A DNA stretch of 64,000 nt from Hygrocybe punicea (Eukaryota > Basidiomycota > Agaricomycetes > Agaricales > Hygrophoraceae), in the NCBI GenBank assembly GCA_963556145.1, contig OY744462.1, forward strand, positions 3,658,001-3,722,000, in the 5' to 3' direction. Below the pieces are notes generated by a model. The model had not been told where the DNA came from and did no database searches. It was given only the letters and a program-made list of their open reading frames with translations. The translations under genes were made by a program, and so were the position numbers. How positions within the stretch are numbered: the stretch's first letter is position 1; every line of letters begins with the position of its first letter. This document shows, piece by piece, positions 1 through 64,000 of this stretch.

Positions 1-2434
1 GCAGATGATGTGTCACAAGTGTAGCATTTAAGATTTCAAAGATAAATTTGGAAATTGATTATATAATATTTAATTTCTATTTAATAATTAAATATAAGTA
101 AATATATGAGTCAAAAATGGAAGGCCGGACACCCCCAACTTCGCGTTTTCAAGAGAAACAGGGTACGGGGATCTAGATGAGGGGTGTGGGACGGGGTGAC
201 ATGGTGAGTGAAAACGGGGGGGGGGGTGGTTGGGCAGACAGCCGGAATCCGAGGGCCTGAGACCCCCCCGACCCCTCATTTTCAACGCGAACGGGGTCCG
301 GGGGGTGTAGACTGGCCGGGGGTGGTCGAAAACGGGTGTCCTGGAGGTAGAAAAAGGGAGGGTGGTGGTGGTTGGGCAGAATGCCGGATCGCGAGGGCCT
401 GAGACCCCCCGACCCCTCGTGGTCGACGCGAACGAGGTGCAGGGGGTGTGCACTGGTCGGGGGTGATCGAAAACCGTACAGGGTGGGGCGTCCCGGGGGA
501 TGAAAAGGGGGGGGAGGGTTGCCGGTTGAGCAGACAGGCGGAATGCGAGGGCCGGAGACCCCCCGACCCCTCGTTGTCGACGCGAACGAGGTGCGGGGGG
601 TGTAACCTAGCCGGGGGTAGTCATAAAAGCCGTGGGACGGGTTGTCCTGGGGGATGAAAAAGGGGGGGTGTTGCTGGTTGGGCAGACAGCCGGAATGTGA
701 GGGCCTGAGATCCCCCGACCCCTCGTTTTCGACGCGAACGAGGTGCGGGGGGTGTAACCTAGCCGGGGGTGATCGAAAACCGGACGGGATGGGGCGTCCC
801 CGGGGGATGAAAAAAGGGGGGGTTGCTGGTTGGGCAGACAGCCGGAATGCGAGGGCCTGAGACCCCCCGACCCCTCGTATTCAACTCAAACGAGGTGCGG
901 GGGGTGCACAGTAGCCGGGGGTGATCGAAAACCGGACGTGGTGGGGCGTCCCAGGGGATGAAAAAAGGGGGGGTTGCTGGTTGGGCAGACAGCCGGAATG
1001 CGAGGGCCTGAGACCCCCCGACCCCTCGTATTCAACTCAAACGAGGTGCGGGGGGTGCACAGTAGCCGGGGGTGATCGAAAACCGGACGTGGTGGGGCGT
1101 CCCAGGGGATGAAAAAAGGGGGGGTTGCTGGTTGGGCAGACAGCCAGAATGCGAGGGCCGGAGACCCCCCGACCCCTCGTTTTCGACGCGAACGAGGTGC
1201 GGGGGGTGTAGCCTAGCTGGGGGTGGTCGAAAAAGTCGCGGGACGGGCTGTCCTGGGGGATGAAAAAGGGGGGGTGTTGCTGGCTGGGCAGACAGGCGGA
1301 ATGCGAGGGCCGGAGACCCCCCGACTTCTCGTTTTCAACGGGAACGAGGTGCGGGGGATCTAGACTGGCCGGGGATGGTCGACAACGGGGCTGGACCGGG
1401 TGTCCTGTTGGTAGAAAAAGGGCGGGTGGTGGTGGTGGGGCAGACAGCCGGATCGCGAGGTTTTGAGACCCCCCACTCGCGCGTTTTCAACGGGAACGAG
1501 GTGCGGGGGGTGTAGCCTGGCCGGGGGTGGTCGAAAACACGGCGGGACGGGCTGTCCTGGTGGTTGAAAAAGGGGGATGTTGGTTGTTGGGCAGATAGCT
1601 GGATCGCGAGGGCCTGGGACCCCCCGACTCCTCGTTTTCAACGAGAACGAGGTGCGGGGGGTCTAGACTGGCCAGGGATGGTCGAACATAGGGCTGGGTG
1701 GGGCGTCCTGGTGGTTGAAAATGTTGGGGGGCGCTGGTTGGGCACAAGGCGGGAATGTGAGGTCCTCAGACCTCCCGACCCCTGGTTTTTGATGGAAACG
1801 GGTTGCGGGGGCTACAGACATCAGTACTAGACCAAGGACAATAAAACTACGTCCATACCTCTGTTACACCACCCCCTCGACGATGTTGCTGTTGAGCAAC
1901 AGAAGGTTTGTGCACTCATCTGAGCTCGAAAGCTCTCACTGTATATTTAAGACTCCGCTCTAATTTTAGCCACAACTCCGGACCACTCTTACTTGTTTGC
2001 ATTCTAGAGACTCAGATATCACATTTTACAACTGCCTTCAGTGGACAAAAGTGACCCAGACATACACTAAAATACAGTTAGAAATTACCACATTTTTATT
2101 GGCAGTATAACATTAGTTATTGCATCTATACTCATTTCCTTGGCAAAGAATGGCTCACAGAGAGCCCAAATCATACCAGATCCCCTCCATATTTTTTTTC
2201 CAGCAGGACAGTCCCCATGACATCCTCCTCATCAAATCTGGTGACAGTCTATGCAGTGTGCAAGTCAATAGAGGCTCTGAATTCTGGAATGAAACCAGTC
2301 AAACGGGATTTTGAACTCAGTTGCCATATTGGGATGCAATTTTCCCTCAGTCCCTGAGATGAATGAATGAATCACCTCAATGGCTGAAAACCGGGTTTAT
2401 AAGAACGAGTTTTCCATAAATGGAAGAACTCGTA
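1..2434 (-). mobile_element. Non-autonomous Helitron2/Helentron-like element, copy A (3' part lies outside the window)
   Basis: This stretch is nearly identical to the corresponding 5' part of copies B, C and D. Read on the minus strand it begins at 2434 with T-ACGAGTTCTTCCAT followed by the palindrome partner ATGGAAAACTCGT, so the 5' end is at the right. The window starts inside the element; base 1 corresponds to base 25711 of copy C. It holds a 5' hairpin, about 600 bp of unique sequence and 11 minisatellite units. The protease remnant and the 3' hairpin present in B-D would lie left of the window. It carries no transposase gene. Flanking DNA to the right (from 2435) is host-type. Shared ends with Hel-1 and Hel-2 suggest these supply mobility in trans (inference). 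Confidence 0.85.
115..1815. repeat. G-rich 151-bp minisatellite, about 11 units (copy A)
   Basis: Tandem units of about 151 bp, each containing the word GAGACCCCCCGACC, then a short hairpin made from CCTCGTT and AACGAGG, then G-runs around GGGGGTG and AAAAAGGGGGGG. The strand is strongly biased (G-rich on plus). Open frames of 60-120 codons occur on both strands but are produced by the repeat and have no protein character. Unit number differs between copies: 11 here, 9 in B, 12 in C and D. Confidence 0.85.
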
Positions 2435-3600
2435 ACTAGGATGGTGGGATAGTCGAGGTCAGACATGTGAACAGCATAAGCTGTACCGGATGACGATGTC
2501 TGTGTCAATGACGTATCGAGGGGTGATGTCTTGTCCTGTCTGTGGAACAATGCAGTCCACCTGATGTTGGTATTCATCCAAGAAAGGGTATTGTTGTAAA
2601 CGAGTGTGGGAGATATCAAGGTTATAGATGGAAAAGGTTAAATGAATGTGGGTCCAGGTTTCGAGTCATGGCACGAGTGACAAGCTGTGGGAACAAGTCG
2701 TCGGGTACTGCATTGAAGCGGTGTCGTGCGAACAATATGCGATAGGGGTTGGTTCACTGTTTGGGAAGTCGTATGGTCTGTGGTCGAAGTCCAAAAGAAT
2801 GTGTTTCGGCAATGGTCGGATTAGAGAGAACAGTGAAATGTCCCGTGATCAAGGATTGTCCAGGGCATGCGTGCAGGTGAGGAATGTCGTCGGATCGTCA
2901 GGGAGGATAATGGTAGGCACAGAATACAAAAGTGGAAACCATATATCCGGGAATGGCAATTGTCAATTACATGTTGAGATATTGTTGAGGTGGAAGTCAG
3001 AAGTATCAATGGTGGAAGGGTTTCGATGCCGATGCCAAAGATAGATCATAACAAAGTAGAAACCGATCAGGAAGGTGATGGCAATGCTGCCAATAACAAT
3101 TACGGTAATGAGCTGTGTCGGGAGTACAGCCATTGTGAATCGGTTTGTCGTGGGATGAAGTCAACAATATGTCAGGGCGAGGGAAAAGACAATAGCGATG
3201 ATGTCCGTCGGCAAGGAGACTATTCAGGTACAGCAAGGTAACATGGGGATGTGTCCATGGTCGGTCTGGATTGTTCTAGAAGAAGAAAGGATGAAAAGAG
3301 AACAAGAACAAGAATAAACAATGATGTCCAAAAGAAGACAAAAGGTAAAGGGGAACGAAAAAGGAAGGTATGGTAAAGTGGAATCGTCATCGTGGGTAGC
3401 GGAGTCGGAATCGGAGTTGCGGAGTTGAAAAATGTAACAGGGCTGCCAGTGCCAGTGCATCAACGAGCAAGGGAAAGAAGAAACTTTTCAAAGGGACGCA
3501 AGCCGTAAATCCGAAGTAAGTTTCCTCCAACCTTCCTTTTATATACTAAAGCCTTTTGATCAGGAACCTGTTTGCAAAGGACCATTGTGCCAAGAACGAG
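2435..3600. other. Host-type sequence, gene structure unresolved
   Basis: Base composition and codon-like periodicity differ from the flanking elements, and the minus strand carries several short open stretches. I could not assemble a convincing spliced gene. The best piece is a 56-codon membrane ORF at 2963-3133 (separate entry). Minus-strand frames run into the 5' end of copy A at 2434, so a gene 3' end may have been cut by that insertion. Confidence 0.4.
2963..3133 (-). CDS. Possible 56-residue single-pass membrane peptide, or first exon of a larger gene
   Basis: The minus-strand ATG at 3133 opens a 56-codon frame starting MAVLPTQLITVIVIG. Residues about 8-33 form a continuous hydrophobic stretch (rich in I, V, F, L) followed by the basic residues WHRHR, the pattern of a type III or signal-anchored membrane segment. 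The frame closes shortly after a GTAATTGAC sequence that could instead be a splice donor, so this may be exon 1 of a gene running toward copy A. I do not recognise a family. The TM character is visible directly; the coding status is a guess. Confidence 0.3.
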   Translation of the reverse strand: MAVLPTQLITVIVIGSIAITFLIGFYFVMIYLWHRHRNPSTIDTSDFHLNNISTCN

Positions 3601-3810
3601 GTAACTAAGGCCGAGTTCGACATCATGTGGGAGAGGCTTGAGGATGACCAAAAGGAGGCGAGTGCCATGGCAACGAGGTCTATTCTCTACGCTCACTATT
3701 GCAACTACGTATGACAGGTCTACACGCTGAAGAGTGCCAAGATCAAGCAGGATATAAAGGAAGCGAAAGCGAAGGCAGCCACGGCAGCGAAAGCGGCGGT
3801 GACCGCTTGA
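3601..3810 (+). pseudogene. Fragment of an unrecognised coding region with one in-frame TGA
   Basis: A 70-codon frame beginning VTKAEFDIMWERLEDDQKEA and ending in a lysine/alanine-rich helix-like tail (KAKAATAAKAAVTA) is interrupted once by TGA at 3712-3714. The acidic, helical start loosely resembles part of an HMG-box-like helix, but the match is too short to name. Codon usage looks coding; the stop and the lack of a clear start or splice partner suggest a relic. The TGA lies in a GT-ATGAC-AG string that mimics a 9-nt intron, which is too short to be one. Confidence 0.3.
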
Positions 3811-4409
3811 AGATTCCGTGTGGTGGGGCAGCAGCGGCAGCAGATGGGAGCCAGGGCAGTGGACGGGAGCTAGAGCGGTGGGAGCCAGGGCAGCGGGGCA
3901 GGGGCGGCGGTGGTGGGGGCGGGAATGGGGCAACGAGCAGTAGAACTAAGTAGAATGAACGCAATGGATCGAAATGTTTTCAAATGGAAATTGCAATGTT
4001 TTTTAAAAGATCTGAATGGACGAACTTCCAGTGAGAGTGCAGATATCTATTTAAATTCTTGAATAATATTTTGATAGAAGTTATAGTACGTAAAAGTATT
4101 TAGAAAGCTGGACTTTTCACTGGGAATGAACCTTCATGTGCAACATCAGAAACATCTGATGTAACATCTGCAACTTAGATAAGTATCTAAATAACTTGTA
4201 CTTTAAAAGGTATATATTTGAGGAATTATTGGCAGTGTGCAAGATTACTAACTATCAAGGTAATGGCAAGCTAATTAGCTATGTATCACATGAGGTCAAG
4301 ATGGCTAATACTGCAATATTTCAAATAATAAATACAATAATAATAGTCAATTAATAATACTGATGTACCGTCAATATTTGTGAATAAGCAAAAAGAAAAA
4401 TTAATTGAA
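3811..4409. other. No gene seen; GC-rich then AT-rich intergenic DNA
   Basis: 3811-3960 is a GGC-rich low-complexity stretch. 3960-4409 is AT-rich with stops in all frames and no recognisable terminal repeat. The left boundary of copy J should fall near the end of this interval, but I see no 3' hairpin of the GCCA...TGGC type. Confidence 0.5.
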
Positions 4410-6238
4410 CTTGAAAATGTGCCGCTCAATGGGAACCAGGCGCCAATTCCAACCCGGCGTGGCCAAAAACTGAGCAAACAGGGTGGGTGGTTGGGTGCAT
4501 GGCGGCGACGCGCAACGATTAAGACCCTACTACTGCTTGTGCTTGATGGGAACGAGGCGCCGTGGGCCTGTGTTAGCCGGGCATGGCCAAAAACCGGTGT
4601 AAAAAAATAGGGGGATGGGTGCTTGAGTCCGGAGGTGCTTGGGCACTGGCCGACAACGGGTGAGACTGGGACCCCCCGATGCCTCGTTTTCTACGCGAAC
4701 GAGGCGTGGGGTGCGTATACGAGCTGGAGCTGGTTGAAACCAGCGCGTGGTGGCGTGTCCCGGGTGTAAAAAGTTCCGGGGTGGCACTTGGGCACTGGGC
4801 GGAGATAGGTGGGACTGGGAGCCGCCGAAGTCTCGTTTTCTACGCGAACGAGGTGTGAGGGGCGTATACGAGTTGGGGCTGGTCGAAAACGGCGTGGGGT
4901 GGCGTGTCCTGGGTCTAAAACAGTTGGGGGGCGTGGTGCTTAGGCACTGGGCGGAAACGGGTGGGAGTGGGACACCCCGAAGTCTCGTTTTCGACGCGAA
5001 CGAGGCGTGGGGGGCGTATACGAGCTGGGGGTGGTCGAAAACGGCGTAGGGTGGCGTGTCCTGGGTGTAAAAGGGTCTGGGGGGTGATGCTTGGCACATA
5101 GTGGCGATGCGAGGGATTGGGGACCCATGGCTGCTCGATTTCAACGGGAATGACGCGCCGTGGGTGTTTTCCAGCCGGGCGTGGCCAAGAACCGTGAGGG
5201 GAGGCGTGTTTGGGGTGTAAAAAAGAGGGGGTGAGTGGTTGGGCACAAATGGCGGCAGCGCGAGGGTTCAGGGCCCGCGGCCACTCGTTTTCAACGGGAA
5301 CGATGCGCCGTGGGTGTATTCCAACCGGGTGTGGCCAAAAACCATGTGGGACGGTGTGTTTAGGGTGTAAAAAACTGGGTGTGGTGGTGGGAGCACAGAT
5401 GGCGGCAGCGCGAGCTCCTGAGACCCCCCGACCCCCCGTTTTCAACGTGAACGAGGTGCGGGGGGCATACACGAGCCGGGGGTGGTCGAAAACAAGCGGG
5501 GTGGGGTGGACTGACGGGCGGAAACAGGGGGGGGTGGGGTGGTTGGGCAGATGGCGGGATTGCAAGGTCCTGAGACCCCCCGGCCCCTCATTTTCAACGC
5601 GGATGAGATGCGGGGGAAGCAGACATCATTATTAGACCATACAAATAAAACTACGTGCTTACCTTTCTGTACACCACCCCCCCCGACGATCTTGCTGTTG
5701 AGCAACTGAAGGTTTTGCACTCATCTGAGCTCGAATGGTCTGACTGTGCATTTCAGACTCCGCTCGAATTTCAGCCACAAGTCCGGACCACCCTTGCTTG
5801 TTTGCATCTTAGAAATTCAGATATGACATTTCACAGCTGCTTTCAGTGGACAAAGGTGTACCATACATACAAGAGAATATAGCTAGAAATTACCACATTT
5901 TACTTTGCAGTATTACACCAGTTATTGTATCTATACTCATTTCCTTTGCATAAACCAGCTCACAGGTGGTCCAAATTATGCCAGATCCACTCCATAATTT
6001 TTTTCCAGCAGGACAGTCCCCATGACATGCTCCTTGTCAAATCTGGTGACAGTCTATGCAGTGTACAAGTCAATAGAGGCTCTGAATTCTGGAATGAAAC
6101 CAGTCAAACGGGATTTTGAACTCAGTTGCCATATTGGGACACAATTTTCGCTCAGTCCCTGAGATGAATGAATGAATCACCAAACAGACTGGAAACCCGT
6201 GTATAAGAACGAGTTTTCCATAAATGGAAGAACTCGTA
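4410..6238 (-). mobile_element. Diverged Helitron2-like non-autonomous element, copy J (left end unclear)
   Basis: A minus-oriented relative of copies A-D. The 5' hairpin at 6205-6238 is conserved and preceded by the same type of unique sequence (5640-6200, clearly similar to 1830-2400 but with many substitutions and indels). 4410-5630 is a G-rich degenerate minisatellite with the same CTCGTTTTC...CGAACGAGG core. It has inserted into the last recognisable exon of the ATP-grasp-like gene: host sequence resumes at 6239 and the gene's frame continues through the element for 56 codons before a stop at 6070. It is older than A-D judging by divergence. The 3' terminus was not found. Confidence 0.7.
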
Positions 6239-8015
6239 AAAACCCCTGCAAAAGTGTCTGCTAATGAGCCAATGGGTGCTCGAATGGATTTCGGACCTGA
6301 CTTCATGTTCGACCAGAGGCTGCATGTGTGATAACGTTCCACCTCGTTCACGAAATAGGACACAGTATCCGTTTTGGAATCCACAATGAGCGATATGTCC
6401 ATACGGCAAAAAACACTCATCGATGGATTTCCACCAACCATATTGGACTCTATCGCATAAAGCCCTTCGTAGGTCTTTTGGACAAAGTCGAAGAACTCGT
6501 TTCTGCCTTGCTCTCGAATAGAAATGGCGCCCCTGTCCGGATTGCACGCCACCGTCTTCAATAGAGTCCCCTGCATTTGAAATATTCTGACAAAGTTAAG
6601 ACAATCATGCATATGATATGACAAGTGAAAATGAAGGGCACTCACCTTAACTCATCCAAGGTATAGAAACTTGAGACGATATCCCACTTCCAGGACTTGC
6701 TTTCCTTGTTGTACAGGGTGTGCACCGTATACACGACCTTTCCACCAACTAGAAACACACGCCATTCGCCCATCTTACTCAGTGGTTCGATGTACGTTTG
6801 CCCAAACCAACGTGAACCTGGAACCTCACAGTTATTGCGCATGTATTCCCAATTTCGCTTGGCGTCGCCAGGTAATAGGACGTGATGACCGGTGTCGCTG
6901 TGTGTCTGTTTCAAGACAATATTCGGTGGGAATTGGTCGCCATCGTTTAATAATTTTGCTTGAGGGCATATCGTATGCGTTACATTCAAAGCGACATGAA
7001 GCAAGTTTTGATTTTGTATCCATTTTGAATGGACCGTGTTCATCTGCTTCGGAGGCGGCCAGATGTGTGCCGTTCGACAGAGTTCGTCCATGCCAGTCAT
7101 GAAAATCGACACATTTTCCAGTGTCAATCCGTATTGGTTACCGCTGTCAAGACATCAGTATAATGCAGCGAAAACGGAGCAGAATTAATTAAAGCGATGT
7201 CAATCTTACATGTATGACATTCCCATATCCACACCACCAAATACACAATCTGCCGATGCGAACTTTTGCCACGTATCGCCTTTGTCTTGATGGCGAAGTA
7301 TTGCATGAAGGAACTCGGGCCAAAATATGTATTTGACATTGAAGCGCCGGGCTCCATCCTCATGATGTAGTCGCATTCCGATATAAACCTGTTTGTTGTG
7401 AAATACGTTTCAGTATCAACAATCCACAAATTAAACAATAGACATTACCCATTCTTGAATACATGCTGAATAGCGACTCTTGTATGACTTGATGATATGG
7501 ACGTAACCATCAAGATGGGCAATGGTATCGAGTTCGATGTCGGATATGGTCGTGGTGACGAATGCAAGATCGTTAATGGCTGCGGCTTTGCTCGCGATAC
7601 GAGTTGTTGGGTCAAGGATAAAAAGGATTTTGAAAACACGGCCGTCATTGTTGCTTAATGTGGTTATACGGCGTTCATTGTTGCTTACGGTGGTTGGCGG
7701 TTCCGTTTCACAGTCAGATGATGTTTCCATCTCAGAGTCGGATGATAGCCTTTTGCGTGGAAGGAGATCGAGTTCCGCGGCCGTCGCATTGCGGACACCC
7801 TGCGAATTTTCACGTATGTTGCGACCAAGACATACCAACTGTGGACAAATTCCAGACGAAACGCATTTGGGATGTTGGTGTGCGGATCCGACATGTCTTT
7901 GGCAGGAGTTGCCTTCCTTCTTCCACAAAAGACATTTCGTTTTTGGAGAGTCGCATTTTCGACCAGGGCAGATGTGCATGCAAAGTTCATAACCAAGTTC
8001 CTTCTTATATGGCAT
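6239..8015 (-). pseudogene. ATP-grasp-like host gene, 3' end removed by a Helitron insertion
   Basis: Four minus-strand exons splice cleanly: 7449-8015, 7210-7388, 6646-7143 and 6239-6586, with introns of 60, 66 and 59 nt and good GT/AG signals. The N-terminal part is cysteine-rich (CMHICPGRKC). The central and C-terminal parts carry features I associate with ATP-grasp folds: a VLKQTHSDTGHHVLLP loop, a WFGQTYIEP...GEWRVFLVGGKVVYTV segment, and CRMDISLIVDS followed by YFVNEVERY, reminiscent of metal/ATP-binding D and NE residues. No specific substrate can be named. The last codons after GVF are replaced by copy J, which would add a 56-residue foreign tail. A 5'-UTR intron ending near 8021 is plausible. 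The fold assignment is inference from motifs. Confidence 0.55.
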
Positions 8016-8283
8016 GTTTGTGGACCTAGGCAGGATTTCGGATGGGTGGGATGAGGAACAGACACAGATATCATTAATACATCAATACCTTAATGATTGA
8101 TTACTTTCAGGGTGGTTGATAGCGGGTGGTGACGATTCCACAAACCTTCTAATTATAAGACGTCGGAATTATGTCACCTGACAAGAGTGGCAATGATAAA
8201 ACAACGAACACGTGCCAAACACGTTGATCAGCAATGTAATCATTTAAATGTCTTGAAAGAGCAATATCCACCGAACAGATCGG

Positions 8284-8785
8284 ACGTGTTCGGTGTGTTC
8301 GGTGGAGATGTTCGGTGGATGTCAACCAACGGTTGTGACCGGATATACCACACCGAACACATCGAACATGTTCGGTGTGTTCGGTGGAGATGTTCGGTGG
8401 AGATGTTCGGTGGATGTCAACCAACGGTTGTGACTAGATATATCACACCGAACACATCGAACATGTTCGGTGCATGTTCGATGTGTTCGGTGGAGATGTT
8501 CGGTGGATGTCAACCAACGGTTGTGACTAGATATATCACACCGAACACATCGAACATGTTCGGTGTGTTCGGTGGAGATGTTCGGTGGATGTCAACCAAC
8601 GGCGATGTGTTCGGTGTGATATATCTAATCACAACCGTTGGTTGACATCCACCAAACATCTCCACCGAACACACCGAACATGTTCGATGTGTTCGGTGTA
8701 GTATATCTAGTCGTACATTGACATCCACCAAACATGTCCGGTGACCGAACACACCCAACAACATGTTTGTTGTAGTATATCTAGT
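8284..8785. repeat. Complex fold-back array of an 83-95 bp unit
   Basis: Four direct copies of a unit containing GGATGTCAACCAACGG (starting at 8317, 8412, 8504 and 8587; spacing 95, 92 and 83 bp) are followed by inverted copies from about 8603 to 8785. Each unit also holds small palindromes built from GTTCGGTG and CACCGAAC. The fourth direct unit and the first inverted unit could form a hairpin with roughly 85-bp arms. The array sits between two divergently transcribed genes (start codons at 8015 and 9170), so it may lie in a shared promoter region. Open frames through it are repeat artefacts. Confidence 0.85.
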
Positions 8786-9169
8786 CCTTCTACATCCATC
8801 CAACAAGTCAGACTTGTTGTGCTTTTCCGTCAACGGACCAGTCCGTGAATATTCATCGAACGAATTAACTCGATTTATTGCCTTACCAACTGGAAAATAT
8901 TCCATACGCTGCACATGTCGGTTTTCTGCGTGCAATTACTAGCTTTGGACAACTTCTAAGCTCGAGCCACATCAAAAACATAAATAAATAGATCTGTTGT
9001 TTATGCATGCAAAGAAGCCGAACATGAGGTCGAACATGTGGCGATTGATCTGGTCACGTGGTCGTGACATCCGTATTCATAGTCTGGAGCGTTGAGTAAT
9101 AAATCCGCCCTTTTCTTTTGCTCTCAAATCGCCTCACACGTCGACCAAAAAACTTTTATTTCATCTACC

Positions 9170-11093
9170 ATGTCCTTGCCAGTCGTCAAAACCTCGACTC
9201 CCGCTGTCAATCCCGCCGCCTTCAAGTACTGGCCTGATGCGCCGCCCAAAAAGCTGCAGGAGCTACATCGCATCTTCCAAATCCAGTACATGGTCCCGCC
9301 CAAGATTCCAGCACCCAACAAGGAATCCGGCACCATTCCCATATTTTCTCGTAATCTCTATGTACTGAAGACACACCCCCACGATGCCACCGCCCGAGGT
9401 GAGTTATGGCGCGAAATCCCCGAACGATACGAGGAACCGCTCCGTCGCTTGATTTATCAAATGGATATGTACATCTACGCGACAGCAGCCATCACATACA
9501 ACAAGGCACCCAACTACTCGCCGGACTACGTCAAAAATGATAAGGAAGGGACCGATTCACTTCGGGATTACCTCAAGTATACCGACACCGTCATGGACGA
9601 AATTTGGGCAGAAGTCTTGGTGGCGAAACGGGCAAACGAGGTTACCCGTGACTGGCGAAGCAAGATCTTCGATGATTGGCTCCTGAAAGAATTTTATGTC
9701 GGGAAACATTCTCCATCGGCTTTGATTCAACATGGCGCTGTGAACACCGAGATCAAGCCCGAGGATCTAGGTAAGTATATATGTATTTATGGCCAAATGA
9801 ATTCTCATGTCTGGCATCATAGATTGGGCAAAATACGACGAATCCGTGCCAGCATGGCACAGCGGAACCTTGGCAAATTGGTCATTCGGTGGGCTTCCGG
9901 ATGCCACAAAGCTCGAGATCATCGGTCATGTTATTGCTTGGTGTAAAGGACATAGTGTCCTCGTCGATTCTGATGTGGTGGATGATGATGAAGGTGTGAT
10001 CTAGAATTACATGTGTGATTGTGCTAATGATATAATACATTTGCAGAGGAGCCAGTTGCCCAGGGCAAGGGCAAGGGCAAAGCCAAGTCAAAATCGGTCA
10101 AAAAACAGAAGGCATCTTCTGCTGGTTTGTACAAATGTTCAACCATAGTGGTGTATAGATCTATTGAATATTCAGGTGGCGCAGACAATTCGTCCGAGAA
10201 GGACAAAAAGAAGCCCAAGCCCAAGCCCAAGTCCAGTAAGTACTTTCATTGTCTGTGATTGTCATACATGCAAACCCTTCATCATGACAGAGCGCACAAT
10301 CAAGTCCAAAGCCGAGGACAACGATGAGGGTGAGTGATTGAATTCCGAATATCAAAATGATGATCCAACACATTTATTCATGTATAGATGACATAAAGAT
10401 GGAGGACGACGTAGCCCCGGTAAAGAAGAAGCGGTCTAAGGCCCAAATGCGTACGTTGCTCACCTTGTTATGATTAATGCACTGACATCTCGCAGTCGCT
10501 GTTGAAATTGGGTCGTCGCGCACAACCCGGCAATCGGCATCGGAGAAATTGACAATGGAGATTAAGCCACCCATCGTCCCTGAGCCGGATGTTGTGGCAC
10601 CGGAATCCGCGAAGTTGGACATTTTAGGACCAGAGTGGGCGGGGTTGTTGGATGTTGATAATGATATAACCATGGACAACGATGACGGATCTCCCGAACC
10701 TGAAAAGATGTCTCCCAGCGATGGTCACGAGGATGGCGAGATGGCAAAGAGGAGGAAATTGGATGTTGCTTCGGAGCAAGCGGGCATTATCGTAGAGAAA
10801 CTCAACCTGGTGAAGCCACCGAAGAAGTCTCCGACTCCAGGTATGTATTTCAACATTACATCATAGGCTGTATATATTCCAATTCTGATCTTCTCCATGT
10901 CCTAGGATTCCGTCCCAATACGCGTGCATCGTCACGCCACCAGTCATCGACCCCTGCAGAGCCCAGCGCTTCATCAATGGATGTGGATTGGAGCAACATC
11001 GTTCCACCCGAAATCCTACTCTCCATTACTCCAAGCCAAACGAGGCCTTCATCTCCCAAGCCATCGACATCCAAACTTGATCCCGGGCCTTAA
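9170..11093 (+). CDS. Host gene, eight exons, 514-aa protein of unknown function with a basic C-terminal half
   Basis: Exons 9170-9770, 9823-9993, 10047-10124, 10176-10235, 10291-10329, 10388-10450, 10496-10840 and 10906-11093 join to 1,545 nt, an exact 515 codons including the stop. The introns are 45-65 nt with GT...AG, and several have a CTAAT/CTGAC-like branch site. Translation starts at ATG 9170 (context accATGtcc). Residues 1-200 (MSLPVVKTSTPAVNP..., WREIPERYEEPLRRLIYQMD) look globular. After about residue 260 the chain is low-complexity, with GKGKGKAKSK and KKKPKPKPKP blocks, acidic patches and an AKRRKLD segment typical of nuclear localisation. I do not recognise the family. The intact splicing shows it is a real, non-transposon gene. 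Confidence 0.85.
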
Positions 11094-12488
11094 TTTTGGA
11101 GGAGTAAGTCCTTCTTTTGGAGTATTCATTATATTTGACTAAAAAAACTGTATCCCAGTCATTGATTTCTGGAAACTTGGTGACAATCTGTGCCCTCAAA
11201 TGTCCTCCTCATACATCGCTACTATTAACATTTGTACAGTTTCTATATATGTATTTCTTTTTGCTCCGTTAAAAATGGTTTGTGTTACTGTCCTATGACC
11301 ATAAGAATTGAGCATGATAGTGAGCATAGATACAGCATAAGGCATCAATCTTGTTGACTGAAAATCTGTTTGTCTAAAATATATCCTGGTGAATGCATTA
11401 CTTTCAGTTCAGTTGTACAACCACCTACACACTCAACTTGAGAAGGACAACCTGAGATGACTCTCATTCGGGCTAATGAAAATTCAAATTGAATATATGT
11501 AAGAAACCAGAATCACGAACTTTATGGACCTATTAAATGAGGATACAATGATACAAGAGTAACAAAACCCCCTCTTGTAGTGGAAGATATAACTGTCACT
11601 CCAAGGGGAGCTATGACTCTTTGGTACCGAATAATACAGTATACTTGTGTGGGAATGATACGTACAGCTTCATAAAAATGACAATGTATTTCTGACAAGG
11701 ATGAAGAACAATGATAATTTCCATGAATTACCAAGCAATTGTCAAATATGCACAGTTGTCAAACAGCCTGGTTGTTCAACTTCAATACCTGTTTTGTCTG
11801 TTGAGCAAGCCAGAAATAAATATCACTGAGACTCTGAAGATTAAATCCACAAAATATCTTAAAAGGGGGTACCATTGTTCTTCTCAGTCGGTTTGATCAA
11901 TGTCTTGTCAGCCAGACCCCTAATAAGATCGTAAGGCAGCTATTCATGATACAGATGCATTTTTGGCCTGTATCAAGGCATGTCACAGGAACATAGAATG
12001 GAATAAAAAAAGTAAACACAGATTTCTAAAGATTCAGGCACGCCTTATGGTGTTTTGGGAAAAGCTTACAAATAATATAATGTCATATGATCAATCCCAT
12101 TGTGTTAATTGTTATTCATGATCCGAACCACTTGACTAGTTAAATGGGCGGTGTTTCCTCTTACTGTCACAAATCCTCATGAATCCCCACAACATCATCC
12201 GTGTCTGCATTGCATGTTTGACTTATCTATATTTCCTTGCAAATGCAACATTGTTTCCACAACTATGCCAAGACAAACTTATGTATATCTCTCCTGAACC
12301 AATTTCATGTCCTGTGATATCGACCTTGACCCAAGAATTGGGTGTTTTTCAAAGAAAACTCATAGAACATGAGTTGGCCCCAGATCAGGGCGATGCAACA
12401 ATATTGATGCAAATAAATGCAACACTATATGTAAAGATCATTGGAATAACAAAAGAAACAAAAGATAACTTGACAGTCGATCCATTAT
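11094..12488. other. No convincing gene; possible Helitron leader or host intergenic DNA
   Basis: AT-rich sequence with stops in all frames, apart from a 103-codon plus frame from 12179 that runs into copy B and matches nothing I know. The 5' terminus of Hel-1 should lie here or further left, but I found no T-ACGAGT-type hairpin end between 11094 and 12488. Confidence 0.5.
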
Positions 12489-13129
12489 TACGAGTTCTTC
12501 CATTTATGGAAAACTCGTTCTTATAAACCCGGTTTTCAGCCATTGAGGTGATTCATTCATTCATCTCAGGGACTGAGGGAAAATTGCATCCCAATATGGC
12601 AACTGAGTTCAAAATCCCGTTTGACTGGTTTCATTCCAGAATTCAGAGCCTCTATTGACTTGCACACTGCATAGACTGTCACCAGATTTGATGAGGAGGA
12701 TGTCATGGGGACTGTCCTGCTGGAAAAAAAATATGGAGGGGATCTGGTATGATTTGGGCTCTCTGTGAGCCATTCTTTGCCAAGGAAATGAGTATAGATG
12801 CAATAACTAATGTTATACTGCCAATAAAAATGTGGTAATTTCTAACTGTATTTTAGTGTATGTCTGGGTCACTTTTGTCCACTGAAGGCAGTTGTAAAAT
12901 GTGATATCTGAGTCTCTAGAATGCAAACAAGTAAGAGTGGTCCGGAGTTGTGGCTAAAATTAGAGCGGAGTCTTAAATATACAGTGAGAGCTTTCGAGCT
13001 CAGATGAGTGCACAAACCTTCTGTTGCTCAACAGCAACATCGTCGAGGGGGTGGTGTAACAGAGGTATGGACGTAGTTTTATTGTCCTTGGTCTAGTACT
13101 GATGTCTGTAGCCCCCGCAACCCGTTTCC

Positions 13130-14470
13130 ATCGAAAACCAGGGGTCGGGAGGTCTGAGGACCTCACATTCCCGCCTTGTGCCCAACCAGCGCCCCCCAAC
13201 ATTTTCAACCACCAGGACGCCCCACCCAGCCCTATGTTCGACCATCCCTGGCCAGTCTAGACCCCCCGCACCTCGTTCTCGTTGAAAACGAGGAGTCGGG
13301 GGGTCCCAGGCCCTCGCGATCCAGCTATCTGCCCAACAACCAACATCCCCCTTTTTCAACCACCAGGACAGCCCGTCCCGCCGTGTTTTCGACCACCCCC
13401 GGCCAGGCTACACCCCCCGCACCTCGTTCCCGTTGAAAACGCGCGAGTGGGGGGTCTCAAAACCTCGCGATCCGGCTGGCTGCCCCACCACCACCACCCG
13501 CCCTTTTTCTACCAACAGGACACCCGGTCCAGCCCCGTTGTCGACCATCCCCGGCCAGTCTAGATCCCCCGCACCTCGTTCCCGTTGAAAACGAGAAGTC
13601 GGGGGGTCTCCGGCCCTCGCATTCCGCCTGTCTGCCCAGCCAGCAACACCCCCCCTTTTTCATCCCCCAGGACAGCCCGTCCCGCAACTTTTTCGACCAC
13701 CCCCAGCTAGGCTACACCCCCCGCACCTCGTTCGCGTCGAAAACGAGGGGTCGGGGGGTCTCCGGCCCTCGCATTCTGGCTGTCTGCCCAACCAGCAACC
13801 CCCCCTTTTTTCATCCCCCGGGGACGCCCCATCCCGTCCGGTTTTCGATCACCCCCGGCTAGGTTACACCCCCCGCACCTCGTTCGCGTCGAAAACGAGG
13901 GGTCGGGGGATCTCAGGCCCTCGCATTCCGGCTGTCTGCCCAACCAGCAACACCCCCCCTTTTTCATCCCCCAGGACAACCCGTCCCACGGCTTTTATGA
14001 CTACCCCCGGCTAGGTTACACCCCCCGCACCTCGTTCGCGTCGACAACGAGGGGTCGGGGGGTCTCCGGCCCTCGCATTCCGCCTGTCTGCTCAACCGGC
14101 AACCCTCCCCCCCCTTTTCATCCCCCGGGACGCCCCACCCTGTACGGTTTTCGATCACCCCCGACCAGTGCACACCCCCTGCACCTCGTTCGCGTCGACC
14201 ACGAGGGGTCGGGGGGTCTCAGGCCCTCGCGATCCGGCATTCTGCCCAACCACCACCACCCTCCCTTTTTCTACCTCCAGGACACCCGTTTTCGACCACC
14301 CCCGGCCAGTCTACACCCCCCGGACCCCGTTCGCGTTGAAAATGAGGGGTCGGGGGGGTCTCAGGCCCTCGGATTCCGGCTGTCTGCCCAACCACCCCCC
14401 CCCCCGTTTTCACTCACCATGTCACCCCGTCCCACACCCCTCATCTAGATCCCCGTACCCTGTTTCTCTT
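13130..14470. repeat. 151-bp minisatellite, nine units (copy B)
   Basis: Same unit as in copy A in reverse orientation (C-rich on plus). I count nine occurrences of the CCCTCG...TC-CGGCTGTCTGCCC block. It lacks three units found in copies C and D, which accounts exactly for the 453-bp length difference. Confidence 0.8.
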
Positions 14471-14955
14471 GAAAACGCGAAGTTGGGGGTGTCCGGCCTT
14501 CCATTTTTGACTCATATATTTACTTATATTTAATTATTAAATAGAAATTAAATATTATATAATCAATTTCCAAATTTATCTTTGAAATCTTAAATGCTAC
14601 ACTTGTGACACATCATCTGCTAGTGCATAACATGCTATTCTACTGTGTTGTGTTCCTACTACTCCTGCTGTTCCCCATTCCCTCTGGTCTCAACAGTTCT
14701 CATGTCTGTTTTACGGTTCCTTTCTTGTTGTCAGTGACACATTCTGACCATTCATTTAACTTGTGTTGCATGACAGGCCAATGTGAATGCCAATGCATCA
14801 TTGCATATGTGATTTCTTCACAAAGACGGGTTGGTTTATCTGACCATTGATTGAAGCACCAGAAATCTCTGGTGGCCTTGTTTACACGGTACACGGCTCA
14901 GTCCACTATGTAATGTTTCAATTATCCGTACCATATACTATACAAAACACCTGAG

Positions 14956-15243
14956 TTGCTGGTATTAGAATATCCCAACATAAACATGATTACCAGCCAT
15001 CAAATAACTGTAAATGTAAATGACAAGTCAGTAAATTTGTATCTAAGAGGTATTGTATATGTTGGAGGATATCACTCTACATCTCAATTCATATCAGAAG
15101 ATGGCACAATTTGGTATCATGATGGTATGACAACTGGAGCAACATGTAAGCAAGATGGTCACATTGGTATCATGTCAGATGATGGTTTTAAAAGATATGA
15201 AAATAAAATTCTTGTGCTAGCAGTTTATGCTCAAAACCAGTAA
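14956..15243 (+). pseudogene. Remnant of the C-terminal cysteine-protease-like domain of a Helitron protein (copy B)
   Basis: The 95 codons read LVLEYPNINMITSH...LRGIVYVGGYHSTSQF...IWYHDGMTTG...LVLAVYAQNQ. They align closely with the end of the Hel-2 product (VLVLEYPLMDIETSH, RLKGIVYHGQYHFTSR, WFHDGMTTGNTC, LVLAIYA) and of Hel-1. The His box and the WxHDG box are kept; the upstream Cys box (SCAYDS) and the helicase are absent. This shows that the non-autonomous family derives from an autonomous Helitron of this type by internal replacement. Confidence 0.8.
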
Positions 15244-15391
15244 TTTAATATAATTGAGGACTATTGGGTGGGAAAGTGGGACATTCAAAATTTTCACCAT
15301 TGTAAATTCATATTGGACATCAAAATTAAAGGAAATCTTCAGGGTGGGAAAGTGGGCCATTAAATATAGGAATGTTATAAATACATTACAT

Positions 15392-15858
15392 TAGGGCAGG
15401 TCAAGGGTATGCAATACCCCCAGGGGTTAAGAGTACGGGTACCACGGGTTAAGGGTACGAGTCCAGCCTCAGAATACCCGCAGTACCCATGCGGGTATGG
15501 GCTGTATTTTTTTTGGGAGAAGAAACATCAAAAACTCAATTTTTGGGGTATTTTTCGCTATTTTTGAGGGATATAATGAGAATCATTGCTTGTAAAAATA
15601 TGTAAAAATGCTCTCAACACTCCCCACAGTATTCTGAACATTGTGCTCCTTTACACTAAAGGGATCCGACCAGTATTCCGTCCACAATAACCATAAAAAC
15701 CACCAAAAACAGGTAAAAATGGGGTATTTTGCATGTTTCTTCCTGTACCCCTGCAAAACCCGTGCCATACCCGTACTTTTGGCCTCGGGTACGTACCTGT
15801 GACGGGTACGGGTCCGAGTACAGCCCCAGAGCACTGCGGGTGTACCCCTGACTGGCCA
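15392..15858. mobile_element. hAT-type MITE, 467 bp (in copy B)
   Basis: The ends are imperfect inverted repeats: TAGGGCAGGTCAAGGGTA on the left, and TGGCCAGTCAGGGGTA read from the right. The element is flanked by the direct repeat TACATTACAT (15382-15391 and 15859-15868), consistent with an 8-bp hAT duplication plus fortuitous matches. The interior has many GGGTACC-like words and no transposase. The same MITE at the same internal site occurs in copies C and D. Confidence 0.7.
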
Positions 15859-16289
15859 TACATTACATGATGTCAAACACTTAAGTTCTTATTGTTACTT
15901 ATTGCCCGAGCACTGATAAGTAATGGTAACAGTGGTAGTGGTAAATGCCAGGATAAACTGTTGTATAACTGACATTCAGTCCACTCCAATGTTGGATGAC
16001 TGTTGATATACAACTATGGCAAGAACAAGTGTAAATAATATTGTCCAAGAGATTAGTAGTCCCTTGATCAAAGGCCCCAACTGAGGACAAGTAGTACATT
16101 GTTACTAACAGAACAGGATAACATAGAATGTATGATTCCAAATTCCGACAATGTTCACATATACTATGATTATTCTTGTTATACATTACAACTGCAGATT
16201 ATGTAGAATAAATAATGGACATCAAATGATTGAATAGAACCAAGAAGAACTCGTTCATGCCACGCTTGCGATGGCCCACTTCCCCAAGT

Positions 16290-19200
16290 TCGTTTGGACT
16301 ACATTTAAAAATAGCGCCTTCAAAATGCGAATACGTTCTATTCAATATGCCAGAACATATTTCTTACCTCCTAAATATCTCTTTGCTTTGTATTGTCTTC
16401 TCAAACCTATCACTGTCCAATGTCGTTGTAAAATGATCAAAGCATTGCTCATGCGATTGCTATTGAGACGACATGATTTCAAAACATATTTATTTCATTG
16501 TATTACTAGTTCTCTATCACATGCAACGTTGCTGTGGACCACACTATGTTTCATAATACGGCATAGCCGTTCAAACATAATTGTGTTCAATTTGAATTTA
16601 TTCGGACACTTGTTTAAATCTTTATATATAAATTTCGTTCATAGATATGACTACATTGGTGGTGGTAAACGAATACCAACATTCAAGTTTAGCTTTCTTC
16701 AATCTTTTATGCTACCGTCTAATAATATCAACCATGATTCTGACATATTATTCAAATATGTGGGGCATATTGATGAACAAACAGCCAACACTTTATATGA
16801 AGATAGAAAAACATATGCATGTGTTAAAATGCCTTTACATGAACTTCTGCCAAATTTGACAGTGAAGGATATTGGTGAAATAACAACAATACATGGTATA
16901 TATTTGTCAAAGACATTACGAAGATTACATGGACAAGATCTATCTGTGGCATTAATGAGGCATAATTGTTCAGCTTGTGATACTCATGTTTCTATTTTTC
17001 ATGTGCATGATATTAAATCACATAAAGACCTGTGTAAACAGTGGTACAGAAGACAAAAAATGACAGAAACATATGAGTGCGGCAAAGAAGAAACTCAGGC
17101 TCAAATGAAAGAAGAATTGGACAAGTCAGATGAGCAATTATTTCCTCCTCCTCCTCCATCTATTGAATTGAAGGAAACCATAATCAGCAACTGGTGCAGA
17201 GATACATCACCTGAATGTTTCCAAGAAAGTGGGTGTGCTGTATGTGGTCAATTGGTTGCATTGAAAAACATGTCTTTATTGTCAAAGACGAAGGTTAATC
17301 TGAAAATATTAACTAGAGACAATATGGGAATCACAAGATGTGAACGATATCATTGTTCTGATCCAATAGAGGATATCAAAGGTCCAGTGCTAGATGACAC
17401 ATGTAAATGGATATGCAAACCATGTGTGCTCAGTCTGAATAAAGGCCAAACTCCCAAATATGCTTTGGCGAATGGACTTTGGATGGGAAGAACTCCTGCA
17501 CAACTTCAAAATCTAACATTTGCTGAACAACTTTTGATTGCCCGTGTTCGTCACAACAAATGTATTGTTCATGTCTCCTCTGGGATGCATAAAATGAAAG
17601 CAAATGCCATCATGTTTCAAAACCCAACACCAAAGATATCAACGGTTGCCTCCAACAATTAAAGAACTTGATGAAGTGCTAGCGTTTATTTTCACTGGTC
17701 CTGCCAGACCAACTCCAGAAGACATGGAGCGAACGCCTTTATTGGTTCGCCGAAGGCGAGTTTCTGCAGCTTTAGAATGGCTGAAATTGAATCACATGGA
17801 TTACTATGATTTAGATATCTCCTATGAAAATCTAGCACAATATCCAGATCATGGAATTCCTGTTGTGGTTGCATATCGACCAGCAGACACAAATAAGGAA
17901 CCAGAAGCCACTAGTGCATTTGACAATGAAGTGGAAGATGGTGTGGAAGATGGGCCTTGTCCCTTTGTTGTTAGTGGAGTAACTGGCGAAAATCTAGATA
18001 TTACAAGTCCAAAGGCATTAATAGCTAGAGCGACCAAGCACTTGATAGATGACCATGGTGGTGTTCTTGCCATAAGCCATGCTAGAAATCCAGAATCGTT
18101 CTTTAATAATCCTCAGTTATATCCTATGATGTTTCCCTGCCTATTTCCATATGGCTTGGGTGGTATTAGCAGCATAGACAATGATGTTTTAAGCATCAGT
18201 GATATGATGCACAAAAGACATCTCAGCATAGACAATGATGTTTTAAGCATCAGTGATATGATGCACAAAAGACATCTCCTGATGTACCATGACAAAAGAT
18301 TTCAAACCGATCCCTATTTTCCATTGATTGCATTCAATCAAGAACAAATCAAGGACAGTACAACCAGAGGATATTTGTTGACTAATAAACATAATTTCAA
18401 CGATATTGCAGATCGCCTGATGAATATCAATACAGCTGTTTTGGATGACCTCTCTAAGAGATTATCTAGAGGTGATAGAGTCAAACCAGATACATCGGAA
18501 GAGAAAGCATGCTATAAACTCATTTCTGATCTGGATCACGTAGCTGGTCAGGTCAAAGGTTCAATTACTAACAAGAAATACATGCGAAATGAGATTTGGT
18601 CTCTGATATCCTATATTGGTGCTCCGACTTGGTTTATCACTTTTGCACCTGCAGACATCAATCACCCACTATGCTTATATTATGCTGACAACAAAGAAAT
18701 GTTTTATCCTAAACTACGTCTACCCCAGGATTGTTACAAACTAATTGCAAACAATCCAGTTGCTGGAGCCCGCTTCTTTCACTTTACTACTGAAATGTTC
18801 ATCAAACATATATTAGGAATAAATGAATCTCATCCTGGCCTGTACGGAAACACATCAGGTTATTATGCAATGGTAGAGGAACAAGGACGTCTTACCTTGC
18901 ATCTTCATATGCTGTTGTGGATAAAGGGATGCCTTACACCTCAGGAAATACATGACAAAATTATGGGTGAAAATTCTGACTTTCAGAAAAGATTAGTGGA
19001 ATATTTGGAAAGTTTGTGTGTAGGACAATTCATGACAGGTTCTAAAGATGAGGTATCACAGAAAATGGAACAGACAATGTCGAAACCTGAATATCAACCA
19101 CCAACATGTGTCATGCCAGATCCACCATCATATAATTGTTCCATGAATTGTCAATATCACAACAAAAGATCAACATGGTGGCAAAGGTTTCAAGATGTTG

Positions 19201-19836
19201 TAGATGATCTTTTATTGCGATTAAATGTACATAACAGGCATGATGGCAAAAAAAAGCCATACTGTCTTAATTCGAAAGGTGAATGTAAACGACGATTTCC
19301 CCGTGATATCTTTCAACAAACTTTTGTAGAACCTAACACTGGTGCTCTCAACCTCAAGCATGGTGAACCTTGGATGAACACGGTGACACCTGAAGTTACA
19401 TATATGCTACGATGCAATTCTGATGTGACCAGCTTATTATCAGGTACTGCTATAAAGGCCATAGTTGCATACATAACAGATTATATTACAAAATTCTCCT
19501 TGAAGACCTATAGCATTTTTGAAGTGATAAAAAGTATTTTTGATAAGAATTCCGAAATGATTGGTGGTGACCTGAAAAGAAAAGACAAAGTCAGAAAACT
19601 GTTTACACAAATAGTCAATTCACTCACCTCCAAAATGGAAATTGGTGCTCCAATGGCTTCATTATATGTGCTTGGAAATCCTGATCACTACACCAGTCAT
19701 AAATTTGTGCCATTCTTTTGGAGATCTTATGTTAAAGAGGTTATCAGTGCATGGTCTGATGAAGAAATTCCCAATATATGTGAAGACCAAGATAATGCAC
19801 AAAAGGTTGTTATTGGTAAGAATAATGGCACATACA
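16290..19836 (+). CDS. Hel-1 polyprotein, N-terminal and Rep (HUH endonuclease) part
   Basis: Homology to Hel-3 and Hel-4 begins around YIGGGKR (16650). A Cys pair (CAVCGQL) and CKWICKPC near 17230-17430 form a probable zinc-binding unit. The frame shifts once at about 17636-17642, where ATATAT has apparently lost two bases. From there the Rep domain runs openly. The HUH motif is LHLHMLLW (about 18895-18918), and the tyrosine motif is AYITDYITK (about 19469-19495) with two Tyr spaced as in Helitron Rep proteins. HUH Rep proteins nick and join single strands during rolling-circle transposition. An in-frame 54-bp duplication lies at 18171-18278. The frame continues at 29772 after removal of the copia element. 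The true start codon is uncertain because copy B sits upstream. Confidence 0.8.
18171..18278 (+). repeat. In-frame 54-bp tandem duplication inside the Hel-1 Rep gene
   Basis: Two perfect 54-bp units encode SIDNDVLSISDMMHKRHL twice. The corresponding place in Hel-3 has a single copy (LSDIAHKRHLLMYYDKRF), so the duplication is specific to this copy and keeps the frame. Confidence 0.9.
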
Positions 19837-20063
19837 TGTTAGGTTGTGATGAGTCACTCTACCACAAGAGAGTATGGACTTAGTAGATTTCGAAGATTGT
19901 GGCTGATTGTTTGTATCTATTTGTCCCAAAGCGGTCAAACCTGGTGGGGAGCTCACTGTGTATCCTCAGTATTCACAGTGACCTCCTACCAGGTGAGTAG
20001 TGTAGTTTTGTATCACACAATATATCAGTATTCACAGTGACCTCCTACCAGTTTATTTCAATA
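19837..20063 (+). repeat. 5' LTR of the copia element
   Basis: Begins TGTTAGGTTG and ends TTTCAATA. The phrase CAGTATTCACAGTGACCTCC occurs twice within the LTR about 58 bp apart, an internal duplication shared by both LTRs. Confidence 0.95.
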
Positions 20064-20082
20064 GGTTATGAGCCCTGCGCTC
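20064..20082 (+). promoter_or_regulatory. Primer-binding site matching the anticodon arm of initiator tRNA-Met
   Basis: GGTTATGAGCCCTGCGCTC directly follows the LTR. It is complementary to the anticodon stem-loop region of eukaryotic initiator tRNA-Met (GCGCAGGGCUCAUAACC) rather than to a tRNA 3' end. That is the half-tRNA priming arrangement known from Drosophila copia. The match is seen; use as primer is inferred. Confidence 0.7.
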
Positions 20083-20830
20083 TAGCTTAACGAATAACCG
20101 CCCCCCCTTCGCCCAAACCGTTTGTTACTACGCCGAATCGATTGGGAACAACTATCGTACGCTAAAACCTCACCGTTCCCGAGATCGACCCCTGTTTTCG
20201 ACAACTACCCATCAGACCGACTCGAATCGTTGTCAGCGCTCGCTTCGGCACGTATACTTTGCCCTAGCAACAGTACAACGTCCTCGTCTTAGCGCTTCGT
20301 CGTCCGGAGTCGATTTACTTCGCCTGTGTTAGTAACTTCAGAACAGTTTATTGCTGTTTCTGACTCTCTTTGGGTTTTGGGCTGTTGTGGTTGTGTGAGG
20401 TCATTGTAGGCCGCTTTTTGGGCTTGGGTTAGGCTTGATTTCGTCTCAAATAGGTGTGTGGGGTGTGCATCCATCTTTTCTGACAGTTCTACCTGTTGGG
20501 AGTGGTTATTGGTCTGTTGAGAAAGGACTAGAACAAGGCCAAGTCATAGTGAAGTGCTACTTCCCTGGGCCTCCTCTGGAGTGTTACCCCAGTTGCCTCT
20601 GCACCTCTCATTGTGATACAGCACGTAGGGAGATTGGGCTGGCGGGTATTCAGTTGCCTCCCCTTCAGATTTTGGTCTGAAGACTCTCCATTTTCAACTA
20701 CTGCTGTCCTGAGCCGATTTCGTCTGATTGAGAACAGACTGGTAATCTCTCTGCTTTAAGGAGACTGTTTCCAGCTTCACTTCCTACCACGCCCCCCACA
20801 TCTAAGTAGAGTCGTGGATTGAGCACCATC
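20064..20830 (+). other. 5' untranslated leader of the copia element
   Basis: Non-coding DNA between the LTR and the gag-pol ATG, with no long open frame. It presumably holds packaging signals, but nothing specific is visible. Confidence 0.6.
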
Positions 20831-23800
20831 ATGTCTTCTGACAGTAAACGCACGTTCCCCGCTCTCTCCAGCTCCAATTGGGGTCAGTGGTCTGACAACA
20901 TGGAGGCTTATCTAGCCACCAAGGAGCTTTGGGAATACGTTGATGGTTCTACACCCCAGCCTGTGCCAGCTGATGCTGCACATCCTACTGCTGCTGAGAA
21001 GAAAGAGCTTGCTGAGTGGAAGAGGAAAGCTGCAAAAGCTAGTGGGGAGATTTGGCTTGCACTGGAGGACAACCAGAAAGTGCACGTAAAAGCCTCAAAG
21101 GGGAATCCTGTTGTGATGTGGAAGGCCTTGGAGGCAGTCCACCTCCAAAAACGGCCAGGCGCTCGTTTCAACGCCTACAAAATCCTATTCAGCACTCGCA
21201 AGGATGACAACGAGACGCTCACTGAGCTCATGGCTCGTGCTGACAAGGCCATGCAGGACATTCAAGCCCTGCGTCCACCTGGATTCACCCTTGACGACCT
21301 CGACAAAGAACTCCTTTCCATGAGTCTCATCCTCGCTCTCCCCTCCGAATTCGATAACTTTGCCTCATCGCTACTCCTCCTCGACACTCTTGACCTCGAC
21401 AAACTCAAATCCGCATTCCAAAATGAAGAAAGCCAACGTCTTGCGCGCACCCTTGGTTCATCATCCCACCTTGCCTCATTCGCTTCAAAAGTCACCTGCT
21501 ATTTCTGTGGAAAAGAAGGCCATGTTGAGAGGGACTGCTCATTGAAGCAGAAAGCCTCAGCTGAGGCCAAAAAGCAGGGTGGCAACAAGCAGGGTCAGGG
21601 AAACCAACGGGCTTGGAAGCGCAGACAAAATGCAAAGGAGGCCTCCCAAGACATTCCTGAGAGCGCTCCTGTGCAAGCCAGCAATATTGCTGTTGTTGAG
21701 TTTGCGGGCAATGCAAGTTATCTTCCTCCTCACCGCAGCAATTGGCTGCAATCTCGAGCATGCACTGACTGGAACCCGGATACAGGTGCCACATCACATA
21801 TGACACCCCACCGACACTGGTTTCGCTCCTATTCCCCTCACATTGTCCCAATTCGCCTTGCCAATGATTCAATCATCTACTCGGCTGGGATGGGATCTGT
21901 TGAGTTTCAACCAGTCGCTAGGAGTATACCCCTGTATCCTGTTGTATTCCATGACGTCCTTCATGTACCTGATCTTGGCAGTAATCTACTCTCTCTGTTT
22001 CACCTCACACGTCAGAAAGGCTTCAAAATAGCCATTGAGGATGACAGGGTTCTGTTCCATCAGCAGAACCAACTTCGTTTTACTGCCACTGTTGACATTC
22101 ACAACGTCGGGTACTTGGACGGCAAAGTCATTGTGCCCCAGTCTCAGTCTGCTCACGCAGTTAGCACTTGTCCCCTGGATCTCACTCTCTGGCATCGTCG
22201 TTGTTCCCATCTCAACTTTGCTGATGTGGAACTCATGCGCAAGAACAAGCTTGTCACAGGGATGGTGATCAAGTCTCAGTCTACTCCTGATCCCATCTGT
22301 GAACCATGCATCTTTGGAAAGCAACACCGTCATGACATTCCCAAAACAGCCACTCGTCGCACTCAGATTCTTGATCTCATCCACATGGATCTGAAGGGCC
22401 CACTGCCTGTGCAAACAGCAGAGGGCTATTGCTATTGGGAACTGTTCATTGATGACAAGTCACGCTGGAAAACTGTTGCTTTCCTCAAGAAAAAGAGTGA
22501 TGCATTGGCTTCATTCAAGCTGTTCAAGGCAGATGCAGAGAACCAGACTGGCAGGAGAATCCGGTCTACCAGGGATGACAAAGGAGGTGAATACATTGGC
22601 CATGAATATGTTGACTTCTGTGCCAGTGAGGGAATCAAATGCCAACACACTGAACCCAATGAACCCCATCAGAATGGAGTTGCAGAGCGTGCCAATCGTG
22701 ATGTAGCTGGTGGCGCTACTGCACTCCTGGTTCAGGCAAAACTCCCTCCCTCCTTCTGGAAGCTAGCTGTGGCAGCCTTTGTGCACACCAGTAATAGGAC
22801 ACCTACTTCTGCTTTGGATGGAGAGACACCCTACTATGTCTGGAAACGTAAACGGCCTGACATTTCTTACTTTCGAGTGTTTGGTTGCTTGGCATATGTG
22901 CTGGTTCGCAAGGAAAAGAGGAAAGCACTGCAACCACACTCAAAGAAGTATATCTTTGTTGGCTATCCAGAAGGTGTCAAAGCATGGAAATTCTGGGACC
23001 CAGTAGAAAAGCGGATTATAATCAGTAGCCATGCAGTATTTGATGAGCGGTGTTTCCCTGGGAACTCTCCCACTGCCATTAACCTTGTCTCTGAGCCACC
23101 TGTTGTGGAGGCTCCTCCCAAACATCCTGGAGTGGTGCTCCATCCAGAGGGAGATGATGACAATGGTGATGAAGCACCTGCTCCTGCTGCTGAAAATGAT
23201 CCTGCACCTGGTGTTCCACTTCCTGCTGCTCCTCCAGTAGGTCCTGTTCGCAATCCAGCACCTGTTCTTCCACCTTCCAAACGCACGAATCCCCCCAGGT
23301 CCAGTCGTCCTCAAGGCTCCCTCAATGAATCTGCACTAGAGAGAAAGTACTTCACTCAGCCTGTGCCCCTACCTCAAACTCCTCCCCCATCTTCAGCTAC
23401 ACCCACTCCTGATCCCTTGCTTATGCCTCCTGTAAATCCAGCGCCAGCTCCAGCTCCAGCTTCAACTTCAACTCCATCAACTACATCTGTACATGACTCA
23501 AGCAGTGATGATGAACTCGATCTCCTGCCCAGAGATGAAAGTGATGATGAACTGGAATATGCTGATGCTGTCAGAGCAGGTCTGGCTTTTGTCACAGAAG
23601 GCCAACATCATGCCTACTTGACTTGGGATCAAGCAGTTGAATATGCATTCAATACCTCTGAGTGGGCATGCAAAACAGTCAATCATGATGGAGAGCCAAA
23701 CTCCTATGCTGAAGCAATGTCTTGCCCAGAAGAGGAGAGGAAACTCTGGCACAAAGCTGCTCTAGATGAGATTCAGGCCTTGATTGAGAATGGCACCTTT

Positions 23801-24042
23801 GATCTGGTTCAGCTTCCACCTGGCCGCAAAGCTATTGGCAGCCGCTGGGTGTTCAAAGTCAAAAAGAATGCTGATGGATCTATTGAGCGTCGCAAAGGGA
23901 GATTGGTGGCCCAAGGATATTCACAACGCCCAGGCTTTGATTTCACTGAAACATTTGCTCCTACTCCAAAATGGGCTGCTTTACGCGCCATCCTGGCATT
24001 GGCTGCACTTGAGGATCTCCACTTGGAGAGTGTAGACATTTC
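20831..24042 (+). CDS. Copia Gag-Pol, part 1 (Gag, protease, integrase, start of reverse transcriptase)
   Basis: ATG 20831 follows an in-frame TTG and gives MSSDSKRTFPALSSSNW. Domain order is as in Ty1/copia. Gag is followed by a CCHC knuckle CYFCGKEGHVERDC (about residue 220). The aspartic protease active site is DTGATSHM. The integrase HHCC unit (LWHRRCSHLNF...CEPCIFGKQHRH) precedes the catalytic core with HMDLKGPLP, DDKGGEY and PHQNGVAERANRD. A proline/serine-rich linker follows. Reverse transcriptase opens with GSRWVFKVKK...RLVAQGYSQ and reaches LESVDIS, where copy C is inserted at 24043. No frameshift or stop is present. Joining 24042 to 28297 gives VDISSAFLNGTLEEE in frame. Confidence 0.95.
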
Positions 24043-24473
24043 ACTTGGGGAAGTGGGCCATCGCAAGCGTGGCATGAACGAGTTCTTCTTGGTTCTATTC
24101 AATCATTTGATGTCCATTATTTATTCTACATAATCTGCAGTTGTAATGTATAACAAGAATAATCATAGTATATGTGAACATTGTCGGAATTTGGAATCAT
24201 ACATTCTATGTTATCCTGTTCTGTTAGTAACAATGTACTACTTGTCCTCAGTTGGGGCCTTTGATCAAGGGACTACTAATCTCTTGGACAATATTATTTA
24301 CACTTGTTCTTGCCATAGTTGTATATCAACAGTCATCCAACATTGGAGTGGACTGAATGTCAGTTATACAACAGTTTATCCTGGCATTTACCACTACCAC
24401 TGTTACCATTACTTATCAGTGCTCGGGCAATAAGTAACAATAAGAACTTAAGTGTTTGACATCATGTAATGTA

Positions 24474-24940
24474 TGGCCAGTCAGGGGTACACCCGCAGTG
24501 CTCTGGGGCTGTACTCGGACCCGTACCCGTCACAGGTACGTACCCGAGGCCAAAAGTACGGGTATGGCACGGGTTTTGCAGGGGTACAGGAAGAAACATG
24601 CAAAATACCCCATTTTTACCTGTTTTTGGTGGTTTTTATGGTTATTGTGGACGGAATACTGGTCGGATCCCTTTAGTGTAAAGGAGCACAATGTTCAGAA
24701 TACTGTGGGGAGTGTTGAGAGCATTTTTACATATTTTTACAAGCAATGATTCTCATTATATCCCTCAAAAATAGCGAAAAATACCCCAAAAATTGAGTTT
24801 TTGATGTTTCTTCTCCCAAAAAAAATACAGCCCATACCCGCATGGGTACTGCGGGTATTCTGAGGCTGGACTCGTACCCTTAACCCGTGGTACCCGTACT
24901 CTTAACCCCTGGGGGTATTGCATACCCTTGACCTGCCCTA
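24474..24940. mobile_element. hAT-type MITE inside copy C
   Basis: Same 467-bp MITE, same internal position and same TACATTACAT flanks as in copy B, in inverted orientation. It was therefore part of the ancestor of the B/C/D family. Confidence 0.7.
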
Positions 24941-25088
24941 ATGTAATGTATTTATAACATTCCTATATTTAATGGCCCACTTTCCCACCCTGAAGATTTC
25001 CTTTAATTTTGATGTCCAATATGAATTTACAATGGTGAAAATTTTGAATGTCCCACTTTCCCACCCAATAGTCCTCAATTATATTAAA

Positions 25089-25376
25089 TTACTGGTTTTG
25101 AGCATAAACTGCTAGCACAAGAATTTTATTTTCATATCTTTTAAAACCATCATCTGACATGATACCAATGTGACCATCTTGCTTACATGTTGCTCCAGTT
25201 GTCATACCATCATGATACCAAATTGTGCCATCTTCTGATATGAATTGAGATGTAGAGTGATATCCTCCAACATATACAATACCTCTTAGATACAAATTTA
25301 CTGACTTGTCATTTACATTTACAGTTATTTGATGGCTGGTAATCATGTTTATGTTGGGATATTCTAATACCAGCAA
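25089..25376 (-). pseudogene. Protease-domain remnant in copy C
   Basis: Identical in sequence to the 95-codon remnant of copy B, minus strand. The His box (GGYHSTSQF) and WYHDGMTTG box are present; the Cys box is missing. Confidence 0.8.
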
Positions 25377-25829
25377 CTCAGGTGTTTTGTATAGTATATG
25401 GTACGGATAATTGAAACATTACATAGTGGACTGAGCCGTGTACCGTGTAAACAAGGCCACCAGAGATTTCTGGTGCTTCAATCAATGGTCAGATAAACCA
25501 ACCCGTCTTTGTGAAGAAATCACATATGCAATGATGCATTGGCATTCACATTGGCCTGTCATGCAACACAAGTTAAATGAATGGTCAGAATGTGTCACTG
25601 ACAACAAGAAAGGAACCGTAAAACAGACATGAGAACTGTTGAGACCAGAGGGAATGGGGAACAGCAGGAGTAGTAGGAACACAACACAGTAGAATAGCAT
25701 GTTATGCACTAGCAGATGATGTGTCACAAGTGTAGCATTTAAGATTTCAAAGATAAATTTGGAAATTGATTATATAATATTTAATTTCTATTTAATAATT
25801 AAATATAAGTAAATATATGAGTCAAAAAT

Positions 25830-27690
25830 GGAAGGCCGGACACCCCCAACTTCGCGTTTTCAAGAGAAACAGGGTACGGGGATCTAGATGAGGGGTGTGG
25901 GACGGGGTGACATGGTGAGTGAAAACGGGGGGGGGGGTGGTTGGGCAGACAGCCGGAATCCGAGGGCCTGAGACCCCCCCGACCCCTCATTTTCAACGCG
26001 AACGGGGTCCGGGGGGTGTAGACTGGCCGGGGGTGGTCGAAAACGGGTGTCCTGGAGGTAGAAAAAGGGAGGGTGGTGGTGGTTGGGCAGAATGCCGGAT
26101 CGCGAGGGCCTGAGACCCCCCGACCCCTCGTGGTCGACGCGAACGAGGTGCAGGGGGTGTGCACTGGTCGGGGGTGATCGAAAACCGTACAGGGTGGGGC
26201 GTCCCGGGGGATGAAAAGGGGGGGGAGGGTTGCCGGTTGAGCAGACAGGCGGAATGCGAGGGCCGGAGACCCCCCGACCCCTCGTTGTCGACGCGAACGA
26301 GGTGCGGGGGGTGTAACCTAGCCGGGGGTAGTCATAAAAGCCGTGGGACGGGTTGTCCTGGGGGATGAAAAAGGGGGGGTGTTGCTGGTTGGGCAGACAG
26401 CCGGAATGCGAGGGCCTGAGATCCCCCGACCCCTCGTTTTCGACGCGAACGAGGTGCGGGGGGTGTAACCTAGCCGGGGGTGATCGAAAACCGGACGGGA
26501 TGGGGCGTCCCCGGGGGATGAAAAAAGGGGGGGTTGCTGGTTGGGCAGACAGCCGGAATGCGAGGGCCTGAGACCCCCCGACCCCTCGTATTCAACTCAA
26601 ACGAGGTGCGGGGGGTGCACAGTAGCCGGGGGTGATCGAAAACCGGACGTGGTGGGGCGTCCCAGGGGATGAAAAAAGGGGGGGTTGCTGGTTGGGCAGA
26701 CAGCCGGAATGCGAGGGCCTGAGACCCCCCGACCCCTCGTATTCAACTCAAACGAGGTGCGGGGGGTGCACAGCAGCCGGGGGTGATCGAAAACCGGACG
26801 TGGTGGGGCGTCCCAGGGGATGAAAAAAGGGGGGGTTGCTGGTTGGGCAGACAGCCAGAATGCGAGGGCCGGAGACCCCCCGACCCCTCGTTTTCGACGC
26901 GAACGAGGTGCGGGGGGTGTAGCCTAGCTGGGGGTGGTCGAAAAAGTCGCGGGACGGGCTGTCCTGGGGGATGAAAAAGGGGGGGTGTTGCTGGCTGGGC
27001 AGACAGGCGGAATGCGAGGGCCGGAGACCCCCCGACTTCTCGTTTTCAACGGGAACGAGGTGCGGGGGATCTAGACTGGCCAGGGATGGTCGACAACGGG
27101 GCTGGACCGGGTGTCCTGTTGGTAGAAAAAGGGCGGGTGGTGGTGGTGGGGCAGACAGCCGGATCGCGAGGTTTTGAGACCCCCCACTCGCGCGTTTTCA
27201 ACGGGAACGAGGTGCGGGGGGTGTAGCCTGGCCGGGGGTGGTCGAAAACACGGCGGGACGGGCTGTCCTGGTGGTTGAAAAAGGGGGATGTTGGTTGTTG
27301 GGCAGATAGCTGGATCGCGAGGGCCTGGGACCCCCCGACTCCTTGTTTTCAACGGGAACGAGGTGCGGGGGGTCTAGACTGGCCGGGGATGGTCGAAAAC
27401 GCGGCGGGGTGGGGCGTCCTGGTGGTTGAAAAAGGGGGATGTTGGTTGTTGGGCAGATAGCTGGATCGCGAGGGCCTGGGACCCCCCGACTCCTCGTTTT
27501 CAACGAGAACGAGGTGCGGGGGGTCTAGACTGGCCAGGGATGGTCGAACATAGGGCTGGGTGGGGCGTCCTGGTGGTTGAAAACGTTGGGGGGCGCTGGT
27601 TGGGCACAAGGCGGGAATGTGAGGTCCTCAGACCTCCCGACCCCTGGTTTTCGATGGAAACGGGTTGCAGGGGCTACAGACATCAGTACT
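25830..27690. repeat. 151-bp minisatellite, about 12 units (copy C)
   Basis: G-rich on plus. Twelve occurrences of the GAGACCCCCC/GGGACCCCCC core at about 151-bp spacing. One unit more than copy A and three more than copy B. Confidence 0.85.
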
Positions 27691-28296
27691 AGACCAAGGA
27701 CAATAAAACTACGTCCATACCTCTGTTACACCACCCCCTCGACGATGTTGCTGTTGAGCAACAGAAGGTTTGTGCACTCATCTGAGCTCGAAAGCTCTCA
27801 CTGTATATTTAAGACTCCGCTCTAATTTTAGCCACAACTCCGGACCACTCTTACTTGTTTGCATTCTAGAGACTCAGATATCACATTTTACAACTGCCTT
27901 CAGTGGACAAAAGTGACCCAGACATACACTAAAATACAGTTAGAAATTACCACATTTTTATTGGCAGTATAACATTAGTTATTGCATCTATACTCATTTC
28001 CTTGGCAAAGAATGGCTCACAGAGAGCCCAAATCATACCAGATCCCCTCCATATTTTTTTTCCAGCAGGACAGTCCCCATGACATCCTCCTCATCAAATC
28101 TGGTGACAGTCTATGCAGTGTGCAAGTCAATAGAGGCTCTGAATTCTGGAATGAAACCAGTCAAACGGGATTTTGAACTCAGTTGCCATATTGGGATGCA
28201 ATTTTCCCTCAGTCCCTGAGATGAATGAATGAATCACCTCAATGGCTGAAAACCGGGTTTATAAGAACGAGTTTTCCATAAATGGAAGAACTCGTA

Positions 28297-29518
28297 ATCT
28301 GCATTTCTCAATGGAACCCTTGAAGAAGAAGTCTACATGCGCCAGCCAGAGGGATTTGTTGAGAAGGGCAATGATTGGGTCTGGCATTTGCAGAAGTCAC
28401 TCTATGGGCTCAAACAGGCTGGACGATGCTGGCACAAGAAGCTTAATGCTGTCTTGGAGTCTATGGGCTTCAGGAGGATTGTTTGTGAACACAGCATCTG
28501 GATTTATGGCAAGGAGGACATGCGCATTATCATCCCAGTCTTTATTGATGACATGACCATTGCCTGCAAGTCCAAGGAGAAAATCAATCAGGTCATTGCA
28601 GAACTCAAGTTGCACTTCAAGCTCAGAGAGCTGGGACCCACGTCATGGCTGTTGGGTGTTGAAATCATCAGAGACAGATCCAAGCGCACTCTATCACTTT
28701 CTCAGCGCCAGTACATTCTCACACTGCTGGAACGCTTTGGACTCTCTGATTGCAACTCACTCAGCACTCCCATGGATCCTGGCTTGAAACTCAGCAATGA
28801 CATGTCTCCTACATCCTCCAAAGACATTGAGGAGATGCGTGCTGTTCCATACCTCCAAGCAGTTGGTGCATTGATGTATCTTGCCACTGCTACTCGTCCT
28901 GACATTGCCTATGCTGTTGGTGTACTTGCCCGGTTCAACAAGAATCCTGGAATGACCCACTGGAAAGCAGTGAAGCATCTCTTCCGCTACCTCAAAGGCA
29001 CTCTTGACCTCAAGCTTACCTATGCACCTGACCCCACATCCACTCAATTGTTCACCACTTACACCGATGCAGACCATGGTGGTAATCCTGACAATGGACG
29101 ATCCACAAGTGGTTATGTGGTGAAGATGGGCACTGGTGCAATCAGCTGGTCAAGCAAGCTTCAAGGGATTGTTGCGCTGTCAACCACAGAAGCAGAGTAT
29201 GTTGCGTCAACCTCTGCTGGCCAGGAAATCCTTTGGTTGCGGAATCTGTTCACTGAACTGGGATACACCATCACCATCTCCTCACCACTTCTCATTGATA
29301 ACCAATCTGCAATATCTGTTGCCAAGAATCCTGAGCATCATGGACGCATGAAACACTTGGATCTGCGGTTCTACTGGTTGCGTGATGAAGTGGAGAAGGG
29401 CAACATTAATGTGATGCATGTCAGGACAGATGATATGCCTGCAGACATCTTGACTAAAGCTCTTGGCCGGCCTAAGGTGATTGCTATGGTGGAAATGTTG
29501 GGATTGAGAAACTTGTAG
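28297..29518 (+). CDS. Copia Gag-Pol, part 2 (rest of reverse transcriptase and RNase H)
   Basis: Continues the 1,477-codon frame after copy C. The first codons give SAFLNGTLEEEVYMRQPEGF, then LYGLKQAGRCWHKKL. The RT catalytic box is PVFIDDMTIA (F-I-D-D). RNase H follows with YTDADHGGNPDNGRSTSGY, LSTTEAEYVA and a final DILTKALGRPK. The TAG stop is at 29516-29518, just upstream of the purine tract AAGAGGGAG and the 3' LTR. All catalytic residues look intact, so the element was functional before copy C entered. Confidence 0.95.
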
Positions 29519-29539
29519 AGTTGCCTGATCAAGAGGGAG

Positions 29540-29766
29540 TGTTAGGTTGTGATGAGTCACTCTACCACAAGAGAGTATGGACTTAGTAGATTTCGAAGAT
29601 TGTGGCTGATTGTTTGTATTTATTTGTCCCAAAGCGGTCAAACCTGGTGGGGAGCTCACTGTGTATCCTCAGTATTCACAGTGACCTCCTACCAGGTGAG
29701 TAGTGTAGTTTTGTATCACAAAATATATCAGTATTCACAGTGACCTCCTACCAGTTTATTTCAATA
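29540..29766 (+). repeat. 3' LTR of the copia element
   Basis: 227 bp, two substitutions relative to the 5' LTR. Preceded by the purine tract at 29531-29539 and followed by the ATACA target duplication. Confidence 0.95.
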
Positions 29767-29771
29767 ATACA

Positions 29772-30306
29772 TTGGACTTTCCAAAGTAAATAATTATATG
29801 TTCAGACCCGCCTTGTATGATAATGTATCACTGTATGACTGGATACGTCTTGCCACTATGGAACCAAAGAAAAGACGCACCAAAACAAAGACCAAAAGGG
29901 CCAGAAAAGAACCAGTGCAAAACCAAATTTTTGACAATCTAGGCTGTGATGATTTGTCTGACTCTTGCACTGAACCTACTAATGTTGACTATTCCAGTGA
30001 TGACAACTTGTCTGATGTCGTTGATAATGATATACTCATGGAGATAGATGAAATTCCAAAACCTGATAGTTTGAATAGACATGCAGGCACAGAAATAGCT
30101 GATAAAACAAATGAAGTTGATCTTGATAAATTGACAAAATTTGAAAATGATTATACTTTACATCCCAATCATCCACAATATCTTACCCACCATGCCAAAA
30201 TGAAAGGGAATGATCCTTTCATAGTTCCTAATTTTATTCCAAACACTTTGCCAAGGGCTGACCGTGGTGATCGAGAATATTATTGTTCTACAATGTTAAC
30301 GTTTTT
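29772..30306 (+). CDS. Hel-1 polyprotein, linker between Rep and helicase
   Basis: Reads on from 19836 after removal of copia: IGLSKVNNYMFRPALYDNVS, LYDWIRLATMEPKKRRTK, an acidic stretch, then HPNHPQYLTHHAKMKGND, PNFIPNTLPRADRGDREYYC and STMLTFF. This is the usual Helitron region joining Rep to helicase. The frame is interrupted by copy D at 30307; joining 30306 to 34561 gives TFFKPWRSGKELKSK in frame. Confidence 0.9.
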
Positions 30307-30944
30307 TACGAGTTCTTCCATTTATGGAAAACTCGTTCTTATAAACCCGGTTTTCAGCCATTGAGGTGATTCATTCATTCATCTCAGGGACTGAGGGAAA
30401 ATTGCATCCCAATATGGCAACTGAGTTCAAAATCCCGTTTGACTGGTTTCATTCCAGAATTCAGAGCCTCTATTGACTTGCACACTGCATAGACTGTCAC
30501 CAGATTTGATGAGGAGGATGTCATGGGGACTGTCCTGCTGGAAAAAAAATATGGAGGGGATCTGGTATGATTTGGGCTCTCTGTGAGCCATTCTTTGCCA
30601 AGGAAATGAGTATAGATGCAATAACTAATGTTATACTGCCAATAAAAATGTGGTAATTTCTAACTGTATTTTAGTGTATGTCTGGGTCACTTTTGTCCAC
30701 TGAAGGCAGTTGTAAAATGTGATATCTGAGTCTCTAGAATGCAAACAAGTAAGAGTGGTCCGGAGTTGTGGCTAAAATTAGAGCGGAGTCTTAAATATAC
30801 AGTGAGAGCTTTCGAGCTCAGATGAGTGCACAAACCTTCTGTTGCTCAACAGCAACATCGTCGAGGGGGTGGTGTAACAGAGGTATGGACGTAGTTTTAT
30901 TGTCCTTGGTCTAGTACTGATGTCTGTAGCCCCTGCAACCCGTT

Positions 30945-32760
30945 TCCATCGAAAACCAGGGGTCGGGAGGTCTGAGGACCTCACATTCCCGCCTTGTGCC
31001 CAACCAGCGCCCCCCAACGTTTTCAACCACCAGGACGCCCCACCCAGCCCTATGTTCGACCATCCCTGGCCAGTCTAGACCCCCCGCACCTCGTTCTCGT
31101 TGAAAACGAGGAGTCGGGGGGTCCCAGGCCCTCGCGATCCAGCTATCTGCCCAACAACCAACATCCCCCTTTTTCAACCACCAGGACGCCCCACCCCGCC
31201 GCGTTTTCGACCATCCCCGGCCAGTCTAGACCCCCCGCACCTCGTTCCCGTTGAAAACAAGGAGTCGGGGGGTCCCAGGCCCTCGCGATCCAGCTATCTG
31301 CCCAACAACCAACATCCCCCTTTTTCAACCACCAGGACAGCCCGTCCCGCCGTGTTTTCGACCACCCCCGGCCAGGCTACACCCCCCGCACCTCGTTCCC
31401 GTTGAAAACGCGCGAGTGGGGGGTCTCAAAACCTCGCGATCCGGCTGTCTGCCCCACCACCACCACCCGCCCTTTTTCTACCAACAGGACACCCGGTCCA
31501 GCCCCGTTGTCGACCATCCCTGGCCAGTCTAGATCCCCCGCACCTCGTTCCCGTTGAAAACGAGAAGTCGGGGGGTCTCCGGCCCTCGCATTCCGCCTGT
31601 CTGCCCAGCCAGCAACACCCCCCCTTTTTCATCCCCCAGGACAGCCCGTCCCGCAACTTTTTCGACCACCCCCAGCTAGGCTACACCCCCCGCACCTCGT
31701 TCGCGTCGAAAACGAGGGGTCGGGGGGTCTCCAGCCCTCGCATTCTGGCTGTCTGCCCAACCAGCAACCCCCCCTTTTTTCATCCCCTGGGACGCCCCAC
31801 CACGTCCGGTTTTCGATCACCCCCGGCTGCTGTGCACCCCCCGCACCTCGTTTGAGTTGAATACGAGGGGTCGGGGGGTCTCAGGCCCTCGCATTCCGGC
31901 TGTCTGCCCAACCAGCAACCCCCCCTTTTTTCATCCCCTGGGACGCCCCACCACGTCTGGTTTTCGATCACCCCCGGCTACTGTGCACCCCCCGCACCTC
32001 GTTTGAGTTGAATACGAGGGGTCGGGGGGTCTCCGGCCCTCGCATTCTGGCTGTCTGCCCAACCAGCAACCCCCCCTTTTTTCATCCCCCGGGGACGCCC
32101 CATCCCGTCCGGTTTTCGATCACCCCCGGCTAGGTTACACCCCCCGCACCTCGTTCGCGTCGAAAACGAGGGGTCGGGGGATCTCAGGCCCTCGCATTCC
32201 GGCTGTCTGCCCAACCAGCAACACCCCCCCTTTTTCATCCCCCAGGACAACCCGTCCCACGGCTTTTATGACTACCCCCGGCTAGGTTACACCCCCCGCA
32301 CCTCGTTCGCGTCGACAACGAGGGGTCGGGGGGTCTCCGGCCCTCGCATTCCGCCTGTCTGCTCAACCGGCAACCCTCCCCCCCCTTTTCATCCCCCGGG
32401 ACGCCCCACCCTGTACGGTTTTCGATCACCCCCGACCAGTGCACACCCCCTGCACCTCGTTCGCGTCGACCACGAGGGGTCGGGGGGTCTCAGGCCCTCG
32501 CGATCCGGCATTCTGCCCAACCACCACCACCCTCCCTTTTTCTACCTCCAGGACACCCGTTTTCGACCACCCCCGGCCAGTCTACACCCCCCGGACCCCG
32601 TTCGCGTTGAAAATGAGGGGTCGGGGGGGTCTCAGGCCCTCGGATTCCGGCTGTCTGCCCAACCACCCCCCCCCCCGTTTTCACTCACCATGTCACCCCG
32701 TCCCACACCCCTCATCTAGATCCCCGTACCCTGTTTCTCTTGAAAACGCGAAGTTGGGGG
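30945..32760. repeat. 151-bp minisatellite, about 12 units (copy D)
   Basis: C-rich on plus. Same unit and unit number as copy C, with scattered point differences between corresponding units. Confidence 0.8.
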
Positions 32761-33226
32761 TGTCCGGCCTTCCATTTTTGACTCATATATTTACTTATAT
32801 TTAATTATTAAATAGAAATTAAATATTATATAATCAATTTCCAAATTTATCTTTGAAATCTTAAATGCTACACTTGTGACACATCATCTGCTAGTGCATA
32901 ACATGCTATTCTACTGTGTTGTGTTCCTACTACTCCTGCTGTTCCCCATTCCCTCTGGTCTCAACAGTTCTCATGTCTGTTTTACGGTTCCTTTCTTGTT
33001 GTCAGTGACACATTCTGACCATTCATTTAACTTGTGTTGCATGACAGGCCAATGTGAATGCCAATGCATCATTGCATATGTGATTTCTTCACAAAGACGG
33101 GTTGGTTTATCTGACCATTGATTGAAGCACCAGAAATCTCTGGTGGCCTTGTTTACACGGTACACGGCTCAGTCCACTATGTAATGTTTCAATTATCCGT
33201 ACCATATACTATACAAAACACCTGAG

Positions 33227-33514
33227 TTGCTGGTATTAGAATATCCCAACATAAACATGATTACCAGCCATCAAATAACTGTAAATGTAAATGACAAGTC
33301 AGTAAATTTGTATCTAAGAGGTATTGTATATGTTGGAGGATATCACTCTACATCTCAATTCATATCAGAAGATGGCACAATTTGGTATCATGATGGTATG
33401 ACAACTGGAGCAACATGTAAGCAAGATGGTCACATTGGTATCATGTCAGATGATGGTTTTAAAAGATATGAAAATAAAATTCTTGTGCTAGCAGTTTATG
33501 CTCAAAACCAGTAA
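33227..33514 (+). pseudogene. Protease-domain remnant in copy D
   Basis: Same 95 codons as in copies B and C. Confidence 0.8.
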
Positions 33515-33662
33515 TTTAATATAATTGAGGACTATTGGGTGGGAAAGTGGGACATTCAAAATTTTCACCATTGTAAATTCATATTGGACATCAAAATTAA
33601 AGGAAATCTTCAGGGTGGGAAAGTGGGCCATTAAATATAGGAATGTTATAAATACATTACAT

Positions 33663-34129
33663 TAGGGCAGGTCAAGGGTATGCAATACCCCCAGGGGTTA
33701 AGAGTACGGGTACCACGGGTTAAGGGTACGAGTCCAGCCTCAGAATACCCGCAGTACCCATGCGGGTATGGGCTGTATTTTTTTTGGGAGAAGAAACATC
33801 AAAAACTCAATTTTTGGGGTATTTTTCGCTATTTTTGAGGGATATAATGAGAATCATTGCTTGTAAAAATATGTAAAAATGCTCTCAACACTCCCCACAG
33901 TATTCTGAACATTGTGCTCCTTTACACTAAAGGGATCCGACCAGTATTCCGTCCACAATAACCATAAAAACCACCAAAAACAGGTAAAAATGGGGTATTT
34001 TGCATGTTTCTTCCTGTACCCCTGCAAAACCCGTGCCATACCCGTACTTTTGGCCTCGGGTACGTACCTGTGACGGGTACGGGTCCGAGTACAGCCCCAG
34101 AGCACTGCGGGTGTACCCCTGACTGGCCA
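33663..34129. mobile_element. hAT-type MITE inside copy D
   Basis: Same MITE and flanking TACATTACAT repeats as in copies B and C. Confidence 0.7.
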
Positions 34130-34560
34130 TACATTACATGATGTCAAACACTTAAGTTCTTATTGTTACTTATTGCCCGAGCACTGATAAGTAATGGTAA
34201 CAGTGGTAGTGGTAAATGCCAGGATAAACTGTTGTATAACTGACATTCAGTCCACTCCAATGTTGGATGACTGTTGATATACAACTATGGCAAGAACAAG
34301 TGTAAATAATATTGTCCAAGAGATTAGTAGTCCCTTGATCAAAGGCCCCAACTGAGGACAAGTAGTACATTGTTACTAACAGAACAGGATAACATAGAAT
34401 GTATGATTCCAAATTCCGACAATGTTCACATATACTATGATTATTCTTGTTATACATTACAACTGCAGATTATGTAGAATAAATAATGGACATCAAATGA
34501 TTGAATAGAACCAAGAAGAACTCGTTCATGCCACGCTTGCGATGGCCCACTTCCCCAAGT

Positions 34561-37500
34561 CAAGCCATGGAGAAGTGGCAAAGAACTCAAAAGTAAATTA
34601 CAAACATGGGATAATGCTTTTATAGACCACGAGTTTTCTAAAAAAGAACTAGAGATCATGAAATACTTTGGTCTGCGGTATGAATGTTTGGATGCAAGAG
34701 ATGATTTCTCTGCTAAACGTCAGAAGAATAATACTGCAAATATAAGGTATTCATGGGCGACCTCAAACGGTCTTGATGAACTGGATGACATGCACAATGC
34801 TGAATTTGCATTTAATGGTGACGACTTCAACAACAATATTGATGAAGACAATAATGACACGGAAATACTCCTGAAACTTGGTCAAAAAGGACAAAAAAGG
34901 AAAGATCAAATGCTGATAGCTGAAAGAACTTTGAAAAGGTCAGGGTGGCTCGATGATTGTATTGATGGTACCCCAGATATAGGACCGTTGATACCTATAG
35001 AACCACCTGTAGTACAATCAGCAAAATTGTGGAGAACTGCAGTCCTTGCAAAGAAAAAGGAAATCATCGATGACAGAAATAAAAATTTACCAACAAACAC
35101 AGCAACCATAAATAAATTGGGAAATTTTCAATATAATGATGTCAAGATAGTGGATGCAGCATACATCAACCATATGTTTATTCCTGCAAACAGAGCTGAT
35201 CGTCATCTTATTGATGTAACTATCAATGATTACAAGTTGAACACTGACCAAAAGAGAGCATTTCATATCATTGCGAATCACTCTACCTTGATTAACGGTT
35301 CTGATAAGCTACGCATGTATCTTGGTGGGATGGCAGGCACAGGGAAATCACAAGTCATCAAAGCATTGACTAGTTTTTTTGGTAAACACAACGAAAATCA
35401 TCGATTTGTGGTTCTTGCACCAACCGGTGGTGCTGCTGCCCTTGTAAATGGATCCACATATCACTCCATTCTTGGAATTAATCAGGGAGGATCATCTCGT
35501 TCCCTTGCACAAGTACGTGCCAATCTTGATGGTGTGGATTACATTTTCATTGATGAGGTGTCAATGTTATCTTGCAGAGATATGTATAAAATCAGTGCTC
35601 AGTGTGCAAAAGCACGTGGTGTTTATGATGAACCCTTTGGTGGCATTAATATGATATTTGCAGGAGATTTTGGCCAACTTCCACCAGCTATGAGTGGTGC
35701 TCCTTTATACTCTGGAACCGTTGGTGTCCAAATCAATTCCAGTCAAACTATAGCAAATCAGGAAGCGGCTATAGGCAAAGCTCTTTGGCATCAAATAACA
35801 ACAGTTGTTATATTACGTGAAAATATGAGACAAACCAATCAGTCAGAAGAAGATGTCCAACTGAGGCTTGCTTTGGAAAACATGAGATACAAAGCATGTA
35901 CTCCCAAAGATATTGCATTTCTTCGTACTCGTGTTGCAGGAAAAGGTCCAAATGATCCAAAATTAGCCCAAAAGAAATTCAGGAATGTGTCAGTTATAAC
36001 TGCATTGAATTCACAAAAAGACAAAATCAATGAACTTGGTATTCAACGTTTTGCTGCTGAAAATAGGAGACCATTAACATCATTCTATTCCATAGACAGA
36101 TGGAATGATCCTACTAGTTCCAATAGCAAAAGAAAATCTCATCACATGTCAACAATTTTGGATCCTATTCGACACACAAAGATATTGGAACCTTCACTCC
36201 AAAAGCTACTTTGGAGCCAACCACATGCATCATCCTCTGATCATATACCAGGAAGATTGGACTTATGTGTAGGCATGCCAGTGATGCTGAGGAACAATGA
36301 TGCAACAGAGTGCTGCATTACCAAAGGAGCAGAGGGCATAGTTGTGGGTTGGCAGAGTGCAATAGGTCCTGAGCAACAAACTGTACTGGACACTTTATTT
36401 GTCAGATTATTGAATCCTCCAAAAAAAATTAACATAGAAGGACTTCCTGAAAATGTTGTGCCGATTACAAAACATGTCACTTCCACCATGTGCTCATTAC
36501 CCAATGATGATGTGATATCTTTGTCAAGAGAACAAGTGTTGGTACTACCTAATTTTGCAATGACTGATTATGCATGTCAAGGACGTACTCGTCCTAACAA
36601 TGTAGTTGACCTCAGTAGTTGTAGAAACCACCAATCCTATTATACTTGCTTATCAAGAAGTGCTTCTGCAGCAGGAACTATCATCATGCAAGGCTTTGAT
36701 CCTAAAGTAATTACTGGGGGTGCTTCTGGATATCTCAGGCAGGAATTCAGAGAATTAGAACTGCTTGATGAGATTACCAAACTGAAATATCAAGGACTCT
36801 TACCAGACCATGTCAAGGGAGATCAGCGAAATTCTATCATTGATCAATTTAGAAAATGGAAAGGAAAGTCATATATTCCAAAAAACATTCATCATGCTAT
36901 CGCATGGAAAGCCACGGAGCAACTAAATCAATACACAACACAGCCCTCTCCATGGCAATTAATTAAACATATGAACAAAAATCAAAAGGCAGATTTCAGA
37001 AACCTCAACTTTGTTCCTGCAAAAGGAACTGTTCCAATCACTGTCACTCATAAAAATTCGATGGCCAATGTATTGCAAAATAAAAAACGAAAATTACAAC
37101 AAGTTGTAAGTTCATCTTCCATAGTGAAAAAAAGACGAAAAACAAGTACTATTGAATTAAATGAACCAAAAGGGTTTATATGGGATGCGGAAGATTGGAG
37201 CTGTGCTTATGATTCACTCTTTACAATATTACTAGCAATATGGAATGAAGATCCATCAAGTTGGAAAAAAAGATTCAATAGCATCAATGAAATATTAAAG
37301 ATTTTGAGCTTAGGATTCAAACGATCCAAGAATCACACAACAGATTTAGAAACAGTTAGAAATACAATCAGACATTTATTGCATCAAGATAAACCCGAAA
37401 TATTTCCTTATGGTCAAGTTGGCATTGCCATAAGTGATTTGGCCCATTATATAATGAAAGCAAATGAACCAATGACTTCAACTTGTCTTAAATGTATCAA

Positions 37501-37966
37501 TTGTGAAAACATAACCATTCTGGAAAATGATAGATGTGACACCATCTTTCATTGTTCATATTCATTTTCTGGAACAATCTCAACATGTCTTGCTTAAATC
37601 ATAGTTAATAGACAACGGCACAAATGTCAATTGTGTTGGGGAGAGATTACTAAATTTATTGCATTTAACAAAATTCCACCTCTAATCATGTTTACAGTTG
37701 ACTCTATTGAGAATTTAATAATTAGTCAAGTTATAAACTTGTCAATTGATGACATATCCACTGCTTACACATTGAGAGGAATTGTGTACTTTGGTGATGC
37801 ACATTTTACTGCCCGCATATTCATCAACAGTATGGTATGGTTTCATGATGGTATATCAACCAGATCAATTTGTATTAATGAAGGTGATATAGATGACTTT
37901 TCAAATATTAATTTATTGTCATGTAATGGTAATAATGCTGTACTGTTTATATATGCTCAATCTTAA
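34561..37966 (+). CDS. Hel-1 polyprotein, PIF1-type helicase plus C-terminal cysteine-protease-like domain
   Basis: Begins KPWRSGKELKSKLQTWDNAF. Superfamily-1 PIF1 motifs are clear: Walker A GGMAGTGKSQVIKA, motif II YIFIDEVSMLS, FAGDFGQLPP, RENMRQ, the late motif YACQGRT, and YTCLSRSASAAG. The helicase is expected to unwind the donor strand during rolling-circle transposition. After about 800 residues a second domain starts with WDAEDWSCAYDSLFTIL (candidate Cys box) and ends with RGIVYFGDAHFTARI (His box) and WFHDGIST. This layout resembles papain-fold USP/OTU-type proteases, which some Helentrons carry. One in-frame TAA at 37595-37597 (probably a former CAA) splits the protease domain; the frame then continues to 37966. 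Confidence 0.85.
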
Positions 37967-37990
37967 TATGTGTTCTCTTGCTAAAAGAAG

Positions 37991-38036
37991 GGACGAGTAA
38001 CATGCCATGCAAAGCAATGGCCCACACCCCACTAGT
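37991..38036 (+). promoter_or_regulatory. 3' terminus of Hel-1 (hairpin end)
   Basis: GGACGAGTAA is followed by GCCATGCAAAGCAATGGC, a stem GCCA-TGC paired with GCA-TGGC with one unpaired A, then CCCACACCCCACTAGT. It aligns with the ends of Hel-2 and of copies B-F. Confidence 0.75.
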
Positions 38037-41000
38037 TAGGGGACCAATCTTGGGATGAAGCTTTTGACACTCATGAATTTACAAAAAGACAAATACAAAT
38101 AATAGACCATTTTAATTTGAGATATGAATGCAATGATGCCAGAGATGACTTTTCAGCACAACTCAAGAAGGGTGAAATGTTACCAGATGGCACATGCCCA
38201 CAGTTTATGACTAGAGACATGATCTCACATCTCGATGATGACTACAGTCAAAATGGTGAAGACATAGATTATGCAGCAGATGGTCAAGATGGTCAAGATG
38301 GAGAATATCATCTAAACAAATACACTGACCTTGGAAGTCATGGCAGATTGATCAAAGCACAAATGGAATCTACAGAAAATGTTGTTAGAAATGTGGGTTG
38401 GTTAGATGATTGTCCAGAAGGCAATGTAGCAGTGAACATAAATCCACTTGATGTGGAAGTGCATAAGTCAGCATCTCAATGGAAATCTGCAGTTCAAGAC
38501 ACAAGACAACAAATTCTTGTGAAACGTAACCAGAATATTCCTTCAAAGTCACATAAACATGGCAAACAATATTCAGACCCCAATGAAAATAATGTGATGG
38601 TTGTTGACCAATCATACTTTATGCACAATTTCAAGGCAGAGAATGCACACAGACAGGTGTTGATTGACACTACTGTTCAAACATTTCACTTGAATACAGA
38701 ACAAGATAGGGCATTTAGAATTATTGCAAACCATGCTTCATCATGTAGTGAACAACTAAAAATGCATATTGGAGGCATGGCTGGTACTGGAAAATCACAA
38801 GTGATCAAAGCTGTTGTTGATTTTTTTAAAGCTGCAAATGAGTCTTACAAATTTGTTATCCTTGGTCCAACTGGAACATCAGCTGCATTACAGAATGGTT
38901 CCACATACCATTACTTCTTAGGCATTAATCCAAACTCGTCTGGCAAAAATGAAGCCACCAACATTGCTCAGCTCAAGGCCAGATTAGAAGGAGTTGACTA
39001 CATATTCATTGATGAGGTTTCAATGATATCTTGCCATGACTTGTATAAAATCAGTGCTAAACTTGCTAAAGCAACAAACATTCATGACCTGCCATTTGGT
39101 GGGATAAACATGATATTTGCTGGAGACTTTGCACAATTGCCACCTGTTGGAGGATCAGCATTATATAGTGGAACAGTTGGCACACAAGCACACTCTGGAT
39201 TAACACCATATGCTCAGGAAACCGCTGTTGGCAACGCTTTGGCATCAGGTAACCACAGTTGTTATTCTCAGAGAAAACATGAGACAAAAGACTCAAACTC
39301 CCCAAGATGCAAAGTTCAGAACTGCATTGGTCAATATGCGATATGGAAAGTGTACTCCAAATGACATTATATTTTTGAGAAGCCGGATTGCAGGAAAAAG
39401 ACCTGATCAACCTAATGTTGCCTCTAAGAATTTCAGAAATGTCCCAATCATCTGCGGCATTCACTCTCAAAAGGATCAGATCAATTTGCTTGGCTGTGAA
39501 AGATTTGCAACAGACACAAACCAGAAATTAATCAACTTTTATTCTATTGATAGATGGGGAAAGGAAAAGGATGCATCTATAAGAAATAAATCAAAAGGCA
39601 AATCAAAAGCACTTCATGAATCTGGTGAGATAGACTTTGATACTCAAAGAGAAATATGGAAGGTGCACCATGGTGGAACAGAAAACTTTGCTGGTAAATT
39701 ATCCTTGTGTGTTGGAATGCCAGTCATGCTTAGAAACAATGATGCAACTGAACTTTGCATCACCAAGGGACAAGAAGGATTTGTTGTTGGTTGGCAGTCA
39801 TCAAAAGCTGATCATGGAAAGCGTGTACTGGACACAGTATTTGTTGAGCTTCTGAATCCACCAAAGCTTGTGCAGATTCCTTCTCTGCCAGACAATGTTG
39901 TTCCGATTGTGAAAAACACCAAGACAGTTCAGTGTGTATTTCCAAGTGATTTAAAAGAAAGGATAGAAAGACAACAGGTTTGGGTTTTGCCAAACTTTGC
40001 AATGACTGCACATGCCGCTCAAGGCAAGACAAGACCATACAATGTTGTGCATCTAAACAGCTGCTTTTCACACATGGCATATTATTCATCATTGTCTAGA
40101 AGCGCTACTGCAGCTGGCACTGTAATAATACAAGGATTTGACAATAGAATGATCACAAGAGGATGCTCTGGATATCTTAGACAAGAGTTTAGGGAACAAG
40201 AACTGCTTGATGACATCACTAGAATGAGATATAAAGGCACATTGCCAGAACATATTGTACAAGATGTCCGGTCATCAATGATTCAAAAGTTTCAACAATG
40301 GAAAGGCACTGGATATGTTCCATCTAAAACTGATGCAGCTTTGAAGTGGTCAGAAAGTGATCCCCTGGTGATTGCTCCTGTGGAAGTCAGTCCATGGCAC
40401 ATCATGAGAAGAACAAAAATAAGCAAGCAACTATGTCAATTTCTACTCCTTTTATCCCTGCCAAAGGATCTGTTCCACTTTTGTCCAGGAAGCATTTGAT
40501 TGAACCTTGTGAACTGCCAGCAGCTAAGAGACAACGAACAGATATGTCAGCTTCCCCAGCAGGTTTGCCATGGGATGAAAACAATTACAGTTGTGCATAT
40601 GATTCTATCCTGGTTATATTGTTTGATCTCTGGAAGGAAAACCATATAGCATGGTCTGAAGTATTTCATGATATGAATGATTATCTGGCTACTTTATCTG
40701 ATGGCTTCTCAGATATATTGAAAGGCAATATGACATTTGTGCAACTCAGAAATGAATTAAGGGCTACTTTGCATGATAAGCATCCTGAGACATATCTAAT
40801 GGGACCTGTTGGAATTAGTGTTACAACTCTAGCCATGGAGTTTTTACACGTAGACACTGCAGTCACATCTTCTCAGCATCAATGTACAAGGTGTAAATTT
40901 GCTGAAAAACCAGTGGATAATCAACTTGGTTATGTTTTACATGGAGAAACTTCAGTTCAAGGGTCTACTATGAATTGGATTGAAACATTGTCCCAACAAA

Positions 41001-41347
41001 CACCTAGAAGGTGTTCTAAGTGTCAATCTGCTATGCAACAAATCTTATTCTACAATAAAGTGCCACCTGTGCTTGTTTTGGAATATCCACTCATGGACAT
41101 TGAGACCAGTCATACACTTGAGTTTGAAACTGACAAAGGCATCAAGTTATTGAGGTTGAAAGGAATTGTTTATCATGGCCAATATCATTTCACCAGTAGA
41201 ATCATAAGTGTAGACAGGAAGGTTTGGTTTCATGATGGTATGACTACTGGAAATACTTGTTCATATGACGGTATGCTTGATAAATTATCAGATGCTGATG
41301 TTAGACAATGCAGAGACAAGAATCTTGTGCTGGCAATATATGCTTAA
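38037..41347 (+). pseudogene. Hel-2: 5'-truncated Helitron helicase/protease gene with frameshifts
   Basis: Starts in mid-gene at GDQSWDEAFDTHEF because Hel-1 is inserted there. It then parallels the Hel-1 helicase: GGMAGTGKSQVIKA (38774), IFIDEVSMIS, FAGDFAQLPP, RENMRQ, AHAAQGKTRP and SLSRSATAAG. Two lesions break it: loss of about two bases near 39237 (frame change in GKALWHQV) and loss of one A near 40410 (frame change in MRKNKNKQ). The C-terminal protease-like domain is the best preserved in the window: DENNYSCAYDSILVIL, a CxxC pair (CTRCKF and CSKCQS), KGIVYHGQYHFTSR, WFHDGMTTGNTC. No Rep part of Hel-2 is found in the window. Confidence 0.85.
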
Positions 41348-41546
41348 AGTGTTTCATGTGTGGGTGGGTGGGTGGCCAAATTTAATTTGCATGAGATATA
41401 TAAAATAAAAAGTGGTTGGGCTCAGCAAGTCTACATCAACAACTTTTGCACTATAATAATGGGTGGGTGTGGCGGGCTTAGTCTTGCTCAATATGATTTA
41501 TGAGGTAGCAGTGAATCAATTCAGAGCAAAGATTGGAACTTTAGGA

Positions 41547-41590
41547 AGAACTCGTTCATGCCATGCGAAGCACTGGCCCTCTAAACAAGT
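41547..41590 (+). promoter_or_regulatory. 3' terminus of Hel-2 (hairpin end)
   Basis: AGAACTCGTTCATGCC leads into the hairpin GCCATGCGAAGCACTGGC (stem GCCA-TGC with GCA-TGGC, one unpaired C) and then CCTCTAAACAAGT. It is almost the same as the ends of elements E and F, so Hel-2-type proteins are the natural mobilisers of E and F. Confidence 0.8.
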
Positions 41591-43202
41591 ATCTGATAAT
41601 TCTCCCTGCTGATAGGCATTGCCAATTCCACCAAGTCCATATGGAAACAACCAGGGCATCATTTGAGGAAATAACTGTGGATTACCATAAATAGATTTGG
41701 GATGTGCTGCATGACCTATGGCTAGAACTTTTTCATTTGAAGTCAAATGCTTTAATGCAATGGCCTTGAGAGCTTTGGCACTTTTGTTGGAATATTCTTC
41801 ACCTGTCAAACCATGAACAACAAATGGACATTTGCCTGATTCAACACCATCTTCTTCTTCAATGTCATTGATAGCTGTCGACTCTGGATTTTTATTTGTA
41901 AATGATTGATGATAATCTACAACAACTGGAGCACCATTTTCTGGATACTGATCAAGATTTCGTTGTGATATCTCGAGATCATAATAATCACAATGATTCA
42001 ACTTCAACCATTCCAATGCTGCTTTAACCTTGTTTCTTCTTACAAGAAGAGGTGTTCTCTCAAAGTCTGATTTAGTGGGCTTACATGGCCCTGTATAAAT
42101 AAATGCCAGAACTTCATCCAAGTCTTCAATGGGTGAAGATAGAATATCATATACTTTAGGAATAGGATTAGCAAAAGTGATTGCATTTGCTCGCATTTTA
42201 TGCATCCCTGAAGACACTCATACAATGCAACAATTGTGTCATACTCTTGCAACCAGCAACTGTTCTGCAAATGATAAATCCATCAACTGTACTGGAACAT
42301 CTCCTAACCATTTTCCATTTGCTAACGACAACAATGGGACTTTGTTTTTTGTCAAAGATTTATGGCAACTTGTGCATATATTGTGCAGCTGTTTAATTAA
42401 GACAGGGCCATCCAAGCCTTTAATAGGATCTTCAGCAGTCAATCGCTCTTTTTGTGTCACACCCGGGTTTATCAATATTTTCAAGTCTATGTTGACATTC
42501 GAGAGTTTTAATAAATATTTAATTGGAGTCAATTGACCACATATAGCACATCCTGATTCTGATACCTGATCAGTGACATATCTTGACATGCGTTAGCTAT
42601 AATTGTATGTTGTAGAGCAGCTGTGAGAGGTAGAGGTGGAAACATGTTTTTAATTTTAATTTTGTATTTTTATTCTGACTTGGCATGATTTAATTTATAT
42701 TCTACACCTTTTGTTTGTTGATATCTTGTTACTGATTGCAAATCTTTTACTTTGTATTCTATATTTTGGCTTTGATATCGTTTCACTGCTCTTGCATTAG
42801 ATGCCTTTGATTCCTTATGTAAAACTTCAATATCTATGACATCAAATACAGATAGATATTGAGCACAATTCACACATATATGGCTCTTGATTGAAGTTTG
42901 AATATCTGCCTTATGAGATCTAGCATATGTGACAATATTATGAGCTCCTGCAATGGACTTTAGTTGCTCTGTTGTCAATTGTGGTAATAACACATTTCAT
43001 GGGACAAAAAACATGTTAATGTATTTAACATATCACTTCTTGTATCTGATTGTTTTATATATTCTCTGAATTTGAATTTCACATTAGTAGGATATCTTAT
43101 GGAATTTGATATATAAGGAGACAGCTCATTAAATATGAACAACTTTGATCCACCACCAACAATATTATGCGTTGTAGAGACTCGATGTCCCTCTGAGTCC
43201 AT
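41591..43202 (-). pseudogene. Hel-4: N-terminal half of a Helitron Rep gene, broken
   Basis: Read from ATG 43202: MDSEGHRVSTTHNIVGGG matches the start region of Hel-3 (ISRTYVGGG). Frameshifts near 42985, 42660, 42570 and 42230 separate pieces containing CVNCAQYLSVFD, SGCAICGQLTPI, CTSCHKSLTKNK, then GMHKMRANAITFANP, ELDEVLAFIYTGPCK-like and NPQLFPQMMPWLFPYGLGG. It stops at GELSD, where the 3' end of Hel-2 is inserted on the opposite strand. The Rep catalytic motifs and helicase are missing. It is closer to Hel-3 than to Hel-1 in sequence. Confidence 0.8.
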
Positions 43203-43953
43203 ATCCTCGATATATCACGAATCCAGACGAACCCGACGCCTCCAATCGATTCCCATTCCAACCCGACGTAACCCGATGTGATGTGACCCGACGTGACCGA
43301 CGTGACCCAACGTATGCCACTTCGTCACAGCCGCTTTTGGACCAAATCTGGCAGCCTCAGATGCCCCGGAGTTCTAATTATAGAAGATGGATCTCATCGG
43401 ACTCAATCCCCGACTTCGGATTTACTTTATTTGTGCATCCCGTCGTCCTTTCGGAGATATGTAGGACTTCTAGATCTTTTCCTTGCATATTCGTTTTCCC
43501 CTCCATTTACCTGTCTACGTCGCTTTGCAACCCCCCTTTTCCACATCCCCATTCCATCTTTTCTTTGTAGTATCTATTGGCCGAAATAGACATGTCCAAA
43601 AGTAGCTACACACTCCTGTACTATAAAAACAGTCCCCGATGACCGTACAAAAAAAAGATACCATTAGTCCCCATTTCCCTTTAGTCAGAATCGCCTTTTA
43701 ATCCCTTCAAATGCTCGTCCACGTAGACCCTTAGCTTTTTATAGTCCACTTCATCGTCTTTATTGTTGTTTCCGTATATTCGTTCATCGTTTCCGACCCG
43801 ACCCGACCTGACCCGCCGTACCCGACATCGTTGGCATCGTCGGGTTCTTCATTATTTGTCCGTTTTCACTCCGTTCATCGCCGGATTCGTTGTTATTAGT
43901 CCGGTTTTACGCGGCGGCTTGACTATTACTAACATTCCCTTCCTTTTACTACT
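43203..43953. other. No gene seen; ACCCG-rich spacer
   Basis: The left part has degenerate CCCGACGTGACC words. The right part is pyrimidine-rich with two short overlapping frames that look random. It may include the non-coding 5' end of Hel-4, but no terminal hairpin is visible. Confidence 0.45.
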
Positions 43954-45127
43954 TAGTGATGCCGAAGTTCGGTTCGGTTCGGTTTTTTCGGTTTTTTGCA
44001 AAACCTGAACCGAAACCGAAACCGCTTCGAACCGTTTTTTAGTGTTCGGTTCGCGTTCAAACCCGGTTCAAACGCCGAACCGATTTGATTTAAAGCTTCT
44101 CCTACCTGTCAGCTTCATTTTGATTCCCTGATCATCCAAAACGGTCAAGTATTGAGTGAGTTATGATTAAAATAACTTTTATTCACAATGGGAGGACATC
44201 CATAACATATCTTTTATTCGGATATAGTTTCCCCATGTTGGGACGAGATTCCAACACTGCAAAGACCCCAGAAAAACATTTGAACTCCCCACCCTAAACG
44301 AGGTACAGATATAATACAGAGATGTGATATCTATTGGAGGGGGTCGACCCCCTGAATAGACTACAAAAACTATTTTCAAGGTCCGACCTCCTGAAGTGGG
44401 CTATGCCAATCACTGGCATGTCATCTATTGGTTCCATCAACGATTCCAAACTGATATAAGCAAAGCGGTTCCAACCCCGACTGGCACCCTGTTTATTGCC
44501 CAGAATATTTTTATCGTTACGGATGTCCTCCCAATATATAGATTGTGATTTTAAAAAATGAAAATAGCATTATAAGTAAAATAGGTAAGATTACCAAATT
44601 ATTTGAGTACATTACCCTCATCAAAAGGTAATGGGTTCTCTGTTAACATTAATTAATATAATCAATATCCACTCACCTATTGGACCAACTTGGAATTTCT
44701 GCATAATTGGTTACAAATTGAAGTCAGTTTAATGAGTGACCAGATATTGGTTAAATTAACTAATCTTAGCAGAGGACCAATTATCATTTAGTGTGGGCAA
44801 TGTACTCAAATAATTTGGTAATTTTATCTATTTTATTTATAATGTTATTGCCATTTTTAAAATCCAATATATATATATATTGTGAGTAAAAGTTGTTTTA
44901 ATCATAACTCACTCAATACTTGACCGTTTTGGATGATCAGTGGATCAAAATGACGGGAAGAACCGTATCTATCGGTTCGCAGTTCGAACCGGGTTCAAAC
45001 GCGGTTCAGAACCGCTCAAAACCACAGAACTGCAAACCGAACCATCGGAACCGAACCGGGTTTTTCGGTTCGGTTTGCGGTTCAAACCGGGTTCGGACCG
45101 GTTCTGAACCGAACTTCGGCATCACTA
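43954..45127. mobile_element. hAT-like fold-back (long-TIR) element, 1,174 bp
   Basis: Ends TAGTGATGCCGAAGTTCGG and its inverse are flanked by TTACTACT and TTACTAGT (7 of 8 identical). The inverted arms extend about 330 bp inward when a small MITE (44190-44532) is removed from the left arm. The arms consist first of GGTTCGGTTC-type words, then of TGATCATCCAAAACGGTCAA and an AT-rich part. The central loop is about 180 bp. No transposase is encoded. TIR and 8-bp duplication point to hAT (inference). Confidence 0.75.
44190..44532. mobile_element. Small MITE nested in the left arm of the fold-back element
   Basis: Starts GGGAGGACATCC and ends GGATGTCCTCCC, with extended imperfect inverted similarity. 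AAT on the right repeats AAT on the left, which suggests a 3-bp duplication. The matching right arm of the host element lacks this insert. Confidence 0.6.
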
Positions 45128-45329
45128 TTACTAGTATTCCCAACACTGATTTATCCAGTCACTTCTACGCTGACACCCACTGGTTAGGATCTTTATTTCT
45201 TTATATAGTTCCGAACCCACAAGAACCTGCATCTACAGCGTATTTGTATTGTTCTCCTTGGTATCATCATTAGAGCAATATTTATTATCTGATGCAGATT
45301 CATGTTTCAAAGCAGTGGCACATATGAAA
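45128..45329. other. No gene seen
   Basis: Short stretch to the right of the fold-back element; stops in all frames apart from chance stretches. Confidence 0.5.
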
Positions 45330-46229
45330 TTAAGACCCATAAAATATTGTGAATAATAAATATACCAGAAATACTTGAAAGATAAAAATTAAACTATATA
45401 TCATTAATGTTTGATATTTTTGTATATATACTGCAAAGTCATGTGCAGCATACATATTTTGTAGCAGCTTTAGATGTATTCTTTGACACTTCCTGAGAAG
45501 TATTTCATATAAAAATAATAAGTTATGCATGGATGCATTGACATATAAAAGAAGTCGTACATAGAATTCAATAATAAACGGTAGCTCTTTGTGGGACTTT
45601 GAAATCCAATGGTGTGAACCAAGGTGATCTATGTTGGGAAGACATTGTACAGTTTTTTCTGTTATATGTGAGATGATATGAGAAGAATGGTGTTCTCCAC
45701 TATTGTTTAATACTCTCTTTTGGGGCACATGATGAGCAAAATAATTACATATTGTCTGTGTCCTTGAAATCAATTTCTGTAGTGAATCAATAGAATGATA
45801 GAAAAACACCATATCCTGGAGTGCATCAGGTTGATAATCTAGTAGCCTGTGTTGGAACACATGAGCAAGATGATAAGGAGATATTTGTGTCCTTGAATGC
45901 AGGGCATAATCAGATTGATAAAAAAGCACCATATCCTGGGGTGTATGATAACAGTAGTATAATGCCCAGTCTTGGGACAGATTAATAAGACAATAAGATG
46001 ATATTTGTGTCCTATCCTGGGGTGTATCAGGACGATAATATAACACCCTGTCATGGGACACATGAGCAAGACAATAAAAAGATATTTGTGCCCTGAAACT
46101 CAACCTCTCCGGTGCATAAACCGAACGATAAGCAAACACCACATCCTGGGGTGTGTCAGGATGATAATGTAACACCGAGCTGTGTACCATGTAAACAAGG
46201 CCACCAGAAATCTCTGGTACTTTAATCAA
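45330..46229 (-). CDS. Long open frame of 299 codons over degenerate tandem repeats, unknown
   Basis: Minus-strand frame with a repetitive N-terminal half (HPDTPQDVVFAYRS, RPDTPQDRTQISSYCL, YHTPQDMVLFYQSD, QPDALQDMVFFYHS) and a hydrophobic C-terminal end (LIFIFQVFLVYLLFTIF). Its start lies within the edge of copy G. It may be the internal cargo of copy G, a relic of a Helitron repeat region, or simply a repeat without stops. No family is recognised. The absence of stops over 900 nt is notable but partly explained by repetition. Confidence 0.3.
   Translation of the reverse strand: MIKVPEISGGLVYMVHSSVLHYHPDTPQDVVFAYRSVYAPERLSFRAQISFYCLAHVSHDRVLYYRPDTPQDRTQISSYCLINLSQDWALYYCYHTPQDMVLFYQSDYALHSRTQISPYHLAHVFQHRLLDYQPDALQDMVFFYHSIDSLQKLISRTQTICNYFAHHVPQKRVLNNSGEHHSSHIISHITEKTVQCLPNIDHLGSHHWISKSHKELPFIIEFYVRLLLYVNASMHNLLFLYEILLRKCQRIHLKLLQNMYAAHDFAVYIQKYQTLMIYSLIFIFQVFLVYLLFTIFYGS
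45805..46165. repeat. Imperfect tandem repeat, unit about 126 bp (one shortened)
   Basis: The phrase ATCCTGGGGTGT recurs near 45811, 45935, 46013 and 46143, with linked AAGATATTTGTG and ACACATGAGCAAGA words. Spacing is 124, 78 and 130 bp, so one unit has lost about 48 bp. Confidence 0.6.
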
Positions 46230-47338
46230 TGGTCAGATAAACCAACCTGTCTTTGTGAAGAAATTACATATGCAATGATGCATTGGCATTGGCATCGGCC
46301 TGTCATGCAACACAAGTTAAATGAATGGTCAGAATGTGTCACTGACATCAAGGAAGGAACCGTAAAACAGACATGAGGACCAGAGGGAATGGGGAACAGC
46401 AGGAGCAGTAGAAACACAATGGAGTAGAATAGCATGTTATACACTAGCAGATGATGTGTCACAAGCGTAGTATTTAGATTTCACATATAAATTTGGAAAT
46501 TGATTATAATTATATTTAATTTCTATGTAATAATTAAATATAAGTAAATATACTAGTCAAACAATGAAGAGCCTGACACCCCCAACTTCACGTTTTCAAC
46601 AGAAACATGGTACGGGGAGGTAGATAACCCAGGGTTGTGGACCGGGGTGTCCTGGTGGATGAAAACGGGGGGGGTGGTTGGGCAGACGCCGGAATGAGAC
46701 CACCCGGGGGATGAAAAAAGGGGGGGTGCTGGTTGGGCAGACAGGCAGAATGTGAGGGCCGGAGACCCCCCTGACCCCTCATTTTTGACGCGAACGAGGT
46801 GTGGGGGGTGTAACCTAGCCGGGGGTAGTCGAAAAACCCACGGGACGGGCTGTCCTGGTGGATGAAAACGGAGGGGGAGGTGGTTAGGCAGACAGCCGGA
46901 ACGCGTGGTCTTGAGACCCCCTGGTTGCTTGTTTTTAACGTGAACGAGCTGCGGGGGGTGTAGACTGGCTGGGGATGGTCGAAACGGGACAGGAAGGGCC
47001 ATCCTGGTTGTTGAAAAACGGGGAAGGTGGTGGTTGGGCACACAGCCGGATCGCGTGGTCTTGAGACCCCCTGGTCGCTTGTTTTCGATGCGAACGAGGT
47101 GTTGGGGGTGGAGACTGGCCTGGGGTGTTAGCAAACGGGGTGGAAAGAGCTGTCCTGGTGGTTGAAAAAGGGGGGGTGGCAGTGGTTGGGCAGACAGCCG
47201 GATCGCAAGGGCCTGGGACCCCCAGACCGCTCGTTGTCAATGGAAATGGAGCGTGAGGGGTGTAGACTAGCTGGGGGTGGTCAAAAACAAGACGGGCGCG
47301 GGTGTCCTGGTAGTAGAAAAATGGAGTCCGCTGGTGGT
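46171..47338 (-). mobile_element. Diverged partial Helitron-like element, copy G
   Basis: 46171-46560 matches the small-peptide region of copy C (25430-25830) at clearly lower identity, and 46600-47338 is a degenerate version of the G-rich minisatellite. Orientation is as in copy C. The 5' end is missing because element E begins at 47339. Left of 46171 the sequence departs from copy C. Confidence 0.7.
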
Positions 47339-48494
47339 TACGAGTTCTTTTAATTTATTAAAAGACTCGTTCTTTATCAGGCCTGGTTCAGTGAGGGTTC
47401 GTAATTAATTAATTAATTAATTAATTGATTGATTAATTAATAAAGTTGATCGCCTATAGACAGAATTTTTTTGGGTAACAGATATGATTCTACTTCTGAT
47501 CCTGGAAAATAAGATGCAGTTGGGGCCATGTGTGGACAAGCTTACATAAGCATCCAAATATGGGTTGGTGCAAAAAAGACAAATTACCTTCTAATTATAT
47601 TCAAAATATTTGTACTGGTCTCAATTCTTATTAGAATCAGCTGAAAATTGAACTGCTGACTAATATTATCATTTCGGATCAGGTGTGACAGTGACATGTG
47701 ACCAATCTAACCATATAAGGCAATTTTTGATATTATATAGCAAATTTTCTGCTGATCACAATGGTGACAGTCACATGTGACCAGTCTAACCATATAAGGC
47801 AATTTTACACCATATATGCTAAATTTTGAGGTGATCACAGGAGTCATAGTCACATGTGACCACTGTTACTATATAGGGAAATTTCAGCCATATAAGCAGA
47901 AATAAGTGTAACTCAGATGATCTAATGATATTTTTACTTAAAACATACAATTCAATGTGATATTGCTGTATATATTATATGCTAATTATATATTTCCAGC
48001 AAAGTCACTTATCAATATTTGTAATAATCATACATATAAAAATTTAATGACAGAAACAAAACTTTGTTCATGCTATATCATTGGCCCACTCAAGCACAGC
48101 TGTCTTCATATTATCATCTGTTATACAGCAAGGTTATGGAGAAGTGGGTTAAGCAAATGCAAGTCAATTGTTATCATACTGTTTAAAGGTAGTTGTATTT
48201 GACAGTTGATGTGTTACTCTCTCTTTTGGCTGAGAATATTGCATAATGACGAAGCAAAGAAGACATGACATTGGGAGAGGAGGTCAAGACACGCTATGCA
48301 GTTTTATTTTTTCTACTTTTTATGTTGCTATGGTGAGAGGTGGGCTTATTAATATATAATATATGCTATATGTCTTCTATCACATGTAACATGCTTTATG
48401 CAATTTAATATTATTATTTACTTCATCATAAAAGTGAGGAGGGGAAAAAAAGAACTCGTTCATGCCATGCGCAGCACTGGCCCACTAAACAAGT
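47339..48494 (+). mobile_element. Short non-autonomous Helitron2-like element E (1,156 bp)
   Basis: The 5' end is T-ACGAGTTCTTTTAAT with its palindromic partner ATTAAAAGACTCGT. The 3' end is AAGAACTCGT, then hairpin GCCATGCGCAGCACTGGC and ...AAACAAGT at 48494. The interior is AT-rich with three GTCACATGTGACC-like palindromes and no coding capacity (an 81-codon frame at 47957 looks random). Element F is an inverted near-identical copy. Confidence 0.9.
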
Positions 48495-48575
48495 TAATTA
48501 CTTAATTAATTACGAACCCTCACTGGTCCTGGTTTGATAAAGAACGAGTCTTTTAATAAATTAAAAGAACTCGTA
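48495..48575 (-). mobile_element. Element H: 81-bp 5'-end fragment of the E family
   Basis: Reverse-oriented 5' terminus (ACGAGTTCTTTTAAT end at 48575) with the adjacent GAACCCTCACTGG stretch, truncated at element E. The body is missing. Confidence 0.8.
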
Positions 48576-49093
48576 ACCACTGTGGTCACTTGATGCCAGA
48601 GTGCTTTTCCAATTGCAGTTTCCTGAGAGTGTGTTGTCAATGCTGATGTGATCTGAGTGCCAACTGTTCCACTGTACAATGGTGCACCTCCAACTGATGG
48701 TAACTGAGCAAAGTCTCCAGCAAATATCATGTTGATTCCACCAAATGGCATGTCATGTATGTTCAAAGCTTTAGTGAGTCTACCACTGATTTTGTAGAGA
48801 TCATGACAAGACAGCATGGAGACTTCATCAATGAAAATATAGTCAACTCCTTCTAGTCTACCTTTTAGTTTAGCAATGCCCATTGCTTCATTTCTATTTG
48901 ACATGTTTGGATTGATGCCCAGGAAGTAGTGATAAGTTGAGCCATTTTGTAGAGCTGCAGAAGTACCAGTAGGACCAAGAATAACAAATCTGTGAGACTC
49001 ATGTACATTGTCAAAGAACTCAACAACTGCTTTGATGACTTGTGATTTTCCAGTGCCAGCCATTCCAGCAATATTCATTTTCAACTGGTCAGT
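48576..49093 (-). pseudogene. Hel-5: fragment of a Helitron helicase gene
   Basis: An uninterrupted minus frame from DQLKMNIAGMAGTGKSQV (Walker A) through YIFIDEVSMLS and FAGDFAQLPS to KALWHQVTTVV. It is bounded on both sides by 5' ends of non-autonomous elements (H and I), each inserted in the gene. Protein similarity to Hel-2 is high. It could be a displaced piece of Hel-4, which lacks its helicase and has the same orientation (inference). Confidence 0.85.
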
Positions 49094-49810
49094 TACGAGT
49101 TCTTCCATTTATGCAAGAATCGTTCTTATGAGTCCAGGATATATGGCAGATTGTCAGTAATTAATTAATGTTTGAAATCGACTATAGAGCCAAATTCCGC
49201 ATTTCTAACCCGTTCTTTTTGGAAAAAATGATGAATAAACTAGATTTTCGGAATTTTGTCGTCAAATATTTTCATGAATATAGGATTTTCCTTGAGGTCA
49301 TAAAAAATCAAGATCTGCTCCGATGGATGAGAAAAGAAATTTGTATGACGCGGAATTTGATTGAAAAAGGAAGTTGTCACATTAAGTCACAGACATACTC
49401 TCTCGGCTCTCCGACTTTTAACATTCAACACCCACCGTCCCAGCTATTTTGACCTTGGCTGAAAACGTTCGGTCAGGGGGGTCTCAGGCCCTCGAGTTCC
49501 AGCTGTCTGCCCAACCACCACCAACCCACCTTTTGCAACTACCAGGATACCCCATCCCACCGCGTTTTTGATCACCTATGGCCAATCTACACCCTCCGCA
49601 CCTCATTCGTGTTGAAAACGAGTGCTCGGGGGGTCTCAGGCCCTCACGTTCCGGCTATCTGCCACACCACTACCACCCCATGTTTTTTTACCACAGGACC
49701 GGACCCGCCCCGTTTTCAACCACCCCCAAAGTTTACATCACCCACGCTCTGTTTCCGTTGAAAATGAGGGGTCGGGCCATCTCAAGAGCTTGTGTTCCGG
49801 CAAGCCATAC
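49094..49810 (+). mobile_element. Degenerate Helitron-like element, copy I
   Basis: The 5' end T-ACGAGTTCTTCCATTT followed by a degraded partner (ATGCAAGAATCGTTC) is at 49094. 49440-49790 resembles the minisatellite of copies A-D. A 3' terminus is not recognisable. Confidence 0.65.
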
Positions 49811-50082
49811 TAAATCCATCTTATACCACCGTATTTTGTATCGAATTTGACTAAGTTCGAAACTTAATTGTAATCGTTTTACTTTAGAATTTAAACTTAA
49901 CTTGCAACAAATTAAAAACTCCTCAATGAGAGTTTGATGATGATAGACTCAGCTTCAGATTTTGCAAAGCATGTTCTCAACTATTATGGATGAGAAAAAC
50001 CTTTTTATAAAGTCCAGATTCGACTCAAACTGAAACAGAGTATGTGTATTAAATAAAAGGCAACCATGAACAGCTGCCAATG
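49811..50082. other. Intergenic; 3' flank of the following minus-strand gene
   Basis: AT-rich, no open frame. Confidence 0.5.
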
Positions 50083-51246
50083 TCAGTCCGCATTGGGGGC
50101 GATGTCAGCCTCATCCTCATCATCAGTAAACGCTACACCTCTTTTCCTGATTTTTGAAGACACTTTGACCTGAAGACGTTGTGTTTTCAAGAGTGTCTTT
50201 GAAGCGTCCTTCATAAAACAAGTCATGACAAGAAACCGTAACAAGTGCACACCTCTGCAAATTTGTCATCGATGAGAGCCATTGACTGAAGCACCAAAGC
50301 AAGCTTGAAATTTTTATCTTCCTTGGGACAAAATGCACGGAATGAGAGTCGAAGATCCACTACCACGCCGGGAACGAAGCGAGTTGGTGTTGTATGTTCA
50401 TACCTACATGTTTCTGTGAGTTTGGCATCGCAGAGAAAGTTGTGTACTCACTTGAATTTTTGGTCAGTGGTCACAAGCCTAGAAAAATATCCGACGTCAT
50501 CGGCAGTGGTGTGAAAATATTGACTTTGATCCACAGACGCCAAAACACCATGGGGATCAACAAGAGGAGGAAAAGGAGCAATGTCAGAGTGATTCGCAAA
50601 TTTTGCGCTTGTAAAGTATCTTTTGTACGCTTCAATCATTGTATATCCTGAAAATGTACCAGGGGTCCAAGGCTGGAGTTTGAAGGGACTAATACCCTTT
50701 GCAAAAATGGAGTGGATGGTCTGGATATTCTCCATAGCCATGTCAAATCGAGAGGAATTCAGCCCTGTCAAAGTGACATGTTGTCACAGAAATTTGACCC
50801 TGGCTTCAGAACTATGGACCACTTGCAAGTCAGGTGTCCAGGATTTCGATATTGACAACTAGCACTCACTTTGGAAGTCGGTTGACTGGGGGTAAGTCAC
50901 ATTCGGCGATGACTCCTGTAAGACGAAGTATAATTTCCTCCATCTCCTTTCCATCTATTTCCTGTACAAGTTCGTATTGTGCCATGGCTCGATTATACTG
51001 GGTCTTGGCTTTCAAGTGTAGGCCATTCTCCTAGTATGTTGTTCAAAACCTCATAGGCCATATGGGACAGAAGACATGCCTTGTTAAACGAACTCAAATA
51101 CCTCCGATGGTGCTTTTCTTCACATGCTGAGGTTGACAAAGACTCCACGGATTCAGCTGTCATTGAAGAATTTACAAGTCAACCAACGTAGCTGAGAACA
51201 AAGACTCTCTCTCACCAGCTGCTTTGTAGTCGTAGAATTGATTCAT
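50083..51246 (-). CDS. Multi-exon host gene of unknown function, 5' side disturbed by element F
   Basis: The 3' exons are clear: 50452-50765 (NSSRFDMAMENIQTIHS, DPHGVLASVDQSQYFH), 50253-50403 (YEHTTPTRFVPGVVVDLRLS, MALIDDKFAE) and 50083-50208 (DASKTLLKTQRL, acidic tail DDEDEADIAPNAD, stop). Introns are 44 and 48 nt. Upstream pieces at 51216-51246 (MNQFYDYKAA) and 50870-51156 (AMAQYELVQEIDGKEMEEII) look coding, but I could not join them in one frame. The GVLASVDQSQYFH type of sequence recurs in uncharacterised Agaricomycete proteins (recollection). Element F begins one base upstream of the ATG at 51246, so either the promoter/leader or an upstream exon has been separated. Confidence 0.5.
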
Positions 51247-51247
51247 G

Positions 51248-52391
51248 ACTTGTTTAGTGGGCCAGTGCTGCGCATGGCATGAACGAGTTCTTTTTTTCCC
51301 CTCCTCACTTTTATGATGAAGTAAATAATAATATTAAATTGCATAAAGCATGTTACATGTGATAGAAGACATATAGCATATATTATATATTAATAAGCCC
51401 ACCTCTCACCATAGCAACATAAAAAGTAGAAAAAATAAAACTGCATAGCGTGTCTTGACCTCCTCTCCCAATGTCATGTCTTCTTTGCTTCGTCATTATG
51501 CAATATTCTCAGCCAAAAGAGAGAGTAACACATCAACTGTCAAATACAACTACCTTTAAACAGTATGATAACAATTGACTTGCATTTGCTTAACCCACTT
51601 CTCCATAACCTTGCTGTATAACAGATGATAATATGAAGACAGCTGTGCTTGAGTGGGCCAATGATATAGCATGAACAAAGTTTTGTTTCTGTCATTAAAT
51701 TTTTATATGTATGATTATTACAAATATTGATAAGTGACTTTGCTGGAAATATATAATTAGCATATAATATATACAGCAATATCACATTGAATTGTATGTT
51801 TTAAGTAAAAATATCATTAGATCATCTGAGTTACACTTATTTCTGCTTATATGGCTGAAATTTCCCTATATAGTAACAGTGGTCACATGTGACTATGACT
51901 CCTGTGATCACCTCAAAATTTAGCATATATGGTGTAAAATTGCCTTATATGGTTAGACTGGTCACATGTGACTGTCACCATTGTGATCAGCAGAAAATTT
52001 GCTATATAATATCAAAAATTGCCTTATATGGTTAGATTGGTCACATGTCACTGTCACACCTGATCCGAAATGATAATATTAGTCAGCAGTTCAATTTTCA
52101 GCTGATTCTAATAAGAATTGAGACCAGTACAAATATTTTGAATATAATTAGAAGGTAATTTGTCTTTTTTGCACCAACCCATATTTGGATGCTTATGTAA
52201 GCTTGTCCACACATGGCCCCAACTGCATCTTATTTTCCAGGATCAGAAGTAGAATCATATCTGTTACCCAAAAAAATTCTGTCTATATATAGGTGATCAA
52301 CTTTATTAATTAATCAATCAATTAATTACGAACCCTCACTGAACCAGGTCTGATAAAGAACGAGTCTTTTAATAAATTAAAAGAACTCGTA
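51248..52391 (-). mobile_element. Short non-autonomous Helitron2-like element F (1,144 bp)
   Basis: Inverted copy of element E: 3' terminus ACTTGTTTAG... at 51248, 5' hairpin end at 52391. It differs from E mainly by 12 bp in an (AATT)n run and a few substitutions. Flanks join as ctcagt|catgaat. Confidence 0.9.
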
Positions 52392-53152
52392 ACTGAGTAC
52401 AGGCGGAAACACCGAGGACTACTTCAATACGGTAAACTACACTCGGTGCTTGTGTATTTCTAATAGAAATTCGTGGAATTTTAAACTATATTTAGATATG
52501 CCGAGCTGTTCCATGGCCTCATGTAATGCAAGACCAAGGGGTGTTTTTCAGGGGTACTTTCCAAAACGACATGGTGCTTTTCGAAAAGACATGTTGTAGT
52601 GCCTATTGGTGGAACTTTGTAATCAGTAACCTGGCAATGACATTGCATAAATAAAAATCAGTCGGTATTATATTCGACCATCTATCTTGAATCTGAAGTA
52701 TTGGATCCTGTCGTAAGGCACAACACCCATTTGTGCCTGCGGTGAATTTTTTTGGATCAACAAACCACCAGCTGTTGAACAAGTATTTTCTAGAAGTACA
52801 AATTATTTTCTGCATTTGGTATTTTCAAAGAATTAGAGGGCTATAGAGAGGCACCACAAGGCACCATGGGGCACGGAGAGGTTATCATGGAATATATCAG
52901 AAGGTTGTTGAAGAAGTATATATCTTTATAAGTACAGATTATTTTCTGTATCTGGTATTTTGAAAGACATCGGAGAGCTATAGAGAGACACCACAAGGCA
53001 CCCTGAGGCACCAAGCGGAAGGGGTGGAGAATTCATTTTTAAAATATATCAGAAGGCCATGTTCCTGTTTCGCCATTAAAATTTAATATTGAAGTCCTGT
53101 TTCGAAGGAAAGACTCTATCTCTCACTGTTCTCTCACTGTTCTCTCATCCAC
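52392..53152. other. Intergenic region with an imperfect tandem duplication
   Basis: No gene recognised. 52772-52903 and 52904-53055 are diverged copies of each other, sharing ATTATTTTCTG, GGTATTTT, CTATAGAGAG, CACCACAAGGCACC and AATATATCAGAAGG. Pyrimidine-rich sequence precedes the ATG at 53153, as expected for a fungal promoter. Confidence 0.6.
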
Positions 53153-55167
53153 ATGCCACCAAAAAAGTATTCCAGTATTGAGTCCTCTCAGGCTGCACCG
53201 TAACAATTCTCTATGTTCTTCTGCATTAATTTATTTACTATCATGATGGGTTAGCAGGCAAAGCCGAAAACGTGCTCAGACAAGCAAGCCTCTGTATGTT
53301 TATAGTGATGTTGAGGAGATGTACGCATTTGTTACTGAAATGGTACTTGCTTCTGACCAATCTCCAGCAGCGATGGTGAAAACGAACAGGCCACTGAGTG
53401 AGTATGGCTTTCTACACTATTTTACTGAGTTCATTTATTTATCTTGTTAGAGATGAGGCAACACCTTCGCCAAAGCCCAGGTCAGGAAAAACAGGCAAAC
53501 GGTGTGTAAACATTTTCATTATTGAGCCTATTTGGATTGATCCGTTCAACGGAAGGACTTTGACTGCCAAGATTGCCCCTCGGTCCTCAAAGAAAGCCCG
53601 CGTTGCATCAACCCCAGAGTTATCTGAACCAGAAGTGAAAACGTCTGTAAGATTTCTTGTTCTGTTGATTGTCCTTTTTGATACTTTAACAGTCCGTCAA
53701 AGCATCAATCCAAGTATTCACCTGTCTTCAGCCTACCTTGTTTATTTCTGAATCGTTGATTTCACTATAGGTCTCCTCAAAAGGCATCCCCTCAAAAAGC
53801 ATCTCACCAAAAGGCGTCATCCAAACAGGTTTCCTATACCACAGTTGATTCTCCGAGTCCTGAAGAGGACATTTTTCGGTAGGACGCCAGCCCTTAGTTT
53901 TGACTGCACTAATTTAGCTATCATACCAGTTTACCCTCACACAAGAAACCTGAAGACGAAATGGTATATTTGGAGGACTTTCCTGAATCGTATGTGTCAA
54001 CATGTTTCATTACTTTATATACACTACATAATCCTCCAGTAGCAAAAATTTCATCAAGTCCGGTGATGGTCCAGTCAAATGTGAAGTTCTCGTCCGAGAA
54101 CTGATGGACTCCATGTTGGTGGACACATACAAGAACCTCCCACCTCTTCGGTGAGTATTTGTCTTTTTAATAATAATATAGTTTTGATTGATGGTTGTTC
54201 TCTGGTTAGAAAAGGGACTCTGGTCACCGCCAATCCTGGGATTGATCCCATAGAACCGTTTTTGCTTAGCAATGTTCCAAAAATCTTTCCCTCCGCAAAT
54301 ATGAGGTATGTCTCCTTTACTTCTAACATGAGTCGTCCTTCAAACTATAATTAGGCTTCTTGTCGAGGCCATCACCTTTACAAGGTCTGGGGTGTTCATG
54401 AATCCTTCCAGAGCATCCCCGAATCTTGTCAAGATCAACCCAGTATCAGAAAGTATACGATCTGTGGAATACGCAAGCCAGGCTGGTGCATATGGCTTCA
54501 ATCCATATATTGTTTTTACTTCTGTTTTGCTTGTGACCAGTTCTAATTTGACCTCGGAACCTGTTGGGATTTTCCGGCAAATTGGTGGACTGATGTGCAC
54601 TCAAGAGTGGGAGAGGTTTTGTGCCTTTTTCTGCATGATATTCAAGCTTCCTGAGCTGAGGGCTCAAATACTGGAGGGTTCCGTCATGATTAGCACTCGT
54701 GCTAAACAAAGAGATAAGGATGACGGTAAGTACTTCGTGTCATATATGCACTACAATTTTTTTAATCTGACATTTTTCAGCTGGATCTACAGGAAGTAAC
54801 ATTGCGAAAATGCTGGCTAGGAAGAAGTCCCTTGCCAATTTGTCTCCGGTGAAACCTGTCTCTTCCAATAGTACAGCGGTGAAAGGTGCACTGAACTTTG
54901 AAGACCAGGGTAAGTACAAGTCAATTTGTCCAAGTTTGCCATGATCTTAGGATTTCGCCAGTTCCCATATATGATGGCATGAATGGTGTGGTAGATGTTA
55001 CCAGGCTCCATCACCTTTCGTCTGACTTGAAGCTGTGGGAAGATGACTTGGTGGGGAAGATGTGTCTAGTTGGCTATACGGCGAACAGCTGGATCCCCAA
55101 GGACAACTTGACCAAGCAGCTCTCTCTAAACATTCAGTGGGTCATTGTTTTAGCCAAGGAGGATTAG
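53153..55167 (+). CDS. Multi-exon host gene of unknown function
   Basis: ATG 53153 (MPPKKYSSIESSQAA), then exon 2 from 53255 (SRKRAQTSKPLYVYSD...) and further short exons rich in S, P and K (SPQKASPQKASHQKAS). A conserved-looking C-terminal half follows: GDGPVKCEVLVRELMDSM, KGTLVTANPGIDPIEPFL, LLVEAITFTRSGVFMNPS, IGGLMCTQEWERFCAFF, then 54781-54909 and 54962-55167 ending SLNIQWVIVLAKED. Introns are 48-60 nt. The last three splice junctions are unambiguous; some early ones are not. The basic, low-complexity N-terminus suggests a nuclear protein (inference). I do not recognise the family. Confidence 0.65.
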
Positions 55168-55433
55168 GACTAGGGCTTAGCAAATTGTCAGCTTGGACAT
55201 AATTTTTTACATGTATTTATTATTCAGAATCCGTCGGGTTGTTTGAAAACCCAATATACCGCTATATCTGCTCTCGAAGAAACGTTTAGCTTTCTTTCAT
55301 GAGAGCATTTTTGACATTGAATTCGTCACGGTTTCCCTTTGGTGAAAAAGTTTTTCCTTTGGTGAAAAAGTTTTTCCACTCCTGTAATTCAATTCAACAT
55401 AACACTTTCTTATAAAATGAACAGCCTGTTATT

Positions 55434-56879
55434 CTACTGCCCCAGAAGTTCCTTGAGATTACTAAAAAGTCCAAGTCCCATTTGCCATCTAGCAGGGCCT
55501 TCTTCTTCCAATTCTTTTCTAGCCCACTTTTTTGAAGCCAGCAGCTCACCAATAGTCTGGAACCCATATTCCACCCATCTAAATAAGCCCCCTGCCATGT
55601 ACTGCATGAAGGACATTCTCGTTTCCCCCTTTTGAATGGAGGTGTTGGAGTGGCAGAGGACAGCGGAAGGAATGATGGCAGTAGTCCCAGCAGGGAACTC
55701 AATAACCATCTTCAAATCCCACAGGATGAGGTGGCCCCCAAGTTTCGGATCGAAGTCGCCTAGTGGGGTGATGGAACACATCCCGAAAGATAAATTCTTG
55801 AAGTCGATGTGATCGAAGCATACAGTTTGAGGTCCGAAGTTGAAGGTACTGGTCGACCAGATGCTGTTGTCAAACATCCGCACCAAGTTTGGATACTTTT
55901 CATACAATGCTCCCATTTTCTCTTTATAATAGGCATACAGCTTAGGCATCCAGACCGCAAATGCCCCCGATGCAAAACCCGCAAGTCGCCTAATCGCAGG
56001 GTGGTTGATGAGCATCAGGAGGGCTTCGTTATCCTTTGCACTATTGCAAAGGTTTCCAGGTGTCTATTTAATAAGGAATCAGGGGACGAATTAGCAATAC
56101 AAGAATGGAATCTGCCTTCTGCCCGCCCCCATACGATGCCCCATGGCTTAGCACATAGAATATGCCGCGTCGTTGGCTTTCTTCTGTCACTGAGAAACTA
56201 GCCAATGTCCTGGCATAGGCCATGGCTTCTGCAGCTTCCCTATGTAGGCTCTCGCTTAGCTTACCATCGGGTCGGCCTACCATGACTACGATCAGAAGGC
56301 CTTGGTGATTGTCAACAGGAAATGAGCTACTATTATAGTACAATGAGCTTTGATCACCAGTAATGGGGATGAGACATACACTCCATCCCAAGGGAGTAGG
56401 GTAAACTTGAATTCTGAGTCGGAACCCACCATTTCCTCCAACATGAAGGTCCTCCCATACCCCTCTGAGTTGACCGCAGTATATCCAATTTTTGAGACTG
56501 GTACAGCTTTGACGTTGAGGTCAAGATCGGCAGTAACTTTATTGACCTCGTTGATATGTTTCTTCATAGTGGAAGGACGGACCGTATAATTGCCAAAGGA
56601 ACGACTACTCCATTCTTGCTGTCATTTAATTTGGCGTGTTTGTTTACTTTGTTGTTTCCGATGTTCCTTTACAGATTTTGGAAGTGGTTTACAAGAAATA
56701 GGGGTGGTCATGGACGATGCAGGAGCCTGATGTTCATTGGAGCTGATATTCACATTGGAATCGTGGTCAGACGGTGCAAGGGCATGGGGTTGGTCCACCG
56801 GACATATGGATTGGAATGGATAGTCCTCTGTGTCATCCTCCTGGTTGCTGATTTCTGATTGTACTGCTTTGCCCGACAA
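55434..56879 (-). pseudogene. 2-oxoglutarate/Fe(II) oxygenase-like gene of the basidiomycete TET/JBP-related type, apparently damaged
   Basis: The C-terminal exon (ending at 55434) has a double-stranded beta-helix signature: FDHIDFKNLSFG (H69-x-D71 of the 56015-55434 frame), GDFDPKLGGHLILWDL, VIEFPAGTTAIIPSAVL, distal His in LCHSNTSI and Arg in GETRMSF, then QYMAGGLFRWVEYGF. HxD...H binds iron and Arg binds 2-oxoglutarate in this superfamily. Upstream exons give GYGRTFMLEEMVGS, FTLLPWDG, VVMVGRPDGKLSESLH and YVLSHGASYGGGQ. A 37-nt intron may precede TPGNLCNS. An in-frame TGA near 56618 and a frame change after PWDG suggest a pseudogene, though unusual introns are possible. I place it with the expanded Agaricomycete proteins related to TET/JBP (recollection). 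Confidence 0.6.
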
Positions 56880-57688
56880 TTGTTCAAAATTGAATGAATT
56901 ATCAGCGGAGATGGCCTGAGTCTGACAGATTAGATTCAGTAACTGGCTATCTAGACTCTCAAGCTGAGAGGTATATTGTTTACCATAGAATGGGTTTGCA
57001 TGGCTTTGGTATAGCGGTCTGACTTGAACAGCAAAAAACTTTTTTACAGGTCACGTGATGTGCCAACGTGTTATTTAATGAAACAAACAACTTCAACAAA
57101 TATTATATGAGCTCTACCCTAAAGGTGAAGGGTGGAAGGGGTTACAACTCCCGTGGCCCCAATGACCACCCTCCGTGATATCCTCAACCAATCTTCAATC
57201 ATTTTGAGAGGGTGGAGGTGAACCGTGCACAGACTGTGCGATCACAACCCCTACGGCCCAGATGGCCACCCTCTGTGACATCTGCAAAGCAAGCGCATTT
57301 AATAATGATTACTCAGACTTTCCCACAGTTCAAACGACCGAAATTAGCAAGAGTTTGGGGCATGGCATTTGATACAGAAATTAATGGTCGCTGTGATGGG
57401 TTATGGGCGGCAAGCGGCGTATGCTGTGGGGGGGTGCCAAAGTCGCCAGTTTAAAAAATATTTACATGGTGTAGAATAATTTGGTATACTTCGTCGTCCT
57501 TTTATTATAAATTGTCTTTTCATCAGTAATAATAGTATCATATCATTTGCAAATGCCTATAAATGGAATTAATTATTATATCTAAAAATATTTTACACTT
57601 GTGACTTTTCACGGGGAAGGAATGCCGGTACAATACATATAAACCTTTTACCACGTTAAGTTTGGACTTAGTGATATTTTGTTCAACA
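56880..57688. other. Intergenic, between divergent genes
   Basis: No convincing gene. The phrases CAACTCCCGTGGCCC...GACCACCCTCCGTG and CAACCCCTACGGCCC...GCCACCCTCTGTG form a diverged duplication around 57140-57290. This interval separates the oxygenase-like gene (minus) from the histone-tail-mimic gene (plus) and could act as a shared promoter. Confidence 0.5.
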
Positions 57689-59436
57689 ATGCCCTGCACG
57701 AAACAAACCGCAAAGAACTCCATTGGTGGTGTTGTTCCCCGAAAATCTGACAAAACTGAGAAAACTGCACTGGCTGTGAAGAAAATAGTGGCCACACCAG
57801 GGTTTGAACCGGGGACCTCCCCAATACATGAGGCTAGCTCTACCAACTGAGCTATGTGACCAGTTACAATGGGAGTTAGGATATCTAACATATACCCTAA
57901 GGCAGACCTTAGTTCACTTCTTAACCATCCGCTACTGTGTAGTGCTGTAGCTCCGGTGTTGATTAACCTGCCATTAGGTGGAACCATTGGATCTTAGCTC
58001 TGTTGAAAGTGACTACTACATCACCACTTCCAACACTGGCTTCCATCCCAGCAGTTCGTCTCGTTGTGTCCTCTGACTCTGTGACTCCGTTGCCCCCCAC
58101 TTTCTGATGGCAAGAACGACGTCTGTGCTTACCTTTTAAAATGTTTTTCACCTGTAACTGACCTTCTCACAGTTTTGCTACATCTGCCTGAACGGTGGAC
58201 TGCTCATGGTCTGTGAGTACTGTCCACGGTCAGTCTGCGAATCATGTGTGGACATCCATGCCAATCCGGCTGTGATACCTTCCATCTTCGTCTGCCCATC
58301 ATGCCATGAATCGAATTTTACAGGCCGTCATTGTGAGCCCTACCATGTGAGTAGATTACTTATTTAATCGTAACCAAGACAAATGAACGACTTAGGCCCT
58401 CTACGTCTTGAATGGTCCTGCGTACGTCAACAACTCCCTTGATCCCACCGCTCATATCCCTGCGATCGCATCGCCCGTCCAAATCACCAGCGGATTTCAA
58501 ATGCACGCCCACTCCCAGGTGTCCCATGACACCCTTTTGATCGTGCACTTTGTGCTCTCTGGGACATCTAACGCTGGTGCCCCTGCTGCTGTCCTCGCAT
58601 CCTACATGACAGGATTTCTTGCCAAGTCTGCTCTCCGGTTTGATGAGGTGGAATTTGATCTTGCCGATGATTCAACTGTGGAACTGCATGCAAAGCGGGT
58701 TGCCGAAATTTGCAGCCAATACCAGTACGTTTATTTGTACTGCATACTTTGCTCCATTTACTTATCATAATTAGACACTGCTCATCTCGGATTGTAATTT
58801 TCATAACCATGCATTCACATGATGAAACCGGGGATTTATTTATCGGTCAGAATTTGTGTACTTCTGTGACAGAGGTGAGCTTTCTTTGTCGTGGCATCCT
58901 TATTCTAATTGCCTGTATCAAATATCAGTTTTTTGACCTCCTGATCCCACGAAGGGTCGCAAACTTTCTTTGGGAGAGGGATGTGACCCTTTGGGTCATG
59001 TCGTGTGGTGCCCTGGTCAAGATGCCTCGAAGCTACCAGGACTTGGCTGGGTGAAGCAGTAAGTTTTTTGTCTTTTGTTTTTCTCAACTGAGCTGTACGC
59101 TTTGTCCTAAGTTTTAAATTCAACAATTTGGTTGCATTTATGGCAACTAAGTTTCAACCCATTCTCACCACAAACTTCACCCTCAGCATGGCACAAAGAA
59201 ACCTCATCGAACGATTTCCATTGGATCTTGCCATCCGGGACACCGTCCCCACCATTTTTTCAATTGGTCGCCACACAGACGTAGCGTACGTCCAATTTTC
59301 TAACGACATCGTCAAGGGCACTTGTTACACTTGGTGCCACCCCCAAATCCACCCATGGGGACAAGAGGTCCCCCCCCAATGCTCCGGTTGTGGCCGAATT
59401 CGAACATGGTGTTTTCTTGAAAACGGTCGGACATAG
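57689..59436 (+). CDS. Histone H3-tail mimic fused to a PHD/ADD-like zinc finger and a putative caspase-like domain (one in-frame TGA)
   Basis: Seven exons (57689-57775, 57978-58124, 58173-58346, 58396-58724, 58775-58874, 58929-59050, 59112-59436) join to 1,284 nt, exactly 428 codons. Residues 1-18, MPCTKQTAKNSIGGVVPR, copy the H3 tail around lysine 4 to lysine 18 (TKQTA, S.GG, PRK spacing kept). Exon 3 holds FCYICLNGG, MVCEYC, VCESC and VCPSCH, a Cys pattern like PHD/ADD fingers. Exon 4 contains DTLLIVHFVLSGTSNAGAP. Exon 5 has IVIFITMHSHDETGDLF and exon 6 LWVMSCGALV, a His and Cys placed after hydrophobic strands as in caspase/CHAT folds (inference). The last exon has SIGRHTDVAYVQ and a CSGCGRIRTW finger. 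A single TGA at 58074-58076 (possible former CGA) interrupts exon 2. Similar proteins exist in other Agaricomycetes (recollection). Confidence 0.65.
57789..57861 (-). tRNA. tRNA-like sequence, probably a tRNA pseudogene or tRNA-derived repeat
   Basis: 73 nt with an acceptor stem (GGTCACA with TGTGGCC, one G-U), a good D arm/A box (TAGCTCAGTTGGTAGAGC) and a B box (GGTTCAAACCC), followed by a TTTT run. The T stem has one mismatch. The anticodon arm pairs poorly; the best 7-nt loop (ATGTATT) would give anticodon GTA, but the spacing is off by one. It lies antisense within intron 1 (57776-57977) of the histone-tail-mimic gene, which is about 150 nt longer than the other introns of that gene. Confidence 0.5.
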
Positions 59437-60083
59437 TGGTAACCTGCAGTAGGTGTAAACATCAGTTGACTTTCAGTCAGTTAGGTGGTGAACTTCACTG
59501 GTTGGGTGGTGAGTTCTTCGGTGGAGGTGGTTAATTCGTGACTGCCCTTTGTAAAAAAAAATTTGCATCAAATATATGTCCCAGTCCCCTGTTTGCTCTT
59601 TGTAATGTATCCAAGCAAGTAAATCACCCAGTGACTCATGTAGGTCAACTTGTCAAGCTGCAGCTCAAAACAACTTGTTGAAGTTATTACTCAAAACATA
59701 CAATTAAGTACAATTAATAATTCATTATGTAATAAGGTTGAAAAACCTTTTTTCTCAACTCGAACTACATCCCTATGACGTTCAAAAGCTTTATCCTACT
59801 GCTACTTGTGTTGCTGACCATTCTATTACAATTGAATCACCCACAGGTCCTATTTATATCGGGATTCAACATATTTCCATTACTAATTTGATTTATGTCA
59901 GCGGTTGTCTGCCGAAGCTCACATCGATGGAAAAACCAGTAAAAATGTTTATGGGGTTAGCCAATTGCTTTGGGAGGGATTCAGTCAGTAAATCTAACTA
60001 CCTCTAGATCTACTGAATGTACTAAGTACTTCACCGTGTTTAGCAGATTGGTTTAATATTACTTGCCAGACACTTTTCCCCCT
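59437..60083. other. Intergenic or Helitron leader; no gene recognised
   Basis: AT-rich with an 89-codon frame at 59738-60007 of no recognisable type. If Hel-3 has a canonical 5' hairpin end it should be here, but I do not find T-ACGAGT. Confidence 0.45.
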
Positions 60084-60203
60084 GCCCAGACAGTTGGGCG
60101 TGTCGTTTTCACTGCCCAGACAGTTGGGCGTGTTGTTTTCGTTGCCCAGACAGTTGGGTGGGTCGTTTTCTCTGTTCAAACAGTTGAATGCATCATTATC
60201 CCT
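60084..60203 (+). repeat. Four tandem 30-bp units
   Basis: GCCCAGACAGTTGGGCGTGT repeats at exactly 30-bp spacing (60084, 60114, 60144, 60174), with the fourth unit more diverged. Confidence 0.9.
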
Positions 60204-60222
60204 GTCTGGTCAATGCAAAGCA

Positions 60223-63200
60223 ATGATAGGTTCTTTGTTATCTCAGTCAGGGTATTTTATGTCAACTATACTATTCTTGCAGTATACTATATTATGGTTT
60301 GGTATAGGGACCATAGCCTGGCATTTTGCTACTTGGATATTATTGCTGAGCAAAGCAGCAAAGCCATTTGACTTCCATGATATAGCCATATCAACTCGAA
60401 ATATTGATAACGACAATCATATATCTAGGACATATGTGGGTGGTGGCAAAAAACCTGTTTTTACCATATCAGAACTTGGATTAAAATCTTTTCCACTTCA
60501 TCAAGGGAAAACAGGATCTTATACATTTAAATCATACATATCTAAGCAAGATATGACTCTTCAGAATTTTTCTAATGATTTTCTTATAGTATTGGACATT
60601 TCACTAGCAATTTTAGTTGACAAATTAACCATTGCAAATCTTAAATTCATTGCTGCGTGTCATTCCATTTATTTGCCAGAAAAAATGAAACATGCAGAAA
60701 TTCAAACTGAAATTGTAAATCACAAGTGCATTGACTGTTCTTCTTATGTTTCAGTATTTGAGTTTACAGATGAGCTAGAGATACTGGCCAAAAAGAGTAC
60801 AGCTAACATTGAAGCTGTCAAACAATCACACAATAAAAACATTGGCAAATATTAACAGCAGAATCTTTTCGCTGTTCAAAAATACAATAAAAATAATGTT
60901 GTGAAGCATCAGCAACAAAATCTTGCAGCTGTTCAAAGACATAACTTGGAACATCCTGAGAAGCATCACCGAAAAAATATTGCAGCTGTTCAAAAATTCA
61001 ACTCGGAAAACCCAGAAAAACATCAGCAACAAAATAATGCAGCTGTTCAAAGATATAAATTGGAACATCCTGAGCAACATCAGCAACAAAATAATGCAGC
61101 TGTGAACAGATATAAATCAGAACATCCAGATAAATACCAGCAACAGAATCTTGCAGCAGTTCAAAAATATCGCTTGGAACATCCAGAGAGATCTCAACAA
61201 CAAAACCTCGCCACTGTTCAAAGATATTCATCTGAGGATTCAGAGAAATATATACTTTTTAATCAAAAAGCAGTTCAAATTTTTCGTCACAATAATCCTG
61301 ACAAATACAAACAGCAAAATCAAATTGCAGTACAGTCCTACAGAGACAAAGAAGAATTTCCTCCTTTACCTCCATCTCAATCCTTACAACACACTATTAT
61401 ATCAAACTTTTGTAGAGAAAGTAGTCCAAATGAATTTACAGAAGCAGGTTGTGCAGTTTGTGGACGATTAACAACTGTTCAAAATTTATCACAATTATCC
61501 TCACTTGATTTAGATTTAACTTTGTTGATACAACCTTCTGCTATACAACAGAAACATTTTTCAGTTGAAAATCCAGTGCAAGACATTGATAAACCAATTT
61601 TAATTGATAGTTTAGATAATATATGCAATTCATGTCAAAAGTCATTGAAGAATGGAAAACAACCTCTTCATGCACTTGCAAATGGTCTGTGGATTGGTGA
61701 TGTGTCAGCAGCTTTACAAAATCTATCATATGCTGAACAGTTGATGATTGCAAGGCAGACACAATAGATGCATTGTCAGAGTCTCTTCAGGCATGCACAA
61801 GATGAGAGCCAATGTAATTACATTTGCAAATCCAGTTCCAAAACTATATGATATTTTGCCACCTCCAGCTGATGAATTAGATGAAGTTCTGGCCTTTATT
61901 TACACTGGTCCATGCAAACCAACCAAGTCTGACTTTGAAAGAACACCTCTGCTTGTTAGGAGAAACAAATTAGCCAATGCTTTGAATTGGCTAAAGTTAA
62001 ACCACTGTGATTATTTGGACTTGGAAATAGCACAAGAGAATTTAAATCAATATCCTGAAAATGATATACCAGTGGTTGTTGATTACCGCCAGTCATTCAC
62101 CAACAAAAGTCCAGAATCAACTGCAGTCCATGATATGGAAACTGAAGAAGGAACAGAAACTGGCAAATGTCCATTTGTTGTTCATGGCTTGACTGGTGAG
62201 GAATATTCAACCAAGAGTGTCAAAGCATTAAAGGCTATCGCTTTGAAACGTTTGAAGAGCAACCGCATGGTGCTCGCTATTGGACATGACAAAGATCCAC
62301 AGTCAATCTATGGCAACCCACAGTTATTTCCACAAATGATGCCTTGGCTGTTTCCATATGGACTTGGTGGTATTGGAAATAATATAAAGCAAGGATCTCT
62401 GTCTGATATTGCACATAAAAGACATTTGTTGATGTATTATGACAAGCGCTTTCAGAGAGACCCACACTGTCCATTGATTGCATTTAATCATGAACAAATC
62501 AAACAGGCAACTACTGGAGGCTACTTGTTGGCTGAGAAAGCAAAATTTGATCAGATATCCCAGAGAATAATGGATCTTGATGTTGGTGTTCTTAATTACA
62601 TCTCCAGGAAGATGGAAGAGGGTGAACATGTCAAACCTGACACCGATGAGGAAAAGCTTTGTTTCCAGGTGATCAAAGACATTGACCATGTTGGAAGTCA
62701 TGTACAAGGATCATTGACAAATAAGAAATATATGAGAAATGAAATCTGGGCTCTGATGTCATTCTGTGGGGCCCCATCTTGGTTTATCACCTTTTCACCT
62801 GCAGATATCATGCATCCACTATGTTTATATTTTGCTGACACCAAAGAGGAGTTTTCCCCAAAATTGCGAGACTACAATGAGAGATACAGACTGATTGCCC
62901 AACATCCCGTGGCTGGTGCAAGATTCTTTCATTTTATGGTCAAGTTGTTTATCAAACATGTGCTCGGAGCTGGATCAAATCACTCTGGAATTTATGGGGA
63001 TACACATGCATATTATGGTGCTGTTGAACAGCAAGGACGATTAACTCTTCATATGCATATGATGTTATGGCTCAAAGCATGCTTGTCGCCACAAGAGATC
63101 AGAGATAGAATCATGGATCTCAACTCAGACTTCCAAAAAAGATTTGTTGAATATCTTGAAAGTGTTCATATTGGTGAATTTATGACTGGCACAATGGATG

Positions 63201-64000
63201 AAGTAACAGCCAAAGTCAATGCTCAATCCATGCAAAAAGGTTATAAAGATCCAACTCAAACCTTGCCTGAAACACCACCACCTCTGTGCAATGACAAACA
63301 TAAAGACATGGATGATCAATCTGAATGCATTGAATGCAAGAATGTTGAGTCATGGTGGGACCGATTCAGAAACACTGTGGATGATTTGATACTTCACTCC
63401 AATGTTCATAATTGTGGCAGATACAAGTCTAATGCTGAGAAAGTCAACAGAAAAGACAGACCCACCTGCATGAACAAACATGGAAAATGCAAAGCTAGAT
63501 TTCCAAGACCATTGTTTGAATCCACTCAAGTTGACCCAAAGACTGGTGCACTGAATGTGAAAAAGGGTGAAGCATGGATCAACACATTAACCCCACTTGT
63601 AACATTTTTATTACGCTGCAACTCTGATATCACAAGTCTTCTATCTGGCACAGCCATCAAGGCCATTGTGGCATATATATCTGGCTATATAACTAAACCA
63701 GGGCTAAAAATTTATAGCATATTTGATACTATTAGAAGTGTATTTGACAGAAATTCTGAGATGCTTGGTGGGTCAATGCAGAGAAAAGAAAAGGCTAGAA
63801 AATTAATAACACAAATTATCAATACATTAACAGCCAAACTGGAAATAGGTGGACCCATGTCAGCTCTATATTTGCTGGGCAATCCTGATCATTACACCAG
63901 CCACAAATTTATTCCTGTGTATTGGAAAAATTATGTTAGAGAAGTATTGAATGCCTGGAAAACAGATGGTGATATGGAAATGTCAAGTGAGCCAGACAGA
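60223..64000 (+). pseudogene. Hel-3: Helitron Rep gene, continuing beyond the window
   Basis: Start uncertain; homology begins near ISRTYVGGGKKPVF. A CxxC pair (CIDCSSYVSVFEF) is followed by nine 19-residue repeats, then SGCAVCGRL-like EAGCAVCGRL and CNSCQKSLKNG. TAA at 60853-60855 replaces a repeat-conserved CAA, and a frame change near 61757 separates YAEQLMIARQ from HNRCIVRVSSGMHKMRAN. From about 61757 to 64000 the frame is fully open and contains the HUH motif LHMHMMLW (about 63050) and the tyrosine motif AYISGYITK (about 63672). It ends at the window edge before the helicase. It is closer to Hel-4 and Hel-2 than to Hel-1. Two lesions make it inactive unless assembly errors are involved. 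Confidence 0.85.
60838..61330 (+). repeat. 57-bp coding tandem repeat (19-residue unit, about nine copies) in Hel-3
   Basis: Units of the form HQQQNLAAVQRHNLEHPEK, rich in Gln, Asn and His, periodic at 57 bp, degenerate at both ends. Not present in Hel-1; Hel-4 has only a faint counterpart. Confidence 0.85.

Follow-up and report, generated by a model that had tools for sequence, protein, structure and literature searches.

A histone H3-like N-terminus and a PHD-like finger in an accessory gene of a Helitron family in Hygrocybe punicea

The genome of Hygrocybe punicea contains at least 30 copies, forming four subfamilies, of a gene whose predicted product begins with a close likeness of the histone H3 N-terminus and continues into a zinc finger resembling the fingers that read this very tail. 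Our best explanation, which we regard as about evenly poised between right and wrong, is that the gene encodes an anti-silencing protein of a mobile element, whose H3-like tail engages readers of the H3K4me0 type, its own finger first. The copy through which the family was recognised lies in the window (the whole stretch of 64,000 nucleotides of DNA analysed here), where the following features were delimited:

55437..56063 (- strand): ORF whose predicted fold is that of TET/JBP-type 2OG-Fe(II) dioxygenases, lying head-to-head to the H3-mimic gene
57689..57775 (+ strand): exon 1, first part, encoding the H3-like N-terminus (residues 1-19, MPCTKQTAKNSIGGVVPRK) and the start of the linker
57776..58033 (no strand assigned): 258-bp repeat within exon 1, with a direct duplication of 7-8 bp at its edges
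57788-57861 (- strand): tRNA-Tyr gene inside the 258-bp repeat
58034..58120 (+ strand): exon 1, second part, encoding the linker up to KND, with the donor GT at 58121 and a frame shift in the window copy
58173..58346 (+ strand): exon 2, PHD/ADD-like C8 zinc finger (FCYICLNGGLLMVCEYCPRSVCESC...CPSC)
58396..58724 (+ strand): exon 3, encoding the beginning of the conserved core
58775..58874 (+ strand): exon 4, with the conserved His (FITMHSHDETGDL in the window copy; THS....G.L in relatives)
58929..59058 (+ strand): exon 5, with the conserved Cys (LWVMSCGALV), 4 bp short relative to intact relatives
59112..59554 (+ strand): exon 6, end of the core and C-terminal CxxC...CxxC ribbon
60856..64000 (+ strand): Helitron replicase ORFs (DUF6570, Helitron_like_N), running beyond the end of the window

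Gene family and window copy

The window copy is a pseudogene, with exon 1 split by the repeat, a frame shift in the linker and further frame shifts in exons 5 and 6, the last of which leaves the frame before the final Cys pair and reaches a stop at 59436, the homologous stop lying at 59552-59554. Over most of its length it shares 92-97% identity with its relatives (89-93% with L021). An earlier note, made from the window alone, had described a gene of seven exons and 427 residues and had taken its exact codon length as a sign of selection until recently. This model does not survive comparison with the relatives, which show six exons and about 450 codons, and the exact codon length is fortuitous because the linker is frame-shifted, 4 bp are missing from exon 5 and exon 6 stops early. 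What that model took for intron 1 is the 258-bp insert, which relatives lack, together with the remainder of exon 1. The 258-bp repeat itself recurs at 12 further sites in the genome (11 near full length and 97-99% identical, one partial and 93% identical) and, with its tRNA-Tyr gene, has the character of a young, small mobile repeat.

Exons 2-3, used as a genome query, gave 89 matches at exon level, the best 30 of which define the loci used here (L009-L038, the window copy included), grouped by sequence into subfamilies A (13 loci), B (2), C (10) and D (5). Exon boundaries were set by hand in L017, L027 and L031, where they occupy the same alignment columns except at the 3' end, and were then transferred to all loci. 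The gene comprises six exons, and all five introns are GT-AG at the transferred boundaries in 26 of the 30 loci (the exceptions being L016, L017, L034 and L035); judged from these splice sites, exon 1 would be spliced straight to the finger exon in the relatives. Most copies are damaged. An uninterrupted frame from start to stop is found in ten (L013, L016, L017, L018, L022, L025 and L027-L030), of which eight also have every splice site canonical; the intact products measure 446-451 residues, with 451 in L027. A full-length hybrid query of the protein database retrieved two metagenome proteins only, though proteomes of named mushrooms were included, and a search with the linker alone gave zero homologues; support from beyond this species thus consists of two metagenome fragments.

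The H3-like N-terminus

The likeness to the H3 N-terminus on which the earlier note had built its reading is confirmed. The window ATG at 57689 opens a peptide in which 11 of the 18 residues after Met are those of H3, which ranks it top of the 1317 open 19-mers that begin with ATG in the window, a total that includes it; the runners-up reach 6. Identity is higher in relatives, reaching 15/18 in subfamily B (L023), 14 in the metagenome protein P0002, 13 in A (L018) and 12 in C (L027), and for each of an A, a C, a D and a family F start (see below) none of 200,000 shuffles equalled the observed value. Across the genome (92.2 Mb, 42 contigs), a codon pattern for M-[P/A]-R-T-K-Q-T was found at 21 sites, namely in 4 true H3 genes and in 17 members of the present family, and the reversed pattern, used as a control, at none; the MGN codon of the pattern also admits Ser, and the window copy, with Cys there, falls outside the 21 sites. 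A looser codon pattern for TKQTA alone was unspecific, with 79 sites, the eight examined (L001-L008) not lying at H3-like protein starts. Chance resemblance is ruled out by the 19-mer ranking, the shuffles, the genome pattern with its control and the conservation described next.

Usable starts were available from 26 of the 30 loci; L009 and L035 have lost the start, L019 and L020 are frame-shifted nearby, and L026 was counted although a stop occupies its R2 position. In all 26, K4, T6, A7, G13 and P16 are invariant and the residue after Met is small (Pro in 21, Ala in 5), while 7 retain K9 and none retains K14. The tail is conserved across subfamilies despite heavy divergence at synonymous sites. 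Among L018, L022, L027 and L031, six pairwise comparisons gave tail dN/dS values of 0.13-0.35, each single value being rough because the tail has 18 codons only, and dN/dS was 0.07-0.39 in 43 of 48 segment comparisons of the same four loci (the unsaturated ones). The tail codons are under purifying selection. Because K4, T6 and A7 are invariant while K9 is found in 7/26 and K14 in 0/26, the preserved part is the stretch of residues 1-7 that PHD fingers read, a pattern that would suit binding by readers of an unmodified N-terminus more than mimicry of a K9 or K14 mark. Readers of the H3K4me0 type bind residues 1-7 together with a free, small N-terminal residue, and starts with MP and with MA both permit removal of the initiator Met.

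The weak matches of the exon 2-3 search that were examined proved to be further members of the same architecture, here termed families E to H. Family F is a single open locus (L080, G000:C1:2552000-2554800) of 492 residues, whose start, MARTRQNAKKSTGAPSIRK (also given as MARTRQNAKKSTG), agrees with H3 at 11 of 18 residues, and family H (L081, exons 1-2 only) has the H3-like start MPKIKQTSRKS. Families E (L078, L079) and G (L082, L083), both with many copies, start with MPIITATTASKK or MPITTATTASKK; the E start agrees with H3 at 2 of 18 residues and 133,619 of 200,000 shuffles did as well, so that it is no more H3-like than shuffled sequence, and G starts in the same way. No start of this kind was seen in L084. 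Homologues thus carry the H3-like start in A-D, F and H but not in E and G; the start therefore dates back far in the family and either disappeared from E and G or was never acquired by them, and the architecture can do without the tail. With their related architecture (the core being seen in E only), E and G represent a natural control for the role of the tail. A genome query with family F gave 86 exon matches, those of A-D included, and its one locus is a candidate for a domesticated or last-surviving copy.

The tail might instead be merely a basic, disordered peptide for nuclear localisation or for binding nucleosomes or DNA, captured from an H3 gene and since drifting. The tail is indeed basic, K9 and K14 are not kept, E and G do without it, and the best genome match of family F exon 1 outside its own locus is a true H3 gene, at an E-value of 0.19 only. 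However, the non-basic residues T6, A7, G13 and P16 are kept in 26/26 starts through all the synonymous divergence, and charge alone makes no demand for Pro or Ala at position 2, which together render this origin and role highly improbable.

The finger and the His/Cys core

The earlier note had also recognised the Cys spacing of PHD/ADD fingers, and this assignment is upheld. Eight cysteines (C58, C61, C70, C73, C78, C81, C97 and C100) are invariant in an alignment of four sequences and have the PHD spacing of eight zinc ligands, and the set is complete in 27 of the 30 loci (not in L009, L035 and L038). A profile built from 4 of the 30 loci, one per subfamily, and searched against PDB sequences gave PHD fingers as its top matches among the best 60 of 164 matched sequences, led by CHD4 (4.6e-7), ZMYND8 (3.2e-6) and PHF21A (4e-6) and continuing with TRIM66 (5.3e-5), TRIM33 (2.9e-4), AIRE (7.7e-4), TRIM24 (1e-3) and ATRX (3.4e-3). 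Histone H3 appeared lower in the same search, as a weak match (0.013) aligned at about the first 30 positions. The Pfam PHD family (PF00628) stayed below its curated cut-off in both members scanned (E 0.54 in L027 and 2 in L031). The H3K4me0 readers named in PMC3471955 include BHC80 (PHF21A), AIRE, CHD4 and TRIM24, and these fingers, with the PHD half of the ATRX ADD, are among the best PDB matches of the window family, from which they differ in that the family has Cys at the place of the usual PHD His and an H3-like tail of its own. The GATA-like finger that precedes the PHD half of an ADD is missing from the family, with zero Cys in residues 1-56 of L027. Cys at the canonical PHD His place is a trait of ADD domains.

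The residue immediately before the FC that opens the finger is D or E in all 29 loci having the end of exon 1 (L035 being without it), and it aligns with the D of HEDFC in PHF21A (BHC80), a residue that contacts K4 of H3 there; at this place family F has T, and family E has I before WC. The finger is most like the PHD class that reads H3K4me0, and binding to such tails is predicted from this resemblance.

Downstream of the finger, a conserved His and a conserved Cys had been read in the earlier note as the catalytic dyad of a caspase/CHAT-like peptidase. The residues themselves are present: each is kept in 30/30 loci, the whole string [TM]HSHDxxGDL around the His in 28 of 30, and T-H-S-x4-G-x-L together with a Cys beside a hydrophobic stretch is invariant across one sequence each of A-F. 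In L027 they are His237 and Cys283, 46 residues apart, each with a hydrophobic stretch beside it. The proposed family identity, by contrast, found no support, with no CHAT or peptidase C14 match to the core in Pfam or PDB sequence searches. Alignment of profiles by hhalign against 12 CHAT and 2 caspase sequences of the same genome (drawn from 26 CHAT and 13 peptidase C14 matches, with a reversed profile as control) reached a probability of at most 1.3, in a weak test with shallow alignments. A single-sequence model of window positions 58776-59051, which span exon 4, the intron and exon 5 unspliced, had a pLDDT of 48.6 and was unusable; in it a strand ends just before the His, and the Cys sits inside a strand rather than following one. 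The conserved pair agrees with the proposed dyad without proving it, and any enzyme activity of the core would be putative. These data bear on the earlier note's view that the protein is a self-inhibited caspase/CHAT-like protease, freed when real H3 tails displace the pseudo-ligand. The universal conservation of both residues, extending to the E and F sequences, and their spacing speak for such a protease, but the absence of any CHAT or C14 match in the searches named, the hhalign result and the position of the Cys in the poor model make it unlikely.

Helitron setting and possible counter-silencing

Two hallmarks of Helitrons, a Rep domain (Helitron_like_N) and a PIF1-type helicase, were found with the window element (8.6e-33 and 8.2e-22), the helicase lying past the end of the window in the adjoining sequence L041. 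Helitron ORFs follow the gene in all four copies read that far, as established by Pfam in the window and by collinear DNA and ORFs in the copies C34, C36 and C8. The replicase of the window element is split by about 1.07 kb near the start of L041 (window-equivalent about 64045-65118) that C36 and C8 do not have, and that of C34 is cut short by another repeat. In this setting, the H3-mimic gene appears to be a Helitron accessory gene, carried by a family of such elements in the fungus.

The TET-fold ORF is a frequent companion of the gene. It lies upstream, head-to-head and at most 6 kb away in 17 of the 30 copies, in all four subfamilies, and within 13.2 kb in 4 more, and none was near in 9; these counts are lower bounds, and the upstream region of C34 starts only inside the TET ORF. 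A TET-like ORF also adjoins the family F gene (C1:2551293-2551820, 49% identity). The window ORF has 1155 homologues, among which the matches listed include named relatives from Athelia, Laccaria, Mycena, Armillaria and other mushrooms and their kin. Its putative metal- and 2OG-binding residues (HxD...H...R) are nearly invariant (H85, D87) or invariant (H138, R149) over 47 sequences, and its structural model (pLDDT 90.6) has as best PDB matches CcTet (1.8e-6) and NgTET1 (8.3e-5). The Pfam family PF12851 gave no match in the window ORF or in its relatives P0012 and P0039, and matches below the cut-off in three further relatives, P0010 (4.4e-6), P0007 (0.0018) and P0023 (0.037). The upstream ORF is accordingly predicted, from its model, to be a divergent member of the TET/JBP fold.

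Comparison of the window element (A-type, 53785-64000) with the C8 element (C-type; L043, L027 and L044) showed the later part of the replicase to be 88-96% identical, with lower values of 78% for the TET region, 71% for the H3-mimic gene and 66% for the stretch from the gene to the Rep domain. Divergence is greater in the accessory part than in the engine, a pattern that would be expected where genes are in an arms race or pass between elements. Taken as an observation in its own right, the A- and C-type elements thus appear to be mosaics or to carry a fast-evolving accessory module.

Several other features of the region were recorded. A second piece of a Helitron occupies positions 38036-41365 of the window; it matches the helicase end of C36 at 97.6% identity, and its ORF at 40361-41347 has zero Pfam matches. 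About 2.6 kb of the window (51146-53784) are missing from the otherwise collinear C36 copy, and an ORF at 54332-54799 is shared with the C36 and C8 elements and has nothing convincing in Pfam. A repeat of about 550 bp, found in the window at 1882, 5694, 12487, 27744 and 30306, is about 85% identical to one at the break in the C34 replicase. Short tandem units (TTGCCCAGACAGTTGGGC...) mark the start of the replicase region at about 60090-60180 and are expanded, in frame, in C36.

Fungal DNA transposons that carry TET genes, Helitrons included, are thought to escape methylation-based silencing (Kojima 2025, PMC12730594). These elements resemble the window element in encoding TET/JBP dioxygenases for which a counter-silencing role is proposed, and they include a 'PE type' from Agaricomycetes, distantly related, of which the window ORF may be a member; an H3-like or PHD partner gene, as in the window element, is not described in the passages considered, and the words PHD, plant homeodomain and accessory are absent from the main text of that paper. 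Helitrons of Pleurotus ostreatus likewise contain extra genes of unknown origin, the captured genes capA-F (PMC4289320, whose main text is without the words 'histone', 'PHD' and 'TET'). For the tail and finger, a close parallel is BAZ2B, in which a histone-like stretch competes with H3 for the PHD finger of the same protein and weakens its hold on H3 (PMC5663869). The stretch in BAZ2B is an internal, lysine-rich linker of loose histone resemblance, whereas the window family has an N-terminal copy of H3, with up to 15 of 18 residues identical, in a transposon.

Together, the TET-bearing transposons and the BAZ2B precedent lead us to favour engagement of the tail by the protein's own finger. After removal of Met, the protein of about 450 residues would begin P/A-R-T-K-(Q/A)-T-A..., the part of the H3 tail gripped by H3K4me0 readers, followed in order by a proline-rich linker, the PHD/ADD-like finger, the His/Cys core and a zinc ribbon. 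The tail would then act as a pseudo-ligand for readers of this type, its own finger first and host readers second, the contact with the finger being made in cis or between molecules, in which case self-assembly would also be permitted. The site of action would be chromatin without H3K4 methylation, where silenced copies lie and would offer the finger a competing ligand, and the H3-mimic protein and the co-encoded TET/JBP-fold dioxygenase would together oppose silencing of the element. Since a multi-copy Helitron gene often stands beside a TET/JBP-fold gene, counter-silencing is likelier than release of a host protease; binding, exchange and anti-silencing are what we infer from the sequences.

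A more specific form of this mechanism, which we put forward tentatively, is a switch in which the ligand and the receptor of the H3K4me0 code are united in one protein, held as a lock in cis or as chains joined tail to finger, until real unmethylated H3 tails on silenced copies swap with the mimic, deliver the His/Cys effector and, with the TET protein, reopen the element. The main rival to engagement of the own finger is a decoy acting in trans, in which the tail would occupy host H3K4me0 readers or enzymes of the H3 tail, for example ADD/PHD-bearing factors of DNA methylation or factors of the LSD1 type, and the finger would do no more than place the protein on chromatin. The preserved residues 1-7 with a free small N-terminal residue are just what such host readers bind, the TET-fold gene that often adjoins fits the decoy too, and the fingers of E and G, which have no H3-like tail, show tail and finger to be separable. 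Yet a decoy leaves the matching reader within the mimic protein unexplained, and there may be too few copies for an abundant factor to be titrated, so that we consider it possible but somewhat doubtful.

Most known histone mimics come from viruses and host regulators, the former including influenza NS1, in which the end of a parasite protein copies the H3 N-terminus. The window family differs from NS1 in belonging to a transposon, in having its mimic at the N-terminus and in the fusion of this mimic to a finger whose class reads that tail. No transposon-encoded H3 tail mimic was found in the open literature, covered through titles and the openings of abstracts, with subscription papers mostly outside. 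If our explanation is true, the family would represent selfish DNA that attacks silencing on two arms, DNA methylation and H3K4, and transposon counter-defence in mushrooms would become testable with peptides and small recombinant domains.
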